From Picosynechococcus sp. PCC 7117 (GTDB lineage Bacteria > Cyanobacteriota > Cyanobacteriia > Cyanobacteriales > MRBY01), in NCBI RefSeq assembly GCF_001693275.1, contig NZ_CP016477.1:992001-1056000 (forward strand): DNA of 64,000 nucleotides, read 5' to 3'. Within the stretch, counting starts at the first letter, position 1, and each line of letters begins with the position of its first letter. The notes under the pieces were generated by a model. That model was given only the letters and a program-made list of their open reading frames with translations, ran no database searches and was not told the DNA's origin. Made by a program: the position numbers and the translations under genes. Positions 1 through 64,000 of the stretch are shown here, piece by piece.

Positions 1-2
1 CC

Positions 3-911
3 AGTTCAATGATGTACACCGAAATGGTAGGCGCCCAGGAAGTCCACCACCTCCAGACCTTACCGAGGCTCATGGAGATTGACCCGGGGGAGCAGCCGAT
101 CAGCATTCAACTGTTTGACTGTCGCCCTGATTTTATGGGGGAAGCAGCGAAAAAAGCCGTGGCCGAGGGCGCCCAAACCATCGACATCAACATGGGTTGT
201 CCGGTGAATAAAATTACCCGCAAAGGAGGTGGTAGCTCCCTCCTGCGGCAACCAGAGGTGGCGGTGGCGATCGTTAAAGCAGTGGTGGAAGCCGTCGATG
301 TGCCTGTGACCGTTAAAACCCGCATTGGTTGGGCGGATGCTGAAATCGTGATTGTTGACTTTGCCCGCCGCTTAGAAGATGCCGGAGCGCAAATGCTGAC
401 GGTGCACGGTCGCACCCGGGCCCAGGGTTATACCGGGAAAGCCCAGTGGCAGTGGATTAAAAAAGTCAAAGAAGTCCTCTCGATTCCGGTGATTGCCAAC
501 GGCGATATTTTTTCAGTGGATGCGGCGATCGCCTGCCTGGAAGCAACGGGAGCTGATGGGGTAATGTGTTCCCGGGGCACCCTCGGTTATCCGTTTTTAG
601 TCGGCGAAATTGATCATTTCCTCAAAACAGGACAGCGGCGACCCCAACCAACCGTGGTGGAATTGCTCCAGTGCGCCAAGGAACATTTAGACGGACTTTG
701 GGCCTACAAAGGACAAAAGGGCATTTACCAATCCCGCAAGCACCTGACTTGGTATTGTCGCGATTTTCCGGGGGCCGCAGATTTTCGCGATCGCCTTAAT
801 AAAATCAACACCGTGGCCGAGGGTCAGGCCCTCCTCGATGAAGCCATTGAGCAGATACAAAACCAAGACAGCATTCCCGCCGTAAAAACGCCCCAACTGG
901 CCGTGATTTAA
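3..911 (+). CDS. dus: tRNA-dihydrouridine synthase, 5' truncated by window
   Basis: Flavoenzyme that reduces uridine to dihydrouridine in the D-loop of tRNAs. The frame is open to the left edge, so the N-terminal FMN-barrel strands lie outside the window. Visible are YTEMV near the start, the catalytic-cysteine loop NMGCPVNKITRKGGGSSLL, VKTRIGW, and the phosphate-binding VHGRTRAQGY and IANGDI motifs. These fit the DusB/NifR3-like group. The ATG at position 9 is internal to the family alignment and is not the real start. The stop overlaps the stop of the convergent lpxD gene by four bases. Confidence 0.9.
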   Translation, partial: SSMMYTEMVGAQEVHHLQTLPRLMEIDPGEQPISIQLFDCRPDFMGEAAKKAVAEGAQTIDINMGCPVNKITRKGGGSSLLRQPEVAVAIVKAVVEAVDVPVTVKTRIGWADAEIVIVDFARRLEDAGAQMLTVHGRTRAQGYTGKAQWQWIKKVKEVLSIPVIANGDIFSVDAAIACLEATGADGVMCSRGTLGYPFLVGEIDHFLKTGQRRPQPTVVELLQCAKEHLDGLWAYKGQKGIYQSRKHLTWYCRDFPGAADFRDRLNKINTVAEGQALLDEAIEQIQNQDSIPAVKTPQLAVI

Positions 912-1933
912 CCCTTCTTGAGCTTGCGGAATACCTCGTACATTTCCGGTAAACGCTTGTAGATGGCCGAAACTTTCCGGTAAACCGCATTGGGTACTGC
1001 TGGACTACCAGAGACAATTTCCCCAGGGGCGACCCGATTATTAATCCCGGTTTGGGCGGTGGCGATCGCCCCATCACCGATCACTGCTTGGTTCGCGACC
1101 CCCACCTGACCCCCAAGGAGCACATTATTCCCGACGGTGACGCCCCCTGCTAAACCCACCTGGGCAGCAAGAGCACAGTTCGAGCCGATGGTTCCCCCAT
1201 GGGCTACATGGACGAGATTATCCAGTTTGGTTTGGGTTTTAATGCGCGTTTCCCCGACGGCGGGCCGATCTACCGCACTGTTACAGCCAATTTCAACGCC
1301 ATCTTCGAGGACAACAATCCCCGACTGTTCCATCTTGAACCAGCCCTGGGCCGTGGGCACAAAGCCAAATCCTTCCGCCCCAATTACCGCGCCGCTGTGG
1401 ATTACACAATGATTGCCAATCTTGACCCGCTCGTGGATCGTGCAATTGGCATGGAGTAAGGTATCAGCACCAATTTCCACATCGGGATAAATCACCGCAT
1501 TGGCCATAATGCAAGTGCGATCGCCAATTTTCACCCCCGGATAAAGCACCACATGGGCACCCACCGAGACAGCCTCGCCCAGCTGCACCGACGGATCAAT
1601 AACAGCGGTGGGATGAATCCCCGGTGCCGGACGAAACGGTTGATAAAAGACTTTGATCGCCGCTGCGAATAACAAACGCGGCTCCTTGGTACTGAGCCAA
1701 GCCAAACCCCGATCCGTCGCCCGCTGTTGCAAATCTTCATCCGCTGGCAAGATTAACGCCGAAGCTGCCGTTGTATCGACCCTTGCGGCAAATTTCCCCC
1801 CTTCGATGTAGCTGATTTCCTGGGATTTTGCGGCATCAATGGCGGCGACCCCCGTAATCTCCGGGTCACTTCCGAGGGAATGATCGATAATGAGATCAGA
1901 CTTTAAAACTTGAATTAATTCAGAAACGTTCAT
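908..1933 (-). CDS. lpxD: UDP-3-O-acylglucosamine N-acyltransferase LpxD
   Basis: Third enzyme of lipid A synthesis; it adds the N-linked acyl chain to UDP-3-O-acylglucosamine in the cytoplasm. The 341 residues comprise an N-terminal uridine-binding domain (about 1-105), then many hexapeptide repeats (for example VKIGDR, VEIGAD, VKIGNH) forming a left-handed beta helix. The catalytic His lies in NLVHVAHGG (H242 or H245). The length is normal for the family. It stands alone here, apart from other lpx genes, with TerD-like divergently upstream. The 3' end overlaps the dus stop by four bases. Confidence 0.93.
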   Translation of the reverse strand: MNVSELIQVLKSDLIIDHSLGSDPEITGVAAIDAAKSQEISYIEGGKFAARVDTTAASALILPADEDLQQRATDRGLAWLSTKEPRLLFAAAIKVFYQPFRPAPGIHPTAVIDPSVQLGEAVSVGAHVVLYPGVKIGDRTCIMANAVIYPDVEIGADTLLHANCTIHERVKIGNHCVIHSGAVIGAEGFGFVPTAQGWFKMEQSGIVVLEDGVEIGCNSAVDRPAVGETRIKTQTKLDNLVHVAHGGTIGSNCALAAQVGLAGGVTVGNNVLLGGQVGVANQAVIGDGAIATAQTGINNRVAPGEIVSGSPAVPNAVYRKVSAIYKRLPEMYEVFRKLKKG

Positions 1934-1952
1934 CGAATTTTAGCTATAGAAA

Positions 1953-2528
1953 ATGACGATTAATCTAAACAAGGGCCAAGGCATTTCCCTCAAGAAAGCT
2001 GCACCAAGCCTCACCGCCGCTTTTATTGGTTTAGGTTGGGATATAAAGCAACAGGGCACAGGGGCAGACTTTGACCTTGATGCTTCTATTTTTATGCTGG
2101 GGAATAATGGCAAGCTCATTTCAGACCAGCACTTCATTTTTTACAATAACTTGACGAGTCCCGATCCTGAACAAGCCGTCAAATTAATGGGGGACAATCG
2201 CACGGGGGCCGGTGAAGGTGACGATGAAGTGATGATCATTGATTTTCGGAAAGTACCGGAAAATGTCGCCACAATTGTGGTCGCGATTTCGATCTATGAC
2301 GGGGAAGCGCGGCGGCAAAACTTTGGCCAGGTGCAAAATGCCTATGTCCGGTTGGTGAACGTGGAAACGAAAGCAGAGGTATTGCGCTATTCTCTCCAGG
2401 AACATTTCTCCAGTGAGACAGCCCTGATTATGGCAGAGGTCGTTAACGAAGGGGGCGAATGGCGTCTCAATGCAGTGGGTGATGGTTACCAAGGAGGCTT
2501 GCAAACGCTACTCGACCGCTATCAATAG
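1953..2528 (+). CDS. TerD-family stress protein
   Basis: TerD-domain protein of 191 residues. TerD proteins are calcium-binding beta-sandwich proteins linked to tellurite, oxidative and other stresses; the biochemical role in cyanobacteria is not settled. The diagnostic block GADFDLDASIFML is present near residue 37, followed by the acidic segment GEGDDEVMIIDF that contributes to Ca binding. It begins 19 bases from the lpxD start on the opposite strand, so both promoters share a very short interval. It is a single copy here with no other ter genes nearby, so a full tellurite operon is unlikely. Confidence 0.85.
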   Translation: MTINLNKGQGISLKKAAPSLTAAFIGLGWDIKQQGTGADFDLDASIFMLGNNGKLISDQHFIFYNNLTSPDPEQAVKLMGDNRTGAGEGDDEVMIIDFRKVPENVATIVVAISIYDGEARRQNFGQVQNAYVRLVNVETKAEVLRYSLQEHFSSETALIMAEVVNEGGEWRLNAVGDGYQGGLQTLLDRYQ

Positions 2529-2662
2529 TGTTTTGGCTTGCTGGTTGAGGCATTCGGGGAAGTTCCCAGCTAGTAGAACAGATGGCGATCGCATATTTTT
2601 TAAAACATCGCCTCAAAACCCTTCCCCAATTTTTGATTTTGATGCCTTGCGGAGGACGGGCA

Positions 2663-3130
2663 ATGGGTAATTTTTCAAAATTTTGGCGCACGTTGGCGAT
2701 CGCCACGGGGATTTTAACGGTTCCCCTGGTCGCCCAGGCAGAACTGGTACAGGTGGTAGCCAGTCGCAGCTACGACGAAGACTACGGCCAGTACATGGAA
2801 AAAGAGCTATACGTCAACCCCACAACCATCAGACGGCAGGGGCCGTTTGCTTGGTGGGAAGTAGAAGCGGTCAACCGAGATAGCACCTCGAAGGAATTGC
2901 GCTACCATGCCCGGGCCTATTATTCTGGGGACTGCTCCCGGCGGGTCACCCGTCTACGGGAAATTTCGGTGTTTATCCTCAACGGCGAAAACACTGATTT
3001 TTACAAAAACTACGGCGATCAAGGGGAAGTGAATACGGTTTCCCCCGGTTCGACGGGAGCTAGCCTCCTAGACTTTGTCTGTGGCAATGGTCGCACCGAT
3101 ACGGCGGCGGCCCCTCGCCTTGACGAATAG
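2663..3130 (+). CDS. secreted conserved hypothetical protein
   Basis: A 155-residue protein of unknown function. The chosen ATG has a GGAGGA ribosome site at 2651-2656; a longer in-frame reading from 2582 lacks one. The N-terminus is a typical signal peptide: basic FSKFWR, hydrophobic core LAIATGILTVPLVA, cleavage expected after AQA. The mature part has two cysteines (SGDCSR and DFVCGNG) that could form a disulfide. The region around residues 25-130 resembles small cyanobacterial periplasmic proteins carrying a surface-adhesin-like fold, but I cannot assign a role. Confidence 0.7.
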   Translation: MGNFSKFWRTLAIATGILTVPLVAQAELVQVVASRSYDEDYGQYMEKELYVNPTTIRRQGPFAWWEVEAVNRDSTSKELRYHARAYYSGDCSRRVTRLREISVFILNGENTDFYKNYGDQGEVNTVSPGSTGASLLDFVCGNGRTDTAAAPRLDE

Positions 3131-3187
3131 AAAACATTTCGACACGATATTCTAATGATTATTTAGCATTCATTTCGTTCTAGGAAG

Positions 3188-4876
3188 CTGCCCATCGATA
3201 CTATTCACGGTAATCTCAAAGGTCTTAAAAGTAGTCAACTCAAGCAGTTGCAACGACTGTATCAACAGGCTGTGCCTGGCGATCGCCTCACGACTCCAGA
3301 ATTAGCCCAACGGATCGCAGCCCTAAGCACAGAGCTAAACCAAGCAGTTTGTGTCTATCTCAATCGCCGGGGGAAGGTGATCCGGGTGGGGGTTGGTTCG
3401 CCCCGACAAACCCAAATTCCCCCCTTAGAATTGCCCCGTTATGGTGCCGAGCGTTTATCGGGTATCCGCTGCTTGACCGCCAGCCCGAAGGATGAACCGC
3501 CCAAGGAATCGAGTTTAACGGCGATGGTGCTGCAACGGTTAGACGCCCTCGTAAGCTTTACGTTAACGGGGACGGGGACGACGAAACGGGGCCGGGGGGC
3601 CGCTGGCTATGTGAAAAATGTCTATGTGGCCCACTTACTCCCCCAGACCCATCCGAGCCATGCCTATTGGCTTGTTTCTGAGTCCCAAGCCCTAGAAGAG
3701 GTTTCCCAACAGGATTTTCTGGATCTGGTTGAAGGTCTAGAGGCGGAATTTCGCCGGGAATTTACCGCCCAACAAGTGGATCAAAGCCATGACCGGGTGA
3801 TTCTCGTCGGCTTACAAACATCAGATATTGGCGATCGCCCTTTCCAGGATCGACTGACGGAACTGGCCCGCTTGGTGGATACCGCCGGGGGGGAAGTGCT
3901 GCTCACCCTGGAGCAAAAACGCAGTACACCCCATCCCCAAACCGTGGTTGGTACCGGGAAAGTCGAAGAAATTGCCCTCCAGGTACAAACCCTCGGCGCG
4001 AATCTTGTGGTCTTTGACCGGGATCTGTCCCCTGCCCAGGGGCGCAACCTGGAACGACAACTGGGGGTAAAGGTTTGCGATCGCACGGAAGTGATTCTTG
4101 ATATTTTTGCCCAGCGGGCCCAGTCTCGCGCCGGAAAACTCCAGGTGGAATTGGCGCAATTGGAATATTTGTTGCCGCGCTTGGTGGGTCGGGGTCAGGC
4201 TATGTCCCGTTTGGGGGGTGGTATCGGCACCCGTGGCCCTGGGGAAACGAAACTAGAAACGGAGCGGCGCACAATCCAAAGTCGCCTCAGCCGCTTGCAA
4301 AAGGAAGTGGATCAACTGCAAGCCCACCGTTCGCGGATGCGCAGTCAGCGGCAACGGCAGGATGTGCCCACCTTTGCGATTGTCGGTTATACCAATGCGG
4401 GCAAATCAACGCTAATTAACGCCCTCACCAATGCTGAAGTGTATGCGGCGGATCAACTGTTCGCGACCCTCGATCCTACGACTCGGCGCTTGACCCTCAC
4501 CGATGAAGCCTTTCAAACCCAGACGATTCTACTAACGGATACCGTTGGTTTTATTCACGAATTGCCTCCGGCCCTGGTGGATGCGTTTCGGGCGACCCTC
4601 GAAGAAGTCACCGAAGCCGATGCGTTGATTCATGTGGTGGATCTGTCTCATCCTGCCTGGCAGCATCAGTTAGAATCCGTCGAAAAAATTCTAGGGGAAA
4701 TGCCGATTATGCCAGCCCAAGCCCTATTGGTTTTTAATAAGCTGGATCAAGTTTCTAGTGAAGCACTCCAGGAGGCGAAGTTGCGCCATCCACACGCTGT
4801 TTATATTTCTGCGGGCGATCGCCTCGGTTTTGAAACCCTCCGACAACGGCTTGCCCAGATGCTAAAACAACTATAA
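3188..4876 (+). CDS. hflX: ribosome-associated GTPase HflX
   Basis: HflX GTPase, which binds 50S subunits and rescues or splits stalled or hibernating ribosomes. The protein has an N-terminal nucleotide-binding domain, the glycine-rich HflX linker (GGGIGTRGPGETKLETERR), a coiled segment, and a G domain with GYTNAGKS (G1), DTVGFI (G3) and NKLD (G4). An unambiguous start is missing: the first TTG is at 3248, yet homology-like sequence (PIDTIHGNLKGLKSSQL) continues upstream in frame to a CTG at 3188, and the frame closes at TAG 3164-3166. I give the CTG, with low certainty for the exact start; 562 residues result. Confidence 0.9.
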   Translation: MPIDTIHGNLKGLKSSQLKQLQRLYQQAVPGDRLTTPELAQRIAALSTELNQAVCVYLNRRGKVIRVGVGSPRQTQIPPLELPRYGAERLSGIRCLTASPKDEPPKESSLTAMVLQRLDALVSFTLTGTGTTKRGRGAAGYVKNVYVAHLLPQTHPSHAYWLVSESQALEEVSQQDFLDLVEGLEAEFRREFTAQQVDQSHDRVILVGLQTSDIGDRPFQDRLTELARLVDTAGGEVLLTLEQKRSTPHPQTVVGTGKVEEIALQVQTLGANLVVFDRDLSPAQGRNLERQLGVKVCDRTEVILDIFAQRAQSRAGKLQVELAQLEYLLPRLVGRGQAMSRLGGGIGTRGPGETKLETERRTIQSRLSRLQKEVDQLQAHRSRMRSQRQRQDVPTFAIVGYTNAGKSTLINALTNAEVYAADQLFATLDPTTRRLTLTDEAFQTQTILLTDTVGFIHELPPALVDAFRATLEEVTEADALIHVVDLSHPAWQHQLESVEKILGEMPIMPAQALLVFNKLDQVSSEALQEAKLRHPHAVYISAGDRLGFETLRQRLAQMLKQL

Positions 4877-4995
4877 AGAGACAAATTTTCGCGAGATTGT
4901 AAACCAATTGTCAAAAAACTGCGAATTTCTCCCTTAGCGTAGAACATGACTCGTTAAGCTTGAGATATGTCTACTAGATTCCGAGGAGGTTAAAC

Positions 4996-5436
4996 GTGAA
5001 TGCATCAGAACGGGCCTTAGGCGTTAAGCTGGCGACGAAAATTGCCTCGGTGGTAAATTTATTCCGGGCCGAATTCCCCGATGCAAGGGCCGACCTCAAA
5101 CCCTGGCGCAATGACCCCGAAACCCGTGAATGGATGGATCCTGATTCTATTGATATTGGCTTTCACCTGCCGGGCTGGAGTCCCCGTTTCCAAAGTCGGA
5201 GTATGCTGGTGCAAATTCGCTTTTTTACAGACCCCCTAGATCAAGTGCAAACCTTTATCGGCATTGAAACGGCGGGTTTTAATCACCAGGGGGAAGCGTG
5301 GCGGCTCTCAACCATTGCCCAGTGGCAACTGGTCGGCGACTATCAACCCGCTCAAGATGTGTGCGATCGCCTCCAACGATTTTCCCAAAAAGCCTTTGAA
5401 CTGTTTGCTTCAGGAAATTCTGATGCTGTCACCTAA
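4996..5436 (+). CDS. conserved hypothetical protein
   Basis: A 146-residue soluble protein with no membrane segment and no motif I recognise. The start is a GTG with a strong AGGAGG site at 4984-4989. The composition is that of a small alpha/beta protein rich in Trp and Pro in the middle (GFHLPGWSPRF). Codon use and HIP1 content match neighbouring core genes. It lies 120 bases after hflX in the same direction, so independent transcription is possible. Function unknown. Confidence 0.65.
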   Translation: MNASERALGVKLATKIASVVNLFRAEFPDARADLKPWRNDPETREWMDPDSIDIGFHLPGWSPRFQSRSMLVQIRFFTDPLDQVQTFIGIETAGFNHQGEAWRLSTIAQWQLVGDYQPAQDVCDRLQRFSQKAFELFASGNSDAVT

Positions 5437-5472
5437 GAAATCATTTATAAAATTAATAAATCCCTAGATCGG

Positions 5473-5551
5473 CCCCCTAAATCCCCCAAATTGGGGGACT
5501 TTGGCCCACTGATTTGCCTAAAAATCTCCCCCAAACTGGGGGCCGGGGGGC
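5473..5551. repeat. intergenic palindromic repeat, copy 1
   Basis: Two inverted C5/G5 palindromes: CCCCCTAAATCCCCC followed by AAATTGGGGGACTT at 5473-5503, then CCCCCAAACTGGGGG plus CCGGGGGGCTT at 5529-5551. The first half matches a second copy at 29957-29989 on the other strand. It sits between convergent genes. The form is that of small dispersed palindromic elements common in cyanobacteria. It lacks a U-tract, so a terminator role is not clear. Confidence 0.7.
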
Positions 5552-5566
5552 TTGATAAACGGTCAC

Positions 5567-6001
5567 CTAGGAAGTCGAGGCACACTGTCTTGTTTCTAGC
5601 CACTGTTGCAGAATAATTTGGGCCGCCCGCTGATCGACGAGGCCCTTTTGTTGGCGGTCATATTGCTTTTCGGCTTTGAGTTGGTTTTCGGCTTCGACGG
5701 AAGTTAAGCGTTCGTCCACATACTCAATAGGGAGCCCAAAAGCTTCTGCCAATTTACGGGCAAATTTTTGGGTTTGTTTCGCCTGTTTCCCTAGGCTGCC
5801 GTCCATGGCATAGGGCAAACCCACCACCAAAACTTGAATATGGCGCTGTTCGATCCAATGGGCGATCGCCGCTAAATCTGCCTCTAAAGTGGTGCGTTGA
5901 ATGGTGGTCAAAGCCATCGCCAACAGCCCTAAACCATCACAGCCAGCCACCCCAATACGTTTACGGCCAATATCCAGGCCCAATGCCGCCACTGGTTTCA
6001 T
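5567..6001 (-). CDS. ruvX: RuvX/YqgF-family putative Holliday junction resolvase
   Basis: RNase H-fold nuclease family (RuvX/YqgF), known for Holliday-junction resolution and, in E. coli, maturation of 16S rRNA 5' ends. The 144 residues show the three conserved acidic motifs: GLDIGRKRIGVA near the N-terminus, VVGLPYAMDGSLG in the middle, and YVDERLTSVEAE toward the C-terminus. Length is normal. It is nine bases downstream of the GNAT gene on the same strand, so the two are probably co-transcribed. Confidence 0.92.
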   Translation of the reverse strand: MKPVAALGLDIGRKRIGVAGCDGLGLLAMALTTIQRTTLEADLAAIAHWIEQRHIQVLVVGLPYAMDGSLGKQAKQTQKFARKLAEAFGLPIEYVDERLTSVEAENQLKAEKQYDRQQKGLVDQRAAQIILQQWLETRQCASTS

Positions 6002-6010
6002 CTGCTGTGC

Positions 6011-7198
6011 CTAATTTTCCGGAAAAAAATCCCGCTGCGGTGATTCCTTTGGCAATTTTAGGCTGGGATGATTTTTAAACCAATGGATGCGGCTGGGGAT
6101 TGGCGATCGCATCGGCTGTAAACCCTGGAGTACCCCTGATAATTGCAACGCTTCGAGGGGCTGGGATTCCCGCACTTTGTGCCATACCGAGCGAGACATG
6201 AGGAGTGTATGTTCCCTGGGGGTTGCGCCCACCGTTTCAAAAAATTCTTCCCGTTCCGGCTGGTAATCCGTAGAGGTGGTCAAAAGCGGTTGTTCTGGTC
6301 GGATCTGGGCGATCTGGGCCATTTTGATCATCAGTTCCGGATAGAGCCAGGTGTAGGCCGGATGCACCGTGAGGCGGCCATGGTGGGGTTTGTGGTCTTG
6401 GTGGGCTAATTGCACGGCGAAATAACCGATGGCGGCTTTTCGTTGGGGCTCGAAAACGTAGCCTTCGACCACGTCCACGTGCTGCGTCCAATTTTTAACG
6501 CGGCAGATTAAATTGCTGAGGGGCGCACTCTTAAAGTCTTGAACGTGGCGATCAAAGACCTGTCTGAGCATTGGCGGCATGGAAGCGGTGTCTAGTTGGT
6601 AGAGCAAGCGGGCATCGGCATTGCCCACGGGCATCAAATTGGGTAGGGCGGGTTCCTGGAGGGCCAATTCACTGAGAATTTCCGGGGCGATCGCCCAGTA
6701 GGTCAGTTTCGCGAGGGGCTGGAACCCATTTTGACGGTAAAGGCTGAGGGTCTGTTGGGCGTTAACATTCACCTCTAAGACCCAGTTGCGGGCTTCCACG
6801 ACATGGTCAAAGCAATAACGGAGCAGGGCTGAACCGGGGTCTCTGGCGGAGCCGTGGTATTGCAATTTGGGAAAATGGGGATCAATGATTACCTGTTCAA
6901 CGCGCCAGGTACTTTGGGAGGAGTTGAAGGGGGAAATCTTCACAAAGCCCACAAGCTGGCCATCGACTTCAATCACATAGCCGTGGAAGCTGTACTGATT
7001 AGGATTTGGAAAGAAACTCAGTAACTTAACGAGGCCGTAAAAATTCTTGGTATTTTCGAGGTGATCTTCAAGGGGCATATCGAGGGGAGAAGGCCCATCT
7101 AGATCCACTTCGTTGGCAAAATTGGCGATCGCCGTGAGATCTCGATACTGTACTGGCCGGATGGATACTTTGCCTTGTTTGCTCATTCCCGCTGTCAT
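6011..7198 (-). CDS. GNAT-family N-acetyltransferase
   Basis: A protein of about 395 residues with a GNAT fold at residues 15-165 (SIRPVQYRDLTAIANFA, then GYVIEVDGQLVGFVKISPF, then EVNVNAQQTLSLYRQNGF) and a second, weaker GNAT-like half. Such tandem GNAT proteins use acetyl-CoA to acetylate amines; the substrate here is unknown. The longest reading begins at a TTG (7216). I prefer the ATG at 7198, and ATG 7186 is also possible. It leads the pair with ruvX. Confidence 0.72.
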   Translation of the reverse strand: MTAGMSKQGKVSIRPVQYRDLTAIANFANEVDLDGPSPLDMPLEDHLENTKNFYGLVKLLSFFPNPNQYSFHGYVIEVDGQLVGFVKISPFNSSQSTWRVEQVIIDPHFPKLQYHGSARDPGSALLRYCFDHVVEARNWVLEVNVNAQQTLSLYRQNGFQPLAKLTYWAIAPEILSELALQEPALPNLMPVGNADARLLYQLDTASMPPMLRQVFDRHVQDFKSAPLSNLICRVKNWTQHVDVVEGYVFEPQRKAAIGYFAVQLAHQDHKPHHGRLTVHPAYTWLYPELMIKMAQIAQIRPEQPLLTTSTDYQPEREEFFETVGATPREHTLLMSRSVWHKVRESQPLEALQLSGVLQGLQPMRSPIPSRIHWFKNHPSLKLPKESPQRDFFPEN

Positions 7199-7281
7199 GG
7201 TCAGTATTGTCCCCAATTCAGTCCGCTGTTGCCCCTATCTTAACGGGTTTATGGGCTGAATGCACCGACTCAGACTTAGCT

Positions 7282-8136
7282 TCAGCTTGCCCCTTGGAAA
7301 TCTTGATAGCGCCGCACAATCACAAGGCGATCGCCCACGACCGGATTCCGCGCCACGAAATTTCCTGCTAAATCTTCCACAACCATCTTTTTAAAATCGA
7401 GCAACTGGGCTAGGTCTAAAACCTCCATACCGAGGCGATCCTGAAGTCCTTCTCGCAAGAGATACCAAGCATCACCCACCGTAATCCGCAGGGTATTGGT
7501 GTCAAAATCCGCCTGGATCGTGCGCACAATGTTGTCCCCATAGGGTTGGGTAACTTCATCTAACTGGGCCTGAATTGCTGCAATTAAACGTTGTTCCGGG
7601 GTCAGGGGTTTGGGGGGGTCTACGCTGGCGGCAGGGGCTGGCTCTGAAATTTTGGGCGCTTGGGTTGGCGTTTCCGGTTGGGGGGTCTCTGGGGCTACTT
7701 CCTCGGTGGGTTCAGTGGGGGGTGTTTGGGCAATATCTTCGCTGAGTTGGGGCGTTTGGGTCGTGAATTTCCAGAGAAAAATAAAGGCGATCGCCGCTGT
7801 GGCGGCACCCAGCCAAAGTTTCTGTTGTTGCCACCAGGGCTTACGTCGGGGACGTTGGGGAACTGGTTCAACACGCCGGGGCTTAACTTTTGGGACGGGG
7901 GTAGTCGGTACTTCAACCCCAGGAGTATTCACAGGCACTTCCACCACAGGATTAATCGCCGCTTCCGGTTGCTGCTGTAGTTGCCGAATCAAATTTTCTG
8001 TGTCGGTGCTCAGGGTATCGAGGGCTGCCGTTGGAATTTGGCTAGTCCCTGTTTCCAGGTCGGCGACCACCTGTTGCAGTTGGGCTAGGGTTTGTTTGAG
8101 ACGGCTTAGGGAAGCTTGGGGATCAGCTTGGCTCAT
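7282..8136 (-). CDS. membrane-anchored proline-rich hypothetical protein
   Basis: A 284-residue protein of unknown function. Residues 1-55 form a heptad-like helix (LKQTLAQLQQVVADLE), then a Pro/Val-rich linker with basic KPRRVEPVPQRPRRKP, a single membrane helix (LWLGAATAAIAFIFLW, about 108-124), a second Pro/Thr/Glu-rich linker, and a soluble C-terminal domain of about 95 residues (from LTPEQRLIAAIQAQLDEV). The layout suggests one domain on each side of a membrane. No enzymatic motif is visible. Confidence 0.68.
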   Translation of the reverse strand: MSQADPQASLSRLKQTLAQLQQVVADLETGTSQIPTAALDTLSTDTENLIRQLQQQPEAAINPVVEVPVNTPGVEVPTTPVPKVKPRRVEPVPQRPRRKPWWQQQKLWLGAATAAIAFIFLWKFTTQTPQLSEDIAQTPPTEPTEEVAPETPQPETPTQAPKISEPAPAASVDPPKPLTPEQRLIAAIQAQLDEVTQPYGDNIVRTIQADFDTNTLRITVGDAWYLLREGLQDRLGMEVLDLAQLLDFKKMVVEDLAGNFVARNPVVGDRLVIVRRYQDFQGAS

Positions 8137-8337
8137 GGGTTACGCCAAAAAATTACAAAACATCACACAGCAGCAGAAAATCTGCGTCCCCATTTTAGGC
8201 GATCGCCTTCCCCCGTTGATTGTTTTGCCAAAAGCTGGTTCTTGCTCGTTTAACTGGTGAAGATTTCTTCAGATCCCCAAGAATCTTTCCTGGGGGGTTG
8301 CCATTTTTCTTTAGGGGGTTTATGCTAGTAAAAGCGC

Positions 8338-8414
<77 letters not shown>

Positions 8415-8434
8415 AATCGAATCAAAAAGCAATG

Positions 8435-8465
8435 CCTCACCTCCGGGTGGGGTTTTGTTGTTTTA
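8435..8465 (+). terminator. terminator after initiator tRNA
   Basis: Stem CCTCACC / GGTGGGG with loop TCCG (8435-8452), followed by the T-rich tract TTTTGTTGTTTT. It lies 20 bases after the tRNA CCA end, in the right orientation to end its transcript. Confidence 0.8.
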
Positions 8466-8666
8466 GGTAGTATTGAGCATTCTAATTTTAAAGATTGTCT
8501 CTTGTTAGCGAACCATTGCCGTCAAACCGAGAACTCCACAATACAATGCCAAAGTAAGAGAGGCAGCGGGACAACCAGAGAACTTCTTTGATCGCGACAT
8601 CGCCCAGGGAATTTTTTGGCTGAGTCCGCTGCGTATTTTGATATTGCGGTACAGCGGAGATTTTTT

Positions 8667-11195
8667 ATGCGTGCAGTTTTAATGGCAGGTGGTGCTGGGA
8701 CAAGGTTGCGTCCCCTGACTTGTGATTTACCGAAGCCGATGGTGCCAGTGCTCAATCGCCCCATTGCCGAGCATATTATTAATCTACTCAAACGCCACCG
8801 CATTACCGAAGTGATTGCCACGCTCCACTATGTGCCGGACATCATGCGGGACTATTTTCAAGATGGCCATGAGTTTGGTGTCAAAATGCATTATGCCGTG
8901 GAAGAAGAGCAACCTTTAGGGACAGCGGGCTGCGTCAAAAATGTCGAAGAACTGCTCACCGAAACCTTTGTGGTGATTAGTGGGGATAGCATTACGGATT
9001 TTGATCTCGCGGCGGCGATCGCCTTCCACCGTGAAAAAGGTTCCAAGGCGACCCTGGTTCTTACCCGTGTTCCCAATCCCGTTGAGTTTGGCGTTGTGAT
9101 TACCGAAGAAAACGGACAAATTAGTCGCTTCCTCGAAAAACCCTCCACCAGTGAAATTTTTTCCGATACCGTCAACACAGGCACTTACATCCTCGAACCA
9201 GAGGTGCTGAAATATCTCCCGGAAAACGAAGAATGCGACTTCTCGAAGGATCTCTTTCCCCTGCTCCTCGACCGGGGAGAACCGATGTATGGCTACATTG
9301 CCGATGGCTACTGGTGTGATGTGGGACACCTTGATGCCTACCGTAAAGCCCAGTACGATGCCCTCGCCCGGAAAGTCCATGTGGAATATTCCTATGAAGA
9401 GCGATCACCAGGGATTTGGATTGGCCACAATACCTTTATTGACGACAGTGCGACGATTTCCCCCCCAGCGATGATTGGTGATAACTGCCGCATTGGGGCT
9501 AGAGTTCACATTGAACCCGGTACGGTCATTGGCGATAACGTGACCGTCGGTGCCGATTCTGACCTCAAACGTCCTATTCTCTGGAACGGCGTCGTTTTGG
9601 GTGATGAAGTGCAGTTGCGGGCCTGTACGGTGGTGCGGGGAAGCCGGGTCGATCGCCGCGCCCATATTTTAGAAGGGGCCGTGGTGGGGGCATTATCCAC
9701 CGTGGAAGAAGAAGCCCACATTGGTACTGGCGTGCGGATCTGGCCCAATAAGCGGATTGAGGCGGGGGCGATTGTGAATATCAACCTCATCTGGGGCAGC
9801 ACGGCCCAGCGGAATCTGTTTGGTCAGCGGGGGGTTTCTGGCCTCGCCAATATTGATATCACCCCCGAATTTGCCGTCAAGCTGGGGGCGGCCTACGGTT
9901 CGACTTTAAAAATTGGCTCGATGGTGCTAGTGTCGCGGGATCAGCGCAGTGTCTCGCGGATGGTAAGTCGTTCCTTGATTGCGGGGTTAATGTCGGCGGG
10001 CATTGGCGTGCAAAATCTCCAGGCTACAGCGATTCCCATCGCCCGGACCATGGCGAATATTCTAGATGTGGAAGGGGGAATTCATGTGCGGCTCCACCCG
10101 GAACGGTCGGATCATCTGCTAATTGAATTTCTCGACAGCCAAGGGATCAATATTTCTAAGGCAAAGGAAAAGAAAATCGAGGGGGTTTATTTTAAAGAAG
10201 ATTTAAGACGGGTGGCGATCGCCGAAATTGGCGAAATGTCCTGTCCGGCGCAAATTATTGAGCAATATAGTCAGCGCTTTGAAGATCACCTCAATATTGG
10301 TGCCTTGATGAATAGCGGCTCGAAGGTGGTCATTGACTATGCTTATGCTGTGTCTGGTGCTGTTTTACCGACTATTTTGAATAAATTTAGCTGTGATGCC
10401 GTTGTCCTCAACGCTAGTCTCAAGCAAAATTCCCCCGTGGGCCAAGAGAAAGAATCCCTACTGTTGCAGTTGGGCCATGTGGTAGAAGCCCTACGCGCCA
10501 GCATGGGGGTACAGGTTGCCGCCAACGGGGAACAACTCACCCTCGTCGATGAATCGGGACTATCTATCTATGGGGAACGCCTCACGGCCTTGCTGACGAG
10601 CATTCTCTTCACGGCCAGTCCACGCAGTTCCGTCGTGGTGCCCATCTATGCGTCGAGTGCTGTAGAACAAATTGCCCGCCGCCATGATGGTCATGTGATC
10701 CGCACCAAGGCCAACCCCACGGCCCTCATGGAAGCCTGCCGGAATAATCCCCATGTGGTGTTAGGGGGAAGTGGAGACATGGGTTTTATTTTCCCGGAGC
10801 TGCACCCTGGCTTTGATGCGATGTTCACAATTGCCAAATTAATTGAGATGTTGACCATCCAAGAGCGATCGCTGGGTCAAATTCGGGCAGAATTACCGAT
10901 CATTTTCCACAAGTCTTACACGATGCGCTGTCCCTGGCGAGTGAAGGGAGCTTTAATGCGGCACTTAGTCGAAATCCATGAGAGCGATCGCCTGGTGTTG
11001 ATCGATGGCGTCAAAATTATTGATCCGGTTTCGGATAACTGGGTGCTGGTGCTGCCCGACGCGGGGGAACCATTAGTACATATTTACGTCAACAGTGAAA
11101 GCCGGGAATGGGTCGAAGAATCCTTGCGGGATTATCGCCACAAGGTGCAGAGCTTCATCGAACGGGAACAAAACGGCGATATGCCGGAATTTTAG
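8667..11195 (+). CDS. mannose-1-phosphate guanylyltransferase / phosphomannomutase-like fusion
   Basis: An 842-residue cytoplasmic protein that joins a sugar-nucleotide pyrophosphorylase (residues 1-235; signature AGGAGTRLRPLT, then LPKPMVPVLNRP), a left-handed beta-helix region of hexapeptides (about 250-375), and a phosphohexomutase-like half (about 380-840). The mutase half has SRDQRSVSRM where a TASHNP phosphoserine loop is expected, so mutase activity is uncertain. It likely feeds GDP-mannose-type sugars into polysaccharide or glycan synthesis. Start: ATG with GGAG nine bases upstream; an earlier in-frame ATG at 8616 lacks a ribosome site. The stop overlaps that of the convergent gene by four bases. 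Confidence 0.85.
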   Translation: MRAVLMAGGAGTRLRPLTCDLPKPMVPVLNRPIAEHIINLLKRHRITEVIATLHYVPDIMRDYFQDGHEFGVKMHYAVEEEQPLGTAGCVKNVEELLTETFVVISGDSITDFDLAAAIAFHREKGSKATLVLTRVPNPVEFGVVITEENGQISRFLEKPSTSEIFSDTVNTGTYILEPEVLKYLPENEECDFSKDLFPLLLDRGEPMYGYIADGYWCDVGHLDAYRKAQYDALARKVHVEYSYEERSPGIWIGHNTFIDDSATISPPAMIGDNCRIGARVHIEPGTVIGDNVTVGADSDLKRPILWNGVVLGDEVQLRACTVVRGSRVDRRAHILEGAVVGALSTVEEEAHIGTGVRIWPNKRIEAGAIVNINLIWGSTAQRNLFGQRGVSGLANIDITPEFAVKLGAAYGSTLKIGSMVLVSRDQRSVSRMVSRSLIAGLMSAGIGVQNLQATAIPIARTMANILDVEGGIHVRLHPERSDHLLIEFLDSQGINISKAKEKKIEGVYFKEDLRRVAIAEIGEMSCPAQIIEQYSQRFEDHLNIGALMNSGSKVVIDYAYAVSGAVLPTILNKFSCDAVVLNASLKQNSPVGQEKESLLLQLGHVVEALRASMGVQVAANGEQLTLVDESGLSIYGERLTALLTSILFTASPRSSVVVPIYASSAVEQIARRHDGHVIRTKANPTALMEACRNNPHVVLGGSGDMGFIFPELHPGFDAMFTIAKLIEMLTIQERSLGQIRAELPIIFHKSYTMRCPWRVKGALMRHLVEIHESDRLVLIDGVKIIDPVSDNWVLVLPDAGEPLVHIYVNSESREWVEESLRDYRHKVQSFIEREQNGDMPEF

Positions 11196-11464
11196 GGCGC
11201 GGTTTTACGACCATGGTCGGGACAAGGGGGCGCGGAGATTGTCCGGTCTAACCATCCTTGGGCCTGTTCGAGATGTTGCAGGGCGGCGGCGGGATTGTCA
11301 TTCAACAAAAAAACCAGAGCCGCAGATAAATGTTGTTGGGCTTGGACTTTACGGTTGCCTTTTAATCTGTGCCAATCATTGGGGGCGATCGCCAACTTTG
11401 CAGCGAGGGCTTGGGCCAGTTCTAGCGCATCAATGGCTGTTAAATCAGACGTTAAACTATGCAT
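11192..11464 (-). CDS. small conserved cyanobacterial protein (DUF6439-like)
   Basis: A 90-residue helical protein, MHSL to KTAP. It contains LELAQALAAKL, NDWHRLKGNRKVQA, ALVFLLNDNP and GWLDRTISAPPCP, a pattern I associate with a cyanobacterial family of unknown function (DUF6439); this is from memory. The ATG at 11462-11464 fits the family better than the longer reading from 11494, which would run into the frr terminator. It lies downstream of frr on the same strand but beyond the terminator. Confidence 0.68.
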   Translation of the reverse strand: MHSLTSDLTAIDALELAQALAAKLAIAPNDWHRLKGNRKVQAQQHLSAALVFLLNDNPAAALQHLEQAQGWLDRTISAPPCPDHGRKTAP

Positions 11465-11491
11465 CACAACACTAATTTCTAGGATATTCAA

Positions 11492-11516
11492 CAAAAAAAG
11501 AAGGCCTTTGGGCCTC
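11492..11516 (-). terminator. terminator of pyrH-frr
   Basis: Read on the minus strand: AGGCC, short loop, GGCCT stem followed by CTTTTTTTG. It begins 24 bases after the frr stop, correctly oriented to end the pyrH-frr transcript. Confidence 0.8.
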
Positions 11517-11539
11517 CCTCTAGTCTACCGAGTGCGGCC

Positions 11540-12088
11540 CTAGACCGTCATAATGTCTTTTTCTTTGATCTTGAGTAAGTCATCGATTTTTGTCGTAAAC
11601 TCGTCCGTCACCTTCTGGATATCGTCCTGTAAGCTACGGGATTCATCCTCGGAAATGTCGCTATTTTTCTCCTGTTTGCGCACATCATCAATGGCATCAC
11701 GGCGAATATTGCGGAGGGCCACTTTTCCTTCTTCAGCTAATTTTCCAGCCGTTTTGACCAATTCTTGACGGCGCTCCTTCGTTAACGGCGGAATATTTAA
11801 GCGGATATTTGTCCCATCATTGTTGGGGGTCAGACCCAAATCGGACATGGAAATGGCCCGCTCCACATCACTCAAACTACCCCGATCAAAGGGTTGGATC
11901 ATAATGGTGCTGGAGTCGGGTGTCGAAATACTCGCCAACGATTTTAGGGGAGTTTCTGCACCGTAATATTCCACTGTAATCCGGTCGAGGAGGGAGGCGC
12001 TAGCTCTCCCTGTCCGGAGGGTGTTAAAAGACCGCTGGGTTGCCTCAATGGTCTTTTGCATATTTTCTCTAAGTTCACTTAACTGCAC
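11540..12088 (-). CDS. frr: ribosome recycling factor
   Basis: RRF splits post-termination ribosomes together with EF-G. The 182 residues begin at a GTG (12088) with a GGAGGT site just upstream; the longer reading to 12214 is inside pyrH and is not used. Family features: the long three-helix coil with [35 protein letters not shown], and [10 protein letters not shown]. The 5' end overlaps the pyrH stop by 14 bases, indicating translational coupling and a pyrH-frr operon, an order common in bacteria. Confidence 0.96.
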
Positions 12089-12797
12089 AGGAACCTCCCA
12101 CGATTGTTCCAACTGGTTCACCTTTAACGGCACGGACGATGTTGCCTTTCTCAAATAGATTAAACACCATAATCGGGATGTCGTTTTCTTTGCAAAGGGC
12201 GATCGCCGTCCCATCCATTACCCTTAAATCATTGGCGAGAACGTGGGCATAGGTCAAGCTTTCATAGCGTTTTGCTGCGGGATTTTTCGCTGGATCGCTG
12301 TCGTAAACCCCATCAACTTTGGTGGCTTTGAAGATCACTTCGGCGTCAATTTCAGCGGCCCTCAGGGCAGCGGTGGTATCGGTGGTAAAGAAGGGATTCC
12401 CGGAGCCTGCGCCAAAAATCACCACCCGGCCTTTTTCTAAATGCCGGATAGCCCGTCGCCGGATATAGGGTTCTGCGACCTCTTGCATGGCGATCGCCGT
12501 TTGGACTCGGGTCGGAATATCGATTTGTTCGAGGGCATCCTGGAGGGTCATCGCATTCATCACCGTCGCGATCATGCCAATATAATCCGCCGTGGCCCGA
12601 TCCATCCCTTTAGCCGAAGCCTGTACCCCACGGAAAATATTGCCACCGCCAACCACGATCACAATTTGCACACCGCTGGAGACAACTTCTGCAATTTCTT
12701 TGGCGATGTCTGATACGATTTGCGGGTCAATCCCGTAACCGAGATCCCCCATCAGAGCCTCACCACTCAGCTTTAAAAGAACACGTTGGTACGCCAT
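12075..12797 (-). CDS. pyrH: UMP kinase
   Basis: Bacterial-type uridylate kinase (amino-acid-kinase fold), converting UMP to UDP with ATP in pyrimidine synthesis. The 240 residues show [12 protein letters not shown] at the start, [11 protein letters not shown], the UMP-binding region [29 protein letters not shown], and a C-terminal [12 protein letters not shown]. Normal length. First gene of the pyrH-frr operon. Confidence 0.96.
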
Positions 12798-12970
12798 CGG
12801 TTGTCCCGTTCCTATCTAACTCGCGTTTTGCCTCCATTAAAATAGCAGCTTTTCGGAAATTGCGGCCCGACCCAAGAAAACTTTGCGCCCTGAAAAAGTA
12901 TTTTATTTTTTATTACCATTTAGATTATTAAAGTGAATCTAAATCAAAAATTATCACTGGAGCAACGGCA

Positions 12971-13759
12971 ATGGGCGCAGTCACCGCCGCAGATCAATGG
13001 CATTGGCAAGAATGGGAAGGGCGGCCCTATTTAACCTGTGCACTGCTAGAGCCTTGGCACCATGGATTTTTCACCCAAGCTTTTGCGCCGGAACTGCCAG
13101 AAAATCTTGTGAGAATTTTCCATCCGGAAATCTCGGCCTACCGTGTCAAACAGGTCCATGGGAATACCGTCCTCACGCCCCACGAAATTAATTGGGAAGG
13201 GGAGCATTTTTCGCCAGCGGATGGGATTGTTTCAACGGCTTCCCAACAGGCGGTTTTTGTTGCCACAGCAGATTGTACCCCGGCCCTCATTGGCGATCGC
13301 CGCACCGGACAAGTGGCAGCCATCCATGCGGGCTGGCGAGGTACAGCAAAACGGATTATCCCCGAAGCGATTCAAAAGTTTCTCGATGCGGGTTCTGAAA
13401 TAAAAGATTTACTAGTTGCCCTTGGCCCGGCCATCAGTGGCGAAGTTTACCAAGTCTCCACCGATGTTGCCGTCGAGATGGGAGTCAGTTTAGGCTTGCA
13501 GGATCTTGCAGATGATCTCGATGGGATGCTCCTCGCCCTGGAAAATCTCCTGGATTCACCGATTCTGCCCGATGATGAACATGAAAAAGTGCGCCTTGAT
13601 GTCCGTCGCGTCAATCAATTACAGCTTGAGCAGTTGGGTCTAGAGCTTGAGCAAATGGCGATCGCCCCCCACTGCACCTACCAACAGCCTGAACATTTCT
13701 TTTCCTATCGCCGCAGTAACCAAAAAAACGTGCAATGGTCAGGGATTGTTTCCCGCTAA
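12971..13759 (+). CDS. pgeF: multicopper polyphenol oxidase-fold protein (YfiH/PgeF family)
   Basis: A 262-residue member of the YfiH/LACC1 family, described as peptidoglycan editing factor in E. coli and as purine nucleoside-active enzymes elsewhere. The zinc-site motifs are visible: VKQVHGN (His), ADCTP (Cys) and IHAGWRGT (His), plus LGPAISGEVYQV. Start ATG 12971 has GGAG nine bases before it. It is convergent with rpsA across a terminator. Confidence 0.88.
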   Translation: MGAVTAADQWHWQEWEGRPYLTCALLEPWHHGFFTQAFAPELPENLVRIFHPEISAYRVKQVHGNTVLTPHEINWEGEHFSPADGIVSTASQQAVFVATADCTPALIGDRRTGQVAAIHAGWRGTAKRIIPEAIQKFLDAGSEIKDLLVALGPAISGEVYQVSTDVAVEMGVSLGLQDLADDLDGMLLALENLLDSPILPDDEHEKVRLDVRRVNQLQLEQLGLELEQMAIAPHCTYQQPEHFFSYRRSNQKNVQWSGIVSR

Positions 13760-13778
13760 CCCCAGGCGAAAGTTTCGA

Positions 13779-13810
13779 TAAAAAAAGAGAGGCCTTTGCA
13801 GTACCTCCCT
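13779..13810 (-). terminator. terminator of rpsA
   Basis: On the minus strand, stem AGGGAGG / CCTCTCT (one G-U pair) with an 11-nt loop, followed by TTTTTTATC. It lies between the stops of rpsA and pgeF, oriented for rpsA. Confidence 0.75.
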
Positions 13811-13900
13811 TCATCATTAAAATTTGCAATTAAGTGTGCAGTTTATAGAAAAAGCTTGTGGAACCCAGAGGAAAATACTTGGTTTCCGCAACTATTCTGC

Positions 13901-14881
13901 TTACTCTGTTGCACTCATGTATTCATCATCAGTATCGAGATCTTCGCTCTCGTCCACTTGATCTTCAACGGTCAGACCAGCCGCTTCAGCCCGGAGCTTT
14001 TCGCGGTACTTCTCTGCCATCTCCTCGGCCTTTTCAAACACAAGGTCACGGTTCTTGAGCATATCGCCCGGTTCGGGTTCAAGCTGCTTCGTCGACAAGG
14101 AGATCCGACCCCGTTCCGCATCAAGATCAATGATCATCACCTTCAGTTCGTCGTTCACCTGGAAGACGCTGTGGGGGGTATCAATGTGGTCGTGGGAGAT
14201 TTCAGAAATGTGGAGCAGGCCGCTGACACCACCGATATCAATAAACGCACCATAGGGCTTGATCCCACGGACAGAACCCACAACGACTTCGCCGACTTCC
14301 AGGCCATTCATCTTCCGCTCAACCAGTGCCCGACGGTGACTGAGGACGAGGCGATTGCGGTCTTCATCGACTTCGAGGAATTTGAGGGGCAGTTCCTGGC
14401 CGACGAGATCTTCTTTCGCTTGGCGAGTGCTGATGTGAGAACCGGGAATAAAGCCGCGCAACCCTTCAATACGAACCAAAGCACCACCACGGTTGGTGGC
14501 AAACACCAAAGAGCGAACCGTCGCATCTTCTGCTTGGAGTTGACGGACACGTTCCCACGCTCTCATGTATTCAATGCGGCGGATGGAGAGGGTAAGCTGA
14601 CCATCTTCGTTCTCATCGGTGAGAATGAAAAACTCACGGGTTTCGTCAGATTGAAGAACCTCATCGGGAGTATCCACACGGTTAATGGACATCTCCTGGA
14701 TGGGAATATATGCTGCGGTTTTCGCGCCGATGTCGATCAATGCACCTCTTGGCTCCATACTAAATACGGTGCCGGGAACGATATCTCCAGGGCTGAAATG
14801 ATAATCGTATTTGTCTAAGAGAGCGGCAAAATCGTCATGGGTAAAACCAATATCTACTGTAGCTGTGTTCTGACTGACCAT
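13901..14881 (-). CDS. rpsA: 30S ribosomal protein S1
   Basis: Ribosomal protein S1, which helps mRNA bind the 30S subunit. At 326 residues it has three S1 domains, the short form usual in cyanobacteria and plastids, rather than six: domain 1 from GDIVPGTVFSMEPRG, domain 2 from VRSLVFATNRGG, domain 3 from VGEVVVGSVRGIKPYG. The C-terminus is acidic (SEDLDTDDEYM). It is third in the collinear series psbT, nrdR, rpsA, with a 433-base leader suggesting its own promoter. Confidence 0.95.
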   Translation of the reverse strand: MVSQNTATVDIGFTHDDFAALLDKYDYHFSPGDIVPGTVFSMEPRGALIDIGAKTAAYIPIQEMSINRVDTPDEVLQSDETREFFILTDENEDGQLTLSIRRIEYMRAWERVRQLQAEDATVRSLVFATNRGGALVRIEGLRGFIPGSHISTRQAKEDLVGQELPLKFLEVDEDRNRLVLSHRRALVERKMNGLEVGEVVVGSVRGIKPYGAFIDIGGVSGLLHISEISHDHIDTPHSVFQVNDELKVMIIDLDAERGRISLSTKQLEPEPGDMLKNRDLVFEKAEEMAEKYREKLRAEAAGLTVEDQVDESEDLDTDDEYMSATE

Positions 14882-15314
14882 GTGTGTTTCTATTCCTAGT
14901 GTTTAATCTCCTGAACTTTTGTTGCTGACCTCCAACCTCGATACGCGACCGACCTTTGGGATTTAAGGCACAACCCAAAATGGCTTTTTCATAACATATG
15001 TTTGGTGGGAGAAATAGTCTAGGGATGGGAAAGCATCGCCTCGACTAGCTTTGGGTAAATTACGGGAGCCTTGGATGTCTTCAAATTTGAATGCTTGATG
15101 ACATCTTGATAAGTAATTTACAGCAGCAAGAAAAACCGTACTACGATCAAGGCAGTATGGCAGGGTACATATCTTAAAATGTAAAAGTTAAATATATTAA
15201 GATACAGGATATCAATAGTATCTCAAAAAATGGCGCAGATCCATAAGTTCCCAGGCTTATTTTTTCGACTGTTACTACAGGGGAACGGGATCAACAAAAT
15301 AAATCTCGTTTAAT
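14882..15314. other. noncoding leader region upstream of rpsA
   Basis: 433 bases between nrdR and rpsA with no credible reading frame or RNA gene. It is AT-rich around 15180-15230 (tracts such as TTAAATATATTAAGATA), compatible with promoters and a long 5' leader for rpsA. I see no riboswitch I can name. Confidence 0.4.
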
Positions 15315-15860
15315 CTAGTTTGCAGAGGGCGTTAGGACTGAGGGAGAAGTCAGATCTTCTGATTCTTCGTCTTCATTGAGGGTTTGAATCCAGAGGTTGG
15401 CTTGCTCGGCGTTGTCCTGGAGATGACTGAGGGTTTCGATAAAGTCATCGACTCCTTGGAACTGACGGTACACGGAAGCAAAACGCACGTAGGCGACTTC
15501 ACTTTCTTGGCGGAGCCGATGCAACACCAAATCCCCAATTTGGGCCGTGGTAATGCTGCGCTTGGGTTTCTGTTGGAGTTGGGCTTCGATTTCTTCGGCG
15601 ATCGCCTCTAGGGTGGAGGGTAAAACAGTTGTTTTTTCGCAGGCCCGCACCATACCCCGCAAAATTTTAGAGCGATCAAAGGCTTCACTTTGACCATTGC
15701 GCTTGATCACAGAGATGGGCACAAATTCGATCCGCTCGTAGGTGGTGAAACGGTGTTTGCAACTGAGGCATTCCCGACGACGGCGGATACTCCGTCCAGC
15801 GCCGGTGGATCTTGACTCTAAAACGCGACTATCAGTATGTTGACAATAGGGGCATTGCAT
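15315..15860 (-). CDS. nrdR: transcriptional repressor NrdR
   Basis: Zinc-ribbon/ATP-cone regulator that represses ribonucleotide reductase genes according to ATP/dATP levels. The 181 residues start at [13 protein letters not shown]; the Zn ribbon cysteines are CPYC and CLSC, followed by the ATP cone from [18 protein letters not shown]. An upstream extension to 15986 has no family match. The C-terminus is acidic. It lies between psbT and rpsA, a neighbourhood seen in other cyanobacteria. Confidence 0.95.
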
Positions 15861-16042
15861 AACGATTGGAACAGAAAAAAGTTGGCCGATCTGAGCAAAA
15901 TATGGCAGCCGCTGATCGGTGCATCCTAATGATTGGGGGAAAATGGAGAAAGCCTGAACCAAGAAAAAATCTGCCCTAAAAGACAAACTTTTCGCTTTAG
16001 TTCAGGGATGATCTTCAAAGGTTGGTATGAGAAAATCAAAGT

Positions 16043-16138
16043 TTATTTTTCGATACGGGGGGGTTCGCGGAAGGCGATCGCGAAAAAGAGAACCGATAAC
16101 GCCATCGCTAGCACAATAATGTAAGCAACACTATCCAT
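16043..16138 (-). CDS. psbT: photosystem II protein PsbT
   Basis: A 31-residue single-span thylakoid protein at the PSII dimer interface. Translation of the minus strand begins MDSVAYIIVLAMALSV and ends REPPRIEK, an essentially exact PsbT pattern. It stabilises the acceptor side and dimer. AAGGA lies about 12 bases before the ATG. PsbT is usually directly downstream of psbB; here the upstream neighbour is an RluD-type gene on the other strand, so psbB has been separated. Confidence 0.96.
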   Translation of the reverse strand: MDSVAYIIVLAMALSVLFFAIAFREPPRIEK

Positions 16139-16330
16139 GTTTTTAAAAAATCCTTGGGTTTTGAACTTTTGCTTCACTTTAACATTTTTTTGTTCGGATC
16201 CTCAGTTGGGGTTTTGTTGATAATTGAGATTTTAAGTTTTTTAACGTTTTCTGCCCCATTTGGGAAAAATGTGAGGTCTTGGGGGCTTGGGGAAAAGATT
16301 TTTGCAGACTATTCGAGGCACAGCTAGGGG

Positions 16331-17254
16331 ATGACGGAACAAATTTTAGAATTAAAAGTTGAAGGAGCAGGGGAACGCCTGGATCAATGGTTGGCCCAGC
16401 AGCTCCCAGAGTTGTCACGGTCTCGTTTGCAGCGATTGATTGAGCAGGGTCAAGTACAGCTCAATGAAGCCCCTTGCCAATCGAAAAAGACAAAATTAAA
16501 AGTGGGCGATCGCCTAATACTCAAGATTCCCGCCCCAGCAACTATGGCCCTCGCACCGGAGGCAATGGATCTGGATATTTTGTTTGAAGATGAGCATTTT
16601 TTAATCGTTAATAAACCCGCTGGGATGGTGGTACATCCGGCACCGGGAAACTATACCGGCACCCTTGTTCATGGGTTGTTGGCCCACTGCGGCGAGAATT
16701 TAGCAGGTATTGGTGGGGTACAGCGGCCTGGCATTGTGCACCGCTTGGATAAGGACACGACCGGGGCGATCGCCATTGCGAAAACAGACCAGGCCCACCA
16801 ACATCTACAGGCGCAGATCAAGGCCAAAACTGCGAGACGGGAATACATGGGGATTGTCTACGGTTGCCCCCGGAATGATGCTGGGACAATTGAGGCGCCG
16901 ATTGCGCGGCATAAAGGCGATCGCAAAAAAATGGCCGTCGATGAAACGGGGCGTCCGGCAGTGACCCACTGGGAGATCATGGAACGCCTGGGCAATTATT
17001 CTTTGCTCTATTACAAGCTCGAAACGGGCCGCACCCACCAAATCCGCGTTCACAGTGCCCACATGGGCAATCCGATCATCGGGGACCCCCTCTATACCAG
17101 CAATAAATTCGATAAGGTCAAACTCACGGGCCAAGCACTCCACGCCCGCAAGCTCATGGTCGAACATCCAGTGACCGGAGAAACGATCGAGGCGATCGCC
17201 CCTTTACCTACAGAATTTGAAAAGTTACTGCGATTTTTGCGCCAGCGGGCCTAG
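16331..17254 (+). CDS. RluD-family 23S rRNA pseudouridine synthase
   Basis: Large-subunit rRNA pseudouridine synthase of the RluA/RluD group, 307 residues. An N-terminal S4 RNA-binding domain (ERLDQWLAQQLPELSRSRLQ) precedes the catalytic domain with GIVHRLDKDTTG, whose Asp is the nucleophile, then GRTHQIRVH and IIGDPLY. The exact target uridines cannot be told from sequence. The stop overlaps that of the convergent collagen-like gene by four bases. Confidence 0.9.
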   Translation: MTEQILELKVEGAGERLDQWLAQQLPELSRSRLQRLIEQGQVQLNEAPCQSKKTKLKVGDRLILKIPAPATMALAPEAMDLDILFEDEHFLIVNKPAGMVVHPAPGNYTGTLVHGLLAHCGENLAGIGGVQRPGIVHRLDKDTTGAIAIAKTDQAHQHLQAQIKAKTARREYMGIVYGCPRNDAGTIEAPIARHKGDRKKMAVDETGRPAVTHWEIMERLGNYSLLYYKLETGRTHQIRVHSAHMGNPIIGDPLYTSNKFDKVKLTGQALHARKLMVEHPVTGETIEAIAPLPTEFEKLLRFLRQRA

Positions 17255-18663
17255 GGCAGTGCCCCCCGCCACTGGATTACCTGTTGAGTCTGATGTTCAC
17301 CGAAACGCCTCTCCGCCGTAATTTCTAAATCCACCACCATTCCGCTCTGGAAATACTCTTGAGCCAAGGGCAGATCGCCTAAGCGTAGTTGATATTCTGA
17401 ACCAATTTGCTGCACTGCTTCTGGGGAGAGGCGTCCGCTATAACGGGTTTCGTAGGTGTAGCCCTCTCGAAATTGGGGTGTGGGATTACGGGTGCGGTAG
17501 GTGACCATAAATTGCGTGTCTAACCAATCGCTCCGAGGCCCTAGATCGAGGATGCTAAAAGTTAGATCGCGGTCAGTTCCCCGCAAACCCTGGCGGATCA
17601 ATTGGGTAGCTTCATCTGCCTGCATTGCCCGGTTAACTTGGATTTGGAAACCGTTACCCTGGGGTTGAACGGTGTAATCTAACCAAGCTTCCCCCGATTG
17701 TTGTACTGCTAACTGCCGACTGTCTCCCAGGCTGAGGCTAAATTGTGCTTGGTTAAAAGCAGTTTGGGGTTGATCAGCGGCCCAAGCCAGTTGAATCGGC
17801 GCAGTGAAAAGTTCGACATATTCGCGATAGGTATCGGGGACTTGGGAACCGCTGGCTAATTTGCTGCGTAATCCTGTAGGCGATCGCCAAATATTTTTGC
17901 TGAGGGTCGTCCCCGATCGTTCCAATGCGGCGAGAGAAATGGTGGTGTTGGGATTGTCGGTGGGGATAGCGGTTAAATTTTGAATGAGGGTCACAGTCCC
18001 AGGAGTTCCATTTCTGCCAGGGTTACCATCGGGAGCGTTACGACCATTGTGACCGGGGGTGCAGTAATAGCGTTGTTGAGTACATCGCTCTTCTTTTCTG
18101 GGTTTTTCTTCGGGATTATTGCTGGCCACTTCCTCCAGATGGCAAGTTTCGACGACCCAAGAGGAATAGGGACAACCACAGCCTTGACCCCCATAACCGC
18201 CTCGCCCCTCTAGTCCACCTTCACCACCACGATTGTCGATAAAAATGAGGCTGAGATCCTGGGGCTGTTGGTAGAAAATTGTCACATCCGCGCCATCGCC
18301 CCCATTACCACCGTTGCCACCTCGACCACCATCGCCCCCATCAGCGCCCCGAATATTGTGTTCTGGTCGTCGCCAATAGCTAGAACAGCGGGCTGCTTCG
18401 CCATATTCGCCGTCGGTGCCTGGTTCGCCGTCGCCACCTTTGAGGTCAAACGTGCGGGCGGTGCCATCAATAATGATTGTTTGCGCTTGGGCATTGCTGC
18501 CGGAGCGACCATCGCGACCAGGGCGACCATCGCGCCCCGTCTGTCCCCACGAGAAGGAGTTGTTGTAATAGGGATAATGCTGGGAAACCCCAGGGGCGAT
18601 CGCCCCGAGCATAATTACCCCGACCACAACGCTGCCAATTCCCACCCAATGGTGCCACTTCAT
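17251..18663 (-). CDS. secreted collagen-like Gly-rich protein
   Basis: A 470-residue protein of unknown function. An N-terminal hydrophobic segment (VGIGSVVVGVIMLGAIA) should export or anchor it. Residues about 35-225 are rich in Gly-X-X triplets (TGRDGRPGRDGRSG, GGDGGRGGNGGNGGDG, GRNAPDGNPGRNGTPG), broken by Cys-containing stretches (ARCSSYW, CGCPYSS, ERCTQQRYYCTPG) that may be disulfide linked. Residues 240-470 form a non-repetitive C-terminal domain. The triplets resemble bacterial collagen-like domains, though long uninterrupted GXY runs are absent. A surface or extracellular role is inferred. Confidence 0.68.
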   Translation of the reverse strand: MKWHHWVGIGSVVVGVIMLGAIAPGVSQHYPYYNNSFSWGQTGRDGRPGRDGRSGSNAQAQTIIIDGTARTFDLKGGDGEPGTDGEYGEAARCSSYWRRPEHNIRGADGGDGGRGGNGGNGGDGADVTIFYQQPQDLSLIFIDNRGGEGGLEGRGGYGGQGCGCPYSSWVVETCHLEEVASNNPEEKPRKEERCTQQRYYCTPGHNGRNAPDGNPGRNGTPGTVTLIQNLTAIPTDNPNTTISLAALERSGTTLSKNIWRSPTGLRSKLASGSQVPDTYREYVELFTAPIQLAWAADQPQTAFNQAQFSLSLGDSRQLAVQQSGEAWLDYTVQPQGNGFQIQVNRAMQADEATQLIRQGLRGTDRDLTFSILDLGPRSDWLDTQFMVTYRTRNPTPQFREGYTYETRYSGRLSPEAVQQIGSEYQLRLGDLPLAQEYFQSGMVVDLEITAERRFGEHQTQQVIQWRGALP

Positions 18664-18744
18664 TGCGTTTGACCCCTGATTTATCCGCCCGGATATTACT
18701 CCGTGACGGGCTAGAAACCTCTCTAGTTTCTAGTGTACCCAGCA

Positions 18745-18884
18745 GTCCACCAGGCAAAAGGCGATCGCCTAATTTTGGACGGATTTTTCTGCGCAACACT
18801 CCACATTCAACTGTTTATACAGAAATTTTCCATGTAAAAGTAATAGAGAGGACGCTATACGGAAATCATCCGCATAATACATAG
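18745..18884. repeat. cassette-array long repeat, copy A
   Basis: Starts GTCCACCAGGC, then GGCGATCGCCTAATTTTGGAC, and ends CGCATAATACATAG. From 18760 to 18884 it aligns with 19995-20116 (copy B), by eye about 70-75 percent identical. Relative to B it lacks about 39 bases after CCAGGC. The match to B ends exactly at CATAG, after which unique sequence leading into the 313-residue gene begins. Confidence 0.8.
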
Positions 18885-18895
18885 TTAAAGTAATC

Positions 18896-19837
18896 ATGTA
18901 CACCTTCACAGACGAGAGTGCCCAATTTGGGCAGGAGCTTTCTCATCAATTTGCGATTGAGTCAGCTGGTGCTCGCTATTCGGAGGTTCAGCAGTTTCGG
19001 GCCCTGATGTCAGCGTTTGGAAAAATTTCTCCCCGGTTTTTGGTAGAGGAATATCATGGGCAGAAACACCAGGTCTATTTCAATGGCAGTGGGTCTTGGG
19101 GACGGAGCCCTGCTCGGTGTGAATTATGCGATGTGGTTATTCTTGCATACTCGTACACATCAGGATTTCGCGCTCGGGTCACATTTCTTCAGGCTAAGCG
19201 CTCTACAGAATTTCATGCGGGAGTATGCAGGAGCTTCCCCAGTGAGGCTGACGAACTGTCGTTTAAAGCCAATCTAGAACAATGGGATTTGCTCTCTAGG
19301 AGGCCGGAAGTGCTTCCTGTTCCTCCTCTCATCGCCCAACCTCACATTCTTCAGGCAGCGATTCTTCCATCCGTTGGTTCATTCGGAGTGTTTCATCGAG
19401 GCAGCTGCAAGGATGTTGGTTTCTTTTATGCGTCAGCGGATCAGCTTCAGCCCGTGGCGCAAGGAAAAACTAAGTTTGGCCGTCTAAAGCTACCGGCCGC
19501 TTCACCATTAACACGGACAGTTGGTGGTTACAAAGAAAGGCTCTACTGCTGTTGCCTTCCATTGTTCGGTGCCGCTCTATACGAGTTGGAAATTGGCACT
19601 CCCATTGAACCTGCTTCTGATCACATCGCTAGAGGTCCAGGAAAATCCTCGTTGTGGGCTTGGGTTCGGGGGTTGCTACGATTTTATGTAGAACACAGCA
19701 TACAGAGGTCCGATACATTACAGGAAATATTGAATGGGCTGGTCGACGATGAGCAAGAAGAAACCGAATTCTTTGAATCAGCGCCCTCGCTATTGGTGGT
19801 GAAATCGAATGTGGACGCTGGTGAAAATGGCTTCTGA
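18896..19837 (+). CDS. cassette-borne protein, possible PD-(D/E)XK nuclease
   Basis: A 313-residue protein I do not recognise. Codon use differs from neighbours and there is no HIP1 site, so it looks acquired. Residues 75-101 read CELCDVVILAYSYTSG then RVTFLQAKRS; the spacing of D79 and Q99-A-K101 resembles the D...(E/Q)xK core of PD-(D/E)XK nucleases, with a possible helix-1 Glu at E22. This is inference only. A C-terminal helical part contains WAWVRGLLRFYVEH and an acidic end. It is bounded by repeat A upstream and an attC-like sequence that overlaps its stop. Confidence 0.6.
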   Translation: MYTFTDESAQFGQELSHQFAIESAGARYSEVQQFRALMSAFGKISPRFLVEEYHGQKHQVYFNGSGSWGRSPARCELCDVVILAYSYTSGFRARVTFLQAKRSTEFHAGVCRSFPSEADELSFKANLEQWDLLSRRPEVLPVPPLIAQPHILQAAILPSVGSFGVFHRGSCKDVGFFYASADQLQPVAQGKTKFGRLKLPAASPLTRTVGGYKERLYCCCLPLFGAALYELEIGTPIEPASDHIARGPGKSSLWAWVRGLLRFYVEHSIQRSDTLQEILNGLVDDEQEETEFFESAPSLLVVKSNVDAGENGF

Positions 19838-19877
19838 CAAATTGTCGCCTCAAACACCGCTGAACTCTGACGTTAAA
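19833..19877 (+). repeat. candidate degenerate attC site
   Basis: Begins TCTGACAAATTG at the stop codon of the 313-residue gene and ends GCTGAACTCTGACGTTAAA. The order (R''-like box at the stop, TCAA(A)C, GCTxAACTC, G|TTRRR) resembles integron attC sites, but pairing between arms is imperfect and the terminal loop is very short. Weaker than the candidate at 22141. Confidence 0.35.
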
Positions 19878-19926
19878 ATTTCATGTGGAGATCTACTTTT
19901 CTGAAAAGATCACATTATTTGACAAG

Positions 19927-20116
19927 AAAAATTAGGGCGTTGTCGCTGTCCACCAGGCGATAGGTGATCGTATCATCCTGCGTTGGTAAGTTTTGGCGAT
20001 CGCCTAATTTTGGACAGATTTTTTTTGCATAACACCCCATATTTAGCGGAGGAAAAAGTTTCTATACAAAAGTAACAGAGGGGACATCATACAGAAATCA
20101 TTCGCATAATACATAG
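19927..20116. repeat. cassette-array long repeat, copy B (most complete)
   Basis: Begins with the 33-nt block 19927-19959 (AAAAATTAGGGCGTTGTCG onward to CCAGGCG), identical but for one base to 22229-22261 and identical to 20624-20656. Continues through GGCGATCGCCTAATTTTGGAC and ends CGCATAATACATAG at 20116. The part up to about 19990 also aligns, with a short insertion, to the 3' end of the subtilase gene. Unique sequence of the GFA cassette starts at 20117. Confidence 0.82.
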
Positions 20117-20156
20117 TCTATGTGTGTGTCACCTAGAGGTCATAGAAAAAAGAAAG

Positions 20157-20558
20157 ATGACTGATTACTTTGGTTCTTGTCTGTGTGGAACCGCGAAATT
20201 TCAAGTACAAGGGGAGTTCGACAGCTTTTACCTGTGTCATTGTCAGCATTGCCAAAAAGATACAGGGTCGGCTCACTCGGCAAATTTATTTTCGCGGTCT
20301 GCTAAATTGATTTGGCTGGCTGGTGTGGATGCAGTGACTACATTTACGCTTCCAGGTACTCGCCACAACAAAAGCTTTTGTAAATTCTGTGGTTCAGCTT
20401 TGCCAAGCACTCAGATCGCTGATTTTCTTGTTATTCCCGCAGGGTGTTTGGACACAGAAGTTTCTATGTCGCCAACTGCCCACATCTTTACATCGAGCAA
20501 AGCTGCTTGGGACAGAGCGTTAGGGGAACTGCCAAAATTCAAAGGGTTGCCAAGTTGA
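20157..20558 (+). CDS. GFA/CENP-V zinc-domain protein
   Basis: A 133-residue member of the GFA (glutathione-dependent formaldehyde-activating-like) fold, a beta protein holding structural and glutathione-proximal zinc ions. The Cys motifs are all present: CLCG near residue 8, CHCQHCQKDTGSA near 28-38, and CKFCGSALP near 78. Many family members have no proven enzymatic role. Start MTDYFG chosen; a longer GTG reading from 20124 is possible. Such proteins are frequent integron cassette cargo. It lies between repeats B and C, has no HIP1, and appears acquired. Confidence 0.82.
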   Translation: MTDYFGSCLCGTAKFQVQGEFDSFYLCHCQHCQKDTGSAHSANLFSRSAKLIWLAGVDAVTTFTLPGTRHNKSFCKFCGSALPSTQIADFLVIPAGCLDTEVSMSPTAHIFTSSKAAWDRALGELPKFKGLPS

Positions 20559-20623
20559 GCGACCATCACATCACAAGTCAAAGCACGCTAACTTCACCAT
20601 CCTGAAATACAGTATTTGACGAA

Positions 20624-20713
20624 AAAAATTAGGGCGTTGTCGCTGTCCACCAGGCGCTTATTGGAATTTTTGTTGCAAAACGCAACTTTATGGTGCACAA
20701 TGCAATCATCTAG
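20624..20713. repeat. cassette-array long repeat, copy C (diverged)
   Basis: Starts with the 33-nt block at 20624-20656. Continues as TTGGAATTTTTGTTGCAAAAC, recognisably related to the TTGGACAGATTTTTTTTGC part of copy B, and ends CATCTAG just before unique sequence TTAGGAAAATAG leading into the antitoxin gene. A small hairpin GTTGC/GCAAC lies inside (20672-20686). Confidence 0.7.
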
Positions 20714-20726
20714 TTAGGAAAATAGT

Positions 20727-20945
20727 ATGTCTGTTGCTGTTCGTATCTCTAACTCTTTGGCGACAAAGGCTAAAATTCGTTCAAAAGCCATGCATCGTTC
20801 AGTTGCTGGTCAAATCGAGTATTGGGCGAAAATGGGGGAAATTCTCGAAGATAACCCTGATTTGTCTTTCGCTTTTGTACAAGAAATCCTCATCGGTAAA
20901 GAAGAGGCTGAGAACTCTGAATTAACACCTTATGAGTTCCAATAA
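20727..20945 (+). CDS. ParD-like antitoxin
   Basis: A 72-residue protein of the ParD-like ribbon-helix-helix antitoxin family: MSVAVRISNSLATKAK (beta strand and helix), HRSVAGQIEYWAKMG (second helix), then the toxin-binding tail ending LTPYEFQ. It should bind and neutralise the RelE/ParE-type toxin and repress its own promoter. The toxin that would follow immediately is now 0.9 kb away because of an IS insertion, so the antitoxin may be an orphan. AT-rich upstream sequence contains TGGTGCACAATGCA, a possible operator. Confidence 0.82.
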   Translation: MSVAVRISNSLATKAKIRSKAMHRSVAGQIEYWAKMGEILEDNPDLSFAFVQEILIGKEEAENSELTPYEFQ

Positions 20946-20960
20946 GAGGCCGTTTATAAA

Positions 20961-21844
20961 GTAAATCTTTAGGAAACTAGCCGACGTAGCATAAGACGAC
21001 TCATGGAAGCGTAAATCCCTGCCTCCGATACCTCTGGTAATTGCTCATAGTCCTTACTAAGGCGACGATACCAATTCAACCAACCGAATGTACGCTCAAC
21101 AATCCAACGTTTTGGTAACACCACAAATGCCTTACTGTTTCTGCTAATCACTTCCACCTTGGCTTGAACCATTAACCACAGACTTAAGGCAAAACGCCCT
21201 CCCCGATATCCGGCATCGACCCACATCAACCGAAATCGTCTCAATAGTTCCTGCTGCTGTTCCCTGAGTTCCATCACTGCCGCCAGGGTAAGGCTACGCT
21301 CTGAGCCATTCCCTTCAGAGACCAGGACTTTGTAGAGTAGCCCTAAACTGTCGACTAGCAGGTTTCTCCGTCTTCCTTTGACCTGCTTACCACCATCGAA
21401 GCCATAGACTTCGCCCTTTTTTCTGTCGTTTTAACCGATTGGCTATCAGCAATCAAGACGCTAGGTTCTGCGCTTTTCCCCACTGATTGGCGACAGCGGG
21501 TACGCAGAGCATGGTTGATTTCTTCCCAGACTCCTTGCCTCTGCCATTTGCGATAGTAGTAGTAGACTGTGGAAGAGGGAGGAAAGTCCTTGGGCAGATA
21601 GGCCCATTGACAACCCGTTTTGAGGAGATAGAAAATTCCATTGCAGACCTGTCGCATATCAGTGGTACGTGGATGACCGCCGGACTTTGGAGCAGGAATT
21701 AAGGGTTCTAGTAAAGCCCATTCTGCATCGCTTAAGTCACTGGGATAGGAAGCTTGAGACATTGGTGCTAGTTTCCTGTGTCGTTATGCTTATGTTTGAC
21801 CTTAACGACTTCACGGGCAACAATCCTATTCTCTTTATCTTTAC
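20961..21844 (-). mobile_element. IS5-family insertion sequence
   Basis: About 884 bases carrying one transposase in two frames. It is flanked by the 8-mer TTTATAAA at 20953-20960 and 21845-21852. The ends read GTAAATCTTTAGG (left) and, on the other strand, GTAAAGATAAAGAG (right). Because TTTATAAA is itself a palindrome, it may be either a target duplication or part of 13-bp inverted repeats with a shorter duplication. The insertion splits a toxin-antitoxin operon. Confidence 0.85.
20969..21762 (-). CDS. IS5-family transposase, two frames joined by -1 frameshift
   Basis: Frame A runs 21762-21355 (MSQASYPSDLSDAEW...; first catalytic Asp in IADSQSVKTTE). Frame B runs to 20969 and supplies WVDAGYRGG (second Asp) and ERTFGWLNWYRRLSKDYE (Glu). 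The frames meet at six A residues followed by G on the coding strand (21417-21422), where a -1 slip restores KTTEKKGEVYGFDGGK, the expected family sequence. This layout fits programmed frameshifting as known in several IS5 subgroups, so the element may be active. A simple mutation is the alternative. Confidence 0.85.
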
Positions 21845-21851
21845 TTTATAA

Positions 21852-22145
21852 ATACCCTCTAAAAAGAAAATCGAAGTATATCAAACTCCCTCCTTTACCA
21901 AGAGAAAAAAGAAGCTTCGTAAAAATGAAATTGCAGACCTAGATAATGCTGTTAAAGCGATTATTGAAAATCCAGAAATTGGTGTTCAAAAAAAAGGCGA
22001 TTTAGCTGATGTGTGGGTCTACAAATTTAAAATGGCAAAACAGGAAAATCTGCTTGCTTATAAGTGGGATGCGGAAAAAAGAATTCTTATTGCACTTGGC
22101 GTCCACGAAAATTTTTATCGTGATCTGAAAAAATCAAACTTCTAA
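21852..22145 (+). pseudogene. RelE/ParE-family toxin lacking a start codon
   Basis: The open frame ends KKSNF and carries the toxin family pattern: KIEVYQTPSFTKRKKKL, NPEIGVQKKGDLADVWVYKF, LLAYKW, ALGVHENFYRDL. The expected start position (before KKKIEVYQ) is TCT, and no ATG, GTG or TTG occurs before the conserved core. Restoring the pre-insertion sequence across the IS does not create one, because TAA lies in frame just upstream. The partner antitoxin is at 20727. Either the toxin is dead, or it used an unusual start. The frame itself is intact, suggesting recent loss. Confidence 0.75.
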
Positions 22146-22201
22146 CAACGAGTTCGAGCGCACAATCCCAAAGCTCCCTCTGCTCAACGTCGATGTTGAA
22201 A
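22141..22201 (+). repeat. candidate integron attC site
   Basis: Overlaps the toxin stop: TTCTAACAACGAGTTCGAGC ... GCTCAACGTCGATGTTGAAA. The left arm GTTCGAGC pairs with the right arm GCTCAAC if one C is left unpaired, the extrahelical base typical of attC sites. R''-like TCTAAC and R'-like GTTGAA frame the arms. Length of about 61 nt is normal for attC. No integrase gene is in the window. Confidence 0.5.
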
Positions 22202-22228
22202 ATTTGATTGGGCGATCGCCACATGAGA

Positions 22229-22261
22229 AAAAATTAAGGCGTTGTCGCTGTCCACCAGGCG
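22229..22261. repeat. 33-nt repeat block, copy D, inside the subtilase 3' end
   Basis: AAAAATTAAGGCGTTGTCGC to CCAGGCG spans the last codons and stop of the subtilase gene (minus strand). It matches 20624-20656 and 19927-19959 with one difference, all three in the same orientation. Confidence 0.9.
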
Positions 22262-23847
22262 ATCGCATAATCCTGGGTTGCTTGATTGGCTTGCTCGGCA
22301 TAGACAACCCGCACTTTATACTTTCCCGTTTGTGATACGGGGCAAAAAATATGTTCAACGCTATCAACGGAGCTGGTAGAGCGACATACCGCCTCGCCTA
22401 AATCATCAGCATCCGCTGGCAAGAGATAGAGATTGAGATCATTCAGGCCGCGATCCGTAAAACTTTCTCCCACATCATATAGACCATTATTGTTCTGGTC
22501 ATTCAAGTCCACCCAACGATCCCAAGTGAGGGTCAGGGCCACAAAAGAATCCCGTTGTAGGGGCATGGCGAAATGATAGTCCTGAAACTCTTGGGCGCTA
22601 ATTTTGTCGTAATTCCATCCCCGACTTGGCACAGGCGCTGTCGTTGACCGTTGTCCGGCGGCCAATTGTTGGTAAGCGCGCTGGGCGTTGAGTTGACCGG
22701 TACCCATTTCGATATCCAGGGGAATGTCAGGATTTTTGTAAGCGTCCCCTTCGAGCCAGGTGCGATTTTGTTTACTGAGAATCGTGCGGGTCATCTCCAG
22801 AGATTTCCCGTCCCCAGTATCAGCAATTTTATCGGCACTGTTGAGCAATACCGCTTTCATCACTTCATGGCGACGGGCAGCGAGGCTCCATTGGTCGGCC
22901 TGGGTTTTCAGTTGGCGATCGCCAAATTCCTGTAACAAGGCAACGGTGCCAGTGATGTGGGGGGCCGCGAAACTCGTACCGCTCACCCGGTCGATTTTAT
23001 TAAAGGTGGTGATCAGATTGAGCTGGCTACCAGGGGCACTGAGGCTAATGGCCCGGCGAGAACCCGTATTAATTTCCTGACGAATCAAACGACTGCCACT
23101 GCCCACAGGTAGGGAACTGAGATTAGCAAAATCAATCTTATTAAACACCTCCCCTTGGAACTGCGTGGTGTAGGCGGTAGTAATGCCGTTGTAATGATCC
23201 GTCGGAATCGGGATGCCACCAGTGCCTTGGTTTCCGGCTACCACATGGAGGACATCATAAACCCGCGCTGTCCAGTCTAAACATTGGGTCAAAAGGGCAT
23301 TGCCATCTAAGGCTGGATTCGGCCGGGGATCGCGACTGAGGGATTCTCCAAAACTGAAATTGATCGCCCGCACGTCGCCACCATTTTGTCGGGCAATGTG
23401 TTGGGTCGCGAGACATTCCTCCGGTTGGGCCGAATCGTCAGTGGAACCGATCGCCGAGGAAAACAGACGGGCTTCCGGGGCGACTCCCAGTTGGCGTTTA
23501 TCTTGTCCGACCATAATTCCCGCCACCATACCTGCGTGGTCATCGACATGATCATCGGGGGTCGCCTTTTCGTTGAGGAAAAACAGTTGGGAAAGTCCCA
23601 GTTGGGGTTGCCAGACGGCCCGTTTATCGAGGCCAAATTTACCAGGACGGCCAATTTCTACTTGGCCAATGGCGATTTTGCGACCTAGTAGATCATAGGG
23701 TTCACTGTGGAGGGTGGTGGCTTGGATCCCGTTGTCGCCGATAGAGGTATTAAAGTCCTGGGCGATCGCCCCTTTTATGCCCCCGAAAACCGTCAAACTA
23801 AGGGTAAATATCCCCAAAATCGACCGTTTTTGCCTAAATCTTCCCAT
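22234..23847 (-). CDS. secreted S8-family subtilisin-like protease
   Basis: A 537-residue S8-fold protein with a signal peptide (FTLSLTVFGGIKGAIA, cleavage near residue 29). Catalytic-type elements: DDHAGMVAGI (His104), VVAGNQG (oxyanion Asn206) and SGTSFAAPH (Ser292). The strand expected to carry the catalytic Asp reads IAIGQVEIGRPG, with Glu64 at or near that position, so activity needs proof. The C-terminal 130 residues form a beta domain with a Ca-site-like DQNNNGLYDVGES. It probably acts in the periplasm or outside. The 3' end contains the 33-nt block repeated in the adjacent island. Confidence 0.82.
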   Translation of the reverse strand: MGRFRQKRSILGIFTLSLTVFGGIKGAIAQDFNTSIGDNGIQATTLHSEPYDLLGRKIAIGQVEIGRPGKFGLDKRAVWQPQLGLSQLFFLNEKATPDDHVDDHAGMVAGIMVGQDKRQLGVAPEARLFSSAIGSTDDSAQPEECLATQHIARQNGGDVRAINFSFGESLSRDPRPNPALDGNALLTQCLDWTARVYDVLHVVAGNQGTGGIPIPTDHYNGITTAYTTQFQGEVFNKIDFANLSSLPVGSGSRLIRQEINTGSRRAISLSAPGSQLNLITTFNKIDRVSGTSFAAPHITGTVALLQEFGDRQLKTQADQWSLAARRHEVMKAVLLNSADKIADTGDGKSLEMTRTILSKQNRTWLEGDAYKNPDIPLDIEMGTGQLNAQRAYQQLAAGQRSTTAPVPSRGWNYDKISAQEFQDYHFAMPLQRDSFVALTLTWDRWVDLNDQNNNGLYDVGESFTDRGLNDLNLYLLPADADDLGEAVCRSTSSVDSVEHIFCPVSQTGKYKVRVVYAEQANQATQDYAIAWWTATTP

Positions 23848-23875
23848 GATCTTCCGCTATTAACCCAAAACTGAA

Positions 23876-25230
23876 TAGTGAAGTACCCGACGCTGACCTG
23901 ACGGTACAGTGCGGGCTTCCTACCCAACAGACAGCGCCACAGTAGATTTCTTTCGTCCTCTACTATCACGTCTTACATCTGGGCGATAGGCGTTATCCCT
24001 GCTTCCCAAGGAAATAATTCGCAGTCCTTCATCGCGAATGTTCTTAGCCCCATTGACATCTCTGTCGTGTTTAGCGCCACAGTTAGAACATTGCCAATGT
24101 CTTACATCAAGCGGAAGGCTGCTTACTTGATATAGACAGTCATTACAGGTTTTAGAACTAGGAAAGAAGCGATCTACTTCTATGTAAACCTTCCCTTCCC
24201 ACTCAGCCTTGTAATTAAGCATGGTACAAAAACTACCCCATCCTACTTGGCTGATCGCCTTGGATAGAGAGCGGTTCTTTACCATGCCACGTATATTAAG
24301 ACTTTCTACGCAGATGACTTGGTTTTCGTCGACTATCCTGCGCGATAGCTTGTGGTGAAAGTCTTCCCTGCACCTTGAGATTTTGCTATGTATCTTGGCT
24401 ATCTGTTTACGAGCTTTATTCCGATTATTGCTATCCTTAACCCGTCTTGACAAACGCCGTTGCTTACACTTGAGGTTTCTTTCGTGCCTTACCAGCCAGC
24501 GCGGGTTGTCAAACTTGGAGCCATCACTGGTAATCGCAAAATGTGTTAGTCCGAGATCAATGCCGACTGCTTTCCCCTTGACCGATTGTTCGGGGTTATC
24601 TTTTCCATCGTCAGTCAAGATAGAAGCATAGTATTGACCGTAGCAGTTCATTGATACCGTGACAGTTTTGATCTTTCCCTCAATTGGTCTGTGTAGCTTA
24701 GCTGCTACTTCCCCTAGCATTGGGAGCTTAATTGCGCTTCCTAGCATCTTAACATTTTGAGGAAAATGTATCGACTGTTGATGATGCTTTGACTTGAATC
24801 TTGGGTACTGAGCTCTTCCTTCAAAGAAGTTATTGAAAGCGACACCAAGATTAAGACAAACCTGCTGTAGACACTGAGAATAAGTCAGCTTAAGCCACTC
24901 ATACTCTTTCTTTAGTTGCGGTATCTGCTTCTTAACGGCATAGCCCGATAAGCCTTTACCCGTCTCTTTATAGGTCTCGTTCATCAAGCTAAGACAATAG
25001 TTCCACAGCCAACGGCAATTACCAAACGCCTGTGATAGCCTCTGTTTTTGCTGCTCGTCTGGATAAAGTCTTACCTTAATAGCCCGTAACATTAGAGTAA
25101 AAAGCTTTTGTTATAAATTATTGTAGTCTATTAATTTAGTCTTATACGTGCTCCCTATCGGTCGCTGCTTCTCATCCCGACTCCGAATTAGGGATTACGG
25201 AGCGATGCTTCCCCGCGATTAGCTAAACAA
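23876..25230 (-). mobile_element. IS200/IS605-type element with TnpB only
   Basis: One tnpB gene with no tnpA. After the tnpB stop the minus strand reads GAAGCCCGCACTGTACC, then a stem GTACC/GGTAC, ending in TTCAC at about 23876, which resembles the structured right end and guide-RNA scaffold of such elements. The left limit is uncertain; structured sequence extends to about 25230. It lies between the subtilase and pgi. Confidence 0.55.
23920..25092 (-). CDS. tnpB: RNA-guided endonuclease TnpB
   Basis: A 390-residue TnpB. An N-terminal helix-turn-helix domain (VRLYPDEQQKQRLSQAFG) is followed by an OB-like region, then the split RuvC nuclease: D179 in AVGIDLGL, E263 in CVESLNI, and the last Asp in HDRDVNGAKN (343/345). 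A four-Cys zinc finger is formed by C316, C319, C335 and C338. All active-site residues are present, so nuclease function is plausible; TnpB uses a transcript from the element's right end as guide. It lacks HIP1 and has AT-rich codon use, fitting a mobile gene. Confidence 0.93.
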   Translation of the reverse strand: MLRAIKVRLYPDEQQKQRLSQAFGNCRWLWNYCLSLMNETYKETGKGLSGYAVKKQIPQLKKEYEWLKLTYSQCLQQVCLNLGVAFNNFFEGRAQYPRFKSKHHQQSIHFPQNVKMLGSAIKLPMLGEVAAKLHRPIEGKIKTVTVSMNCYGQYYASILTDDGKDNPEQSVKGKAVGIDLGLTHFAITSDGSKFDNPRWLVRHERNLKCKQRRLSRRVKDSNNRNKARKQIAKIHSKISRCREDFHHKLSRRIVDENQVICVESLNIRGMVKNRSLSKAISQVGWGSFCTMLNYKAEWEGKVYIEVDRFFPSSKTCNDCLYQVSSLPLDVRHWQCSNCGAKHDRDVNGAKNIRDEGLRIISLGSRDNAYRPDVRRDSRGRKKSTVALSVG

Positions 25231-25311
25231 TGTGAATTGCTACATAAATTGGCACCGACCTCTAGTTAAACTTAACGTAAATCATCAAAAAACAGGTTGA
25301 GAAGTTTATAT

Positions 25312-26898
25312 ATGGATACCGCCGCACTCTGGCAACGTTACCAAGCTTGGCTCTACTACCATCCGGAACTCGAATTTTACGTCGATATCAGTCGGATGGG
25401 CTTTGATGAGGCGTTTGTACAAGGTTTACAACCGAAGTTTGCAAAGGCATTTCAAGATTTAAAAGCGATCGAAGCCGGGGCGATCGCCAACCCCGATGAA
25501 GGCAGAATGGTGGGTCACTATTGGTTGCGTAACCCTGATCTTGCCCCCAATGCGGAACTAAAAGCAGATATTGTTGACACCCTCGAAAAAGTCGAAAAAT
25601 TTGCCAAGGCAGTTCATGCGGGAGAAATTAAGGCTCCCGGTGGTGTGCCGTTTACAGATATTCTCTCCATTGGCATTGGCGGGTCTGCCCTCGGCCCCCA
25701 ATTTGTCGCCGAAGCCCTCGCCGATGTGGATGCGCCGTTAAAGATCCATTTCATCGATAACACCGATCCCGACGGCATTGACCGCACCCTCGCCCAGGTC
25801 AAAGATCGACTGAATACCACCTTGGCGATCGTCATTTCTAAATCTGGCGGTACCCCCGAAACCCGGAACGGCATGGTTGAGGTAAAAAATTTCTACAAAG
25901 CCCACAAAATTGATTTCTCTTCCCATGCAGTAGCGATTACCGGAATTGGCTCCAAACTCGAAAATGTGGCGAAATCCGAGCATTGGCTGACCACCTTCCC
26001 GATGCATGACTGGGTGGGCGGTCGGACTTCCGAATTGTCAGCCGTGGGTTTAGTTGCCGCCGCGTTACAAGGGATTAATATTCGGGCAATGCTTGACGGC
26101 GCAAAAACTATGGACGATGCCACCCGCATTCCTGAACTAAAACAAAATCCGGCGGCATTATTGGCTCTGGCTTGGTATTACTCCGGCAATGGCAGGGGCG
26201 AGAAGGATATGGTGATTTTGCCCTATAAAGACCGTTTATTGCTCTTTAGTCGCTATTTGCAGCAACTGATCATGGAATCCCTCGGCAAAGAAGAGGATCT
26301 CGATGGCAATAAGGTCTACCAAGGAATTGCTGTTTACGGGAATAAAGGTTCCACTGACCAGCACGCCTATGTGCAACAACTGCGAGAAGGGGTTCCCAAT
26401 TTCTTCGCGACCTTTATCGAAGTGTTAGGCGATCGCCAAGGTGACTCTATCGATATCGAAAATGGCGCAACTAGCGGTGATTTTCTCTCCGGCTTTTTGC
26501 TCGGCACCCGCGAAGCCCTCTATGACAATGGCAGGGACTCGATCACCATTACCGTTCCCGATGTCAATGCCCGTACTGTCGGTGCCCTGATTGCCCTCTA
26601 TGAACGGGCTGTCACGATCTATGCGTCTTTGGTGAATATCAACGCTTACCACCAACCTGGCGTCGAAGCTGGGAAAAAAGCAGCCGCATCAGTGCTCGAT
26701 CTCCAGAAAAAAGTGGTGGATGCGGTAACGACGAGTGAGTCCCCTCTGACCCTCGATAGTCTAGCGATTAAAGTCGGGGCAGTTGAACAAATTGAGGTGA
26801 TTTACAAAATTGTTCGTCATCTGGCTGCCAATAGTCGCGCTTTGAAATTAGAGGGCAATCCGGCTCAACCCAGTGCGCTAAAAATTAGTCGTCTCTAA
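25312..26898 (+). CDS. pgi: glucose-6-phosphate isomerase
   Basis: Interconverts glucose-6-phosphate and fructose-6-phosphate in glycolysis, gluconeogenesis and the oxidative pentose pathway. 528 residues from [10 protein letters not shown]; an in-frame upstream start at 25297 is less likely. SIS-domain motifs: [39 protein letters not shown] and [11 protein letters not shown], the last holding catalytic His. Strong HIP1 content marks it as resident. It is transcribed alone. Confidence 0.96.
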
Positions 26899-26921
26899 GT
26901 TCAGAATGTCTCACATTCAAG

Positions 26922-27473
26922 CTATGGCTGACCTGTTATGCGCTCCAGGATAAAGAAAAATGGCTGGGTAGATTGCTTGAAATCCATCACACCAAACACC
27001 TGATTTTCGTTGATTTTCCTAAAGGAATCGTTGATGGGCAGGCAGTCATAGATCATGGTGGCGCTGACTTTGCCACGGTATTTCATCATTCGGAGTCTGG
27101 CTTGGCTTTTTTCGGTTTTAAATAGGCCATTGAGCAACCCCAGAAACGGTTTAAAGGCCGGGTTTTGGGGCATGGGCAATTTCAAGACCATCTCCATGGT
27201 TTTGAGATTGGGAGCTACCTTGAAAATTTCTCCCTGACGACCAGAAAAAAGTAGGGGATGTACGGTTTCCGGGTCGATAAATTCTTTGCCGTACCAGTTA
27301 CCTAACTCCAGCAGACCATCCATTGGGTGCCCTGTATAAATTCCCCGGCCTCGCCACCGTCCCCACATAAAGTCCAGATCAACGGTTTCGAGGCTGTCAA
27401 AGAGTTCAAGGGCTTCCTGGGTCGTACCTTGGCCTGTTTGCAAAATGCTTGGTAACTCAGTTGTGGTCGTCAT
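26922..27473 (-). CDS. GXWXG/DUF4334-domain protein
   Basis: A protein of about 183 residues with an N-terminal GXWXG motif (MWGRWRGRGIYTGHPM) and the following DUF4334 domain (ending GVMDFKQSTQPFFFILER). Function of the family is unknown; members are small soluble proteins. I take the ATG before TTTTELP (27473), which has GGAGAG upstream; a start at 27512 is also open but has no ribosome site. It converges with pgi, 23 bases apart. Confidence 0.78.
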   Translation of the reverse strand: MTTTTELPSILQTGQGTTQEALELFDSLETVDLDFMWGRWRGRGIYTGHPMDGLLELGNWYGKEFIDPETVHPLLFSGRQGEIFKVAPNLKTMEMVLKLPMPQNPAFKPFLGLLNGLFKTEKSQARLRMMKYRGKVSATMIYDCLPINDSFRKINENQVFGVMDFKQSTQPFFFILERITGQP

Positions 27474-27676
27474 CGGCGATCGCTCTCCATCAATGTTTGG
27501 GGTCATTTCCATAGGCTAACAAGAAATTCAGGCAGTGATAGATCTTGAGAAAAGCGAGTTTTTTAGATGGGAGGCTGGCGACAATAAAAAATCAAAGCTA
27601 GATTAGAGTTCCTATGGCGCTACGTTTTCGATAAATATCAAATATTATTCTTTGATTAAGCATCGTGGTTTAAATA

Positions 27677-28132
27677 ATGGTGAATGCACAATCTCAAATA
27701 TCCATGCAAGTTTTATATGACCAAGATTTTAATCTTTGGCTTGCGGAAACAGTACGTTCTCTCAAGGAAGGAAAATTGTCGGAGATTGACTATGGAAATT
27801 TGATTGAGGAACTAGAAACCATGGGCCGGAGCGAGAAAAATGCCCTTAAAAGCAATTTAAAAATACTCCTGATGCATCTTCTCAAATATCAGTTTCAGCC
27901 CGAAAAAAGAACCAATAGTTGGCGTTACACGATTACGGAACACCGCCAAAGAATTTTAGACAGTTTAGAAATCAGTCCGAGTTTAAAAGGATTTTTTGAA
28001 CAAGAATTTGAACGCTGTTATCAAAATGCCCGCCGTTTAGCTGCTGATGAAACAGGAATTTCTATTGGCAATTTTCCCAAGATTTCACCCTTTACAATCC
28101 CAGAAAGTCTTGATTTAGATTATTTGCCCTGA
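27677..28132 (+). CDS. DUF29-family protein
   Basis: A 151-residue helical protein with the DUF29 signature: LYDQDFNLWLAETVRSLKEG, then DYGNLIEELETMGRSEKNAL, LLMHLLKYQFQPE and SWRYTITEHRQRI. DUF29 proteins are abundant in cyanobacteria, often next to addiction-like or restriction-like genes, with no proven function. Here it directly precedes a Uma2 gene. AT-rich with few HIP1 sites. Confidence 0.88.
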   Translation: MVNAQSQISMQVLYDQDFNLWLAETVRSLKEGKLSEIDYGNLIEELETMGRSEKNALKSNLKILLMHLLKYQFQPEKRTNSWRYTITEHRQRILDSLEISPSLKGFFEQEFERCYQNARRLAADETGISIGNFPKISPFTIPESLDLDYLP

Positions 28133-28225
28133 TTTTTGAGTTGCCATATTCTCGGCGCTGAGCAGTGGGCGATCGCCCCAGAAGACATCGACTACACTAA
28201 AAATATCAATACTCCCAGAAAAACC

Positions 28226-28789
28226 ATGGTTGCCAATGCAGTTCGCTGGACAGTACAGGATCTCGAAGCCATGCCCGACGATGGCGGCTGGAAACGCTAT
28301 GAAATTATTGATGGAGAATTAATCGTGACCCGCGCGCCCCATATTTTTCATCAAAGTGCTGCCAGTCGGCTTCACATCGCCCTAGGTAATTGGTCAGACC
28401 AATCAGGTCTTGGTCGTGTTTTTGAGGCTCCAGGGGTGGTCTTCTCTCCGAATGATGGCGTGATTCCAGATGTGGTGTGGGTGAGCAATGCGCGTCTCGA
28501 AACGGGTGTGGATGAGTCGGGGCATTTTACCGTTGCGCCGGAACTAATGATCGAAATTCTCTCGGCGGGCAAATTGAATGAGCAGCGGGATAAAGAGGCA
28601 AAGCGTAAATTGTATTCGCTCTATGGGGTGCAGGAATATTGGGTGGTGGATTGGCGACTGAAAGCCATTGAGGTCTATCGGCGCAATCAGGCGCAGTTGG
28701 AGTTGGTCTGTACTTTACTGGGTGATGATGCTCTCACTTCACCTTTATTACCCGATTTTGCGATCGCCATTGATCAGGTCTTTCGTTAA
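28226..28789 (+). CDS. Uma2-family putative endonuclease (DUF820)
   Basis: A 187-residue protein of the Uma2/DUF820 family, a PD-(D/E)XK-like nuclease fold greatly expanded in cyanobacteria. Core elements: YEIIDGELIVTRAPH, GVIPDVVWVSNARL (acidic residue), APELMIEILSAG (Glu) and KRKLYSLYGVQEYWVVDW (Lys and following strand). Start at MVANAVRW; an upstream reading from 28136 exists. Role unknown. The stop overlaps that of the convergent M42 gene by four bases. Confidence 0.87.
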   Translation: MVANAVRWTVQDLEAMPDDGGWKRYEIIDGELIVTRAPHIFHQSAASRLHIALGNWSDQSGLGRVFEAPGVVFSPNDGVIPDVVWVSNARLETGVDESGHFTVAPELMIEILSAGKLNEQRDKEAKRKLYSLYGVQEYWVVDWRLKAIEVYRRNQAQLELVCTLLGDDALTSPLLPDFAIAIDQVFR

Positions 28790-29844
28790 GCTCGACTTTT
28801 CGGATGCTGACAGTAGGCGAACAAAATATCAATGCAGTGGGCGATCGCCCCAAGGTGAGCAATCTCGTAACCATGGGTATTTTCCGTGGGGAAACTGAGG
28901 CAAGCGCCCCGGCACACATGGCCAAATTTCATCGCAATGGAAGCATCACTACCGAATCCTTGGATAATCGCCTGTTGGAGCGGTCGGTGAATGCCAGCGG
29001 CGGCAGTGATAATTTCTTGATTCAAGCCTTCATCGTAGATCCCGTAACCATCCTGGGACAGTAACACGGGCCGATCCCCAGCGGCGATCGCATATTCCCG
29101 CGCCAGGGGACAAATTTCCAGGGCAACTAAGGCATCGAGTTGAGTATTTTGACTGAAGTAGAGCGCTCCCACAGCCCCCACTTCCTCCTTTGCTGAGGCG
29201 ACCAGATAAACATCTTGGGGGGGATTTTTGAGTCGTTGGGCCAGTTCAATCAGAATGACGAGGGAGGCTTTGTTATCGAGGGTGTAGCTGGCGATGTAAT
29301 TTTTCAGGCGGAACGGTTTTTTGCGGTGTTTCCCGACTACGACCCGACTCCCCGGCCGCACCCCAGCGGCAAGCAGTTCACTACTATGACACTTCGTTTC
29401 CAGCCAAGCCTGGTGCCACTGGACGGGTTTTTCCGTTTGCAGTAGTTTCTGGGGGGACTCATGGGAAACGTGGCGCGACCCAAAGCTCAAAATCCCGGAA
29501 ATCGTTGTGTTATCACCGAGGATATCCATCACCCCTTCGCCGTAGATCCAGGGATAAGCCCCACCTAAAGCTCGAATTTCCACGCGACCCGTGCGTTCAT
29601 CCACCTGTTTAACGATCGCCCCGATTTCATCTTTGTGGGCGGTGATGGCGATCGCCCCTGCTTCCGGATTCTGACCAGGAATTTTCACGATGATATTGCC
29701 AGCGCGGTCTTGCCAATGGTTCACCCCAAGTTTGGCGAATAGAGCGAGGAGATAATGGTCAATTTCTGTTTCTTGGCCACTGGGAGAATGGTGCATGACT
29801 AAGGTAGAAATTTGCTCAAAAAGCAGGTCAAAATCGTGGCTCAT
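28786..29844 (-). CDS. M42-family metallo-aminopeptidase
   Basis: Di-metal aminopeptidase of the M42 (glutamyl aminopeptidase/endoglucanase-like) family, 352 residues from MSHDFDLLFEQ. Metal and catalytic motifs: ITAHKDEIGAIV (His), YTLDNKAS (Asp), SAKEEVGAVGA (Glu pair), LEICPLA and PTENTHGYEIAH (His). It probably trims peptides in the cytoplasm. An upstream extension to 29958 has no family resemblance. Confidence 0.88.
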   Translation of the reverse strand: MSHDFDLLFEQISTLVMHHSPSGQETEIDHYLLALFAKLGVNHWQDRAGNIIVKIPGQNPEAGAIAITAHKDEIGAIVKQVDERTGRVEIRALGGAYPWIYGEGVMDILGDNTTISGILSFGSRHVSHESPQKLLQTEKPVQWHQAWLETKCHSSELLAAGVRPGSRVVVGKHRKKPFRLKNYIASYTLDNKASLVILIELAQRLKNPPQDVYLVASAKEEVGAVGALYFSQNTQLDALVALEICPLAREYAIAAGDRPVLLSQDGYGIYDEGLNQEIITAAAGIHRPLQQAIIQGFGSDASIAMKFGHVCRGACLSFPTENTHGYEIAHLGAIAHCIDILFAYCQHPKSRA

Positions 29845-29956
29845 GGTCAAAAAAAGTTGTGGAGAATAGAGAAAAAATAAGGAAAATCGCCCCCACAATT
29901 CTCGCAACTTTATCTGAAGAAAAACAGAAGTGCGGGAAGGAGCGATCGCCAATGTC

Positions 29957-29989
29957 AAGTCCCCCTTCCGAAGGGGGATTTAGGGGGAT
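29957..29989. repeat. intergenic palindromic repeat, copy 2
   Basis: On the minus strand CCCCCTAAATCCCCC, TTCGGAA loop side, GGGGGACTT, the same design as 5473-5503 with a different loop. Lies between the gpx stop and the M42 gene. Confidence 0.7.
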
Positions 29990-29992
29990 GTA

Positions 29993-30457
29993 TTAACCCA
30001 AAGCTTTTTCAATGGCCGCTTTCAGGTTTGCGTCATCAGGGGCCGTCTGGGGCTCAAAGCGTTCGATGACTTCACCGTCACGGCCGACGAGGAATTTGCC
30101 GAAGTTCCAGGCGATGTCGGGGCCATTTCCCACGAGGAACTGGTACAGAGGGCTGCGGTTTGCGCCGTTGACATCCTGCTTTTCAAGGAGCGTAAAATCT
30201 ACGTCATATTTGGTCTTGGTGAAATCTTTGATTTCGTCAGGGGTGCCGGGTTCCTGGGCGCCGAACTGATTACAAGGAACGCCGACAATCACCAAACCGC
30301 GATCGCCATATTCTTGATCGAGGGCAACCAGGCCACTGTACTGGGGCGTCAAGCCGCATTTGCTCGCTACATTCACGAATAAAACGACTTTATTTTCGAG
30401 GGTTTCCGGGCTGAGGGGCGCGCCGTCTAGGGTTTTTAACACTGTGGGTAAAGCCAT
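29993..30457 (-). CDS. gpx: glutathione peroxidase-family thiol peroxidase
   Basis: A 154-residue GPx-like peroxidase reducing hydroperoxides. Active-site Cys34 lies in VASKCGLTPQY; the Gln and Trp of the catalytic triad are in PCNQFGAQEPG and IAWNFGKFLV. It is the Cys, not selenocysteine, type; cyanobacterial relatives prefer NADPH or thioredoxin over glutathione (family knowledge). Monocistronic. Confidence 0.92.
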   Translation of the reverse strand: MALPTVLKTLDGAPLSPETLENKVVLFVNVASKCGLTPQYSGLVALDQEYGDRGLVIVGVPCNQFGAQEPGTPDEIKDFTKTKYDVDFTLLEKQDVNGANRSPLYQFLVGNGPDIAWNFGKFLVGRDGEVIERFEPQTAPDDANLKAAIEKALG

Positions 30458-30598
30458 GGTGATGATTACGAATTATTACGACAGTTCCCATTATCGGGGA
30501 TCGACGGGGAGCAGGGGTAGGCTCGGTCAAAATTTTTCGGGACAGGCCCCCACATACTAAACTAAGGGGCAACTTTCCATCGCGCATCCCGCCCACCC

Positions 30599-31588
30599 AT
30601 GACGAAAAAGGTCTTTATCACTGGCGCTAGTGGCTGCATTGGCCATTACCTTGCTGAAACGTTTATTTACCACACCGATTACGAGCTTTATCTGTTGGTG
30701 CGATCGCCCGAAAAATTACGCTTCAACACCGAAGCCCGGGGCGGCATTCATGTGGTGCAGGGGGATTTATTAGATATTGAGCAGCAGGCAGACCTCCTGA
30801 AAACGATTAACGTGGCGATCTTGGCGGCCACAGCCTGGGGTGGTGCCCAGGAATCCTTTGAAACCAACGTGGTAAAAACCGCCCAGCTTATTGATCTGCT
30901 CGATCCAGAAATTTGCGAACAGGTAATTTATTTTTCTACGGCGAGTATTCTGGGGCGCAACAATGAAGTGCTCACGGAGGCCCGGGACTTTGGCACCGAC
31001 TACATCCGCACGAAATACGAGTGTTACCAAAAGCTCGGCACCTTAAAATTAGCACCGAAAATTTCCGTGGTTTTCCCCACCCTGGTGGCAGGGGGCGGTG
31101 AAAATAAACCCTTTTCCCATCTGTCGGGGGGCCTGCGGGATCACATTAAATGGCTATCCATCGCCAAGTTCCTCAGTGCTGACGGCAGTTTCCACTTTAT
31201 CCACGGTGAAGATATTGCGCGGGTCGTGCGCCATCTGGCAGAAAATCCACCAACCATCCACTTTGATTTGCCCCCCGGAGAATTAGACCCCGATCGCCAG
31301 TTTGTGTTGGGCAATGAACCGTTAACCGCCGACAGGGCGATCGCCGAATTGTGTGAGCACATGGGCCAAAAAATTTACTTTAAAATTCCTCTGTCCCTGT
31401 GGTTGGCGAATTTCATTATTAAAGTTTTTCGGATTCAGTTGGCGGCCTGGGATCGCTTTTGCATCGACTACCGCCATTTCACCTACGGCAAAACCTACAA
31501 TCCCCGCAGCTTCGGTTTAGAATCCGCTTGCCCAAAACTGAGTGATGTCCTCACCAGCGCTGGCATTCCCCCCCGACGTCGTCCTTAA
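30599..31588 (+). CDS. NAD(P)-dependent epimerase/dehydratase
   Basis: A 329-residue extended SDR protein. The nucleotide-binding motif is FITGASGCIGHYLAE at the N-terminus, and the active-site helix pairs Ser (YFSTASILG) with DYIRTKYECYQ (Tyr and Lys). Substrate unknown; related proteins act on nucleotide sugars or reduce small ketones. The last bases overlap the stop of the convergent SGNH gene by four. Confidence 0.85.
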   Translation: MTKKVFITGASGCIGHYLAETFIYHTDYELYLLVRSPEKLRFNTEARGGIHVVQGDLLDIEQQADLLKTINVAILAATAWGGAQESFETNVVKTAQLIDLLDPEICEQVIYFSTASILGRNNEVLTEARDFGTDYIRTKYECYQKLGTLKLAPKISVVFPTLVAGGGENKPFSHLSGGLRDHIKWLSIAKFLSADGSFHFIHGEDIARVVRHLAENPPTIHFDLPPGELDPDRQFVLGNEPLTADRAIAELCEHMGQKIYFKIPLSLWLANFIIKVFRIQLAAWDRFCIDYRHFTYGKTYNPRSFGLESACPKLSDVLTSAGIPPRRRP

Positions 31589-32958
31589 TCCAGGAAGAAA
31601 TTTTCCGGGATAATCTGCATCTTTGGTAAATTGGCGATCGCCCCGTAAAGTTGCTCAGCCATCACCTCATTTGCAGCAGCATTAATGTGGATCGGGTCGA
31701 TAAAAGTCGGCGTGGGGAACTGATTATCGAGGCGATAAAAATCAATAAACTCCAGATTATTCGGAAAGTCCTGGGCCAGTTGTTGCAGTGTCTCAGCAAA
31801 CTGGGGGTAATAGGTGGTCATTTTTTCTGTGTAGTTATCCCCAAGCTGCTGGCGAATCGCTGCTTCCGTCGGATCAAGTTGAGCTTCAGGGCGTCCAGTG
31901 ATTTCTGGTTGGAGGGCCACTAACAACGGAATTTGGGCCGCACCACACAGCCCCACCATCTGCGCCAGATTGTCCTGGTAGCGCCCTAGGCGTTCCTGAA
32001 ATTCTGCATCGGAGTTAGGGAGTTGTTGCGCCAAGCCCGTTGTGTTGCGTTCACGAATGCTAAACACTTCGCCCCCTTGGTTTGCTTTGCGGGGGGAAGT
32101 CAAGGCAAAAACGGCCCGCATTAAAGCACTTTGTTCGGCCTTGTTTCGGAAGGATTCCTTGAGGTATTGGTGGAAGTAGGCATCGGGATTTTTGGCAAAT
32201 TCTGCTAATTTCGGAATCTCCGTCGCCGCTTGGTCACTGGGGAGGAGAAGATCTTCATAGCCGTTGAGAAGAACAATCAAATCCGGCTGGTAGGGCAAAA
32301 TCTTCAGGGCAAGCTGGGCCAACTCATTGCCAGAGCTATAGCCAGGTACGGCCACATTCACCACACGGTAGTTTCCCTCTCGAATTTTGGCGGGCAGTTG
32401 GGCCAAGCGATTGCGGGTCGGCGGAAAGAAAGGGAAAACGTCCGGGCGATAGGTGCCGGGGGATTGTCGTTGGTCTTGGACACGGTTTTGGAGACGTTGT
32501 TCGAGGAAAGCGGCGATCGTCTCTTGGTTTGTCTGGGCACCCCGACCAAAGGCGGTGGAATTGCCAAGGATAAACACACGAATTTCATCTTGGGGTTTGG
32601 CGACAGGCAGCGGTTCTTCGTCCCGGAAACCTTGTTCGTTGAGGCTAAAAAATTCACTCTCTTGGCTGCCGACCAGTTCGTAGCCTGTGGCAATGGCTTT
32701 CTGGGCGAGAAGTTCGCCGCGATTGTCTAACCCTTGGTAGACGTTTTGATCGTCATCGACAAATTTTAGGCTGTAGGCGATCGCCTCCTGGGAGAGCTGA
32801 TCATCCTGTCCTTCAAAATAGCCAGACCCAAGCCGAGCCACCACTTCGAGGCCGAGCAGTACCACCGGTACAGCCACCAGGATCGTCCAGGGAGAAACGG
32901 ATTTTTTCTTTTTTCTTCGACCGAGGGACGAGTAACGACGGCGACCGCGACTAAACAT
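31585..32958 (-). CDS. membrane-anchored SGNH/GDSL-like hydrolase
   Basis: A 457-residue protein. A basic N-terminus (GRRRYSSLGRRKKKKS) and one membrane span (WTILVAVPVVLLGLEVVARL) anchor it, with the rest outside. SGNH blocks: block I GNSTAFGRG (Ser), VAVPGYSSGN (Gly), LLNGYEDLL (Asn), and DPIHINAAAN (Asp/His). Such proteins de-esterify or modify surface polysaccharides. The start at 32958 removes an unsupported extension to 33060. Confidence 0.78.
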   Translation of the reverse strand: MFSRGRRRYSSLGRRKKKKSVSPWTILVAVPVVLLGLEVVARLGSGYFEGQDDQLSQEAIAYSLKFVDDDQNVYQGLDNRGELLAQKAIATGYELVGSQESEFFSLNEQGFRDEEPLPVAKPQDEIRVFILGNSTAFGRGAQTNQETIAAFLEQRLQNRVQDQRQSPGTYRPDVFPFFPPTRNRLAQLPAKIREGNYRVVNVAVPGYSSGNELAQLALKILPYQPDLIVLLNGYEDLLLPSDQAATEIPKLAEFAKNPDAYFHQYLKESFRNKAEQSALMRAVFALTSPRKANQGGEVFSIRERNTTGLAQQLPNSDAEFQERLGRYQDNLAQMVGLCGAAQIPLLVALQPEITGRPEAQLDPTEAAIRQQLGDNYTEKMTTYYPQFAETLQQLAQDFPNNLEFIDFYRLDNQFPTPTFIDPIHINAAANEVMAEQLYGAIANLPKMQIIPENFFLD

Positions 32959-33100
32959 GTACGCTTTCCTTTTACGAGAGAATTTCCAACTATTTTCAAG
33001 GGAGATGGCCCATTTGTCATGGGGAATTTGTGCTTTTCCGGGGAGGAATTTGGGGTACACTGCAAAATTGCGATCGCCCCTTAGCTGAAAAAAATTGACA

Positions 33101-33574
33101 ATGGCCTATAAATTATTATTCGTTTGCCTCGGTAATATCTGCCGTTCCCCCTCCGCCGAAAATATTATGCGGCATCTCCTGAAACAAGAAGGTTTAAGCA
33201 ATAAAATTCTCTGCGATTCGGCCGGGACTTCTAGCTATCACATAGGAGCAGCTCCAGACCGACGGATGCAGGCAGCGGCCCAAAAGCGCGATATTCGTCT
33301 GGTGGGTAGCGCCCGGCAATTTTCCCGCGCTGATTTTGAAGCATTTGACCTGATCCTGGCAATGGATCGCGCTAATTATCGTGACATTTTGTCCCTAGAC
33401 CGGGCGGATATCTATGGCGAAAAAGTTAAAATGATGTGTGACTACGCCACGAATTTTCCCGACAGCGAAGTGCCAGATCCCTACTACGGCGGCCAATCGG
33501 GTTTTGACTATGTGATTGATTTGCTCCTCGATGCCTGCCAAGGACTCCTCCAGGAGATTAAACAGGAAATGTGA
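33101..33574 (+). CDS. low-molecular-weight protein-tyrosine phosphatase
   Basis: A 157-residue LMW-PTP. The P-loop VCLGNICRSPSAE holds the nucleophile Cys9 and Arg15; the general acid Asp is in VPDPYYGG. It removes phosphate from tyrosine in proteins and often controls polysaccharide synthesis or light-harvesting in cyanobacteria (family knowledge). Followed 32 bases later by the CAP protein in the same direction. Confidence 0.92.
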   Translation: MAYKLLFVCLGNICRSPSAENIMRHLLKQEGLSNKILCDSAGTSSYHIGAAPDRRMQAAAQKRDIRLVGSARQFSRADFEAFDLILAMDRANYRDILSLDRADIYGEKVKMMCDYATNFPDSEVPDPYYGGQSGFDYVIDLLLDACQGLLQEIKQEM

Positions 33575-33606
33575 TGGTGTAGGCAGTTTATTTTCTCGGT
33601 CACACC

Positions 33607-34569
33607 ATGTTTATCCGCAATGTAACGGCGATCGCCTTGTTGGGCCTCTTTTGGTTCCAGGGAGCAGCTAGTCACAGTCATCCAGTTCCCCAGGGGCCAA
33701 CCCCAATTCTCTTGGCCCAGGCAACGACCTTTGAGGTGGGTGATAAAGTTGACATCGAGCGGCAAGGGAGTTGGCGTCCCGGTGAAATCCTTGCTATCCA
33801 AAGTGCTCCCGAAGCAGCCGTGCGTTATCAAGTGCGGTATTTGGACGTGGGATTCGTGGAAGACAATGTCAGCCCAGAAAGATTACGGCCAACCGTCGCT
33901 ACTCAACCTGTAGCGGGCCGCTTACCCCAAATCAATAGCGTCAGTGAACCCATTTATGTCGAACGGGATGGCGTTTGGGTCGAAGCCAGTATTCGTACTT
34001 ACAGCTATAGCTCCCGCACGGGAAATCGCTTTACGGTGCAATATCGCGACAATGGCCGCCTTGAAACAGATGTTGTGGCCCAACGGGTGCGTTCAGTGGC
34101 AGAGGCAAAAGCCGCCGGGATTGAAGTGAGTGAATTTGATCTCTCCACCCAGGCTGGCATCGAACAGATGTTAGCGGCCCATAATGAGTGGCGATCGCCC
34201 CACAATTTGCCAGATTTAGTTTGGTCAGAAACCCTCGCCAACCATGCCCAAACTTGGGCCGAACGCTTAGCAGCCCAGGAGAGGGTAGAACACAACACCA
34301 GCGATGACTACGGTGAAAATATTGCGAAGTCTAGTAATTTAGTGCTCTCGCCGACGGCGGTGGTGAATCTTTGGGGAAACGAAATCCAGGACTATGACTA
34401 CGGCACTAACCGCTGCCAACCAGGTAAAGTGTGTGGCCACTATACCCAAATCGTGTGGCGTGATACGGAGAAAGTCGGTTGTGGTATGGTGCGTAAGGAT
34501 AATGGTTGGGAAGTTTGGGTCTGCAACTATGATCCCCCCGGTAATTACCGGGGTCAGCGACCTTACTAA
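33607..34569 (+). CDS. secreted CAP/SCP-domain protein with two Agenet-like modules
   Basis: A 320-residue secreted protein. Signal peptide (ALLGLFWFQGAASHSH region), then two Tudor/Agenet-like beta modules (VGDKVDIERQGSWRPGEI ... VRYLDVGFVEDNV; and YVERDGVWVEASIRTY ... VQYRDNGRLETDV), and a C-terminal CAP domain (MLAAHNEWRSPHNLPDLVW, HYTQIVWRDTEKVGCG, VCNYDPPGN). CAP domains bind lipids, metals or have proteolytic-like sites, with unknown role in cyanobacteria. The combination with paired beta modules is unusual to me. Confidence 0.85.
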   Translation: MFIRNVTAIALLGLFWFQGAASHSHPVPQGPTPILLAQATTFEVGDKVDIERQGSWRPGEILAIQSAPEAAVRYQVRYLDVGFVEDNVSPERLRPTVATQPVAGRLPQINSVSEPIYVERDGVWVEASIRTYSYSSRTGNRFTVQYRDNGRLETDVVAQRVRSVAEAKAAGIEVSEFDLSTQAGIEQMLAAHNEWRSPHNLPDLVWSETLANHAQTWAERLAAQERVEHNTSDDYGENIAKSSNLVLSPTAVVNLWGNEIQDYDYGTNRCQPGKVCGHYTQIVWRDTEKVGCGMVRKDNGWEVWVCNYDPPGNYRGQRPY

Positions 34570-34687
34570 GCCCTGGGGATTGGACAATATTTTTCAGGTA
34601 AAAAACAGCAAGCACCGCACTGTCCGCAAAGCATCAGCATCAAGCCAGAACTTTTAAAAAATACAGCACCCGTGCCCGCACACAGGA

Positions 34688-35521
34688 TTAGGCAAATTGT
34701 TTCTGGCGCATCTGGCGAATTTTAATCCCCTGTTGGGCCGATTCCATAAACTGCGACACCCGCAACGGATCAATGGGTTCACTGAGCTTGCCATGACGTT
34801 TGAGGGAACTGGCGACAATGGCCCCGTCGGCCACCTGGAGGAGGTTGCCGATATTCTCCCAGGTGGCACCACTACCAATCAAAATCGGCGTATCCCCTGC
34901 ATTGGCACGGGCATCTTTCAAGTCGTCCATTTTCGGCACTTGACCCGTCGCCCAACCAGAGAGAATTACTGCATCGGCTAAACCCCGCTCTACGGTGTCG
35001 TGGATGGCGGCGGTGAGGTTAGGCGTACTGATGGGGTGGGCGTGTTTCACTAAGACATCTGCCAAGATTGCTACGTCTGCATCGAGTTCGCGGCGGTATT
35101 TCAGCAGTTCGTAGGCATTGCCTTCAATTAAGCCTTGGTCGGTGGCCATTACCCCGGTGAGCACATTCACACGAATAAACTGGGCGCCAGTACAGGCGGC
35201 GATCGCCATCGCACTTTTGGCATCATTGCGGAGGACATTAAGCCCCAGGGGAACAGTCACCAACCCCGCAAGACGATCCATGATTAGGGTCATGGCACTA
35301 ATGGTGGCGGGATCAACCCGGTCTTTTGTGAAGGGGGCATCAAAGAAGTTTTCGATAATAATGCCGTCAATCCCCCCCGCAGCGAGGGCCGTTGCTTCCT
35401 GTTCCGCGCGGTCCATCACCTGACGAAAGTCACCTCCCCAACGGGCAGAGGTGGGCAAAGGCAACAGGTGAACAACGCCAAGGATGGGATTTTCGGTCTG
35501 GAAAAGATGTTTGAGATCCAC
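34688..35521 (-). CDS. btpA: BtpA-family photosystem I biogenesis protein
   Basis: A 277-residue TIM-barrel-like protein. In Synechocystis, BtpA is a thylakoid-associated factor needed to accumulate PsaA/PsaB at low temperature (established for that homologue). Recognisable segments: NPILGVVHLLPLP, GIDGIIIENFFDAPF, FIRVNVLTGVMATDQGLIEG, and DTPILIGSGAT. Length matches the family. Confidence 0.92.
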   Translation of the reverse strand: MDLKHLFQTENPILGVVHLLPLPTSARWGGDFRQVMDRAEQEATALAAGGIDGIIIENFFDAPFTKDRVDPATISAMTLIMDRLAGLVTVPLGLNVLRNDAKSAMAIAACTGAQFIRVNVLTGVMATDQGLIEGNAYELLKYRRELDADVAILADVLVKHAHPISTPNLTAAIHDTVERGLADAVILSGWATGQVPKMDDLKDARANAGDTPILIGSGATWENIGNLLQVADGAIVASSLKRHGKLSEPIDPLRVSQFMESAQQGIKIRQMRQKQFA

Positions 35522-35758
35522 TGATTTTCTTTACGTTCGTTTGTACAGGGTCACTCCCACAGGAGCGATGCCTCGTCACCTTTGCAGGCTTGGGATAGGG
35601 CGTAAATTAGTATATCAGGGGCAGGCCTCCCCAAAATTTTGTTTCCCCGAAGAAAAGGCGATCGCCTCCATAATTCACCACAGGAATCGAACCAGCCCAT
35701 GTCACAATAGGAGGATTGCGACCCACAGTGCAAAAGACAGAAGAAACAGAATCAACCT

Positions 35759-36736
35759 ATGGATATCAAAGACGGTTTTGTTGGTGCAGTTGGCAACACC
35801 CCCCTCATTCGCCTAAACAGTTTTAGTGAAGCAACGGGCTGTGAAATTTTAGGCAAAGCAGAATTTCTCAATCCCGGTGGTTCCGTCAAAGACCGGGCCG
35901 CCCTCTACATCATCAAAGACGCCGAAGAACGGGGCCTGCTCAAACCTGGTGGCACCGTTGTCGAAGGCACCGCAGGAAACACAGGCATTGGTCTGGTTCA
36001 TATCTGCAATGCCAAGGGTTACAAATGCATCATTGTGATCCCCGAAACCCAGTCCCAAGAAAAAATTGATCTGCTCCGCACTCTGGGGGCCGAAGTGATT
36101 ACGGTTCCAGCCGTGCCCTATGCCGACCCTAACAATTACGTGAAATATTCCCAACGGCTCGCCGCAGAGACAGAAAATGCGATCTGGGCCAATCAGTTTG
36201 ATAATCTGGCCAACCGCCGCGCCCACTACGAAACCACTGGCCCCGAAATTTGGGCTCAAACCGACGGCAAAATTGATGCTTGGACGGCTGCTACGGGTAC
36301 TGGGGGCACCTATGCTGGCACCGCCCTCTACCTGAAGGAAAAAAATCCTGACGTTAAATGTGTCGTGGCCGATCCCATGGGCAGTGTGCTCTACAGCTAT
36401 GTGAAAACGGGCAAACTCGACCGGGAAGGGGGGTCGATCACGGAAGGCATTGGTCAAGGACGCATTACCGCCAATATGGAAGGGGTGCCCATGGACGACG
36501 CCATTCGGGTTGATGACCAGGAAGCGGTACGGGTTGTGTATCAACTTCTCAAAAAAGATGGCCTGTTTATGGGAGGCTCCGTGGGGATTAATGTCGGTGC
36601 TGCCTATGCCCTCGCCAAGGAAATGGGGCCGGGTCATACGATTGTGACGGTGTTGTGTGACAGTGGCGCTCGTTATCAATCTCGCCTCTTTAACCCAGAA
36701 TGGCTCGCCAGTAAAGGGCTATCTATTCCTAACTAA
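35759..36736 (+). CDS. cysK: cysteine synthase
   Basis: PLP enzyme making cysteine from O-acetylserine and sulfide. 325 residues, with PLP Lys44 in NPGGSVKDRAA, the substrate loop EGTAGNTGIG, the phosphate loop TGTGGTYAGT, and MGGSVGINVG. It is of the slightly longer class A type common in cyanobacteria. Transcribed alone with a 237-base upstream gap. Confidence 0.93.
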   Translation: MDIKDGFVGAVGNTPLIRLNSFSEATGCEILGKAEFLNPGGSVKDRAALYIIKDAEERGLLKPGGTVVEGTAGNTGIGLVHICNAKGYKCIIVIPETQSQEKIDLLRTLGAEVITVPAVPYADPNNYVKYSQRLAAETENAIWANQFDNLANRRAHYETTGPEIWAQTDGKIDAWTAATGTGGTYAGTALYLKEKNPDVKCVVADPMGSVLYSYVKTGKLDREGGSITEGIGQGRITANMEGVPMDDAIRVDDQEAVRVVYQLLKKDGLFMGGSVGINVGAAYALAKEMGPGHTIVTVLCDSGARYQSRLFNPEWLASKGLSIPN

Positions 36737-36862
36737 TATTCAAACTATGTAAGGAGAGTAAAGGTGAGTAACCTTAGTCTGAAAGCTACCAAAGTTAGCC
36801 ATATTTACAGTTAGGGGAATGATGAGGATATAGTCAAATAAAAAACTTGTCATTTAGATCCT

Positions 36863-37617
36863 ATGAGTGAATTTTGGCTTTGGTTCTTTGCCATCATTGG
36901 GATTATCTCCTGTGTCCTGGCCTTGTTGCTGATTCTTGCCTCGTTGATGCCTCCTGAAACTGAATCTCCTTCAGATGAAAAAATTGCCCAAAAGCAAAAA
37001 GAGGCACTAGATACAATTGAAATCCTCGGACGGCAAGGTGATGAAAAATTTGCCGCAAGAGATTGGCAAGCAGCGATTTCAATTTATAAAAGAGTTATTG
37101 AACTTTGTCGCAACGTTGAACTGAAAGAAGTTGAGAAAACTTCGTATGATCTTTGCGGCATCAGCGCGATGCATTTAGGGAATTTTGAAGTTGCAATTTT
37201 CTATTTTTCTAAAGGTACTAAAGAAGATGCATATCTGTATAATCGTGCAATCGCTCATTACTCTTTTGACAATTATTTAGAGTGCATAGAAGATTGCATT
37301 CAAGTATCTCGTGAAAATGGAAGCTATGCCCCATCGTTTTGGTTAAGAGGACTAGCACGCCTAGAAATAGGAGACAGAACGATGGCAATCAATGATTTTA
37401 AAAAGCTGTTGAGCTAGACAAAAAACATGGAAATGATTATGGCGAAGATCATCACAGCTACTATTTTCGTGCTTTAGCTTACATATTTGTTAATCAGAAA
37501 CAAAAAGCAAAGCTAGACATAGAACAAGCTCTAAAATGGGCAGGTGAAGTCAAAGATACTTTCTACGAAGCAAAAATCCATGAATTACAGAAAAAATTAA
37601 ACTCTCAAGTACTATGA
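36863..37617 (+). pseudogene. TPR membrane-anchored protein, frameshifted
   Basis: An N-terminal membrane helix (FWLWFFAIIGIISCVLALLLI) leads into TPR-like helices. Frame 1 stops at 37417 after NDFKKLLS. One extra A in the run of five at 37399-37404 would instead give NDFKKAVELDKKHGNDYGE and continue through SYYFRALAYIFVNQKQKAK to the TGA at 37617, completing the last TPR unit. A one-base loss in a homopolymer, or a sequencing error, is therefore likely. The gene is AT-rich with no HIP1 site. Function unknown; TPRs mediate protein contacts. Confidence 0.85.
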
Positions 37618-37686
37618 GGAGATAGTAAATGACTTTGTCAACTGAAATTTTGATTGTGCTAACTGACAATTGTGTGGATTGATTTT

Positions 37687-37797
37687 ATGGAAACCCAAAC
37701 TTTAGATATTGTGATGGGCATCTTGGCGTTTTTGATCGTTGCCAGCGGTTTATTCATGCTGATCAAAGGCACCACAGCGATGAACGATAAAGAATAA
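37687..37797 (+). CDS. small single-span membrane protein (36 aa)
   Basis: Begins METQTLDIVMGILAF and ends TTAMNDKE, with one hydrophobic span (IVMGILAFLIVASGLFML). Size and layout are like the small subunits of photosynthetic or NDH complexes, but I cannot match it to a named one. HIP1-free, on the plus strand just before convergent radA. Weak GGA ribosome site. Moderately sure it is a gene because the frame is compact and membrane-like. Confidence 0.55.
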   Translation: METQTLDIVMGILAFLIVASGLFMLIKGTTAMNDKE

Positions 37798-37837
37798 GTC
37801 CGTTAAATTGCTCAAACTCCAATTGCCTTAACGGGGT

Positions 37838-39259
37838 CTATTCTTTGCCATCGGCAGGCAGGGCAGCGACGATTGCATCCAGCACGCGAGCCACGGGAAT
37901 AATATCGAGGTTCAAACCGTCTGGTAACTTTTGGCCTTTGGGCACAATGGCACGGGTAAAGCCTAATTTCATTGCTTCCTTGAGGCGAGTTTCGAGGTGA
38001 GAAACAGGCCGAATTTGTCCCCCCAAACCCACTTCCCCGATCAGCACAGTCTGGGGTGAAACAAGGCGATCGCGGAAACTAGCGACCAAAGCAATGGCAA
38101 TCCCCAGATCAACGGCGGGTTCCGAAACTGTCAGACCGCCCGCCGAAGCCACATAGGCGTCTAACTTAGAAAGGGGAATGCCCACTCGCTTTTCTAACAC
38201 CGCCAAAATTTGCTGGAGACGAGAATAATCAACGCCTGTGGTGGAACGCCGAGGGGAAGAATAACTGGTGGGACTGACTAGGGCTTGCAATTCTACTAAA
38301 AGGGGCCGGGTGCCTTCACAGGCAACAACGGTGGCGGTACCGGGGGTGGCCTCTTCGCGGTTACCGAGGAAAAGTTCTGAAGGATTGAGCACTTCCTCTA
38401 AACCCTGTTCTCCCATCTCGAAAATTCCCACCTCATGGGTCGCCCCAAAGCGATTTTTCACGGAACGCAACAGCCGATGGGAGGCATATCTATCTCCCTC
38501 GAAATACAGCACCGTATCAACGAGGTGTTCCAAAACCCGTGGCCCGGCGATCGCCCCTTCCTTGGTGACATGACCGACGATAAACAGCGTAATGTTTTCC
38601 CGCTTCGCCACTTGCATCAAAGCCGAGGTACATTCCCGCACCTGGGACACTGAACCGGGGGCGGAACCCAAGGCGGAATAATACAAGGTCTGAATACTAT
38701 CGATCACTGCCACCTGGGGCTGGAGAGTTTCCAACTCAGCCAAAATCGTTTCGAGGCCCGTTTCCGTTAGTACATATAAATTTTCTTCTGGGGGGTGGGC
38801 TGCATCCCGGAGGCGATCGCCCCGGAGTTTGATTTGCTGGCCCGATTCCTCCGCCGACACATACAAAATTCTTGGTAAACTTGTGCTGAGTTGATAGGCC
38901 ACCTGGAGTAATAATGTCGATTTCCCAATGCCCGGATCGCCCCCAATCAACACCAAAGAGCCAGGCACTAAGCCACCCCCAAGCACCCGGTCTAATTCCC
39001 CAAACCCAGACCCAAAGCGCATCCGTTGGCGAGTATCAATATCTGTAAATTTCACCGCAGTGCGAGAGACTGGACTGGCTGTTTTTCTGGTTGTTTTCGG
39101 CTTATGGTGCCAGGTACGACTCACACCAGTACTGCTTTCCTTTTCGCGGATCTCTTCTTGCAGCGACCCATAGACCCCACAATCTGGGCATTTACCGAGC
39201 CATTGCCGCGCCTCTGCCCCACATTCACGACACACATAAACCGTTTTTGCCTTAGCCAT
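37838..39259 (-). CDS. radA: DNA repair protein RadA
   Basis: RecA-like ATPase that drives branch migration during recombination and repair. 473 residues: N-terminal zinc finger CRECG...CPDCG, Walker A GGDPGIGKST, the RadA signature KNRFGATHEVG, and a C-terminal Lon-protease-like domain (SKLDAYVASAGGLTVSEPAVDL). Complete and normal in length. Divergent from rpaB. Confidence 0.96.
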   Translation of the reverse strand: MAKAKTVYVCRECGAEARQWLGKCPDCGVYGSLQEEIREKESSTGVSRTWHHKPKTTRKTASPVSRTAVKFTDIDTRQRMRFGSGFGELDRVLGGGLVPGSLVLIGGDPGIGKSTLLLQVAYQLSTSLPRILYVSAEESGQQIKLRGDRLRDAAHPPEENLYVLTETGLETILAELETLQPQVAVIDSIQTLYYSALGSAPGSVSQVRECTSALMQVAKRENITLFIVGHVTKEGAIAGPRVLEHLVDTVLYFEGDRYASHRLLRSVKNRFGATHEVGIFEMGEQGLEEVLNPSELFLGNREEATPGTATVVACEGTRPLLVELQALVSPTSYSSPRRSTTGVDYSRLQQILAVLEKRVGIPLSKLDAYVASAGGLTVSEPAVDLGIAIALVASFRDRLVSPQTVLIGEVGLGGQIRPVSHLETRLKEAMKLGFTRAIVPKGQKLPDGLNLDIIPVARVLDAIVAALPADGKE

Positions 39260-39480
39260 GACTTGTCATCTCCCCATCACAATGAATTTCCCTCGGTGGC
39301 AGCATCACCCCGAAAAACCGCACACTTTCCAAAATAAATCTTAAAAAACTTCTCATTTTCCCGAAAACCCGACCTCAGACTCCCATCAGATTTCAGGAAA
39401 GCGATATTCTTATATCTAGATAACTCTACTTAATAAACTTCAACAACACTTACCGAAAGTCAACAGGAGCGTGAAGGAAC

Positions 39481-40209
39481 TTGGAAAATCATAAAGAAAG
39501 AATTCTTGTCGTTGACGACGAAGCCAGCATCCGCCGCATCCTCGAAACCCGCCTTTCCATGATTGGTTACGAGGTTGTGACCGCCGCTGATGGTGAAGAA
39601 GCCCTCGCCACATTTGATGAAGCAGACCCCGATCTTGTGGTTCTCGATGTGATGATGCCCAAGCTCGATGGCTATGGCGTCTGCCAAGAACTCCGCAAAG
39701 AATCCGATGTGCCGATTATTATGCTCACAGCCCTTGGGGATGTGGCGGACCGCATCACAGGTTTGGAGCTTGGGGCCGATGATTACGTCGTAAAACCATT
39801 CTCCCCCAAAGAACTAGAAGCGCGCATCCGTTCTGTCCTGCGGCGTGTTGAAAAAAATGGTGGTACGGGCATTCCTAGCTCTGGGGTTATCCATGTGGGT
39901 TCGATCCGCATTGATACCAATAAGCGCCAGGTCTACAAAGGCGATGAACGTATTCGACTCACAGGGATGGAGTTTAGCCTGTTGGAATTACTGGTCAGCC
40001 GTTCTGGGGAACCTTTTTCTCGCTCAGAAATCCTCCAAGAAGTTTGGGGCTACACCCCAGAGCGCCATGTGGATACCCGCGTTGTGGATGTGCATATTTC
40101 CCGGTTGCGCGCCAAACTAGAAGATGACCCCAGCAATCCCGAACTTATTTTGACAGCCAGAGGTACAGGTTATCTGTTTCAGCGGATCCTCGAACCGGGT
40201 GATGAATAA
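39481..40209 (+). CDS. rpaB: OmpR-type response regulator RpaB
   Basis: RpaB (Ycf27) is an essential regulator of high-light and photosystem genes, binding HLR1 sites. 242 residues from a TTG start (MENHKERILVVDDEAS) with AGGAG at 39465-39469; upstream is closed by TGA, so no longer reading. Receiver: acidic pocket DD, phosphoacceptor Asp56 in VVLDVMMPK, Lys in VKPFSP. The winged-helix domain follows (HVDTRVVDVHISRLRAKL). The receiver opening RRILETRLSMIGYEVVTAADGE is the RpaB pattern. Confidence 0.92.
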   Translation: MENHKERILVVDDEASIRRILETRLSMIGYEVVTAADGEEALATFDEADPDLVVLDVMMPKLDGYGVCQELRKESDVPIIMLTALGDVADRITGLELGADDYVVKPFSPKELEARIRSVLRRVEKNGGTGIPSSGVIHVGSIRIDTNKRQVYKGDERIRLTGMEFSLLELLVSRSGEPFSRSEILQEVWGYTPERHVDTRVVDVHISRLRAKLEDDPSNPELILTARGTGYLFQRILEPGDE

Positions 40210-40372
40210 CCCCAAGAATTGTACGGATAAACTTTTAAGATCATGGTTGGGATGAATGTTTGACCGTGGTCTTAAATTTTGACTGGGGATGCTAGATCTG
40301 ACGCAAGGTCTCTAAACGACGAACCGTCTTCTGTACCTACTAACTTTTTTGCTGCAAACTATCTCCTTTGCC

Positions 40373-42373
40373 ATGAATTTTCGCCTCCCCCAACAGCGCT
40401 GGCACATTGCCGATCGCCAACCGGACATCACCCAATCATTGGTTGAGGCGATGGGCCTTAATCCGCTTGTGGCCCAGGTTTTAGTGAATCGCAATATTCG
40501 CACGCCAGAGCAGGCGAAGATCTACATCCAGCCGGAATCCCAGCGATTACCTGCGCCCTTGGTGGAATTTGAGGATCTGGCCCTCAGTGTGGAACTTCTC
40601 CAGGAGGCGATCGCCGAAGAAACTCTCATGGCCATTTGTGGCGATTATGATGCCGATGGCATGACCAGCACTGCTCTGTTGTTGCGGGCCTTGGGCCATG
40701 TGGGAGCCAAGGTAACCTACGCGATCCCCAGTCGCATGAAAGATGGCTACGGAATCAATGAGCGCATCGTCACCGAGCTCGCTGAGGAAGGGGTGGGCTT
40801 AATTCTCACGGTGGACAATGGCATTTCTGCTTACGAGCCGATCAATTTGGCACGGGATCTGGGTCTAGATGTGATCATCACTGACCACCATGACTTGCCG
40901 GATCAATTGCCGCCCGCCAATGCGATTCTGAATCCAAAGTTATTGCCGACCATGTCTCCTTATGCTGGTTTAGCCGGGGTTGGGGTAGCTTATGTGCTGG
41001 CGGTGTCCCTCGCCCAGGCGGTAGACAAGCTAGAAGGGCTCACCAGCCAAATTTTAGAATTATTTACCCTGGGGACCATCGCTGATCTGGCGCCCTTAAC
41101 CGGGGTGAACCGTCGCTGGTTGAAGCGTGGCCTCAAGCTTTTACCCCAGTCGGAGTTGGCAGGGGTGCAGGCCCTCATGCAAATTGCCGGGGTCGATGAC
41201 CAAAAGAAACAACTCAAGCCCGATGATATTGGCTTTCGCCTCGGCCCCCGGATTAATGCCGTTGGTCGCATTGATGATCCCCAAAAAGTAATTGAATTGC
41301 TAACTACCGACGAACCGGGTTTGGCCCTAGAGCGGGCGATGCAATGTGAGCAGATCAATAAGCAGCGCCAGGAGATGTGCACCCAGATCGAAGCGGAGGC
41401 GATCGCCCTAGTAGAAGAAACCCCCATCGATTACCAAGGACAGCGAGTGTTGGTGGTGTGCAAAGAAGAATGGCACCATGGCGTGATCGGCATTGTCGCT
41501 TCCCGGTTGGTCGAACGCTATGGCGTGCCCGTTTTTATCTGTACTGCTGAGGAAGATGGCAAAATTCGCGGTTCCGCCCGGGGCATCGAAGAATTTAATG
41601 TGTTTGAGGCGCTGAACTATTGCCAAGATCTCCTGGGTAAATTTGGGGGCCACAAAGCTGCCGGGGGATTTTCCCTTGCCAGAGATAACCTAGCTGCGTT
41701 TACCGAAAAGCTTAGTGAATTTGCCCACCAATTGCTCGAACCCGAACACCTAAAACCCCTGGTGAAAATTGACGGGGCGGTAAATTTCACGGATTTAACC
41801 CCAGAGTTTTACCAACAGATTGATCAACTCCATCCCTGGGGCATTGGCAATCCAGAACCGATTTTCTGGACAAAAAATGTACAAATTCTAGAGCAACGTA
41901 CCATTGGCAAAAATCACCTAAAATTCAGCCTCGGCCAAACCATCGCCGGTCAAACATTCACCATTAAGGCGATCGCCTGGCAATGGGGAGACTATTTGCC
42001 ACTTCCCCCAACCCTGGACATTGCTTACAAACTCAAAGAAAATCGCTGGAATGGTGAGGTGAACCTAGAGCTAGAATTGGTCGGGGCGCGTCCCAGTGAA
42101 GCCCCGCGTCCTGCGGTTCCAGACCGAGAAATGTCTCCCCAAGCTCAACCTCAGCACTCAGAAAAGACTTTTCTGTTTAATGACCGGACCTATTTCTGTA
42201 CCCTCGCGGATCAGGGATTGACCCTCAGAATTCGCAATGATCAAGGCAAGTTATTGGCGATCAAAAAAGGTCAACGGCAGGGCAAACTCGGTGAGCAAAC
42301 CGTTGATGTTACCCAACCCCCTTTTTTTCAGATGATCAAAACGGCGATCGCCACCCTCGAACAAGCCAACTAA
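40373..42373 (+). CDS. recJ: single-stranded-DNA exonuclease RecJ
   Basis: 5'-3' ssDNA exonuclease in recombination and mismatch repair. 666 residues from MNFRLPQQRW (a TTG 24 bases earlier is possible). DHH-family motifs: CGDYDADGMTST, ILTVDNGIS, ITDHHDLP, and the DHHA1 part with GSARGIEEFNV and GGHKAAGGFS. The C-terminal 80 residues are an extension beyond the core. Six HIP1 sites or near copies mark it as resident. Confidence 0.93.
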   Translation: MNFRLPQQRWHIADRQPDITQSLVEAMGLNPLVAQVLVNRNIRTPEQAKIYIQPESQRLPAPLVEFEDLALSVELLQEAIAEETLMAICGDYDADGMTSTALLLRALGHVGAKVTYAIPSRMKDGYGINERIVTELAEEGVGLILTVDNGISAYEPINLARDLGLDVIITDHHDLPDQLPPANAILNPKLLPTMSPYAGLAGVGVAYVLAVSLAQAVDKLEGLTSQILELFTLGTIADLAPLTGVNRRWLKRGLKLLPQSELAGVQALMQIAGVDDQKKQLKPDDIGFRLGPRINAVGRIDDPQKVIELLTTDEPGLALERAMQCEQINKQRQEMCTQIEAEAIALVEETPIDYQGQRVLVVCKEEWHHGVIGIVASRLVERYGVPVFICTAEEDGKIRGSARGIEEFNVFEALNYCQDLLGKFGGHKAAGGFSLARDNLAAFTEKLSEFAHQLLEPEHLKPLVKIDGAVNFTDLTPEFYQQIDQLHPWGIGNPEPIFWTKNVQILEQRTIGKNHLKFSLGQTIAGQTFTIKAIAWQWGDYLPLPPTLDIAYKLKENRWNGEVNLELELVGARPSEAPRPAVPDREMSPQAQPQHSEKTFLFNDRTYFCTLADQGLTLRIRNDQGKLLAIKKGQRQGKLGEQTVDVTQPPFFQMIKTAIATLEQAN

Positions 42374-42443
42374 ATCAACACAAAAAAGGACAACTCTCCC
42401 GTCGGTTTGTTGCCCCTGCGCACAATTTGTTTTTGAGAAAAAA

Positions 42444-42575
42444 TTACATATCGCCGCCACGAATGGCCAACAAAAAGATAACAACAGGCCCCGAAATGAG
42501 GATCAAAGAGACAAAAGTCAACTGAAAAATCACTTCAAAGTTGAGGCTACCAAAAAAACCTGTGATAAAATCCAT
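42444..42575 (-). CDS. psb30: photosystem II protein Psb30 (Ycf12)
   Basis: A 43-residue one-span PSII subunit at the complex periphery. Translation begins [16 protein letters not shown] and continues [19 protein letters not shown], ending AIRGGDM; the [10 protein letters not shown] core is diagnostic. GGAGAAAT precedes the ATG. Convergent with recJ; transcribed alone. Confidence 0.92.
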
Positions 42576-42725
42576 ATTTCTCCTATTCCTGAGTTAATGC
42601 AAAAAACAGGGTAAATTTTTTTTTCCTAAAAATCAATGTCTATCATACCCCGTCAGGCCTGCCTTGCTTTGCTGAGAATAGGCAAAAATCAATGAAGTTT
42701 TGTAACGCCCCGGAGACGGATCCCG

Positions 42726-43085
42726 ATGCCCACTTGGCAATGTATTGAAAATTGTGGTGCCTGCTGCCACCTCGAACCCGGCGATCGCCCCGACCTTGAG
42801 GACTACCTCACCCCCGCTCAACTGGAGCAATATCTCGCTATGGTTGGCCCCGACGGCTGGTGCATCAACTATGACCAAGCCCATCGCAAATGCACGATCT
42901 ACACCGAACGTCCCCGCTTTTGCCGTGTCCTCCCAGAAACGTTTACCGAAATGTTCGATGTGCCCACCGAAGAGTTACAACAATTTGCCATTGATTGCTG
43001 CCTCGAGCACATCGATAGCATCTATGGTGACGAAAGCCCAGAAATGGAGCGCTATGTTGCCAAGGTCGTCAACATCGGACTGTAA
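42726..43085 (+). CDS. YkgJ-family cysteine-cluster protein
   Basis: A 119-residue protein with the YkgJ pattern: WQCIENCGACCHLEPGDR, WCINYDQAHRKCTIYTERPRFCRV, and DCCLEHID near the end. The cysteines are expected to bind zinc or an Fe-S cluster. Function unknown. Monocistronic, downstream of divergent psb30. Confidence 0.88.
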   Translation: MPTWQCIENCGACCHLEPGDRPDLEDYLTPAQLEQYLAMVGPDGWCINYDQAHRKCTIYTERPRFCRVLPETFTEMFDVPTEELQQFAIDCCLEHIDSIYGDESPEMERYVAKVVNIGL

Positions 43086-43159
43086 AAGGTTTTCCCGAAG
43101 AAGGATTTGATCCCAAGGATTAGGGGCCTTTTTTCCAAGGGCGAAACAAGACTTGCCCA

Positions 43160-43193
43160 AAAAGAAAGAGTACCAGCCCAAGGACTCTGGTAC
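43160..43193 (-). terminator. terminator of the 46-residue gene
   Basis: On the minus strand, stem GTACCAG/CTGGTAC (43170-43193) with a 10-nt loop, then TCTTTCTTTTTGGG. Oriented to end transcription of 43259-43399. Confidence 0.6.
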
Positions 43194-43258
43194 CCATCGA
43201 TACTTGCAATACTGTTTAGTTGTTGATGCCCACAACCTAAAACCAAGTTGCCAACTAA

Positions 43259-43399
43259 CTAATCTAAATCTGATGATCCATCATAGGGATCCCCATCAAA
43301 GGGTTGTACCCCTACCTCTGGCACAGGTTCTTCATTCGGTGAAAAAATCCGATTGATGCCCTGTAAAACATACTGAAAAAGCTTTTCTAACGTTTTCAT
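43259..43399 (-). CDS. small conserved cyanobacterial protein (46 aa)
   Basis: Reads MKTLEKLFQYVLQGINRIFS then an acidic, Pro-rich tail with GVQPFDGDPYDG. The amphipathic helix plus the V(Q)PFxGDP tail recalls a family of very short proteins in cyanobacteria that I have seen annotated only as hypothetical. A hairpin terminator follows. Function unknown. Confidence 0.65.
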   Translation of the reverse strand: MKTLEKLFQYVLQGINRIFSPNEEPVPEVGVQPFDGDPYDGSSDLD

Positions 43400-43736
43400 G
43401 GTTGCTGTGCCTCGTCACGTCTAATCACTCGAAATACAATGGTTAGAACCACGAAACAAACCGGGTTTGCCACTGCACTTTAAGCTTGTCTATCGCTGAG
43501 ATTTGTCATTCAGCTCTATATGACTATTATTAGGGGTCAGTCCCCTTGGGGGATCGCTTAGTTGTGATTCTTGAAATTGTGTTAGGGTTCTGAAAGTCGA
43601 AAAAAGTAAATACTCCTGTATATGTAAAAAAAGACAAAGCCAAATCAATCAAAAGCCCTAATCGCTTAACAATTAGGGCCTAATCATAAATACAATCTTT
43701 AATTCACTAACAACTTCAAAAAATACAGTTAGTTTC
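43400..43736. other. noncoding region between pntB and the 46-aa gene
   Basis: 337 bases with no credible frame. It contains the pntB terminator at its right end and presumably the promoter of the 46-residue gene. A C/G-rich hairpin GGGGTCAGTCCCCTTGGGGGA lies near 43530; no other named element is seen. Confidence 0.4.
43651..43679 (-). terminator. terminator of the pnt operon
   Basis: On the minus strand, perfect 8-bp stem GCCCTAAT/ATTAGGGC with a 9-nt loop and a short TTTT tail, 58 bases after the pntB stop. Confidence 0.8.
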
Positions 43737-45137
43737 CTAAAGCTCTTTTACTTCAGAAGAAATTTTTTCCACCATGTCTTTGGCACTGCCAAACAGCATC
43801 ATTGTTTTGTCTTTGAAGAACAGCTCATTTTGTACCCCAGAAAAGCCTGTACTCATACTTCGTTTGATCACAATGGTGGTTTTGGCTTTATCTACTTCCA
43901 AAATCGGCATCCCATAAATGGGGCTACCTTTGTCGTGGCGCGCCGCTGGATTAACCACATCGTTGGCACCAATCACTAGGGCCACATCCGTATTATCAAA
44001 CTGGGGATTGATATCGTCCATGTCATAAAGCTGGGTGTAAGGGACATTGGCCTCCGCGAGAAGCACATTCATATGCCCCGGCATTCGACCAGCCACAGGA
44101 TGAATCGCGTATTTGACTTCTACGCCTTTTTTCTCCAGCATATCGGCCAGCTCTTTGACGGAATGTTGCGCCTGGGCTACAGCCATCCCATAACCCGGAA
44201 TAATGACAACACTGCGGGCATAGCCAAGCATCATGGCGCTTTCTTCAGGATCTACGCTTTTAATGGCGCCATCAATGACCGCACCACCGTCTCCTTCTGG
44301 GGCACCGCCATCACTCCCAAAGCCCGCAAACAAGACGTTAGTAATGGAGCGGTTCATGGCTTTACACATGATCTGGGTGAGGATAATCCCCGATGCGCCC
44401 ACCAAAGCCCCGGCAATAATGAGCATATTGTTGCCCACCACGAACCCGGCGGCACTGGCAGCTAGACCAGAGTAGGAATTGAGGAGAGAGATCACCACAG
44501 GCATATCGCCGCCGCCGATGGGGATCACAAAGAGAACGCCCAGCACAAGGGAGATCCCCACTAAGCCGAGAAAAATATTCGGATCAGGATTCACGAACAG
44601 ATAAATACTGCCGCTGAGGAATCCTGCCAGAATGGCGAAGTTAATGATCTGTTGGGCCGGGAAAATGACCGGGCGACCGGGCATGATCCCTTGTAATTTG
44701 CCAAAGGCAATGAGGCTTCCTGTTAGGGTGACGCCGCCAATGAGTACCCCCAAAATAATCGTGAGGCTAGTGGTGATGGAGAGGGTTTCTCCGAGGGATA
44801 GGAGTCGCCAAAATTCGGCGATCGCCACCAGGGCCGAAGCAGCCCCCCCCAGACCATTAAAGAGGCCGACCAATTGAGGCATATCGGTCATTTCGACTTT
44901 TTTCGCGGTGATCACACCGATGATACTGCCGATGACAATCCCCCCAGCGATCAGGCCATAGTTTAAAACCTGTTGATTGAGCAGGGTCGCCACCACTGCC
45001 AGTAACATGCCCACCGCTGCAATGGAATTGCCTTGACGGGCCGTTGCAGGGGAGCCTAATTTCTTTAAGCCCAGAATAAACAGACAGGCCGCCACGAGAT
45101 AACTCAGTTCGATGCCATTGGTAAGTAAGCTATCCAT
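43737..45137 (-). CDS. pntB: NAD(P) transhydrogenase subunit beta
   Basis: Membrane and NADP(H)-binding subunit of the proton-translocating transhydrogenase, which couples the proton gradient to NADPH formation. 466 residues: many membrane helices (residues 1-270) and a C-terminal dIII domain with VIIPGYGMAVAQAQH, IHPVAGRMPGHMNVLLAEA, and LVIGANDVVNPAARHDKGS. A GTG precedes the ATG by one codon. Three bases after the pntAb stop; same operon. Confidence 0.95.
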   Translation of the reverse strand: MDSLLTNGIELSYLVAACLFILGLKKLGSPATARQGNSIAAVGMLLAVVATLLNQQVLNYGLIAGGIVIGSIIGVITAKKVEMTDMPQLVGLFNGLGGAASALVAIAEFWRLLSLGETLSITTSLTIILGVLIGGVTLTGSLIAFGKLQGIMPGRPVIFPAQQIINFAILAGFLSGSIYLFVNPDPNIFLGLVGISLVLGVLFVIPIGGGDMPVVISLLNSYSGLAASAAGFVVGNNMLIIAGALVGASGIILTQIMCKAMNRSITNVLFAGFGSDGGAPEGDGGAVIDGAIKSVDPEESAMMLGYARSVVIIPGYGMAVAQAQHSVKELADMLEKKGVEVKYAIHPVAGRMPGHMNVLLAEANVPYTQLYDMDDINPQFDNTDVALVIGANDVVNPAARHDKGSPIYGMPILEVDKAKTTIVIKRSMSTGFSGVQNELFFKDKTMMLFGSAKDMVEKISSEVKEL

Positions 45138-45140
45138 CAC

Positions 45141-45431
45141 TTAGGCCTCCTTCTTCTTAAACATTTGCAGCATCCGGTCTGTGACCAAAAAACCGCCGAC
45201 AACATTGATCGTGGCGCAGACCACCGCGATGAGACCGAGGATGACCGTTAAATTCCAGTGTTCTTCGCCAGAAACTAAAAGGGCACCAATTAAGGCAATA
45301 CCAGAAATGGCGTTGGCCCCGGACATGAGTGGTGTGTGTAGCGTGGGTGGGACTTTATTAATTACTTCAAAGCCCACAAAGGAAGCCAATACAAATACGA
45401 ATAGGCTACTGAGCAGTGTTGCTGTTGTCAT
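45141..45431 (-). CDS. pntAb: NAD(P) transhydrogenase subunit alpha, membrane part
   Basis: A 96-residue membrane protein with three spans: LLSSLFVFVLASFVGFEVI, then GANAISGIALIGALLVSG, and LTVILGLIAVVCATINVV. This is the dII portion of alpha, encoded separately as in cyanobacteria and Rhodospirillum. Contains the conserved SVPPTLHTPLMSGANAISG-type stretch (here KVPPTLHTPLMSG). Between pntA and pntB. Confidence 0.93.
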   Translation of the reverse strand: MTTATLLSSLFVFVLASFVGFEVINKVPPTLHTPLMSGANAISGIALIGALLVSGEEHWNLTVILGLIAVVCATINVVGGFLVTDRMLQMFKKKEA

Positions 45432-45498
45432 GAACAGTCAAAACTCCTTTAGATAAGATGAATAGATTTAGGTTCAAAACTGAGAAAATGTCTGTTTC

Positions 45499-46644
45499 TT
45501 AGGCAGTAACAGCCATTTGTTGCAGGGCGTCTTTGACCCGTTGATTGCGAATTTCCCCTTGATGGGTTACACAAACAGAATCCAGGATGTCGTCGGCAAA
45601 ATCGAGATTAATTGCGCCTTCGGGAATGAGCAGTTGTAGCAAGGTCGCCATATTCTTGGCAAACATTTGGCTCGCATGGACAGGCACCGTGGAAGGAAGA
45701 TTAATGGGAGCAATGATCGTGGCCCCGTGGACTTGGACTTCGCGGCCTGCCTCACAGCCTTCACAGTTACCCCCTTGTTCGCCGGCAAGATCGATCAAAA
45801 CCGATCCGGTTTGCATCCGGGCAATCATGTCATCGGTTACAAGCACGGGCGCACGGCGACCAGGAACTTGGGCGGTGGTGATCACCACATCGGCGGTGGC
45901 CACATGGTCTGAAATGAGGGCTTGGCTTTTCTTTTTCGAGTCTTCGGAAACTTCCTTGGCGTAGCCCCCAGCCGTGGCGGTTTCTTCTTCTAGTTGCACT
46001 TCGACAAATTTAGCGCCGAGACTTTGGACTTCTTCTTTGACGGCGGGCCGGATGTCAAAGGCCTCAACCACTGCGCCGAGTCTTCTGGCGGTGGCGATCG
46101 CCTGGAGACCCGCTACCCCAGCCCCAATTACAAACACCTTAGCTGGACGAATGGTGCCAGCAGCTGTGGTTAACATTGGGAAAAACTTGGGTAGGGCAGC
46201 GGCGGCAAGTAAAACCGCTTTGTAGCCAGCCACCCCAGCCTGGGAAGACAACACATCCATACTTTGGGCGCGACTGGTGCGGGGGATCAACTCCATACCC
46301 AAGGCGGTGATCTTTTTATCTGCTAATTTTTGAATAATCTCTGGTTGTCCCAGGGGATTCAGCAAACTCGCCACCATTGACCCTTCCGGCAGGAGGGCAA
46401 CCTCTTCTTCTGTGGGTACAGCCACCTTGACGAGGAGATCAGCCTCTTTCCAGAGGGATTGGCGATCGCCAACGACTTTTGCCCCAGCTTCCTCGTAGGC
46501 AGCATCGGGAAGGAGAGATGCCTCACCAGCCCCGGCCTCCACATGGATTTCCCAGCCTTTTTTAACAAGACGAGAAACCTGATCCGGTGTCAGGGCTACC
46601 CGACGTTCTCCGGCAACGGTTTCCCGAGCAACAGCAATTTTCAT
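45499..46644 (-). CDS. pntA: NAD(P) transhydrogenase subunit alpha, soluble part
   Basis: NAD(H)-binding dI domain, 381 residues. N-terminal MKIAVARETVAGERRVALTP, Rossmann motif FVIGAGVAGLQAIATARRLGA, the RQD-loop region SVDVLSSQ-like (MDVLSSQAGVAGYKA), and DLAGEQGGNCEG. First gene of the pntA-pntAb-pntB operon on the minus strand. A 68-base gap separates it from pntAb. Confidence 0.95.
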   Translation of the reverse strand: MKIAVARETVAGERRVALTPDQVSRLVKKGWEIHVEAGAGEASLLPDAAYEEAGAKVVGDRQSLWKEADLLVKVAVPTEEEVALLPEGSMVASLLNPLGQPEIIQKLADKKITALGMELIPRTSRAQSMDVLSSQAGVAGYKAVLLAAAALPKFFPMLTTAAGTIRPAKVFVIGAGVAGLQAIATARRLGAVVEAFDIRPAVKEEVQSLGAKFVEVQLEEETATAGGYAKEVSEDSKKKSQALISDHVATADVVITTAQVPGRRAPVLVTDDMIARMQTGSVLIDLAGEQGGNCEGCEAGREVQVHGATIIAPINLPSTVPVHASQMFAKNMATLLQLLIPEGAINLDFADDILDSVCVTHQGEIRNQRVKDALQQMAVTA

Positions 46645-46934
46645 AGAAACTCCTTAACGAAACAATAGCAACAGACTGAACGGTAGATGTAGAGCAATTC
46701 AGTGGCAAAACCTTGAGAACCCAGGGCCGTCGGCCATCCCCATAAGGCTGTTACGGCGTCTTTTCGCAGTGTAGTGCTATCTTTTCCTTGGCGGACACCC
46801 TCTGTAATGTGTCTTATCAGTTTTTGTAAATCTCTGTTGCGTTGGCACTTCTTCGTCAGGATTTCGTCAGGAGAGTTGCTGAAAACGCAAACTTTAGTCA
46901 CAATCGGTTACAGACTTTGAAGGCGCCTGTGAAT

Positions 46935-47714
46935 ATGCAACTCTTCCGTTCTCCCCTTTCCCGTTTGGCGATCGCCACCACCCTGTTAAGCAGTAGCCTG
47001 ACTTTCATGCCCCAAATGGCTGAAGCCCGCCAACCCTGTGGGTCTTTTACGATCAACTGGGGGGGAACGATTCCCCAAGGGGACATTCTCAAGTGTGCCG
47101 TTGAATATAATTCCGGTGCCCGCCGCCGCGATCGCTACTACTTAGAAATCAAAAAAAGTAAAATCGTTGACCGCTTCCAGACCTTTGAACTGAGCTTCCC
47201 GGAAGACTTTGACGGTCGGGTTGATGATGCAAAAATTCGGGTCCGAGTCAATGGCCGAGAAGTTGCCCTCAACGAAGCCGCTACCGCCTGGGATCCCGAT
47301 AGCTTACCCACCGATCCGGCCCAACAGAGCCAAACCATCCTCGGTAACATTGCCGCCAGTACAACCACACCGGATCGTGGGGGCGAATTAGTCCTGGTCA
47401 ACGGCGAATTGGTGTTCCTCGATTCAGAAACCCTCGCCGCCCAACAGGCCAACCAAAGTAACAACACCAACAACAATAGTCCTGCTCCGGAACCAGAGAT
47501 TGCCGAAGAGCCAGAAGATGAAGGCCCCCGCAGTCGTTCCCTGGTGATTACCCTTGCTGAACCCCTCAGCCCCGAAAGCGACGTCGAGATCATCCTCGAT
47601 AGTGTCAACAATCCTTCCCGTGGGGGAATGTACTTGATAACGGCCTTTGCTCGTAGCCAAGGGGCGCCTCTCCCCAGCCGTTTGGGCTCTTGGTTATTGG
47701 ATGTGGATTTTTAG
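46935..47714 (+). CDS. secreted DUF2808-like protein
   Basis: A 259-residue protein. Signal peptide SRLAIATTLLSSSLTFMPQMAEA with a cleavage site. Mature part: beta-rich domain with RDRYYLEIKKSKIVDRF, FELSFPEDFDGRVDDAKI, an Asn/Thr/Pro-rich spacer (SNNTNNNSPAPEPE), and a final VEIILDSVNNPSRGGMYLITAF. The last block and overall order resemble DUF2808, a cyanobacterial secreted family with unknown role. An upstream reading from 46842 is not supported. Divergent from pntA. Confidence 0.72.
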   Translation: MQLFRSPLSRLAIATTLLSSSLTFMPQMAEARQPCGSFTINWGGTIPQGDILKCAVEYNSGARRRDRYYLEIKKSKIVDRFQTFELSFPEDFDGRVDDAKIRVRVNGREVALNEAATAWDPDSLPTDPAQQSQTILGNIAASTTTPDRGGELVLVNGELVFLDSETLAAQQANQSNNTNNNSPAPEPEIAEEPEDEGPRSRSLVITLAEPLSPESDVEIILDSVNNPSRGGMYLITAFARSQGAPLPSRLGSWLLDVDF

Positions 47715-47898
47715 GGATTGCCAGTTTCTTGACTTCCTGGGTACTGACCGGGGTAAATGCGATCAATTTCGCCGGAGCCCTTGGTTAACTTGACGGACAC
47801 GGTATAATTAGAGACTGTCATTTTCTGATTTTCCCGGCAAGGCGGCGATCGCCTCCGGAGAGAGCACCTATTTTCAAAGGAATATAAGGAGGACTTCC

Positions 47899-48036
47899 AT
47901 GACTAAACGGACCCTAGGCGGCACCGTCCGCAAGCAAAAACGTACTTCTGGTTTTCGGGCTCGTATGCGCAGCCACACTGGCCAGAATGTTATCCGCGCC
48001 CGCAGAAAAAAAGGCCGTCATCGCCTTACTGTCTAA
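47899..48036 (+). CDS. rpmH: 50S ribosomal protein L34
   Basis: A 45-residue highly basic protein, [19 protein letters not shown] then [10 protein letters not shown], matching L34. AAGGAGG at 47887-47893 precedes the ATG. First gene of the classic rpmH-rnpA cluster near which the membrane-insertion genes lie. Confidence 0.97.
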
Positions 48037-48099
48037 TCCAGCGCGCAAACCATTATTTTGGTGAGGGGACTTGCCGTCTACCTCACTCTCATTTTCTTT

Positions 48100-48450
48100 G
48101 TGGGACTGCCAAAAGAACACCGTCTAAAACACTGGCGCGATTTTAAAACGATCTACAGTCAAGGGAAACGCTTCCGGGGAGATGCCCTAGCAATCATTCT
48201 CTTACCCCAGCCAGCGGCCCCAACCAAAATTGGCATCAGCATCAGCCGCAAAGTCAGTAAAAAAGCAGTGGTTCGGAATTTAATCAAACGCCGTATTCGC
48301 CACGCCTGTCGCACGCTACTGCCCCAGATTCAACCCGGTTGGCACATCGTCATTGCTGTGCGGTACAACGCCAGAGAATGCGAATATGAGCATTTTTTGC
48401 AAGAATTAAAAAGATTACTCATACAAGCCGAGGTATTCCATGGGCATTAA
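48100..48450 (+). CDS. rnpA: ribonuclease P protein component
   Basis: Protein subunit of RNase P, maturing tRNA 5' ends. About 116 residues from GTG at 48100 (GLPKEHRLKHWRDFKTIYSQG). RNR motif seen as VSKKAVVRNLIKRRIRHACR. The reading from 48058 adds sequence without family match. It overlaps the next gene by 11 bases. Confidence 0.93.
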   Translation: MGLPKEHRLKHWRDFKTIYSQGKRFRGDALAIILLPQPAAPTKIGISISRKVSKKAVVRNLIKRRIRHACRTLLPQIQPGWHIVIAVRYNARECEYEHFLQELKRLLIQAEVFHGH

Positions 48451-48832
48451 AGAAGACGTGATTTATGAGGGCGGCCCCCACATTGGGGATCTGATCCTCA
48501 ATATCTTGCTGGGGTTCACGGTGATCTGTCTGCCGCTGACCGTCGGGGCGATTGTCCGAGCATTGTGGCTCCGCTATCGCATTACCAGTCGGCGTATCTC
48601 GATTACTGGGGGCTGGCAGGGGCGCGATCGCACCGATATTATTTACAGCGAAGTTAGAAAAATCGTCAAGATTCCCCGGGGATTTGGCCTTTGGGGGGAT
48701 CTAGTTGTGACTCTCCAGGATGGTAGCCGCCTAGAGTTGCGCTCCATGCCCAACTTCCGTGATATCTACAGTCACATTGCCGAAAAGGCAGCCGACCGCA
48801 CCGGGGTTCCCCTAGAGGCGATCGCCGCCTAG
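48440..48832 (+). CDS. bacterial PH-domain membrane protein
   Basis: A 130-residue protein with one or two membrane helices (ILNILLGFTVICLPLTVGAIVRAL) and a bPH-type domain (YRITSRRISITGGWQGRDRTDIIYSEVRKI ... LQDGSRLELRSMPN). Conserved cyanobacterial position between rnpA and yidC. Function unknown; perhaps membrane-associated assistance to insertion (inference from position). Confidence 0.85.
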   Translation: MGIKEDVIYEGGPHIGDLILNILLGFTVICLPLTVGAIVRALWLRYRITSRRISITGGWQGRDRTDIIYSEVRKIVKIPRGFGLWGDLVVTLQDGSRLELRSMPNFRDIYSHIAEKAADRTGVPLEAIAA

Positions 48833-49011
48833 GCGCCAATAAAAAATATTTATCGATTATTTTCTGGGTGAAATCCCAGTGGTTAGTCGGGAGAAACGCG
48901 ACCCCTAATCCCATTTCTCCCATCGCTTTTTTAAAAGAAACCATTAAAAATAAGAACTAAACCCGATAAACTAACCCTTAAACAACTCATAGCTAGACGA
49001 ACTTCAGACGC

Positions 49012-50178
49012 ATGGATTTTGGGATCGGATTTTTATCAAACAACGTGATGTTGCCAATCCTAGATTTTTTCTATGGCATTGTGCCGAGCTACGGCTTTGC
49101 AATCATCGCCCTGACCCTTGTGATTCGATTTGCCGTTTATCCCCTAAGCGCCAAATCGATCCGCAGCATGAGACGCACAAAGATTACCCAACCCCTAATG
49201 CAAAAACGGGTCAAGGAAATCCAAGAGCGCTACAAAAATGACCCGGCAAAGCAACAAGCCGCGATGTCAGAGGTCTACAAAGAATTTGGGAATCCCCTCG
49301 CCGGTTGTTTACCGATTCTGTTGCAGATGCCCATCCTCTTTGCCCTCTTCGCCACCCTGCGGGGATCGCCATTTGCCAACATCAACTACACCGCTAATCT
49401 GCAAATTCTCCCCAGCGAGAAAATGGAGCAGGTACAGCCCCAGGCGGTCGATGTTAAAACCCAAAATGTTTATTTTGATAGCGGTATCCATTACCCAATC
49501 ACCTTGTCTTTACCCGCTGGGAATAAAGTCGGTGTTGGAGAAACTACCCAATTTGTTCTCCAGAGTGACTCCGGGAAGGACTTTGCGGCCCTAGCTGCCG
49601 AATATCCAGACAGTAACATCAAGCCCAGCTTTGAAGTTACCAAAGGTCAAGAACGGGTAGAGATTCAACCCGATGGTTCCCTCGTGGCCCTTGCGCCTGG
49701 GGATGTCAGCATCCAGGTAACTGTGCCGGGGATCGCCGCTGATAAAGGATTTCTTTTCATTGAAGCCCTAGGCCGCATTGGGGTCAATGGTGACGATGGT
49801 ATCCACTGGGATATTCTCGGCATGGTGCTGTTCTTTGGGGTGAGCCTTTACATTAACCAGACTATTTCTGGGGGCGCTCCCAGCAGCAATAACAACAGCG
49901 GCGGCGATCAACAGCAGCAGGCCCAACAAACGGTGAACAAAATTACGCCGTTGATTTTCTCAGGGATGTTCTTGTTTTTCCCGTTACCGGCTGGGGTGTT
50001 GATGTATATGACGATCGCCAACGCGTTCCAAACGGTACAGACGTTCATCCTTACGAAGGAACCTTTACCAGAAAATCTCCAGAAACTGGTGGATGAACAG
50101 GAGAAGTCGGAGAAAGGGCGCGACAAGCTTCCCTTTGAGCGCAAAGGTAGCAAGAAAAAAGAGAAAACTTCAGGTTAA
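49012..50178 (+). CDS. yidC: membrane protein insertase YidC
   Basis: YidC/Oxa1/Alb3 insertase of 388 residues, needed for thylakoid and plasma membrane protein insertion. Core motifs: [22 protein letters not shown], then the cytosolic hairpin ALKE-like [47 protein letters not shown], and the final two helices near [19 protein letters not shown] large insertion (residues 130-240) forms a periplasmic/lumenal domain with [13 protein letters not shown]. Basic C-tail. Confidence 0.95.
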
Positions 50179-50184
50179 GAGCAG

Positions 50185-50676
50185 ATGAACGAGACCAAAA
50201 TCCAACGGGGTGAAACCTGGCTGGCGACACTGCTTGAGTTGATGGCGCTTCCGGCTCCGGTCACTGCGGCGGTGAAACAAGGCCTTGATGGGGAAGATTC
50301 TCTCTGGTTGACCATTGATCACCAAGCACTATCTGAGGCCCAGCGGGAAAAATTAATTGGCGATCGCGGTCACTTAATCGATGCGATGCAATATTTAGCC
50401 AACATCACCCTGAACCATGATCTGCCGAAGGAGGAGCAATATCCCCTCACCGTTGATCTAGGGGGCTACCGCGAAAACCGCCTCAATGAACTCAAGGCGA
50501 TCGCCACTGAAATTGCCCTCCGGGTACAAGCCACCGGGGAAGCAGAAGCGATTGGCGATTTATCCTCGGCGGAACGGCGGCAAATGCACGGCTTTTTTAA
50601 GGAATTTCCGCTCCTAAAAACCGAAAGCCAAGGTCAAGAACCCCACCGCCAACTCATTGTGCAATTGGCTCAATAA
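50185..50676 (+). CDS. Jag/KhpB-like R3H-domain RNA-binding protein
   Basis: A 163-residue protein with a KH-like domain (LIGDRGHLIDAMQYLANITLNH) and an R3H segment (NRLNELKAIATEIALRVQATGEAEAIGDLSSAERRQMHGFF). Typical partner of yidC in many bacteria. It starts six bases after the yidC stop, so both are in one operon. Probably binds RNA and regulates envelope genes (family inference). Confidence 0.87.
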   Translation: MNETKIQRGETWLATLLELMALPAPVTAAVKQGLDGEDSLWLTIDHQALSEAQREKLIGDRGHLIDAMQYLANITLNHDLPKEEQYPLTVDLGGYRENRLNELKAIATEIALRVQATGEAEAIGDLSSAERRQMHGFFKEFPLLKTESQGQEPHRQLIVQLAQ

Positions 50677-50704
50677 CGGGGCTTCACCCTGAATATTTCC
50701 CAAG

Positions 50705-50729
50705 AGGCGGGCTTTGTCCCGTCTTTTTT
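50705..50729 (+). terminator. terminator after jag
   Basis: Stem AGGCGGG/CCCGTCT with loop CTTTGT, then TTTTTT. It lies 29 bases after the jag stop and ends the yidC-jag unit. Confidence 0.85.
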
Positions 50730-50788
50730 GTGGGAGTTTTACGGTAGGATGGGGCTGATAAATGCCGCGTCATCGGAGGTTTGAGGTG

Positions 50789-51289
50789 ATGGATCGGATT
50801 TTTATTCCCCGACTATTAAAGGCCCCCCAGCAACAGGAGCAATTTGCTTTTGCGGAAACCCTCGCGGATTTGGAGACCTTGACCCCAGTGCGCGGTGAAA
50901 TGGCGATCGCCCACCGTCAAACTTATCTCGAAGTCACGGCCCAGGCCGAAACGATTGTGACCCTCACCTGCGATCGCTGCCTCCAGCATTACAATACCCG
51001 CCTCACCGTAGACCGCACCGAACTGATTTGGCTCCAGAGTAACCTTGGCGAAGATCTCCCCGCAGAACGGGAAGTCAGCCTAGAAGATTTGGATGAGTCT
51101 TTAGATCCCCATGGCTACTTTGAACCAGAAACCTGGCTCTATGAGCAATTTTGTTTAGAAATGCCCCTGCGAAAAGTTTGCGATCCCCAACGTTGTCCTG
51201 GAGCAGAAACGAACCCAGACGATGCGACGCCCCAAATCGATGCCCGTTGGGCCAAGCTGGCTGACCTCAAACAACAGCTCTCTTCCTAG
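50789..51289 (+). CDS. YceD/DUF177-family protein
   Basis: A 166-residue cytoplasmic protein of the YceD (DUF177) family. Its conserved cysteines are in LTCDRCLQHYNTRL and CDPQRCPGAE. Required for 23S rRNA accumulation in plants and E. coli homologues (family knowledge). Start ATG 50789 with GGAGG ten bases before. Normally paired with rpmF, which is not seen here. Confidence 0.87.
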   Translation: MDRIFIPRLLKAPQQQEQFAFAETLADLETLTPVRGEMAIAHRQTYLEVTAQAETIVTLTCDRCLQHYNTRLTVDRTELIWLQSNLGEDLPAEREVSLEDLDESLDPHGYFEPETWLYEQFCLEMPLRKVCDPQRCPGAETNPDDATPQIDARWAKLADLKQQLSS

Positions 51290-51392
51290 CAAAAAAGGCA
51301 GTCGCACAAGGATGATGACCCTTGGTCTTGAAGAAATTTCCCCCTAAGCTTAAACATTAATTGAGTTGCCCTGTGCTGAAAGCGCTTTACCT

Positions 51393-52889
51393 ATGACCTT
51401 CCGCGAAGAATTTAGCCTCCTTCTCCGTGCCTGCTATCCGCTGCTTTATATCCCCACCCTCGAAGAAGAGCGGGTTGAAGGGGCGATCGCCCAATGTGCC
51501 GCGACCCTAGGACAGCGAACGGTCTACACCTGGGATTTCGTCGATGGCTACCAGGACAACCCCAATAACACCGGCTTTGGTAAACGGAATCCACTCCAAG
51601 CCCTCGAATTTATCGAAAAACTCCCCCCCAATATCGGTGGCATTTTTATCCTGCGAGATTTTCAGCGATTCCTCGAAGACATTGCGATCGCCCGGAAATT
51701 GCGCAACCTTGCCCGTCGTCTCAAAGCAGAACCAAAAAACATTGTGATTGTGGCCCCAGAGGTAAAAATTCCGGCGGATCTGGCGGAAGTACTCACCATC
51801 GTGAAATTTCCCCTGCCCACCGCGAATGAAATCCGCACCGAAATTGAACGCCTCCTCCAGGGCGTCGGCCAAACCCCCGAAGCCCAACTCCTGAATGAAT
51901 TAGTCCGGGCCGCCCAGGGACTTTCCCTCGAACGGATTCGCCGTGTGCTGACCCTCAGTCTGGCGAACCATGGCCAAATCCAAGCAGAAGACGTAGAACT
52001 TATCCTCGCTGAAAAGCGCCAGTCTATTCGCCAAACCCAAATTTTGGACTTCTATCCGGCCACGGAGCAAATTTCTGACATTGGCGGCCTCGATCGATTA
52101 AAAGAATGGCTCCTGCGTCGGGGGGGAGCTTTCAGTGAAAAAGCACGGGAATATGGTCTGCCCCACCCACGGGGACTGTTGCTCGTCGGCATTCAAGGCA
52201 CAGGTAAATCCCTCACCGCTAAGGCGATCGCCCACCACTGGCATTTACCCCTGCTGCGCCTTGATGTAGGACGTCTCTTTGCGGGCTTAGTGGGTGAATC
52301 CGAATCCCGCACCCGGCAAATGATCCAGCTCGCAGAAGCCCTTGCCCCTTGCATCCTCTGGATTGATGAAATTGATAAGGCTTTTGCTGGGGCTGATGGG
52401 GGAGGCGATGGGGGGACAACCAGTCGCGTCTTTGGCACTTTTATCACCTGGTTAGCAGAAAAACAAAGCCCTGTTTTTGTGGTCGCTACGGCTAACAAAA
52501 TCCACACCCTGCCCCCTGAAATGCTGCGGAAAGGCCGTTTTGATGAAATCTTTTTTGTAGGCTTACCCAGCCAGGCCGAACGGGAAGCGATTTTCAATGT
52601 CCATCTTTCCCGCCTGCGGCCTCATAACCTCAAAAACTACGATGTAAAGCGTTTGGCCTACGAGACGCCTGATTTTTCTGGAGCTGAAATTGAACAAACC
52701 TTGATCGAGGCCATGCACCTGGGCTTTAGCCAAAATCGAGACTTCACCACCGACGACATTTTAGAAGCCGCGAGCCAAATCATTCCCCTGGCGCGCACCG
52801 CGAAAGAGCAAATCGAGTTTTTGCAACATTGGGCGACCTCTGGAAAGGCCCGCCTCGCCTCGCGACAACAAAATTTTTTGAACCCCTAA
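51393..52889 (+). CDS. AAA+ ATPase, Ycf46 family
   Basis: A 498-residue AAA ATPase. An N-terminal region (residues 1-210) precedes the AAA core: Walker [16 protein letters not shown], Walker [13 protein letters not shown], sensor 1 [16 protein letters not shown], arginine finger RKGRFDEIF. This matches the cyanobacterial/plastid Ycf46 family, some members of which affect CO2 uptake or photosynthesis regulation (family knowledge, not proven here). The start [11 protein letters not shown] fits; an upstream in-frame GTG/ATG at 51366 is less likely. Confidence 0.85.
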
Positions 52890-52971
52890 GACCCAGGGAA
52901 CGGTCAACTATAATGCTTTCTATGGGCCGTTCCTTTGATGTTGTTGGTGTCCCGGTCAGAGAGCAGATTTT

Positions 52972-53475
52972 ATGAATATTTCTAATCTTTTTCAATTTAT
53001 TCTTGGTTTTATCCTTGGGGTATTTCTGTTGGCGGTAGGCAGTGTTGGGGCTGCTTATTATTTCTTTAACCGCATGGCCGCTGCCCCGCCTAAACCGGTG
53101 TTTTCTGAGACCGTCGCTGATCCCCTAGAAACCACCCCGACATCGCCTCAATCCCAGGAGACCGAGCCTGAACCCACTGCCACCGCTGCCAATAATGATC
53201 CAGAGGCAACCGAGGCCGAAGCAGAGGAAGAGGAAGCCCCAGAACCAGAGGTGGCTGAAACATCGACGGATAGCTATAAAGCGACGGTCACTTGGTCGAA
53301 TGGCTTAAGTTTACGGGCAGAGCCTTCCCAAGACTCCGCTCGCTTGGGGGGTGTTGATTATAACGCCGAGGTAACGGTGCTCGGCATGAGCGACGATCAA
53401 GTGTGGCAGCAAATTCGCCTAGCGAACGGTACAGAAGCCTGGGTAAAAGCGGGCAATCTTCAAAAGGTTAATTAA
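52972..53475 (+). CDS. membrane-anchored SH3-domain protein
   Basis: A 167-residue protein: one membrane span at the N-terminus (FQFILGFILGVFLLAVGSVGAAYYFF), a low-complexity acidic Pro/Thr/Glu linker, then a bacterial SH3 (SH3b) domain (ATVTWSNGLSLRAEPSQDSARL ... VTVLGMSDDQVWQQIRLANGTEAWVKAGNL). Exposed to periplasm or lumen; probably binds cell-wall peptides (family inference). Confidence 0.82.
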   Translation: MNISNLFQFILGFILGVFLLAVGSVGAAYYFFNRMAAAPPKPVFSETVADPLETTPTSPQSQETEPEPTATAANNDPEATEAEAEEEEAPEPEVAETSTDSYKATVTWSNGLSLRAEPSQDSARLGGVDYNAEVTVLGMSDDQVWQQIRLANGTEAWVKAGNLQKVN

Positions 53476-53696
53476 TTAAGGCAAACAGGATATCTGACAA
53501 GCCCTCTTTGGTCGCCAGTTTAGGAGAAACGGCCTTTAAGGTAGATAGGGCGATCGCCGGACAAATTAGTCAAAAAGTAAAAAAGAATCCGGATGCCTTC
53601 GTTGTCTTAGTCAAGAATCATATCGTTTGATTGATATTAGATGGCAAGTGTTATTACGATTAATGAGTATAGAGTTTTTAACAAAATTTTCTGAGT

Positions 53697-56600
53697 GTGA
53701 TGCTGTTTCAGTTCCAAAAAACACTCAATAAAGTTGTATCCAAGCTCCTTAATTTAAAGGTGGAGTACCCTTGGTTATTGTTAACTTTGATCGTCGTTAG
53801 CTACCTGGGTAATTACTTTAAATTAAGCTTATTTTTTGGTATTGACTTTTTATTTGGTTCTATTGCAGTTTGGATAATTTTATTTTTCTATGGGCCTTTT
53901 TGGGCGATCATCGCTGGGGCGATCGCCAGTGTGCATACATTTTTTATCTGGCATCATCCCTATGCCATGGTTATTTTTATTGGAGAAGTTCTTTTTGTGA
54001 GCTTCTTTTGGCAAAAAAAACGCCGCAATATCAATATTCCTTTTTATGACGCGATTTATTGGTTGACAGTTGGTGCTGTTCTGATTTTCGGCATTTATTT
54101 TTTGATTTTAAAAATGGATGCCCAAGCCGTAGTAACTATTGCTTTAAAACAATTTGTGAATGGGATCTTCAATGCCGAAATTGCTAGTTTAATTATTAAT
54201 TATTTTCCTTTTCTACTGCGAGTCTTCCCCCGGCGTTATCGGCGAGAAAATTCACTCCAAAAGATTGCCTTCGACGTCCTGCTAGCCTTTGTGATTTTTC
54301 CTATTTTGACGTTGATGATTTTAACTGCCCAGGAAAGATTTGAAACAATTGAACGGGATATTCATGATGTTTTAGTCACATCTAACCAGTCTTTGACGAC
54401 AGAATTAAAACTTTGGGAAGCTGCTTATTTAGAGGCAAGCCAATACGCTATTAACAGTATTGCCCAGGATGATTTTCCGTTGGGCAGGCTTGATAATGTT
54501 CTCAGAGGGCTGCAAAGAGTTTATCCAGAACTCGCTTATATAGAAGTATTTGATGCAACGGGAAATCCAATTATTGCCTTGGATAATCAAGCTGATTCTA
54601 TCCAACATATAGCAACAGAAGAGACAAATCAAGCACTGCAAAATTATCGACAAAGTAAGCCGTTTTTACAAGATGGGATTGTTGCTGCCATAAATCAACA
54701 AAAAGATCACTTACATATCGATTATCTTTTAGAAATTCCGGATAATTTAGGTTCGTTTTATCTTGATGTAAACGTTGATTTTTTAGCGGATTTTTTGCAA
54801 CGAAAACTACAAGCGGTACGACAATATCCGCTCCGGGCGATCGCCACAACCCAGACAAATGATTTCGTGATTGCAGATTCTGCCAAACAGATCGCTGCGG
54901 GGGAGCCCTGGACTTGGTATGACGCACGGGATAACCAACCCTTACTTAGTCAAACGTTTATTTCCTTACCGGAGACTGTCATCGGTAAATCGGCGATCGC
55001 CCGCTGGCAAGAAGCCTTTGGAGTTATTGTTCAACCCCTAGAAGGCACTGTATTTCCGGCTCAGTTATGGCTGACCATGGGACTGGCGGAGGATATGGAT
55101 GCCCTGGAAAGTTACTACATTCGCAGTCTGATGATCGTCCTGATTTTGCTGTTGTTGGCAGTGGTGACGGCGGAAAAAATGAGTCGTTGGCTGACAGCAC
55201 CGCTGAATCAACTGAGTGCGATGACCGCCGATATTCAAGAGGAGCTGCAGCAGCAGGAACCGATTCTTCCTCTCAAGAGCTATATCAGTGAATTTAATCG
55301 TCTGAGCCAAAACTTTGAGGTGATGCTCAATACCCTACGACAACAATTCCAGGCGATCCAGGCGACAACCCTCAACCTCGAAGAACAGGTAGAAACAAGA
55401 ACCAAAGCCCTCTCAGAAGAAGTACGACAGCGAGAACTGATTGAACAGCAATTACGGCAGAGTGAAGAACGCTACGAGTTGGCGATCGCCGCTACCAATG
55501 ACGGTATCTGGGATTGGGATCTCCGTTCAGATCAAGTTTACCGCTCCCGGTCTTGGTTTCGTCTTTTGGGCTACAAAGAATCCAACCTACGGCCTCGGAT
55601 CACAGGTCGCCAAATGTGGGCCGATCTCGTTCATCCTGATGATCTAGCTCAAGCCCAGGCCGCCATGACAAACCACCTCCAGGGACTGACCGCAAGTTAT
55701 CAAAACGTCCATCGTCTACGCCATTGTGATGGCCAATACCGGTGGATTTTGAGTAAAGCGAAGTGCCTCAAAGATGAACAGGACAACCCTTACCGCATCG
55801 TCGGCACAATCACCGACATTACAGACAAAGTGGAAGCCGAAATCCAACTGAAGCTTGCCAAGGAAGACGCAGAACAAGCCAACCGCGCCAAAAGCGAGTT
55901 TCTGGCGACCATGAGCCACGAGATCCGAACGCCGATGAATGCCGTGATTGGGATGGCGGAACTTCTCAGGGATACAGACCTCACGGCCCAACAACGGGAA
56001 TTTATCGACATTATTCGTAATAGTGGCAGTAACCTCCTCGCGATCATTAACGATATTCTGGATTTTTCGAAAATTGAATCGGGAAAATTTGAGTTAGAGT
56101 TGCAGCCCTTTAACCTGCAAACCTGTTTAGAAAACTGTTTAGATTTGATGTCGACCCGGGCGATCGCCAAGCCCATTTACCTGAGCTATATCCTTGATCC
56201 CGATGTGCCCCACTACTTAATGGGAGACGTGACGCGCTTTCAACAGATTATGCTCAATCTCTTGGGCAATGCCGTCAAATTTACCAATCGCGGTGATGTT
56301 TCCCTCTGGGTACAAAAAGTCCCCACAGCGACGGGTGCCGGGGATCAAGTCTGCCTGCGATTTGCGATCCTAGATACGGGCATCGGCATTCCGGCGCAGC
56401 AGATGACCCGGTTGTTCCAACCCTTTAGCCAGGGGGATGCTTCCACTTCACGCCGCTATGGTGGGACGGGGTTGGGTCTCGTGATTAGCAAACGACTGGT
56501 GGAGTTGATGGGGGGGCAACTTTGGGTCGAAAGTGGTGGAATCATGGCTGGTCAATTTCCCCAGGAAATGTCCCCTGATCCGCCAAAAATCTTCCAATCC

Positions 56601-57542
56601 GTGGCGCGGCAAACGGTATTTTATGCGCAAATTCCCTTTACCATTGCCCCGATTTCCGCAAAAGAAATCACCCTCCATGAACTCCCGCCCCAACTCCAGG
56701 AGAAAAACTTCCTGATCCTGCATCCAAGTCCTTTATTTGCCCGAAGTATCTCCCATTTATTGACAGCAACTGGAGCAGCGGTCTCCCATACAACCATGGC
56801 CTCCGGTGCCTTGGATATCTTGCATCAACGTCCCATTGATCTGTTGATGATGGAGATGAAAACGGATCTTGTTTCCGCAGATTTTTTCCGACAAATTAAG
56901 CAATCTAGTCAAAATCCTGACCTGGCAATTGTGGCGATCGCCCCGCCCCTCAGTACTGCCGAATCGACTCATTATCCAGCCATCTCCCAGCAGCTCCAAT
57001 TACGTCAGCCCATCAAGCAGGAAGCCCTTTACCATTGCCTATCCTTGGCGATCGCCGAGGCCCTACCCACAACGGCCATGGAGCCTGCCTCTCCCTTTGA
57101 TGCAACCTTGGGGCAAGCCTACCCCCTCAAAATTCTGTTGGCGGAAGATAATATTGTGAACCAAAAAGTTGCCCTCAATATTTTGGCCCGCCTCGGCTAT
57201 GGTGTAGAGGTGGCGACCAATGGCCTCGAAGTCTTGAGCCGTTTACAAAGCGATAACTATGATGTCATTTTGATGGATGTACAAATGCCTGCGATGGATG
57301 GCCTCGAAGCCACCAGACAAATTCGCCAGCGTGATGCCCGGTCGCCCCAGTCCCAGGGGAAGCGTCCCTGGATTATTGCCATGACCGCCAATGCGATGCA
57401 AGGCGATCGCCAAGTTTGTCTAGATGCGGGGATGGACGATTACCTGAGTAAACCGATTCAAGTAAAAAAGCTCCTCCATGCCCTGAAGGTCGCCTACCAT
57501 TACCACCAGTCCCTCTCCACTACCCAGTCTTCTTCTGATTAA
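53697..57542 (+). CDS. hybrid sensor histidine kinase
   Basis: A 1281-residue membrane kinase. About 5-6 membrane helices (residues 20-180) form a MASE1-like sensor, then an extracytoplasmic region to about 460 flanked by helices, HAMP-like and coiled segment, PAS domain ([19 protein letters not shown], 600-725), HisKA with H741 in [14 protein letters not shown], HATPase_c ([22 protein letters not shown]), a receiver-like part lacking the Asp (DLLMMEMK), and an intact receiver with D1194 in [13 protein letters not shown]. Start is GTG 53697 or ATG 53700. Next to the Hpt gene. Confidence 0.9.
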
Positions 57543-57547
57543 AGTCT

Positions 57548-57913
57548 ATGGCCTCTTCATCTGCTGCCGACGAAGTCAATTTAGAGCAACTAGCTGAGAT
57601 GGTCAGCTATGACTTAGCAACATTACAAGACCTCGTTGAAACTTTTCTAGAAGATACTCCTCTGCTGATTGCGGCGATGCAGACGGGTTACGAACAACAC
57701 AATCAGGCGGAGCTTGTGCGCAATGCCCACACCCTCAAATCCAGTAGTCGGCTATTTCAGATGGAGCAATTTGCTTGCCAATGCCAGGCCCTAGAGGGGG
57801 CAGCTCATGCCCAAGATTGGCCTCTCGTGGCAACTCTCTTACAGCAGCTAGGGCAAGACTATCAGGCGATCGCCGCTGCCCTAACCCTTAAACTGACCCA
57901 ATTAATGGCTTAG
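57548..57913 (+). CDS. Hpt phosphotransfer protein
   Basis: A 121-residue Hpt domain protein; phospho-His in RNAHTLKSSSRLFQ. It starts five bases after the kinase stop, so the pair forms a relay: kinase H741 to receiver D1194 to this Hpt to an unknown final regulator. Confidence 0.9.
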   Translation: MASSSAADEVNLEQLAEMVSYDLATLQDLVETFLEDTPLLIAAMQTGYEQHNQAELVRNAHTLKSSSRLFQMEQFACQCQALEGAAHAQDWPLVATLLQQLGQDYQAIAAALTLKLTQLMA

Positions 57914-58009
57914 GTGGAGTCCTAGCACTAATTCAAAATAGTCTCGCAAGATAATCCAGCAGAATCGCTACAATTTCTGTTAGATCATCGTTTTGTGCAA
58001 TGGAGAACT

Positions 58010-59101
58010 ATGGCTTTTATTTTGACATTCCTTGGTAAAGGTGGGGTCGGTCGTTCCACTGTGGCGATCGCCGCCGCGAAAAAATATGCCCAAGCAGGTA
58101 AGCGGGTTTTACTCATTGGCCAAGATCCAAGTCCTGCCTGGGGGATCGCCCTGGGGATGTCACCGAGTTTTAGTCCCGTTAACCTTGAAAATAACCTCGA
58201 TGCCGTGCAGATCATGGCCACTGCTGCCCTCGAATCCGGCTGGGAGCAGGTCAAAGCATTAGAAGCAAAATATCTGCGATCGCCCACCCTGAAAAACGTT
58301 TATGGCCAGGAATTAGGAATTTTGCCGGGGATGGATAGCGCTGTAATCCTCAAGGAAATTTGGGACTATGACAAAAGCGGCCAGTACGATGTGATCATCT
58401 TTGATGGCGATGGCGACCTCAATACCCTACGACTGTTAGGCACTCCCGAAATTTTAAGCTGGTACATCCGCCGCTTCCGGGAAGTGTTCCAAGCCTCTGA
58501 CCTGGGTCGTGCCATTTCCCCCTTTATTCAGCCCGTGACCAGCGCCATTTTAAATGTGTCCTGGACGTTTGATAACTTTGCCGCTGAACCCACCCAAGAG
58601 GCAAACCAAGTCCTCGATGAAGGGAAAAAAGCGATGGCTGACCCCAACCGTTTCGCCGCATACCTCGTCACCGATGCCAGTGCTGGGGCGATCGCCAAAG
58701 CGAAATATCTCTGGGGCAGTGCCCAACAGGTGAATGTGACTGTCGGTGGTGTCATCGTCAATCGTAGCGATGCAGATGTTGGCCCTGAATTTGAACCCCT
58801 GACGAATACCGCCCTACCCACAGTAGAGGCTGATCATTGGGAAGACCTCATTTCCCATCTGCCTGACTTTAGCCAAGCGGCCCAGGCTCCTCAGCCCCTG
58901 ATCATCGATACCGCTGCCCGTCAGGTGAAAGTATTCCTCCCCACCTTTGACAAAAAACAGGTTAAGCTCACCCAATATGGCCCCGAAATCACCATCGAAG
59001 CAGGGGATCAACGGCGTAATATTCTGCTGCCGCCTCCCCTCAAAGGTGCTCCTGTAAAGGGGGCAAAATTCCAAAATCAATATCTAATTATTTCTCTGTA
59101 A
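58010..59101 (+). CDS. Get3d-type ArsA/Get3-family ATPase
   Basis: A 363-residue P-loop protein with an N-terminal GKGGVGRSTVAIAAAKKYAQ and a C-terminal alpha-crystallin-like beta domain (VKVFLPTFDKKQVKLTQYG ... KFQNQYLIISL), an architecture I associate with plastid/cyanobacterial Get3d. Such proteins are proposed to chaperone hydrophobic tail-anchored or other clients. Both lysines of the deviant P-loop (GKGGVGK) would be expected; here the second is Arg. Start MAFILTFL has GGAG upstream. Confidence 0.8.
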   Translation: MAFILTFLGKGGVGRSTVAIAAAKKYAQAGKRVLLIGQDPSPAWGIALGMSPSFSPVNLENNLDAVQIMATAALESGWEQVKALEAKYLRSPTLKNVYGQELGILPGMDSAVILKEIWDYDKSGQYDVIIFDGDGDLNTLRLLGTPEILSWYIRRFREVFQASDLGRAISPFIQPVTSAILNVSWTFDNFAAEPTQEANQVLDEGKKAMADPNRFAAYLVTDASAGAIAKAKYLWGSAQQVNVTVGGVIVNRSDADVGPEFEPLTNTALPTVEADHWEDLISHLPDFSQAAQAPQPLIIDTAARQVKVFLPTFDKKQVKLTQYGPEITIEAGDQRRNILLPPPLKGAPVKGAKFQNQYLIISL

Positions 59102-59489
59102 CCGCTTGGGAGAGAGTCCCTTGCAAGAAATTGCTGATGGCTAAAACAACCGCCCTAGGAACCATACTGGAGCAATCTTTTGGGAAGCATAAAATGAAAA
59201 AATGCCTAATAAATCAAGAAAAAACTTAAGAAAAAGTAAAAAATGTCTAAAATAGGGGACTTTTTCCGAAAAGCACGGCCAAATCAAGCCCGGAACCTAT
59301 GAAGTTAGTCTGCGTTTCGTTACCATACATAAAATAAGCTTGAGGTCTTGATTGTAAAATTCTGGAGTGGTAGCCCGCTACAGCCGAATGGTCACTGGGA
59401 AGACATCATTGCTGGCCTGAGTGACTGCACCATCGACTGATTGCACATCTTTGTTTTTCGTTGTCCATCGTCCTAGAGGGATCTGAATT
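59102..59489. other. noncoding region upstream of menF
   Basis: 388 bases with no credible frame. AT-rich around 59190-59260 with A-tracts. I see nothing I can name; it presumably contains the menF promoter. Confidence 0.4.
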
Positions 59490-60929
59490 GTGGGAAAAAC
59501 GCTTTGGCGCGATCGCCTAGAGCCGGATCAAAGTCACGGTTCGGCATTGGGGGAGGGAATGGGAACTTCCTGCCAACGGCGTCAACTGTCCCCATCAACC
59601 TGGCAACAATGGCTCACCCAAAGAACCCCCGCACCATCTGGGGAGATTGTCAGCGAAATCACTAAAATTCCAGCGGTAGATAACCTGGTGGTGCTCCGGG
59701 CCATTGAACAAATTCTGCCCAGTCCCCTCAATCACTTCTATTGGGAAAATCGCCAACAGCAACGGGCGATCCTCAACTTTGGCACCCTAAGCGAATTAGT
59801 TCCCCAGGGAGAGGATCGTTTTCGCCAAGCCCAGCAATTTATCACCCATTGGCAACCGAGAATTCAGCGCAATATCAACATTCCGATTCCTTACTTTTCC
59901 TGTGGGTTCACGTTTTTTAGTGCCCAAACCCCCGAAGCGCCTTTTCCGCCTGGTTTAGTCACCATTCCTAGACTGCAACTGGTGCAACACCAACGGGATT
60001 ATTTTTTAGTGCTCAATGGCGATCGCCAACAGCGTACTCTTTTACATCAAATCGCCCAACAATTGCGACAATTTCTCGCGACTCTGCCCCAGGAACTCGT
60101 CCCTTCCCTAGGGATTCGGGGCACTGTCTGCACCGCCTCAACGGGATTTACCCAGGCTGTCCGGCGAGCCCTCCGACTCATTGACCAAGGTAAACTCAGT
60201 AAAATTGTCCTGGCCCATGCCCTCGATGTCACGGCCAATCAAGCCTTTGATGTGGTGCATGCCCTGGATAATTTGCGCGATCACCACCCGGACTGTTGTG
60301 TTTTTTCCCTCCGTAATCAGCGGGGTGACACATTTATCGGCGCAAGTCCAGAACGGCTGTTAGCGGTACAGCAGGGACAATTGGTGACCGATGCCCTCGC
60401 CGGATCTGCCCCCCGGGGGGAATCTTTGCTCACAGATCAGCGTCTCGCCAAAAGCCTACTCCACAGTGAAAAGGAACAACGGGAACACCAGGCCGTGGCA
60501 GATTTCCTACTAGGACAACTCCAGAGCCTTGGTCTCGATCCCCAGGCGGCTCCCCGTAAGCTCCTTAAACTTTCTAATATTCAGCACCTCTGGACACCGA
60601 TTCATGCAATCCTACCGCCGCAAATTCATCCCCTAGAGGTAGTGGCCCACTTACATCCAACACCAGCAGTGGCCGGCGTCCCCAGAGCGATCGCCTGTGC
60701 GGAAATTCGCCAAGCAGAAACCTTTGACCGTACCCTTTATGCCGCTCCTATCGGTTGGCTCGATAGTCAGGGCAATAGTGAATTTATCGTGGCGATTCGG
60801 TCGGCCTTGATTCGGGGTAACCATGCGCGACTCTACGGTGGGGCCGGAATTGTCGCCGGTTCCCAGCCGGAACGGGAATATGCCGAAGTCCAGTTAAAAT
60901 TGACCTCCCTTTTGGAAGCCTTGACGTGA
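59490..60929 (+). CDS. menF: isochorismate synthase
   Basis: Converts chorismate to isochorismate, the first step to phylloquinone used in photosystem I. 479 residues if GTG 59490 is used; ATG 59559 (MGTSCQRRQ) gives 456 and is equally possible. Chorismate-binding motifs: KIVLAHALDV, TFIGASPERLL, GSAPRGESLLTDQ, HPTPAVAGVPRA, and FDRTLYAAPIGW plus RLYGGAGIVAGSQPEREY. Alone here; other men genes are not in the window. Confidence 0.92.
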   Translation: MGKTLWRDRLEPDQSHGSALGEGMGTSCQRRQLSPSTWQQWLTQRTPAPSGEIVSEITKIPAVDNLVVLRAIEQILPSPLNHFYWENRQQQRAILNFGTLSELVPQGEDRFRQAQQFITHWQPRIQRNINIPIPYFSCGFTFFSAQTPEAPFPPGLVTIPRLQLVQHQRDYFLVLNGDRQQRTLLHQIAQQLRQFLATLPQELVPSLGIRGTVCTASTGFTQAVRRALRLIDQGKLSKIVLAHALDVTANQAFDVVHALDNLRDHHPDCCVFSLRNQRGDTFIGASPERLLAVQQGQLVTDALAGSAPRGESLLTDQRLAKSLLHSEKEQREHQAVADFLLGQLQSLGLDPQAAPRKLLKLSNIQHLWTPIHAILPPQIHPLEVVAHLHPTPAVAGVPRAIACAEIRQAETFDRTLYAAPIGWLDSQGNSEFIVAIRSALIRGNHARLYGGAGIVAGSQPEREYAEVQLKLTSLLEALT

Positions 60930-61021
60930 TATGGCTCTTAAAACCTGTACTCTACCGATAAACTTAATGCCAGCTTATACTAGAGTACGATTTTAACTTT
61001 TAAGATCTAAAATTAATGCCA

Positions 61022-62389
61022 CTAATTTATTTCCCAATCACGAATAATTTCTTTTTTATCAAGCATAGAAAAGACCCACTCACGTCCTTTCTTTTCTTTT
61101 CTAAATAATTTTAAATCAACTAATTTATTTAAAATATTTGCTGCGGTGTTGTAGGAGCAACTCAAATTATTTTTAACTTCATTCGTAGTAAAATAACTCA
61201 CTACACCATTTTTGGCAACTTGTAATATGATACGCTGCCTATGATTTAGTTGTTCGTATAATCCAGACTCCCAAAGCCATTGATTAAAATCCTCCATATT
61301 TTTGAGGTTTTTTTCGTATGTTGTTCTGAATCTTTTAATGGCTCTAGTGATGATATCACACTGATAGTTCAAAAAATATGTCAAGTCCATATTATCAGTT
61401 TCAGTATATAGGTAACTTTTAGCATACTGGGCAGGAGCTTTTTTCAATAGTGAACTAATAGTGATATAGCGAAATGCTGCAAATCTATTTTTGAACATAT
61501 ACCAGTAAAAGAGAGATCTTGCGACTCTTCCATTGCCATCATAAAAAGGATGCTCATAACCAATGGCGAAATGCAGAGTAATTGCCTTGATTAAAGGATG
61601 TAAATAATTAGAACTGTCAACCTCATGATGTTGAATATTTGCCCAGTTTGATAACTTTTCTAGTCTTTCTTTTAATCCTTGTGATGATGGAGGAGTATAT
61701 ATGACATTTCCTATTTCATCAACTATTTCAACATCATCTGTATCACGAATTCTGCCAGGATAATATTTATTATCCTGAATTCCTTTGACTCCAGCAATAT
61801 GAAGTTCTTTGATTAAATCTAATGAGAGAAGTTCATCTCGATGCTCCCATGCAAAATGCATCATATTAAAGTTACCAAGAATCATTTTCTCGTCAGGAGT
61901 TCTTGGTTTTCTTTGTCTTTTTAGAAGAGTTTTTGCAACCCGTGTTGTTGTCGCAGCGCCTTCTAACTGACTACTTCCAATAGCCTCATCTTCGATTAAG
62001 TCGTTAATTAAATATTCAAAGTTCTTCTGCTCTCCTATCTTGCTACACATTAATTCTAGGGCAGCATTTGTAGTGTGTCTATCCACTTCGGAACAGGCTT
62101 TTTGGATAATGTGTGTCAAGAAAAATTCGCACTCTATTGGAGGTGATCCGAGAGCTATGACTGGCTTGAGTTGATTTTGCCGTGCTCTTTTAACAAACTG
62201 CCAAGCTAATTTTGCATTAACTGATTTATCGACTCTGTACTGAAGCTCATCAAATGATAAGTATCTTCCCTTAGAATCAACTGGAGAATTTAATTCTAAG
62301 TATTGTTCAATTTTATGTGGTGATTTTTTTAAAAACTCGTGAAGTAGCTTTCTTTGCTCTTTTTCTGAAGGAGGAGTCGTAATTTTCAT
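61022..62389 (-). CDS. Fic-domain AMPylase-type protein
   Basis: A 455-residue Fic protein. Fic motif HPFYDGNGRVAR (His280) is intact, so nucleotide transfer (usually AMP) to a protein target is likely. The inhibitory-helix motif SSQLEGA (S139, E143) lies N-terminal, as in self-inhibited class II Fic. A C-terminal winged-helix (FTTNEVKNNLSCSYNTAANILNKL) suggests DNA or partner binding. The gene is AT-rich, HIP1-free and thus probably acquired; no toxin-antitoxin partner is seen next to it. Confidence 0.9.
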   Translation of the reverse strand: MKITTPPSEKEQRKLLHEFLKKSPHKIEQYLELNSPVDSKGRYLSFDELQYRVDKSVNAKLAWQFVKRARQNQLKPVIALGSPPIECEFFLTHIIQKACSEVDRHTTNAALELMCSKIGEQKNFEYLINDLIEDEAIGSSQLEGAATTTRVAKTLLKRQRKPRTPDEKMILGNFNMMHFAWEHRDELLSLDLIKELHIAGVKGIQDNKYYPGRIRDTDDVEIVDEIGNVIYTPPSSQGLKERLEKLSNWANIQHHEVDSSNYLHPLIKAITLHFAIGYEHPFYDGNGRVARSLFYWYMFKNRFAAFRYITISSLLKKAPAQYAKSYLYTETDNMDLTYFLNYQCDIITRAIKRFRTTYEKNLKNMEDFNQWLWESGLYEQLNHRQRIILQVAKNGVVSYFTTNEVKNNLSCSYNTAANILNKLVDLKLFRKEKKGREWVFSMLDKKEIIRDWEIN

Positions 62390-62502
62390 AAAATTATCCT
62401 ACTTTTTATTTCATTTTGACTTATTTTTGAGATAAAGACCAGGAAATAGGCCCAGAAAAAGTTGCTAAGATCGCAGTGTAACGGAAAGTAAAGGCCGCTC
62501 CC

Positions 62503-64000
62503 ATGAAGCGCATTGTGATCATCACCGGGTTTGAAGCGTTTAATGCCAGCTTGTATCGGGATGCTGCCCAAAAGGCGATCGCCCGTTGTCCCGACCTGGA
62601 AGTATTGACCTTTAATGATCGGGATTTGGTCAGTCAACCGGAGGCCGTGGCCCAAGCTTTACAGGGGGCCGATGTTTTTTTCGCCAGTCTGATTTTTGAC
62701 TATGACCAGGTGATTTGGCTGCGGGAACGGGTCGAAAATATTCCGGTACGCTTAGTTTTTGAGTCGGCCCTGGAGCTGATGGCCTTGACTCGGTTGGGCA
62801 AGTTTGTCATTGGCGAGCAACCCAAGGGAATGCCGAAACCGATTAAATTTATCCTGAGCAAATTTACCAACAGCAAGGAAGAAGATAAGCTCGCTGGCTA
62901 CCTAAGTTTCCTCAAGACCGGGCCGAAGCTGCTGAAATATATTCCCGCGAAAAAAGTTCAGGATCTGCGCAATTGGCTGATTATCTACGGTTACTGGAAC
63001 GCCGGCGGGACGGATAATGTGGCGGCCATGTGTTGGGCGATCGCCGAAAATTACTTGGGTCTCAATATTGGAGAATTGCCCGCTGTGGTGGAAACGCCGA
63101 ATCTGGGCCTGCTCCATCCCGACCATGATGGCTATTTTCTCAGTCCTCAGGCTTACCTCGATTGGCATCGCCACACCTTTCCAGAGCAAAAATTAAACCC
63201 CGTCATTGCCGTCCTCCTCTACCGCAAGCACGTTATCACTAAACAGCCTTACATTCCTCAACTGATTCGCAAATTTGAAGCTGATGGGTTGGTGCCCCTG
63301 CCGATTTTTATCAATGGTGTCGAAGCCCATGTGATCGTTCGGGATTGGCTCACCACCGACTACGAACAGCACCAAAGGCTCCATGGCCAAGTGGAGATTA
63401 AATCTCTCAAAGCCGATGCGGTAAAGGTTGAAGGCATTGTTTCGACGATTGGTTTTCCCCTGGTGGGTGGCCCGGCAGGTTCCATGGAAGCAGGGCGGCA
63501 GGTGGAGGTGGCGAAAAGTATCTTGAGCGCGAAAAATATTCCCTACCTCGTTGCGGCTCCTCTGTTAATCCAAGACCTCCATTCCTGGACGAGACAAGGG
63601 ATTGGCGGCCTCCAAAGTGTGGTGCTCTATGCCCTGCCAGAACTGGATGGGGCGATTGATACGATTCCCCTCGGTGGCCTCGTCGGGGAAGATATTTACT
63701 TGATCCCCGAACGGATAAAACGACTCACAGGACGGCTAAAAAATTGGATTCGTCTGAAAAATACGGCCCCAGGCGATCGCCAACTGGCTATTTTGCTCTA
63801 CGGCTTTCCACCAGGCTACGGAGCAACGGGAACAGCGGCATTATTAAACGTCCCCAAAAGTTTGGTCAATCTTCTCAAAACGCTCCAGGCTCAGGGTTAC
63901 GACGTGGGGAATTTTCCGGCAGATGGGGAGGAAATCATTCGTTTAGTGAAAGCGGCTGATGAAGCCTACCGCCTTGATCCCGCCTTGGCGCCCCAGCAGA
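62503..64000 (+). CDS. ChlH/BchH-like chelatase large subunit, 3' truncated by window
   Basis: At least 499 residues of a CobN/ChlH-family protein, which inserts Mg into protoporphyrin IX (chlorophyll) or Co into corrins. N-terminus MKRIVIITGFEAFNASLYRD, then FESALELMALTRLGKFVIG, GPKLLKYIPAKKVQDLRNWL, GGTDNVAAMCWA, and a fold continuing to the right edge. It differs from the usual cyanobacterial ChlH start I recall, so it may be a second BchH-like paralogue or a CobN-like protein. The ATG lies 113 bases upstream of the divergent fic start. Confidence 0.82.
   Translation, partial: MKRIVIITGFEAFNASLYRDAAQKAIARCPDLEVLTFNDRDLVSQPEAVAQALQGADVFFASLIFDYDQVIWLRERVENIPVRLVFESALELMALTRLGKFVIGEQPKGMPKPIKFILSKFTNSKEEDKLAGYLSFLKTGPKLLKYIPAKKVQDLRNWLIIYGYWNAGGTDNVAAMCWAIAENYLGLNIGELPAVVETPNLGLLHPDHDGYFLSPQAYLDWHRHTFPEQKLNPVIAVLLYRKHVITKQPYIPQLIRKFEADGLVPLPIFINGVEAHVIVRDWLTTDYEQHQRLHGQVEIKSLKADAVKVEGIVSTIGFPLVGGPAGSMEAGRQVEVAKSILSAKNIPYLVAAPLLIQDLHSWTRQGIGGLQSVVLYALPELDGAIDTIPLGGLVGEDIYLIPERIKRLTGRLKNWIRLKNTAPGDRQLAILLYGFPPGYGATGTAALLNVPKSLVNLLKTLQAQGYDVGNFPADGEEIIRLVKAADEAYRLDPALAPQQ

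Follow-up and report, generated by a model that had tools for sequence, protein, structure and literature searches.

Integrons have been described in cyanobacteria (in the available text of PMC2426708, PMC9668308 and PMC8618304), and cassettes that protect against phages are known from integrons as well (Darracq et al. 2025 and Getz et al., both as reported in the available part of PMC12409362). According to that same part of the source, phage defence was conferred by at least 16 out of 179 cassettes of V. cholerae (88 expressed) and by nine of the 57 tested cassettes of V. parahaemolyticus. Delta-attI gene cassettes are known from mobile integrons (PMC12901181, from an excerpt), and for Treponema one attI per integron and the loss of an integrase have been described (PMC3607928, also from an excerpt). 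A literature search that left most subscription journals outside its scope returned nothing that combined an integron with Picosynechococcus, and among the matches listed, each represented by part of its text, there was nothing that dealt with attI sites scattered in cyanobacterial genomes and accompanied by defence genes. Here we analyse a 64,000 nucleotide stretch of the 3.43 Mb genome of Picosynechococcus sp. PCC 7117 (C1:992001-1056000, hereafter the window), in which one open reading frame leads to an unlisted protein family that has a testable active site and is tied to integrons in several phyla. A 25.6-kb contig of this genome, compared over its first 8,000 bases, matches a plasmid of Picosynechococcus sp. 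PCC 7003 at 81.7% across 41% of the query.

Organization of the locus

According to the list of ORFs in the window, an ORF with an ATG start runs uninterrupted for 313 codons on the plus strand from 18896 to 19837. Adjoining it on its 5' side is an attI-like repeat of ~125 bp (18760-18886, plus strand) that shares 85% identity with the attI side next to an integron integrase gene (intI) preserved intact in the sister genome G001; a second copy, 78% identical to the G001 attI and with GTC in place of GTT, lies at 19995-20117 (plus strand). In the first copy the crossover G is position 18884 and the TT is 18885-18886, which puts the left end of the unit carrying the ORF at the integron crossover G^TT. 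With its start codon 12 nt past the crossover G, the ORF is probably without a promoter of its own. A promoter scan of 18680-20200 gave two sites, compared with 2.3 expected, and thus showed no promoter, and Rfam returned nothing at gathering score in 17200-24000.

Behind the ORF and its 3' tail (19838-19911, plus strand) is a fragment of a subtilase 3' end with some adjoining bases, identified by repeat comparison at 19912-19959 and continuing by eye to about 19990, where it joins the second attI-like copy. There follow a second cargo, a gene for a GFA-domain protein (PF04828; 20124-20558, plus strand), whose like is also found behind an attI-like site of the sister genome G002, a second copy of the subtilase 3' end (20609-20656, again by repeat comparison), a ParD-like antitoxin gene (PF11903; 20727-20945, plus strand), an IS4/5-family transposase in two ORF pieces on the minus strand (20969-21762), the remainder of a ParE-like toxin gene (21860-22145, plus strand), and lastly the subtilase gene. 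A toxin-antitoxin neighbour had been pointed out in the first-pass annotation, and it is indeed there, with the ParE-like partner severed by the IS; in G002 the IS is not present at this place and the toxin gene (PF15781) and the pair are intact. The order in G002 is attI, GFA gene, fragment, intact toxin-antitoxin pair (L033) and subtilase, while that in G001 is simply attI, one gene and subtilase. We infer that the tandem arrangement in the window stems from separate acquisitions at one locus that were joined by unequal recombination.

attI-like sites and integrase traces in the genus

In G001 the repeat is placed divergently beside the intact intI (TIGR02249, 469.9 bits against a cut-off of 265). 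A search with the G001 attI side as query identified 12 places in five of the six genus genomes (five in G001, three in G000, two in G002, and one each in G003 and G005). In this 160 nt query the G of G^TT is position 130, and each of the 11 non-self matches breaks off between positions 131 and 134; an alignment of ten attI-like copies shows the same sharp end of homology. Remnants of intI accompany five of the 12 places: those in G005, G001:2147 and G001:536 (protein and DNA match), and those at G001:2575 and G000:679, where shorter DNA matches extend into the start of the gene; none were found beside the two copies in the window. Beyond the 12 places, G001 has one more diverged attI-like copy with integrase-gene sequence. 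The first-pass annotation had considered the ORF part of an acquired cassette, and these matches bear that out and give it an origin: the unit is integron-derived, its attI-like repeat matching the intI side in G001 with homology ending at G^TT.

The genome that holds the window has no intact integron integrase, the best match scoring 38.4 bits against the cut-off of 265; integrases above the cut-off are present in one of the six genus genomes and in 15 of the 291 sampled cyanobacterial genomes. In a wider search, matches beyond the genus to the second window copy were only 20-36 bases long. At G001:C1:534500-537500 (L039) we observed two more integrase-gene fragments with attI-like sequence, ~0.8 kb apart; the intact integrase gene of that genome is some 3-4 kb away. 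By eye, the attI-like region (L034:1505-1664; 18760-18886 in the window) seemingly comprises three imperfect units of 40-42 nt; self-matches of the G001 attI are 38-39% at periods of 40-42, the next best being 36% at 51. These units are possibly integrase binding repeats.

A family without a name

A scan of genome contigs identified seven relatives of the 313 residue protein (34-53% identity) in Polaromonas, Alteromonas, Ferrimonas, Psychrobacter, Hydrogenovibrio, Vibrio xiamenensis and a Syntrophobacterales MAG, a range that spans Proteobacteria plus the one Syntrophobacterales MAG; the Ferrimonas relative (L006) carries an in-frame stop. One strong additional member (L070, in G618) came from 394 genomes of the order of the Vibrio relative, and two more (L078, partial, and L079) from 369 genomes of the class of the Polaromonas relative, and the whole-genome searches also yielded a distant candidate (L071, protein P0002; E-value 9e-4). 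Weak matches in G786, G479 and G846 (E-values 0.004-0.008) were left out of the family. Among 386 cyanobacterial genomes the family is present in only one, that of the window, and the ORF was therefore acquired. No relatives were identified in viral contigs, among 50,697 phage records searched with the ORF, or among 72,556 plasmid records searched with the ORF and two relatives.

The 313 residue protein has no match in NCBIfam, the PADLOC models or PHROGs, no significant match to the sequences of PDB structures, and in Pfam only a herpesvirus family (E-value 0.23, 11.6 bits against a cut-off of 25). The other members did little better: NCBIfam returned nothing for them, six members searched against PHROGs touched three families, each by one member (best E-value 0.013), and two of the ten aligned members touched the PADLOC model PDC-M54A (best E-value 0.021; the Alteromonas relative, L005, 0.032).

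Our alignment (A4) holds ten of the 12 members found, at 19-52% identity to the window protein, the lowest being L079 (25%) and P0002 (19%); left out were L006, with its in-frame stop, and L070, both of which by eye retain E30, D79, Q99 and K101. Seven of the 313 positions are invariant in all ten rows (C75, E76, D79, R94, Q99, A100 and K101), and E30, E51 and E52 are each kept in nine. With P0002 dropped, the invariant positions rise to 18, with E30, D79, Q99 and K101 among them; the agreement of P0002 at the motif is partly built in, because this protein was found via a profile stretch that holds the motif. At its locus (G577:C1:3114184), P0002 keeps CE-x2-D...R...QAK at 19% identity, and by eye the stretch also contains a long ORF similar to an OLD/AAA ATPase. 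No such motif was seen by eye in the ORFs around the G846 match. Taken as a whole, the ORF belongs to a new, nameless family carried by integrons, whose members are probably nucleases.

attC-like sites and cassette status

Our attC scan used the familiar R-box patterns and is a rough one, as its controls (four stretches, of which two overlap) went as low as z -2.57. Excluded from the counts were candidates within coding sequence (e.g., one at z -3.97 inside the family gene itself in L007), chance pairs of perfect boxes in L102 and L078, and the attI itself in L098 (z -3.72). On this rough scan, with controls to z -2.57, attC-like sites adjoin the gene in five of nine relative loci (Alteromonas L005, Ferrimonas L006, Vibrio L009, Syntrophobacterales L010, and L079); none were found in L004, L007, L008 and L078. 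The upstream folds of L004, L005, L007, L008 and L009 were unremarkable beside those of shuffled sequences (z -1.36 to 1.33). The Vibrio relative has a full integron integrase gene 2-3 kb away; by eye, the genes beyond this integrase look like ribosomal protein genes. Of the genomes of the seven first relatives, three have an integrase above the cut-off, and in Alteromonas the integrase and the family gene are on separate contigs.

Within the genus, G001 has an attC-like site (L096) with a perfect box pair, GCCTAAC...GTTAGGT, 7/7 paired but with a fold z of only -1.69, that starts 5 nt past the end of the first small ORF following an attI copy, and another (L098; z -3.35) that follows two genes next to the intact integrase; given a rough scan with controls to z -2.57, these sites agree with an integron. 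In the window, the 3' tail of the unit has no recognisable attC: 19838-19911 contained no candidate among the best four of eight, and we rejected it as a decayed attC on its bottom-strand fold (z 0.32). The window repeats were likewise rejected as attC sites, being attI-like copies and subtilase fragments instead. As there is no attC here and no intact integrase in the genome, the window unit is therefore a cassette remnant, and it is probably immobile; the relatives with attC-like sites look like the mobile form of the gene.

Evidence for a putative PD-(D/E)XK-type nuclease

The PD-(D/E)XK active site combines a D with a (D/E/Q)xK, to which the helix before them usually adds a Glu, on a core fold of alpha-beta-beta-beta-alpha-beta; a helix Glu, a strand D and then QxK is the layout of the QxK kind of these nucleases. 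The first-pass annotation had proposed such a core from CELCDVVIL (residues 75-83) and FLQAKRS (residues 97-103), and the ORF, both peptides, D79 and K101 are all where it placed them, with 19 residues between D79 and Q99 and K101 completing the QxK. However, the D...QxK motif by itself is no better than chance: D-x(8-29)-[EQ]xK occurs in 20 of the 36 window ORFs of at least 200 residues and the tight form D-x(17-21)-QxK in seven of the 36, of which this ORF should be one. The motif of the ORF rises above chance because it is conserved across the family, D79, Q99 and K101 being present in 10/10 rows of the alignment and the preceding Glu, E30, in 9/10; a second D...[EQ]xK in the same protein (D173, Q189 and K191; D173...QGK) is not conserved across A4.

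Two AlphaFold models were made, one of the whole protein from an alignment of six rows (pLDDT 38.7) and one of the N-terminal 194 residues of the Vibrio relative from nine rows (mean pLDDT 50.2). In the second, at its low pLDDT of 50.2, the equivalent of D79 lies within a strand (68-80), the QxK is just past another (87-92), and the helix bearing E30 precedes both, an order compatible with the nuclease core. Foldseek searches with both low-confidence models against the PDB, and with the second against viral structures, gave nothing at E-values of 0.001 or less. VIA-align of the second model (pLDDT 50.2) gave 116 chains with Z of at least 2 among 987 aligned, the best being a fructose-1,6-bisphosphatase (Z 6.9), and a chain of the restriction enzyme DrdV scored Z 3.2 (rmsd 4.5, 109 aligned), tied with unrelated folds. 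We took no fold from the top scores (fructose-1,6-bisphosphatase and thioesterases), as their Z of 5.0-6.9 is in the uninformative range of the tool. The proposed core thus stands on its residues and on a compatible, low-confidence order of helices and strands, while profile searches gave it no match and the structure prediction and fold search that had been suggested produced no convincing structural one. In our judgement the 313 residue protein is likely to be a PD-(D/E)XK-type nuclease.

Cargo of the attI-like sites and a role in defence

The 12 attI-like places amount to 11 distinct cargoes, as the GFA gene occurs twice. Ten proteins from seven cargoes were scanned with models, along with the ORF and the GFA gene; of the remaining cargoes, one was compared with Pfam only (no match at E-values of 0.01 or less) and one, a cupin-like ORF, was judged by eye. 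As a raw count, four of the 11 cargoes are defence-related by model. These are a complete Gabija system in G001 (L099, C1:2147000-2152500; GajA 585 bits and GajB 839 bits), whose gene pair starts ~0.2 kb past an attI-like site that is accompanied by remnants of intI; a type II restriction-modification system with an HNH restriction enzyme and a C5 methyltransferase; an NNH2-NACHT-HEAT protein (Pfam; PADLOC candidate PDC-S60, E-value 3.8e-9); and a pPIWI-associated nuclease (PF18165, E-value 1e-29) which in G001 occupies the ORF's own locus. The Gabija cargo, at ~3.7 kb, is large for an integron, and an attC-like candidate (z -3.66) lies between its attI and GajA. The cargoes that weigh against this are the GFA-domain gene, a YaaC-like gene, a radical-SAM protein (PADLOC candidate PDC-M51A, E-value 1.7e-11) together with a trypsin-like protein, a 515 residue protein whose matches are all weak, and unassigned ORFs.

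That the ORF might serve in defence had been suggested from its neighbourhood, and it is the neighbourhood that speaks for it, with defence systems at attI-like sites of the genus and the pPIWI-associated nuclease at the same locus; the PADLOC models, on the other hand, do not match the ORF, and its nearest other cargo is the GFA-domain gene, which counts against defence. Defence is the likeliest role of the ORF by association.

Alternative explanations

The repeat beside the ORF could be a dispersed promoter or other small repeat rather than an attI, with its genes having arrived by ordinary or illegitimate recombination. HIP1-type GGCGATCGCC sequences, an example of recombination points, adjoin the repeat; the tandem of repeat, ORF, subtilase-end fragment, repeat, GFA gene and subtilase-end fragment is best explained by unequal recombination; and the window is without an attC. 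We nevertheless hold this explanation to be quite improbable, as the repeat also occurs beside an intact intI and, at five places, beside remnants of intI, the homology ends at G^TT in every non-self match, and attC-like sites follow the cargo at two places in G001 (the one with perfect boxes at z -1.69 and the other at z -3.35). It also has to contend with one orthologous site at which G000 (L102/L037, G000:C1:679537) and G002 (L103/L038, G002:C1:698529) share both flanks (91.5% and 92.8%) and an attI remnant but differ in cargo, which is ~1.84 kb with the 515 residue protein in the former and 2.44 kb with the type II restriction-modification pair in the latter.

Even with an integron origin for the unit, its protein need not be a nuclease, and the C-E-x2-D...R...QAK cluster could serve some other enzyme or binding fold. 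The family has nothing above cut-off in Pfam or NCBIfam, the ORF matches neither PADLOC nor PHROGs, the sequences of solved structures give no significant match, the models are of low confidence with top structural scores for a fructose-1,6-bisphosphatase and thioesterases in the uninformative range (Z 5.0-6.9), and the equally invariant C75 and R94 have no standard role in a PD-(D/E)XK active site. Still, few polar residues in the family are as well conserved as E30, D79, Q99 and K101, and these come in the order and with the hydrophobic strand context expected of the nuclease core, so that we regard another fold as rather unlikely. Much the same can be said of the idea that the protein is a nuclease or DNA-binding enzyme outside defence, acting in cassette mobility or repair or simply carried as selfish cargo without benefit to the host. 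The functions of most integron cassettes are unknown, and most of those from V. cholerae and V. parahaemolyticus gave no phage defence (in the available part of PMC12409362); yet defence genes accompany the sister sites, the same locus included, and we doubt that a role apart from defence is the right one.

Proposed origin and function

Our preferred reading, to which we lean by a modest degree, is that the ORF is a stranded former integron cassette gene encoding a metal-dependent PD-(D/E)XK-type nuclease, most likely a single-gene defence. In the scheme that we infer, an integron integrase would in the past have inserted the gene at the attI-like site, and the integrase would later have been lost, leaving the cassette gene stranded there with transcription presumably from a promoter within the attI region. 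The protein would have the nuclease fold, depend on metal, and use E30, D79, Q99 and K101 in catalysis; in its putative defence role it may cut foreign nucleic acid, or the DNA of its own cell once triggered.

More tentatively, we speculate that a once-active integron left attI platforms behind in this genus that are now hot spots of anti-phage genes, and that the ORF founds a new family of single-gene nuclease defences travelling by integron. If this were true, these integrase-poor docking sites would take in even a whole two-gene Gabija system, and the family would cross phyla. Leftover attI sites in cyanobacteria are in any event places to seek defence genes. Should the protein prove to be anti-phage, it adds a compact single-gene system to those described, and an attI pattern that holds up would reveal the traces of an integron after the death of its integrase.

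Comparison with known systems

The QxK variants of the PD-(D/E)XK superfamily include those of Mrr type and of Cap4/DUF4297 type. The E...D...QxK residues are common to these variants and the window family, and the predicted order of secondary structure is compatible; the family differs in that it has no profile or structural match and in its own invariant residues, C75 and R94.

At the level of the locus, there is a likeness to the phage-defence integron cassettes (PMC12409362, in the part available), which are likewise small cargoes of a single ORF at the attachment site of an integron; the Vibrio relative near an integrase and the Alteromonas and Ferrimonas relatives with attC-like sites resemble them too, whereas the window unit has neither attC nor integrase, its host is a cyanobacterium and its putative defence role is drawn from context. 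The delta-attI cassettes, as described in the excerpt of PMC12901181, share with the window an attI-like sequence on both sides of the ORF; the window locus, in contrast, is chromosomal and cyanobacterial, without an integrase, and has a piece of a host gene interposed. Finally, Treponema phagedenis has lost its integrase and kept its cassettes (PMC3607928, from an excerpt), as in the window, but what is left over there is attC, whereas the window locus has no attC and the genus instead keeps attI, in several copies per genome.
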